Shown here in pieces: positions 1 to 11,152 of a stretch of 11,152 nt of DNA. The notes below the pieces were generated by a model, which did not search any database, was not told where the DNA came from, and saw only the letters and a program-made list of their open reading frames with translations. This DNA is from Fibrobacter succinogenes. GTDB lineage: Bacteria > Fibrobacterota > Fibrobacteria > Fibrobacterales > CADBQJ01. The stretch lies in NCBI GenBank assembly GCA_902796785.1, contig CADBQJ010000153.1:1-11152 (forward strand). Direction: 5' to 3'. The number at the start of each line of letters is the position of its first letter. Within the stretch, counting starts at the first letter, position 1. A program made the translations under genes and the position numbers.

Positions 1-513
1 GCGGGCGAGGGCGCGGATTTCGCGCGGGAGCTCTTCGCCCGGGAAGTAGCGGACCGGGAGGCCCGCCGCGCCGTCCGGGGAGCGCAGCCGGGAGACCGCG
101 CGGTCGAAGTGGCGCAGTCGCGCGGCGGGCACGCGGACGTCGTAGCCCCGCGCGGCGAGGCTCCGGGGGAGCAGTTCCCAAAGCCCCTGGTGGACGCCGC
201 AGACGACGGCGAAGGGGCTTTGGGACGCCGCGCGGGCGAGCTCCTCCAGCCCGTCGACCCGCGTCCGCCCGGCGAACCCGGGGTCGGCGAGCAGGCGCGC
301 CGAGAGCCGGACGTTCTCGGCCAGGGCGGCCAGCGCCTCGCGCGGTTCGGGAACGGCCTCCAGGAAGGGGGCGGCCCCGGCGAGGGCGCGCTCCGTCTTC
401 GCGCGCAGCTTCGGCTTGAGCGCCAGCGCCGCGCGGGCGAGCCCGGCGTGGAGGAGGCGCGCCGCGGGGGCGGGGAGCGAGGCCCAGAGCCCGATCGGGG
501 AGAGGGGGATCAT
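1..513 (-). CDS. LpxL/HtrB-like lipid A acyltransferase, 3' end outside window (partial)
   Basis: The first 171 residues are visible; the frame stays open to the window edge. The best motif is VVCGVHQGLWELLP at residues 103-116. It matches the acyltransferase H-x4-D/E signature in its lipid A form (typically HxGNWE), with H108 and E113 as the predicted catalytic pair. Ahead of it is a helical, Ala/Arg/Leu-rich region with ENVRLSARLL (66-75), placed as in LpxL/HtrB proteins. The family transfers acyl chains to lipid A precursors at the inner membrane. The N-terminus lacks an obvious transmembrane anchor, although residues 8-33 are moderately hydrophobic. The start is ATG at 511-513, whose first bases overlap the upstream regulator's TGA (ATGA overlap), suggesting translational coupling. 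The GN to GL change in the motif and the missing C-terminal half leave room for another acyltransferase of the same superfamily. Confidence 0.68.
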   Translation of the reverse strand, partial: MIPLSPIGLWASLPAPAARLLHAGLARAALALKPKLRAKTERALAGAAPFLEAVPEPREALAALAENVRLSARLLADPGFAGRTRVDGLEELARAASQSPFAVVCGVHQGLWELLPRSLAARGYDVRVPAARLRHFDRAVSRLRSPDGAAGLPVRYFPGEELPREIRALAR

Positions 514-2066
514 CGCGTTCCGTTCGCCGGAGCGGCCGCCGCGCTGCGGACGATGTTGTACTTCGCCATCTTGTAGCCGAGCTGGCGCTCGGTGATCCCC
601 AGCTTGCGCGCCGCCAGACCCTGGTGCCCCTTGGTCTGCTTGAGCGCCTCGTAGATCATCTCCTTCTCGAGGTTGACGACGGCCTGGGGAAGGCTCCAGC
701 TGGCGGCCGCCTCGTCTGCGGCGTCGTTCTCGGCCACCTGCAGCGAGGGGGGCATGTCCATGGCGCGCAGCGTGTCGCCCTTGCTGGAGATGACCGCGCG
801 CTCGATGCAGTTCTCCAGCTCGCGCACGTTCCCCGGCCAGTGGTAGCTCATCAGCAGGTCGATGGCGGGCGTGGAGAGGCGCTTGACGTTGAGGTGGTTC
901 TCGTCGTTGTACTTCTGCAGGAAGAAGTTCGCCAGGAGGATGATGTCGGTCTTGCGCTCGCGGAGCGGCGGGACGCGGATCGGGAAGACGTTGAGCCGGT
1001 AGAAGAGGTCCTCGCGGAACTCGCCGCGCGCCACGGCCTCGCCCAGGTCGCCGTGCGTGGTGGCGATGATCCGCACGTCGCTCTGGAAGGTCTGGCTTCC
1101 GCCCAGGCGCTGGAACTCGCGCTCCTGGAGGTAGCGGAGCAGCTTGGTCTGGAGCGGGCGCGGCAGGGCCCCCACCTCGTCGAGCAGCAGCGTGCCCCCC
1201 TCGGCCATCTCGATCTTGCCCCGCTTGTGGAGCACCGTCCCCGAGAGGACGCCGTTCTCGTAGCCGAAGAGCTCGCCGTCGAGCATGTTCTCGGCCGCGT
1301 CGGCGCAGCAGACCTTGAGCATGGGGCGGTCCTTGCGCGGGGAGCGGAAGTGGATCGCGTCGGCCACCATCTCCTTGCCGGAGCCGCCTTCGCCCGAGAT
1401 CAGCACGATGGCGCCGGTGGGGGCCACCTGCTCGATCTGCTCCAGCACGGCCAGCATCTTCGAGGAGCGGCCCACGAGGTTGCCGATGCTGCGCTTGGTC
1501 CCCAGGTCCTGGCGGAGCCGGCGGTTCTCCTCCTGCAGCCCCTCGCTCTCCTGCCAGATGCGCTCGGCGATGCGGAAGCTCTGGGTGATGATGGGCACCA
1601 GCACGGTGAAGAGGTTGACGTGGTGGCGGTGGACCTGCGGCGAGCAGGAGGGGGAGAGGGCCGAGAGGGCGCCCAGCACCTGGCCGCGGTTCTTGATCGG
1701 GTAGCAGTAGAAGGCGCCGTCCTCGGTGGCGCTGCCGGTGCGGTTGAGGTAGCGCCGGTCCTCGAGGATGTGGGGGATGACGACGGGCTCGCCCGTCTCG
1801 AAGACGGTGCCGGTCACCCCTTCGCCCAGCCGGTAGCGCCCCTTGCGCATCTGGTCGTCCGAGAGGCCGCTGGAGTTGTGGATGCGGATTTCGCCGGTGC
1901 GCGGGTCGGCCACCTTGAGCGCGGCCCAGGTGAAGCCGTGGTTGTGGATCAGCTCCAGGACCGTCTCGAGCAGCTGCTCGGTGTCGTCGATGTGGTCGAT
2001 GGCCAGCGAGACCTCGTTGATGAGGTCCGCGTCGTTGCGTTCGCCTTTGGGGTATGCGCCGGCCAT
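510..2066 (-). CDS. NifA-like GAF-AAA+-Fis transcriptional regulator with altered GAFTGA loop
   Basis: 518 residues. An N-terminal GAF sensor domain spans about 15-170 (LGEGVTGTVFETGEPVVI at 80-97 is typical). A short coiled linker (172-188) follows. The AAA+ domain spans about 196-425: Walker A GEGGSGKE (225-232), Walker B GGTLLLDEVG (290-299), arginine-finger region FREDLFYRLNV (350-360) and sensor II WPGNVRELEN (410-419). A C-terminal Fis-type helix-turn-helix lies at about 480-505 (AARKLGITERQLGYKM). Domain order and the end of the protein resemble NifA. Two positions deviate: the sigma-54-contacting GAFTGA is GVLSGT (272-277), and sensor I has H338 where NifA/NtrC proteins have Asn. There is no receiver domain, so input probably comes through the GAF ligand. 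The ATG lies 33 bp after the kinase stop with no clear Shine-Dalgarno, and the gene ends in an ATGA overlap with the acyltransferase. No nif genes are seen, so nitrogen control is not implied. Confidence 0.9.
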   Translation of the reverse strand: MAGAYPKGERNDADLINEVSLAIDHIDDTEQLLETVLELIHNHGFTWAALKVADPRTGEIRIHNSSGLSDDQMRKGRYRLGEGVTGTVFETGEPVVIPHILEDRRYLNRTGSATEDGAFYCYPIKNRGQVLGALSALSPSCSPQVHRHHVNLFTVLVPIITQSFRIAERIWQESEGLQEENRRLRQDLGTKRSIGNLVGRSSKMLAVLEQIEQVAPTGAIVLISGEGGSGKEMVADAIHFRSPRKDRPMLKVCCADAAENMLDGELFGYENGVLSGTVLHKRGKIEMAEGGTLLLDEVGALPRPLQTKLLRYLQEREFQRLGGSQTFQSDVRIIATTHGDLGEAVARGEFREDLFYRLNVFPIRVPPLRERKTDIILLANFFLQKYNDENHLNVKRLSTPAIDLLMSYHWPGNVRELENCIERAVISSKGDTLRAMDMPPSLQVAENDAADEAAASWSLPQAVVNLEKEMIYEALKQTKGHQGLAARKLGITERQLGYKMAKYNIVRSAAAAPANGTR

Positions 2067-2099
2067 TTCGACAAAAATGTAGAAACGGACGGCGGGGCC

Positions 2100-3032
2100 C
2101 TACCGGAGCCCGAGCTCGAGCGCCCCGAGCACGCCGGCGTCGCTTCCCAGCGCGGAGAGGCGGACGCGGGGGAGGACGTAGCCCGGGTAGCGGACGCGCC
2201 GCTCCAGATGGGGGGCGAGCCGCTCGAGGAGGAAGGGGCCGGCCTTGGCGATTCCGCCGCCGAGGACCACCTCCTCGGGGTCGAGGACGGCGCAGAGGTC
2301 CGAGATGCCGACGGCCAGGCAGTCGAGCCCCTCGTCGAGCAGCTCGAGCGCGCCGGCGTCGCCCGCCTTGGCGAGGTCGAAGAGCTCCTTGGCGCTCCCG
2401 ACGGGCCGCCCGGCCCTTCGGGCGCTCTCCACGAGCCCCAGTTCGGAGAAGTGGGCCTCCAGACAGCCCTTCCGCCCGCAGCCGCAGGGGAGTCCGTCGG
2501 GCCGGACGGTGACGTGGCCGCCCTCGCCCGCGAAGCCCCCGTGGCCGGAGAGGATCCGGCCGCCGGCGACGATCCCGGTGCCCACGCCCGTGCCGAGCGT
2601 GAGGAAGAGAAGATGGTCGACCGCCCTGGCGCCGCCCATGCGGCTCTCGGCCAGCGCGGCCACGTTGGCGTCGTTGCCGACCCGGACCGGGGCGCCCAGG
2701 CGCCCGCGCAGTTCCGCGGCCACGTCGATTCCGGTCCACTGCGGCATGTTCGGCGACCCGACGATCGCGGCCTCGTCGCGCACGATGCCCGGGAAGCCGG
2801 CGCCGCAGCGCGAAATCGGGAGGGATCCGGCCTCGCGGGAGAGGCGCTCCGCGACGGCGTCGAGCGTCCGCGCCGGGTCCGCGCCGCGCGTGGGGATCGG
2901 CTCGAGCGCGCGGACGGCGCCCGAATCGTCGGCCAGGGCGAGCTTGACGGTCGTTCCGCCGACGTCGGCGCCCGCGCAGAGGGTTCCGCTCTCGGGGCGG
3001 TCGGGAATCCGGATTTCGTTCAGGACGGACAT
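2100..3032 (-). CDS. ROK-family sugar kinase, probable glucokinase
   Basis: 310 residues, the usual ROK length. The phosphate-binding loop is DVGGTTVK (23-30). The catalytic base is D121 in GNDANVAAL (119-127). A second ATP-contacting loop is LTLGTGVGTGI (144-154). The sugar-binding EGGH is at 170-173. The ROK zinc motif CGCGRKGCLE is at 183-192, with C183, C185 and C190 joining H173 as zinc ligands. E170, H173 and E192 are the residues that contact glucose in ROK glucokinases. LGGGIAKAG (257-265) completes the fold. The protein should phosphorylate glucose or a close relative in the cytoplasm. There is no N-terminal DNA-binding domain, so it is not a ROK repressor. The start is ATG at 3030-3032, 22 residues before the phosphate loop; the frame is open further upstream, but only antisense to dapB. 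It heads the likely operon with the NifA-like regulator. The exact sugar is not certain (NagC-type or mannose kinases share these motifs). Confidence 0.92.
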   Translation of the reverse strand: MSVLNEIRIPDRPESGTLCAGADVGGTTVKLALADDSGAVRALEPIPTRGADPARTLDAVAERLSREAGSLPISRCGAGFPGIVRDEAAIVGSPNMPQWTGIDVAAELRGRLGAPVRVGNDANVAALAESRMGGARAVDHLLFLTLGTGVGTGIVAGGRILSGHGGFAGEGGHVTVRPDGLPCGCGRKGCLEAHFSELGLVESARRAGRPVGSAKELFDLAKAGDAGALELLDEGLDCLAVGISDLCAVLDPEEVVLGGGIAKAGPFLLERLAPHLERRVRYPGYVLPRVRLSALGSDAGVLGALELGLR

Positions 3033-3050
3033 CGTTCGCTCGCAGTTTTT

Positions 3051-3071
3051 AGTTTTGGGGAAAACTTCCCC
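3051..3071. promoter_or_regulatory. two overlapping inverted repeats in the kinase/dapB divergent gap
   Basis: AGTTTT-GGGG-AAAACT occupies 3051-3066 and GGGGAA-AAC-TTCCCC occupies 3057-3071; both are perfect and share their centre. They sit in the 54-bp gap between two divergent starts, in an AT-rich patch where promoters would be expected. They could be an operator serving both genes, or an RNA hairpin just upstream of the dapB ribosome binding site. No regulator can be assigned from sequence alone. Confidence 0.4.
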
Positions 3072-3073
3072 CC

Positions 3074-3080
3074 GAGGTGA
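3074..3080 (+). promoter_or_regulatory. strong ribosome binding site of dapB
   Basis: GAGGTGA lies six bases before the dapB ATG at 3087-3089. It is the clearest Shine-Dalgarno sequence in the window and fixes the dapB start. It begins three bases after the inverted repeat ending at 3071, so a hairpin there could affect ribosome access. Confidence 0.7.
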
Positions 3081-3086
3081 AATATA

Positions 3087-3917
3087 ATGGCAAATCCCGT
3101 CGTGATGGTCAACGGTCTTCCCGGAAACATGGGCCGCGAAGTGGCCCGCGCCGCGCTCCGGCGCGGCTGGACGCTCGTCCCCTTCGCCCTGACCGGCGAG
3201 GCGATCCGCGAGGACTCGATGGAGCTCGACGGCATGGAGATCGCCTTCCTCAAGGACCACGACCGCGACGAGCGGATCGGCGAGATCCTGATGGACCGCC
3301 CCGGCCTGATCGCCGTGGACTACACCCATCCCGACGCGGTCAACGGAAACGCCGAGTTCTACGTGCGCCACAAGATCCCCTTCGTGATGGGGACCACGGG
3401 CGGCGACCGCGCGAAGCTGCGCGAGCTGCTCTCCGGCGCCGGGCTGGGCTGCGTGGTGGCGCCCAACATGGCCAAGCAGATCGTCGGCTTCCAGGCGATG
3501 GTCGAGCGGGCGGCCGAGGAGTTCCCCGGGCTCTTCGCCGGATGGAAGCTCTCCGTGCGCGAGTCGCACCAGAGCGGCAAGGCCGACACCTCCGGCACCG
3601 CCAAGGCCGTCGTGGCCTCCATGGCGAAGTGGGGGCTGGACGCCAGCGTCGAGAAGATCGAGAAGATCCGCGAGCCCGCGGCGCAGCTGGCCTTCGGCGT
3701 TCCCGAGGAGTCGCTGAAGGGGCACGCCTTCCACACCTACTCGATCGACAGCCCCGACGGGACGGTCCATTTCGAATTCCGCCACAACGTCTGCGGCCGC
3801 GCGATCTACGCCGAGGGGACCTGCGACGCGGTGGCCTTCCTGAAGGCGAAGCTGGAGTCGGGCGAACACCGCCTCTTCTCCATGTCCGACGTCCTCCGCG
3901 AGGGCGTCGGCGGCTAG
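3087..3917 (+). CDS. dapB: 4-hydroxy-tetrahydrodipicolinate reductase, plant-like subfamily
   Basis: 276 residues. The enzyme reduces the DapA product with NAD(P)H in the lysine/diaminopimelate pathway, which feeds peptidoglycan and protein synthesis. The N-terminal dinucleotide-binding turn is VNGLPGNMG (8-16). The loop MGTTGGDR (101-108) and APNMAKQIV (125-133) follow. The catalytic segment is ESHQSGKADTSGTA (159-172), in which H161 and K165 match the catalytic His and Lys of DapB and SGTA is the substrate-binding loop. VDYTHPDAV (77-85) is the usual D-x-(S/T)-x-P-like segment. The GTTGGDR, PNMAKQIV and HQSGK forms match the plant-like DapB subfamily rather than the E. coli type (HHRHK). 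The start has a strong Shine-Dalgarno sequence. No other dap gene is adjacent. A hairpin repeat array and a terminator-like structure lie downstream. Confidence 0.95.
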   Translation: MANPVVMVNGLPGNMGREVARAALRRGWTLVPFALTGEAIREDSMELDGMEIAFLKDHDRDERIGEILMDRPGLIAVDYTHPDAVNGNAEFYVRHKIPFVMGTTGGDRAKLRELLSGAGLGCVVAPNMAKQIVGFQAMVERAAEEFPGLFAGWKLSVRESHQSGKADTSGTAKAVVASMAKWGLDASVEKIEKIREPAAQLAFGVPEESLKGHAFHTYSIDSPDGTVHFEFRHNVCGRAIYAEGTCDAVAFLKAKLESGEHRLFSMSDVLREGVGG

Positions 3918-3955
3918 TCCCGCTTTCATTGCGCGTGGTTTCGAAATCCGCTGAT

Positions 3956-3980
3956 CGCGCGGAGCCGGACGGCCCGCGCC
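3956..3980. other. diverged first hairpin of the repeat, supported by compensatory changes
   Basis: This copy keeps the fold of the two later hairpins while its bases differ. Its stem is GCGCGG (3957-3962) with CCGCGC (3974-3979), then bulged A3963, then GCCG (3964-3967) with CGGC (3970-3973). Against the hairpin at 4021-4045, stem pair 6-20 is G-C instead of C-G and pair 9-18 is G-C instead of C-G. Both sides changed in each case. The bulged A is at the same place in all three. Confidence 0.6.
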
Positions 3981-4127
3981 ATCGTTCGCCCGAGCTTCTT
4001 CTGAATCTTACTCCACTTTTGGCGCCGACCCGAACGGGCGACGCCATCGTTCGCCCGGGCTTCTTCTGAATCTTACTCCGCTTTTGGCGCCGACCCGAAC
4101 GGGCGGCGTCATCGTTCGCCCGGGCTT
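3956..4127. repeat. 65-bp tandem repeat with bulged hairpins, about 2.6 units
   Basis: The unit is a 25-nt imperfect palindrome, then a conserved box ATCGTTCGCCCGRGCTT, then a spacer TTCTGAATCTTACTCC(A/G)CTTTT-like. Hairpins lie at 3956-3980, 4021-4045 and 4086-4110; boxes start at 3981, 4046 and 4111, exactly 65 bp apart. The stretches 3981-4045 and 4046-4110 differ at only four positions. The third unit breaks off after its box. Each hairpin has seven outer base-pair positions, a bulged A on the left arm, four inner pairs and a 2-nt centre. The array fills most of the gap between the convergent dapB and cyclase genes. No open frame or homology to a known repeat family was recognised. A REP-like repeat, a structured RNA or a transcription-buffering element are all possible. 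Confidence 0.85.
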
Positions 4128-4157
4128 CCCCTTTTTATTCGCCCGGGCTTTATTTTG
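4118..4157 (+). terminator. probable rho-independent-type terminator for dapB
   Basis: GCCCGGGC occurs at 4118-4125 and again at 4141-4148. The two can pair as an 8-bp GC stem around a 15-nt pyrimidine-rich loop, followed directly by a T-rich tail (TTTATTTT, 4149-4156). This fits termination of plus-strand transcripts from dapB. On the minus strand the stem is not followed by a T-run, so it does not look like a terminator for the cyclase. The tail overlaps the last codons of the cyclase. Each box is itself palindromic, so other foldings exist. Confidence 0.5.
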
Positions 4158-7044
4158 ATTTGGCGGTGTAGACCGCGTCCCACTTCTCGCCCGGCGCGAC
4201 CGGGGGATGCTCGCGGAACTCGCGGCACCGCGCGGCGAAGACGTGCGACGGCGTGGTGCGGCATCCCTTCTGGCGGTCGGGATGGTTGGGCTCCAGCTCC
4301 TGGCATTGCGCGAAGAGCGCCTCGGCGCGGTCCCATTCCATCGCCTCGTAGGCGGCGCGCGCCTCGTTCCAGAGCGCGAGCAGGCGCTCGAGTTCGGGCG
4401 TGAGCTCCGACCGTTCGCAGAGCGGTTCGAAGACCAGCACCGGCTCGCTCTTGCCCACCACGCGCAGGCGGTCGATCGGGCGCCCGACGACGTCGTCGCC
4501 GGCCAGCTTCATCGTGGCCTCCGAGGCGAGGACGTAGACGCCGTACTGCTTCGCGCCGCTCTCCAGGCGCGCGGCCAGGTTGACGTCGTCGCCCATCATC
4601 GTGTAGTTCATCCGGATCGAGGAGCCCATGTTCCCGGTGACGATCTCGCCGGAGTTGATTCCGATCCGCATCCGCATCTCGCGCACGGCGTCGGGCCACT
4701 TGTCGCCCTCCGAGCTCCACTTCGCGCGCAGCTCCGCCAGCCGCTTCTGCATGGCCAGCGCCGCGAGCAGGGCCTTGCGCGCGTGGTCGGGGACGGTGAC
4801 GGGGGCGCCGAAGAAGGCGATGATCGCGTCGCCCTCGTATTTGTCGAGCGTGCCGCCGTTCTTCAGCAGGATGTCGGTCATGGCGGTCAGGTACTCGTTG
4901 ATCAGCTCCACCAGCCGGGCCGCGTCGCCGATCTTCTCGGAGAAGGTGGAGAAGCTCTGGATGTCGGTGAAATAGGCGGTCAGCAGCTTCTTCTCGCCGC
5001 CGAGCGCGGGCTTTTCGCCGGTTTCGAGCATGCGGTCGATCAGCTCGGGGGAGATGTAGCTCTTGAAGGCCGCCACGGCGTGCCGGCGGTCCTTGGCCTC
5101 CACCAGGTAGCGCAACGCCATCGAGAGCAGGAAGGCGAGGACGGCGGCGACCAGGGGGTCGACGATGCCGTGGAAGACGCCGGACTCCACGAACTCCTTG
5201 AATCCCAGCGAGAAGCCGACCAGCGCCAGCGCGACGGCGAGCGGGCCCGAGACGAAGGGGGGCAGCGTCCAGGCCAGGAGCGCGACCAGCAGCGCGGCCA
5301 GGACGACGACGAGCGCTTCCGAAAGGGGCGGCGGGACGCGCGTGGCGTGCCCGTTCAGGATGTTCTCCAGCAGGTTCGCGTGGACGAAGATGCCCGGGAA
5401 GACGCGGTCGCCGGGCGCGGAGACGATGTCGAAGAGGCCGCTGGCGGTGGAGCCCAGCACGAAGACCTTGCCCCGGTAGAATCCGTCGTCGATCTCGCCG
5501 GCGAGCACGCTGGCGTAGGAGATTGTCTTGAAGGAGCCCATCCCCTTGCCCGCGAAGCCGATGCGGACCGCGCCGCGTTCGTCGACCGGAACCTCGAGGC
5601 CGCGCCCGACGAAGAGCGTGTCGCCCTCCCCGAGCTTCTCCAGCGCCTCTTCGGGCAGGTCGAGCAGCTCGCGCAGCGTCTCGCCCTTCAGCAGGAGCGC
5701 GTTCGAGACGAGCGTCCCGTCGGATTCGCGGCGCACGCGGATCTCCTGCGAGAGGACCGCCGAGCGGCCCGGCTCCAGCGAGGCGGCGCGTTCGCGGGCC
5801 TCGCGCAGCGTCCGCGCGGTGTAGGCGCAGATTTCGACCTCCTCGCCGTCCTCGTCCTCGAGCGCGAGGTCGCCCTCGCCGTCGCTCTCCATCGCCTTCC
5901 GGAGAAGTTCGCCCTCGAGCGTCTGGCCGTCCTCGACGTCGGCCTCGAGTTCGCCGTCCTGGCCGCGCCGGAGGACCACCGGCGTGGTCGCGCGCAGTTC
6001 GTCGGACCCGGGCGGCAGCGAGTCGATCGCCCCCTTCGAGGCGCGCAGCCGGGCGATCATCCCGGGCGTCAGGCCCGGGAGCGAGGCGGCGATCCCCTCC
6101 GGCGCGCGGAAGAGCCGCAGCGGGGGAGGCAGCCGGACGGCGCGGCCCGGCTCCACGACCAGCTCGTCGGGCGAGGCGCCCGTCAGCAGCAGCGCGGTCT
6201 GGAGCGCGAGCACGGGGTACTGGCGCGTCGGGCCCGTGGACGAGTCGGCGGGGAAGGGGATGGAGTGGAGCAGCGGCTCGCGGCGGTGGACGCCGTCGGG
6301 GTCGGGCACCACGTTGGTCAGCCCCACCCGCGCGGCGGCTTGCGAGAGCTCGGGGAAGACGTTGTCGAGCAGAGCCCAGCCCCACGGGGAGCGCCAGTCC
6401 TCCCGGATCGTCGCGGAGGCGGGGTTGTTCGACTCGAACCACTCCTCGGTCGCGAAGGGCTTCCAGGCGCTCTGGCTGTAGGCGCTCTTCGGGCTGCCGG
6501 TGGCGCCGACGACCACGCGGCCCGAGCGGCGCACCTCCTCGATCAGCGCGGAGTCGGCGTTGAACCCGCCGCGCAGCACGGGGCGCAGCCGCTCCATCTC
6601 GCGGGCGTCGAGCGCCTTCGAGAGGACCGATTCCGCCCGCTCGGCCTCGCGCCGGCCGAAGTCGGCGTTCTGGAAGAGGATGTCGAAGACGATCGCGGAG
6701 GCGCCCCCTTCGGAGAGGCGGCGGACGACCTCGGCGTGGTGGGTGCGGGGCCAGGAGTTGAAGGGGCCGAGGCGGTCGAGCGAGGTTTCGTCGACGTCGA
6801 CCACCACGATGTTCGGCTCGCGGAGGGGCCGGTCGGCGCCGCTCTCCGCCTCGAAGGCGTATTTCATCGACCAGTCGAGGTCGTAGAGGACGTTCTCCAG
6901 GTTGTCGCGGAGGGCGCCGAGCGTGCCGAAGGCGGGGATGACCCAGAGCGCGACGGCCGCGGCCGCGAACGCGCTCCCCAGGGCGAGGAGCGCCCGTCTC
7001 GGCCTCTTCGGGATCCTTCTCATGCCGCGGGGAAGCAGTGCCAT
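4150..7044 (-). CDS. CHASE2-domain membrane adenylate cyclase (class III)
   Basis: 964 residues. TM1 is at 17-40; an extracytoplasmic CHASE2 sensor spans about 45-570 (VVVDVDETSLDRLG at 80-93, AIVFDILFQNADF at 117-129, FVLGSTASGLFDIVSAP at 528-544, PGIFVHANLLENIL at 550-563). Three TM segments follow at about 575-593, 598-615 and 627-646, then the cyclase domain at about 685-870. Metal ligands are D694 (YFTDIQSF) and D739 (KYEGDA). K735 and T815 are the purine-selecting residues, and N822 and R826 the transition-state pair (GDDVNLAARLE). The Lys/Thr pair predicts cAMP production, class IIIb. A TPR-like helical pair (about 885-922) and a C-rich tail ending with a PP...W motif close the protein. 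CHASE2 is enlarged by about 175 residues (about 305-480), including an acidic stretch (361-403). The start is ATG at 7042-7044; an ATG seven codons later is an alternative. It is divergent from ftsK and convergent with dapB. Confidence 0.95.
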   Translation of the reverse strand: MALLPRGMRRIPKRPRRALLALGSAFAAAAVALWVIPAFGTLGALRDNLENVLYDLDWSMKYAFEAESGADRPLREPNIVVVDVDETSLDRLGPFNSWPRTHHAEVVRRLSEGGASAIVFDILFQNADFGRREAERAESVLSKALDAREMERLRPVLRGGFNADSALIEEVRRSGRVVVGATGSPKSAYSQSAWKPFATEEWFESNNPASATIREDWRSPWGWALLDNVFPELSQAAARVGLTNVVPDPDGVHRREPLLHSIPFPADSSTGPTRQYPVLALQTALLLTGASPDELVVEPGRAVRLPPPLRLFRAPEGIAASLPGLTPGMIARLRASKGAIDSLPPGSDELRATTPVVLRRGQDGELEADVEDGQTLEGELLRKAMESDGEGDLALEDEDGEEVEICAYTARTLREARERAASLEPGRSAVLSQEIRVRRESDGTLVSNALLLKGETLRELLDLPEEALEKLGEGDTLFVGRGLEVPVDERGAVRIGFAGKGMGSFKTISYASVLAGEIDDGFYRGKVFVLGSTASGLFDIVSAPGDRVFPGIFVHANLLENILNGHATRVPPPLSEALVVVLAALLVALLAWTLPPFVSGPLAVALALVGFSLGFKEFVESGVFHGIVDPLVAAVLAFLLSMALRYLVEAKDRRHAVAAFKSYISPELIDRMLETGEKPALGGEKKLLTAYFTDIQSFSTFSEKIGDAARLVELINEYLTAMTDILLKNGGTLDKYEGDAIIAFFGAPVTVPDHARKALLAALAMQKRLAELRAKWSSEGDKWPDAVREMRMRIGINSGEIVTGNMGSSIRMNYTMMGDDVNLAARLESGAKQYGVYVLASEATMKLAGDDVVGRPIDRLRVVGKSEPVLVFEPLCERSELTPELERLLALWNEARAAYEAMEWDRAEALFAQCQELEPNHPDRQKGCRTTPSHVFAARCREFREHPPVAPGEKWDAVYTAKSK

Positions 7045-7117
7045 TTCCCAAAGCGTAGAATATTCGGGGAGGGGAGGCCGCGAAAACTATCTAAAGAAAT
7101 ATCTATTATTGCGGACG
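7045..7117. promoter_or_regulatory. AT-rich divergent promoter region, cyclase/ftsK
   Basis: These 73 bp separate divergent start codons and are clearly richer in A and T than the surroundings. The palindrome GAATATTC lies at 7058-7065. On the minus strand TATTCT (7062-7057) could be a -10 box for the cyclase, 12 bases before its ATG. On the plus strand TATTAT (7104-7109) could be a -10 box for ftsK. Good -35 boxes are not evident, so promoter positions are tentative. Confidence 0.45.
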
Positions 7118-9829
7118 ATGGCGAAGAAAGGCAAATCGACGAAATCCAAGGCCGGCGGCAAGAAGTCCGAAACCGCCTCGTCGCCGCTGACGCGCGAGGT
7201 CCTGGGCTGGGTCTTCATCCTCATCTCCCTCTTCGGGCTGGGGTGCGTCTTCGCGGTCGAGGGCTTCCAGCATCCCCGCGCCGGCGACGTCTTCGGGCGG
7301 TTCGCCACGACGGTGATGGAGCTCTTCGGCGCGCTGCCCGCGCTGCTCTTCCTGCTCTGGGGCGTCCTCCTGGGGCTCAAGCTGATCGGCCTCTCCTTCG
7401 TCCGCGTCTCCGGGCGGCTGCTGGCGGTCACCTTCCTGCTCTGCGTCGAGACGCTCTGGCTGATGAGCGCCTCCTACGCCGTCAAGGGCTCCTCCGCGGT
7501 CGTGGACTACGCCAACGGCGGCGGGCACGTCGGCCGCTTCCTCATGCGCATGGTGGTCGTCCCGATCGGCGGCCGGACCGTCCTCGCCCCGCGGATCGCC
7601 GGCGCCGTGGCCGTCTTCTTCACGCTGATCTTCGGATTCCGCTGGAGCCCGGTCGCCGCCATCGAAAAGGTCTATTCCGTCCTCTCCGCCGGATTCCGCC
7701 GCCTGCGCCGTTCGCGCGCCGACCGCGACGAAGAGGCCCTCAAGAAGGCCCATCCCGAAATGATCACGAGCCCCGCCGAAGAGGAGATCCGCGCCCGCGC
7801 CACCGGCCGGAACGCCGTCCCTCCCGCCGAGGAGAAGCAGCCCCTCACCGCCGAGGAGTTCCGCCGCGCCGCCGACGACGAGATGATCGCGCGCCTGGAG
7901 AGCCTCACGCCCGAGGAGGCCAGCAAGCTCGACCCCATCCTCCTGGAGAAGATGATCGCCGTGCGCGACGCGCGCGACGCCGCCCGCGTCCGCAACAGCT
8001 GGATCCTGGGGATGGACCGCGACCGCGGAATCCCGCGCGCCGGCGAGAGCGCCCCGTCCGAGCAGTCGCCGCTGATGAGCGAGCCCGCTCCCGATTCAGC
8101 ATCCACCCCCGCTCCTTCCGCGAGTCCGAACGGGACGCAGGACGATTCTTCCTCCGCCGCCACGCCCGAATCCGCCGCTGCTCCTGCCGCGTCCCCGAAC
8201 GACTCGCGGGACGATTCCTCCTCCCGCCCGGATTCCGATTCTCATGAAGCGCTTACCCGCGCCTTCTCCGTCGACGAGCTGAAATCCTTCGGCGGCGCCC
8301 GGCCCGAAGCCCCGAAGCCCGCCCCCGCGAAGCCCGCGGCCCCGCCTCCGCAGAAGCCCTACGTCGTCCCCGACTTCCTCTCCATCCTCCCCGAGCCGAA
8401 GCGCCAGACGACGGCCCTCTCCGAGGCCGATCTCGACAACATCGCCCAGCGCATCGTGGACGCGCTGCGCAGCTTCCGCGTGCCCGCGCAGTGCGAGAAC
8501 AAGTCGCCCGGCCCGGTCATCACCTGCTACGAGCTCTCCCTGGCCCCCGGCGTCCCCGTGGCCCGCGCCGCCGCGCTCGACAAGGAGATCGCCATGGCGG
8601 CGCACGTGAAGGACGTGCGCATCGAGGCGCCGATCCCGGGCAAGGACACCATCGGCATCGAGGTCCCGAACCCCGTGCGCCAGATCGTCTACTTCCGCGA
8701 CATCCTCAACGACGCCACCTGGCCGCCCGCCTCGGCGGCGCTCCCCGTGGCCCTGGGCTGCGGCACCGTCGGGCAGCACATCGTCTTCGACCTGGCCCGC
8801 GCCCCGCACCTGCTGGTGGGCGGCGCCACCGGCTCGGGGAAGTCGGTCTGCGTCAACACCATCCTCTGCTCGCTGCTGGCCACCCAGACGCCCGACGACC
8901 TGCGGCTGATCCTGGTCGACCCCAAGGTGGTCGAGCTCTCCCTCTACGCCGAGATCCCGCACCTGCTGACGCCCGTCATCACCGACCCCGACAAGACGGT
9001 CCGCATGCTCGAGTGGCTCTGCAACGAGATGGACCACCGCTACGAGATCCTGGCCCGCGCCCGCGTGCGCGAGCTGCGCTCCTTCAACTCCAAGCAGGCC
9101 GCCGGCGAGTTCGCGGGCGTCCTCCCCGAGGAGGAGGACCGCAAGATGCCCCGCCTGGTGGTCATCATCGACGAGTTCGCCGACATCATGGCGCAGGCCG
9201 GCAAGGAATTCGAGAAGTGCGTGGCGCGCATCGCCGCCAAGGCCCGCGCGGTGGGCATCCACCTGGTGCTCGCCACCCAGCGCCCCGACGCCAAGATCAT
9301 CACGGGCAAGATCAAGTCGAACCTCCCTTCGCGCATCGCCTTCCGCACCGCGCAGAACTTCGACTCGCGCACCATCATCGGCCGCGACGGCGCCGAGAAG
9401 CTGCTCGGCAAGGGCGACATGCTCTTCATGGCCGGCGACTCGCCCGACGTGGTCCGCGTGCACGGCTGCTTCCTCTCCGACGACGACGTGAAGAACGCGC
9501 TCGACGCCGTGGTCGGGCAGGGCGTCGTCCTCGACCGCATCGAGGACTTCCCCTCCGCCGACGAGGAGGACGGGGAGGACGGCGGCCAGGGCCCGCTCGA
9601 CCCGCTCTTCGAGGAGGTGGCGCGCTACGCGCTCGACGGCGGGATCTCCATCTCCGAGATCCAGCGCACCTTCTCGCTCGGCTTCGCCCGCGCCGGCCGC
9701 GTCTTCAACCAGCTGAAGAGCTACCGCGTCATCAGCCCCAAGAAGGACGCCGCGGGCAAGCGCAACCCGGCGCTGATGAACGAGCAGGAGCTCGACGAGT
9801 TCCTCTCCCAGTTCCGCGGGGGCAGGTGA
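7118..9829 (+). CDS. ftsK: FtsK/SpoIIIE family DNA translocase
   Basis: 903 residues. A Lys-rich N-terminus (MAKKGKSTKSKAGGKK) precedes membrane segments at about 28-48, 66-92, 99-118 and 157-175. A charged and then Pro/Ala/Ser-rich linker spans about 195-415. The motor domain spans about 430-800: Walker A GATGSGKS (569-576), DPKVVELSLY (601-610), Walker B VVIIDEFAD (681-689), LATQRPDAKIITG (718-730), SRIAFRT (738-744) and LLGKGDML (762-769). A C-terminal gamma-type winged helix (about 826-900) should read chromosome polarity. The protein is expected at the division septum, pumping DNA and helping dimer resolution. Length and layout are normal for the family. The ATG at 7118 is chosen because the frame upstream is antisense to the cyclase and lacks membrane protein character. 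There is no clear Shine-Dalgarno, and a TATTAT box about 8 bp upstream would leave almost no leader. The linker holds a 23-residue-period duplication. The stop is one base from the next gene. Confidence 0.96.
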   Translation: MAKKGKSTKSKAGGKKSETASSPLTREVLGWVFILISLFGLGCVFAVEGFQHPRAGDVFGRFATTVMELFGALPALLFLLWGVLLGLKLIGLSFVRVSGRLLAVTFLLCVETLWLMSASYAVKGSSAVVDYANGGGHVGRFLMRMVVVPIGGRTVLAPRIAGAVAVFFTLIFGFRWSPVAAIEKVYSVLSAGFRRLRRSRADRDEEALKKAHPEMITSPAEEEIRARATGRNAVPPAEEKQPLTAEEFRRAADDEMIARLESLTPEEASKLDPILLEKMIAVRDARDAARVRNSWILGMDRDRGIPRAGESAPSEQSPLMSEPAPDSASTPAPSASPNGTQDDSSSAATPESAAAPAASPNDSRDDSSSRPDSDSHEALTRAFSVDELKSFGGARPEAPKPAPAKPAAPPPQKPYVVPDFLSILPEPKRQTTALSEADLDNIAQRIVDALRSFRVPAQCENKSPGPVITCYELSLAPGVPVARAAALDKEIAMAAHVKDVRIEAPIPGKDTIGIEVPNPVRQIVYFRDILNDATWPPASAALPVALGCGTVGQHIVFDLARAPHLLVGGATGSGKSVCVNTILCSLLATQTPDDLRLILVDPKVVELSLYAEIPHLLTPVITDPDKTVRMLEWLCNEMDHRYEILARARVRELRSFNSKQAAGEFAGVLPEEEDRKMPRLVVIIDEFADIMAQAGKEFEKCVARIAAKARAVGIHLVLATQRPDAKIITGKIKSNLPSRIAFRTAQNFDSRTIIGRDGAEKLLGKGDMLFMAGDSPDVVRVHGCFLSDDDVKNALDAVVGQGVVLDRIEDFPSADEEDGEDGGQGPLDPLFEEVARYALDGGISISEIQRTFSLGFARAGRVFNQLKSYRVISPKKDAAGKRNPALMNEQELDEFLSQFRGGR
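8125..8227. repeat. imperfect 69-bp duplication in the FtsK linker
   Basis: The encoded ASPNGTQDDSSS (residues 335-346) and ASPNDSRDDSSS (358-369) are 23 residues apart, and the underlying DNA matches with scattered, often synonymous changes. Linker length in FtsK is variable, so this is probably neutral expansion. Confidence 0.6.
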
Positions 9830-9830
9830 G

Positions 9831-11152
9831 ATGTCCAACCGCCGGCTCGCGCAGCTGATCCTGGTGGGCGTCGTCCTGGCCTGCGTGGCCTGGATCGCCG
9901 GCTTCCTGCTGAAGGACCACAACCCCGTCCTGCTCGTCCTGACCGGCGCGGCCTACGTCGCCGGGCTCCGGGCCGTCTGGCAGCCCTGGCAGCGCAGGCA
10001 GGAGGAGCGCCGGATGACCGAGGAGGAGCGGGCCGCCGCGCGCGAGGTGCAGCGCCGGCTCCAGCTGGTGATCGACGGCAACAACGACGGCATCTGGGAC
10101 TGGGACCTCTCCGACGAGTCGACCGAGAGCGTCTTCTGGTCCGACCGCGCCGAGCAGCTGCTCGGGCTGGAGCAGGGCGGCCTGGGCGGCTCCTTCGACG
10201 TCTTCCGCTCGATGCTGCTCCCCGAGGACCGCGACGAGTTCAACAAGGCGCTGCGGCGCCACCTGATGTTCAACGAGGCCTTCGACCTCGAGCTGCGCGC
10301 GCGCACGGGCGCCGCCGACGACGGCGAGGGCGAGCTGCGCCACTTCCGCATCTGCGGCAAGGCGAAGCGCGACGAGTCGAACAGGCCGGTGCGCATGGCC
10401 GGCTCTCTCGCCGACATCACCGACCGCAAGGCCAAGGAGGAGGAGCTCTTCCGCAGCGCCAACCGCGACGCGCTCACCGGGCTTCCCAACCGCGCCTGGT
10501 TCCTGAACCGCCTCGTGGAGCTCGACAGGCTCTCCCGCGACCGCACCGACGACGTCTACGCGCTGATGATCGTCAACGTCGACCACTTCAAGCAGATCAA
10601 CGACAACCTCGGCCCGCTCGTCGCCGACGCCATCCTGGCCGAATGCGGCAGGCGCCTCCGGACCGTCGTCCCCGACGAGGGCGACCTGGCGCGCCTGGGC
10701 TTCGACGAGTTCGTCGTGGTGGTCCGCCACATCCGCGAGTCGGGCGACGCGCAGACCGCCGCCAAGCGGATCCAGGAGGAGCTCTCGCGCCCCTACCGCA
10801 TGGAGAGCCGCGACGTCTACCTCACCGTCTCCCTCGGGATCGTCTTCTCGGGCGAGCGCCGCGAGCGCCCCGAGCTGATCCTCCAGGACGCCACGACCGT
10901 CCTCAACCAGTCGAAGGAGATGGGCGACGGGCGCATCCAGGTCTTCACGCCGGGGATGCGCGAGAAGGAGCGCCGGCGCTACAGGATGATGCGCGACCTG
11001 CGCACCGCGCTCGACGAGAACCAGTTCTACCTCTGCTACCAGCCGCAGATCCGCCTGAAGGACCGCTCGCTGGGCGGCTTCGAGGCGCTGCTGCGGTGGC
11101 GCCGGCCCGAAACGGGCGACGTCCCGCCGACGTCGTTCGTCCCCGTGCTCGA
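9831..11152 (+). CDS. membrane PAS-GGDEF-EAL c-di-GMP protein, GGDEF degenerate (partial)
   Basis: 440 residues are visible; the gene runs off the right edge. Two membrane segments (about 8-27 and 33-49) and a charged coiled segment (53-75) lead to a PAS domain (about 76-200; DGIWDWDL at 86-93, ADITDRK at 194-200). A GGDEF domain spans about 208-372 (DALTGLPNRAWF at 213-224) and an EAL domain begins near 385, with YQPQI (403-407) and EALLRW (418-423) intact. The GGDEF domain looks inactive as a cyclase. The signature is GFDEF (290-294), the first metal Asp is N249 (VNVDHFK), the usual GH is GP (261-262), GD is AD (265-266), and no RxxD inhibitory site precedes the signature. The likely role is PAS-controlled c-di-GMP hydrolysis at the membrane, with the GGDEF as a regulatory or GTP-sensing part; the catalytic residues of the rest of EAL are outside the window. 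The start is ATG one base after the ftsK stop, with GGGGGCAGG upstream, indicating an operon with ftsK. Confidence 0.93.
   Translation, partial: MSNRRLAQLILVGVVLACVAWIAGFLLKDHNPVLLVLTGAAYVAGLRAVWQPWQRRQEERRMTEEERAAAREVQRRLQLVIDGNNDGIWDWDLSDESTESVFWSDRAEQLLGLEQGGLGGSFDVFRSMLLPEDRDEFNKALRRHLMFNEAFDLELRARTGAADDGEGELRHFRICGKAKRDESNRPVRMAGSLADITDRKAKEEELFRSANRDALTGLPNRAWFLNRLVELDRLSRDRTDDVYALMIVNVDHFKQINDNLGPLVADAILAECGRRLRTVVPDEGDLARLGFDEFVVVVRHIRESGDAQTAAKRIQEELSRPYRMESRDVYLTVSLGIVFSGERRERPELILQDATTVLNQSKEMGDGRIQVFTPGMREKERRRYRMMRDLRTALDENQFYLCYQPQIRLKDRSLGGFEALLRWRRPETGDVPPTSFVPVL

Follow-up and report, generated by a model that had tools for sequence, protein, structure and literature searches.

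Bulged hairpins arrayed downstream of dapB are copies of a small, dispersed intergenic repeat resembling REP-type palindromes

The closest described counterparts of the element reported here are REPs. Sections of one account of these sequences (PMC3733652) describe sub-families in which the stem carries alternative residues that remain complementary, bulges of 1 bp in GTAG-24, and a placement in other bacteria mainly between convergent and codirectional open reading frames (ORFs), near 3' ends. Excerpts of a second account (PMC2817692) put REPs at usually more than 100 per genome, and some of those tabulated there have as few as 6 copies at ≤2 mismatches. In Escherichia coli, REPs located within 15 nt of a stop codon lower translation, according to portions of a third (PMC12306157).

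We analyzed a stretch of 11,152 nt, referred to as the window, from a metagenome-assembled genome (MAG) of an uncultured member of the Fibrobacterales. The gap between the stop codon of dapB (3917) and that of a convergent CHASE2-cyclase gene (4150) contains three 25-nt bulged hairpins at a spacing of exactly 65 bp, and the box ATCGTTCGCCCGRGCTT directly follows the 3' side of each (HP1, HP2, and HP3). A preliminary description of this DNA had located the hairpins at 3956-3980, 4021-4045, and 4086-4110 and had reported a box after every one of them; coordinates, spacing, hairpin sequences, and boxes all hold on the sequence. Tandem Repeats Finder (TRF) run on the window independently recovers a period of 65 with 2.3 copies and 95% matches at 3977-4128. 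The features are as follows, by window coordinates:

3087..3917, plus strand: dapB (dihydrodipicolinate reductase), the upstream neighbor
3956..3980, no strand: HP1 bulged hairpin, stem version B (G6-C20, G9-C18), loop GGAC
3981..3997, no strand: box 1, ATCGTTCGCCCGAGCTT
3998..4020, no strand: spacer, 1 difference from the spacer at 4063-4085
4021..4045, no strand: HP2 bulged hairpin, stem version A (C6-G20, C9-G18), loop GAAC, mismatch at 5-21
4046..4062, no strand: box 2, ATCGTTCGCCCGGGCTT
4063..4085, no strand: spacer, near-copy of 3998-4020
4086..4110, no strand: HP3 bulged hairpin, version A, G-T at 2-24, duplicate of HP2
4111..4127, no strand: box 3, ATCGTTCGCCCGGGCTT
4118..4161, plus strand: possible dapB terminator, from fold and sequence
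4137..4150, no strand: lone box ATTCGCCCGGGCTT without a hairpin of its own, running into the minus-strand cyclase stop codon
4150..7044, minus strand: CHASE2 and adenylate/guanylate cyclase gene, the convergent neighbor, stop codon 39 nt from HP3

At the far end of the cyclase gene, the TTG start at 6902 of the listed ftsK ORF (6902-9829) falls inside this divergent gene; the true ftsK start is probably downstream of 6902, near the MAKKGKSTKSKAGGKK stretch.

Part of the array is a simple copy. Four positions distinguish the 65-bp unit 3981-4045 from the unit 4046-4110, and HP2 and HP3 are a plain 65-bp duplication that should be counted as about one independent observation. When the HP1 and HP2 units are compared from hairpin to spacer, 7 of the 25 hairpin positions differ as opposed to 2 of the 40 others (Fisher p 0.02). 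The simplest account of the history of the array is an older hairpin-box-spacer-hairpin-box pair, the second part of which was then duplicated.

The element is also not confined to this locus; the preliminary description had named occurrence at this locus only as a finding that would count against a selected structure. A blastn search of the source genome with the window stretch, which requires no training, located the hairpin and its box at two further gene ends, C219:3846-3895 (E 9e-9) and C41:4525-4573 (E 7e-7), giving five copies at three places. Both outside modules lie between genes (GGCGCCGACCCGAGAGGGCGGCGCC-ATTGTTCGCCGG at C219 and GGCGCGGAGCCGAACGGCCCGCGCG-ATTATTCGCCGG at C41) and keep the bulged A and the box, with 10 of 10 stem pairs intact at C219 and 9 of 10 at C41 (G-G at 1-25). 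A covariance model trained on those same five copies returns them at E values of 1.1e-9 to 6.6e-9, and the next match in the genome scores E 0.36 among the best 150 of 2401 candidates.

The box by itself is a far less specific marker. A box-only pattern matches 46 sites in the source genome and 78 in G001, a genome of the same genus, compared with 16 and 8 for reversed-pattern controls, which are weak because TTCGCCGGG is codon-like. Among the 84 of these 124 sites that were inspected (45 in the source genome and 39 in G001), a bulged-A hairpin with at most one broken pair accompanies the box at three, namely C219, HP2, and HP3; the pattern misses the boxes of HP1 and C41. At one further site (C161) the bulged A is present but two pairs are broken, and the remaining inspected sites have no such hairpin. 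ORF overlap cannot divide box sites into coding and intergenic, as long frames also cover the known copies. A hairpin on C83 was set aside, since its bulge is a G and it has no box.

Pairing within the stem is retained while the sequence changes. Base by base, the stem is as first described: the pairs at 6-20 and 9-18 are C-G in HP2 and HP3 and G-C in HP1, the C-A mismatch of HP2 at 5-21 becomes C-G in HP3, and HP3 has a G-T wobble at 2-24. HP1 additionally has a C-C mismatch at 1-25. With the outside loci included, version A (C6-G20/C9-G18) is present in HP2/HP3 and C219 and version B (G6-C20/G9-C18) in HP1 and C41, so that two versions with paired swaps, each found at more than one place, indicate that pairing is kept. 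Across the five copies, 94% of the 50 pair cells hold standard pairs, a share that falls to 36 to 52% in controls with the 3' partners shifted by 1 to 3 columns. Two pairs covary and 5 of the 10 are invariant in these five sequences; in 500 shuffles, the covariation score was equaled or exceeded 15 times and the number of doubly changed pairs 276 times. Support of the kind expected from selection is thus real but thin, coming from five sequences and two swapped pairs. Pairing retained through sequence change, on which the original proposal was based, is also seen at the loci outside the window; the proposal's exclusion of mere duplication is only partly right, because HP2 and HP3 are a 65-bp duplication. 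The box tells a different history from the stem. By eye, the window boxes group together and C219 groups with C41, whereas by stem HP1 groups with C41 and HP2/HP3 with C219; this disagreement implies that the paired four-position swap either arose twice or was exchanged between copies.

As isolated 25-mers, the window hairpins and the two outside copies are stable on both strands, with predicted energies of -13 to -21 kcal/mol, and against 200 shuffles each the five copies give z scores of -2.4 to -4.5 on the plus strand and -2.2 to -3.9 on the minus strand. The folding advantage shrinks or vanishes when the box and tail are added: HP2 with 20 nt downstream gives a z score of 0.05, with 94 of 200 shuffles as good and a centroid that is a different fold, and HP3 with 25 nt downstream gives -1.38, with 22 of 200 as good. 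The whole region 3918-4149 scores -2.2 (plus) and -2.7 (minus) against shuffles, values similar enough that neither strand is singled out. A conserved switch in which the box pairs with the hairpin was rejected, as CGGGCGA against TCGCCCG is possible in HP2 and, by eye, impossible in version B.

Hairpins of the bare geometry are common in this genome of approximately 70% GC. We scanned both strands for 7 bp, a bulged A, 3 bp, and a tetraloop, allowing G-U and at most one broken pair, and recovered 116 matches in 223,091 sampled bases (20 contigs of the same genome, excluding those that carry the copies) and 10 in the window. None of the 116 background hairpins has TTCGCC within 13 nt downstream, whereas 3 of the 10 window hairpins do, and these are HP1 to HP3. 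It is the box, not the geometry, that distinguishes the three window hairpins.

All three loci in the source genome are at gene ends. Two are between convergent genes (dapB and the cyclase gene; rpmE and a leuA-like gene, with the C41 copy), and the third, C219, precedes a small ORF, dnaN, and a RecF/SMC-like gene in a gap between codirectional genes. At each locus the stop codon of a minus-strand gene lies on the box side, at distances of 39, 15, and 22 nt from the hairpin. Separately, a terminator-like hairpin is located 3' of rpmE in both the source genome and G001 (L003 1440-1469 and L219), and it could also serve the convergent leuA-like gene. Between this shared hairpin and the leuA-like stop codon, the repeat is present in the source genome only: the gap here is 78 nt with the hairpin, compared with 20 nt and no hairpin of that kind in G001. 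The G001 counterpart of the C219 gap contains a different hairpin. The first 4 kb of the dapB contig of G001 contain nothing that matches the cyclase significantly (best E 0.06); dapB thus has another downstream neighbor there, and the array sits at a rearranged junction (3087-4150).

Within the phylum, the bulged hairpin was detected with confidence only in the source genome. The covariance model gave no strong match in G001 (best E 0.29 among 150 candidates scored) and, among the best ≤40 candidates from each of 165 further genomes, two borderline matches, G069 (E 0.02) and G049 (E 0.04), which were rejected as lying inside a histidinol dehydrogenase gene and a 187-aa ORF, respectively. Pattern scans of the viral_contigs and genome_contigs collections, from which the source genome is possibly absent, returned no hits, and blastn against plasmids and phages gave no match.

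G001 has a dispersed family of its own, in which a GCGCC-NNN-GGCGC hairpin is directly followed by a CATC[GA]TNCGC box and then by ACTGGCGACTAGTCCC-type tracts (copies at L222 1617-1642, L221 844-869, L224 739-764, L226 702-727, and L227 677-702). The family occupies 10 distinct places at E ≤1e-5 in the stretches searched, 5 of which are the training copies, and ORF prediction places those five between convergent ORFs. With the three source-genome loci, convergent genes therefore flank 7 of 8 loci and 1 of 8 is codirectional, an excess with P 0.0004 under an assumed baseline of one quarter and with G001 loci that were chosen by pattern. The five nontraining places were left out of this count, one of them (C5) sharing a gap with a counted locus. 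One copy, at C30, is not strictly intergenic: the ORF that approaches from the hairpin side extends into the element and ends inside it.

Both families have the GCGCC foot directly before CATC[GA]TNCGC and a gene-end site, convergent at the five G001 loci examined, but the G001 hairpins have a 3-nt loop, no bulged upper stem, and ACTGGCGACTAGTCCC-type tracts after the box. A profile of the G001 family matches the window copies and C219 at E 1.3 to 2.4 and does not include C41 among matches at E ≤50, and its best hit in the source genome is an unrelated place (E 0.15). The window and the G001 family have GCGCCATCGTTCGC in common, but the G001 sample also contains four other 14-mers from 3918-4149, so that the shared sequence is no proof of descent. 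At ≤1 mismatch, GGCGCCATCGTTCGC has 8 matches in G001 and 0 with the control pattern. Five of the 8 are in the hairpin family and are the loci used in the context count; C5:19954, C74, and C46, which have no GCGCC-NNN-GGCGC hairpin, were left out. A wider search with this pattern found matches in 26 of 41 genomes, and among the 30 loci displayed the f2 ones look coding by eye. In stretches of four f2 genomes (400 kb), CATCGTTCG occurs once and ACTAGTC four times, and visual inspection showed no such hairpin next to any of them. The core ACTAGTC itself occurs 0 times in 223 kb sampled from the source genome versus 12 times in 395 kb of G001. Taken from sequence likeness, a common origin of the two repeats would be suggestive only.

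With a probability of about 0.55, we interpret the element as a lineage-specific, REP-like intergenic palindromic repeat that has been amplified locally in the window and acts as a 3'-UTR hairpin. The array would then be a local amplification of a small dispersed repeat, consisting of the 25-nt bulged hairpin and the box ATYRTTCGCCSG, that appears restricted to this uncultured Fibrobacterales lineage and occupies the short strip behind stop codons, mostly those of convergent genes. Such an element may be tolerated or favored in 3' UTRs, in the manner of small REP-type palindromes elsewhere. We infer that it is cotranscribed with the gene whose stop codon precedes it, and at the end of that gene the GC-rich stem would probably act as a barrier to 3' exonucleases or delay polymerase or ribosomes; transcription, an effect on RNA, and the spread of copies are all predictions of this interpretation. 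The position of the stem behind stop codons, mostly without a U-tract, makes a REP-type hairpin in the 3' UTR more likely than a terminator; the main competing explanation is a selfish palindrome.

A bulge and a box beside the hairpin foot are features of the sites on which single-strand transposases act. The same combination is conserved here, and a possible though less probable explanation is a mobile palindrome, selfish or neutral: a transposase acting in trans would use its folded single strand as substrate, and its place at gene ends would simply reflect where insertion is tolerated. Dispersed copies, the orthologous rpmE-leuA gap without such a hairpin in G001, and stem and box groupings that disagree among loci, as exchange would produce, are all consistent with mobility. 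However, a search for the Y1/RAYT transposase (PF01797) matched neither the source genome (92% complete) nor G001, while the control matched 10 of 14 named genomes (6 above the cutoff); in addition, the window hairpins have no GTAG/CGTC tag, and no target duplication is evident. A more elaborate and rather unlikely version envisages a genus-level 3'-end module of uncultured Fibrobacterales that would act on convergent transcript ends and be moved by a mobilizer other than RAYT, with a constant GCGCC foot and CATCGTTCGC box and an exchangeable hairpin interior (a 3-nt loop in the sister species and two bulged stems here).

That the hairpins form a transcription-terminator array for the neighboring genes seems improbable. 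The minus-strand hairpin at C219 precedes ACTTTTTT, and a different hairpin occupies this gap in G001; in the window, GCCCGGGC of box 3 pairs on the plus strand with GCCCGGGC of the lone box across a loop of 15, followed by the T-rich TTTATTTTGATTT. The 7-bp form of this stem, from 4119, has a computed energy of -13.9 kcal/mol, and the long-loop stem is a possible dapB terminator. Yet by eye a U-tract is missing from both strands at four of the five copies, the rpmE-leuA gap already holds a canonical-looking terminator, and a scan of 3700-4400 gave 0 terminator-like sites compared with 1.0 in shuffles, although its loop limit excludes a 15-nt loop and it therefore misses the 4118-4161 stem. 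A DNA site at which a protein reads the box together with a cruciform or hairpin is more doubtful still: the box and the stem are conserved to about the same degree, and the box side faces the minus-strand stop codon at every locus, but the copies are few, their neighboring genes are unrelated, and there is no candidate protein. Plain tandem duplication of GC-rich sequence, with no family behind it, would account for HP2/HP3 and for a geometry that is common by chance, but it is contradicted by the two further loci with hairpin plus box and by the lack of a box at all 116 chance hairpins, and we give it almost no weight.

The initial assessment that the hairpins belong to no known family stands at the level of sequence: Rfam gives four window matches, all below the gathering score, and the sole one that overlaps the array is anti-hemB (19.2 bits versus 49.5, E 1). 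In kind, the element resembles REP-type intergenic palindromes. An integron attC site was rejected on motifs only, and a CsrA-binding site was rejected because GGA is confined to the HP1 loop. Intrinsic terminators are similarly GC-rich stem-loops at gene ends, with the difference that the U-tract is mostly missing here.

In anatomy and position the element is REP-like, without the features that define REPs. Its size is that of a REP, at 25 nt with a loop of 4 and at three loci between genes. Sections of PMC3733652 describe REPs as 20- to 40-bp imperfect palindromes that are intergenic and mostly behind genes, with alternative stem residues and bulges, and as singletons that may be reiterated in tandem with flanking DNA, all of which apply here. 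The unpaired GTAG/CGTC tag, located at one stem end in the two REP super-families named after it, is missing: GTAG is absent from both strands of 3918-4149 (the outside copies were judged by eye only), and CGTC or its complement occurs there only at 3968, 4040, and 4107, within the hairpin loop or arms and not at the foot. Further differences are that no RAYT was found, that the box of 12 to 17 nt is one-sided, and that there are five copies rather than a REP-like high number, in a 92% complete MAG of 299 contigs whose assembly may have lost repeats. The copies in the array are also tandem and direct, whereas most REP families, in the descriptions excerpted here, favor head-head or tail-tail dimers. 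The stop-codon REPs of E. coli, as presented in parts of PMC12306157, share a stable hairpin behind the stop codon (15, 22, and 39 nt here), but only one of our three loci is within 15 nt. A literature search of titles and abstract openings yielded no account of such a repeat in Fibrobacter, nor of the dispersed family in G001. A hairpin repeat does not overturn established knowledge; if our interpretation is right, it adds a REP-like repeat for a phylum for which that search met none, and, lacking both the usual tag and a detected RAYT, it offers a case for asking how palindromes of this type spread without RAYTs.
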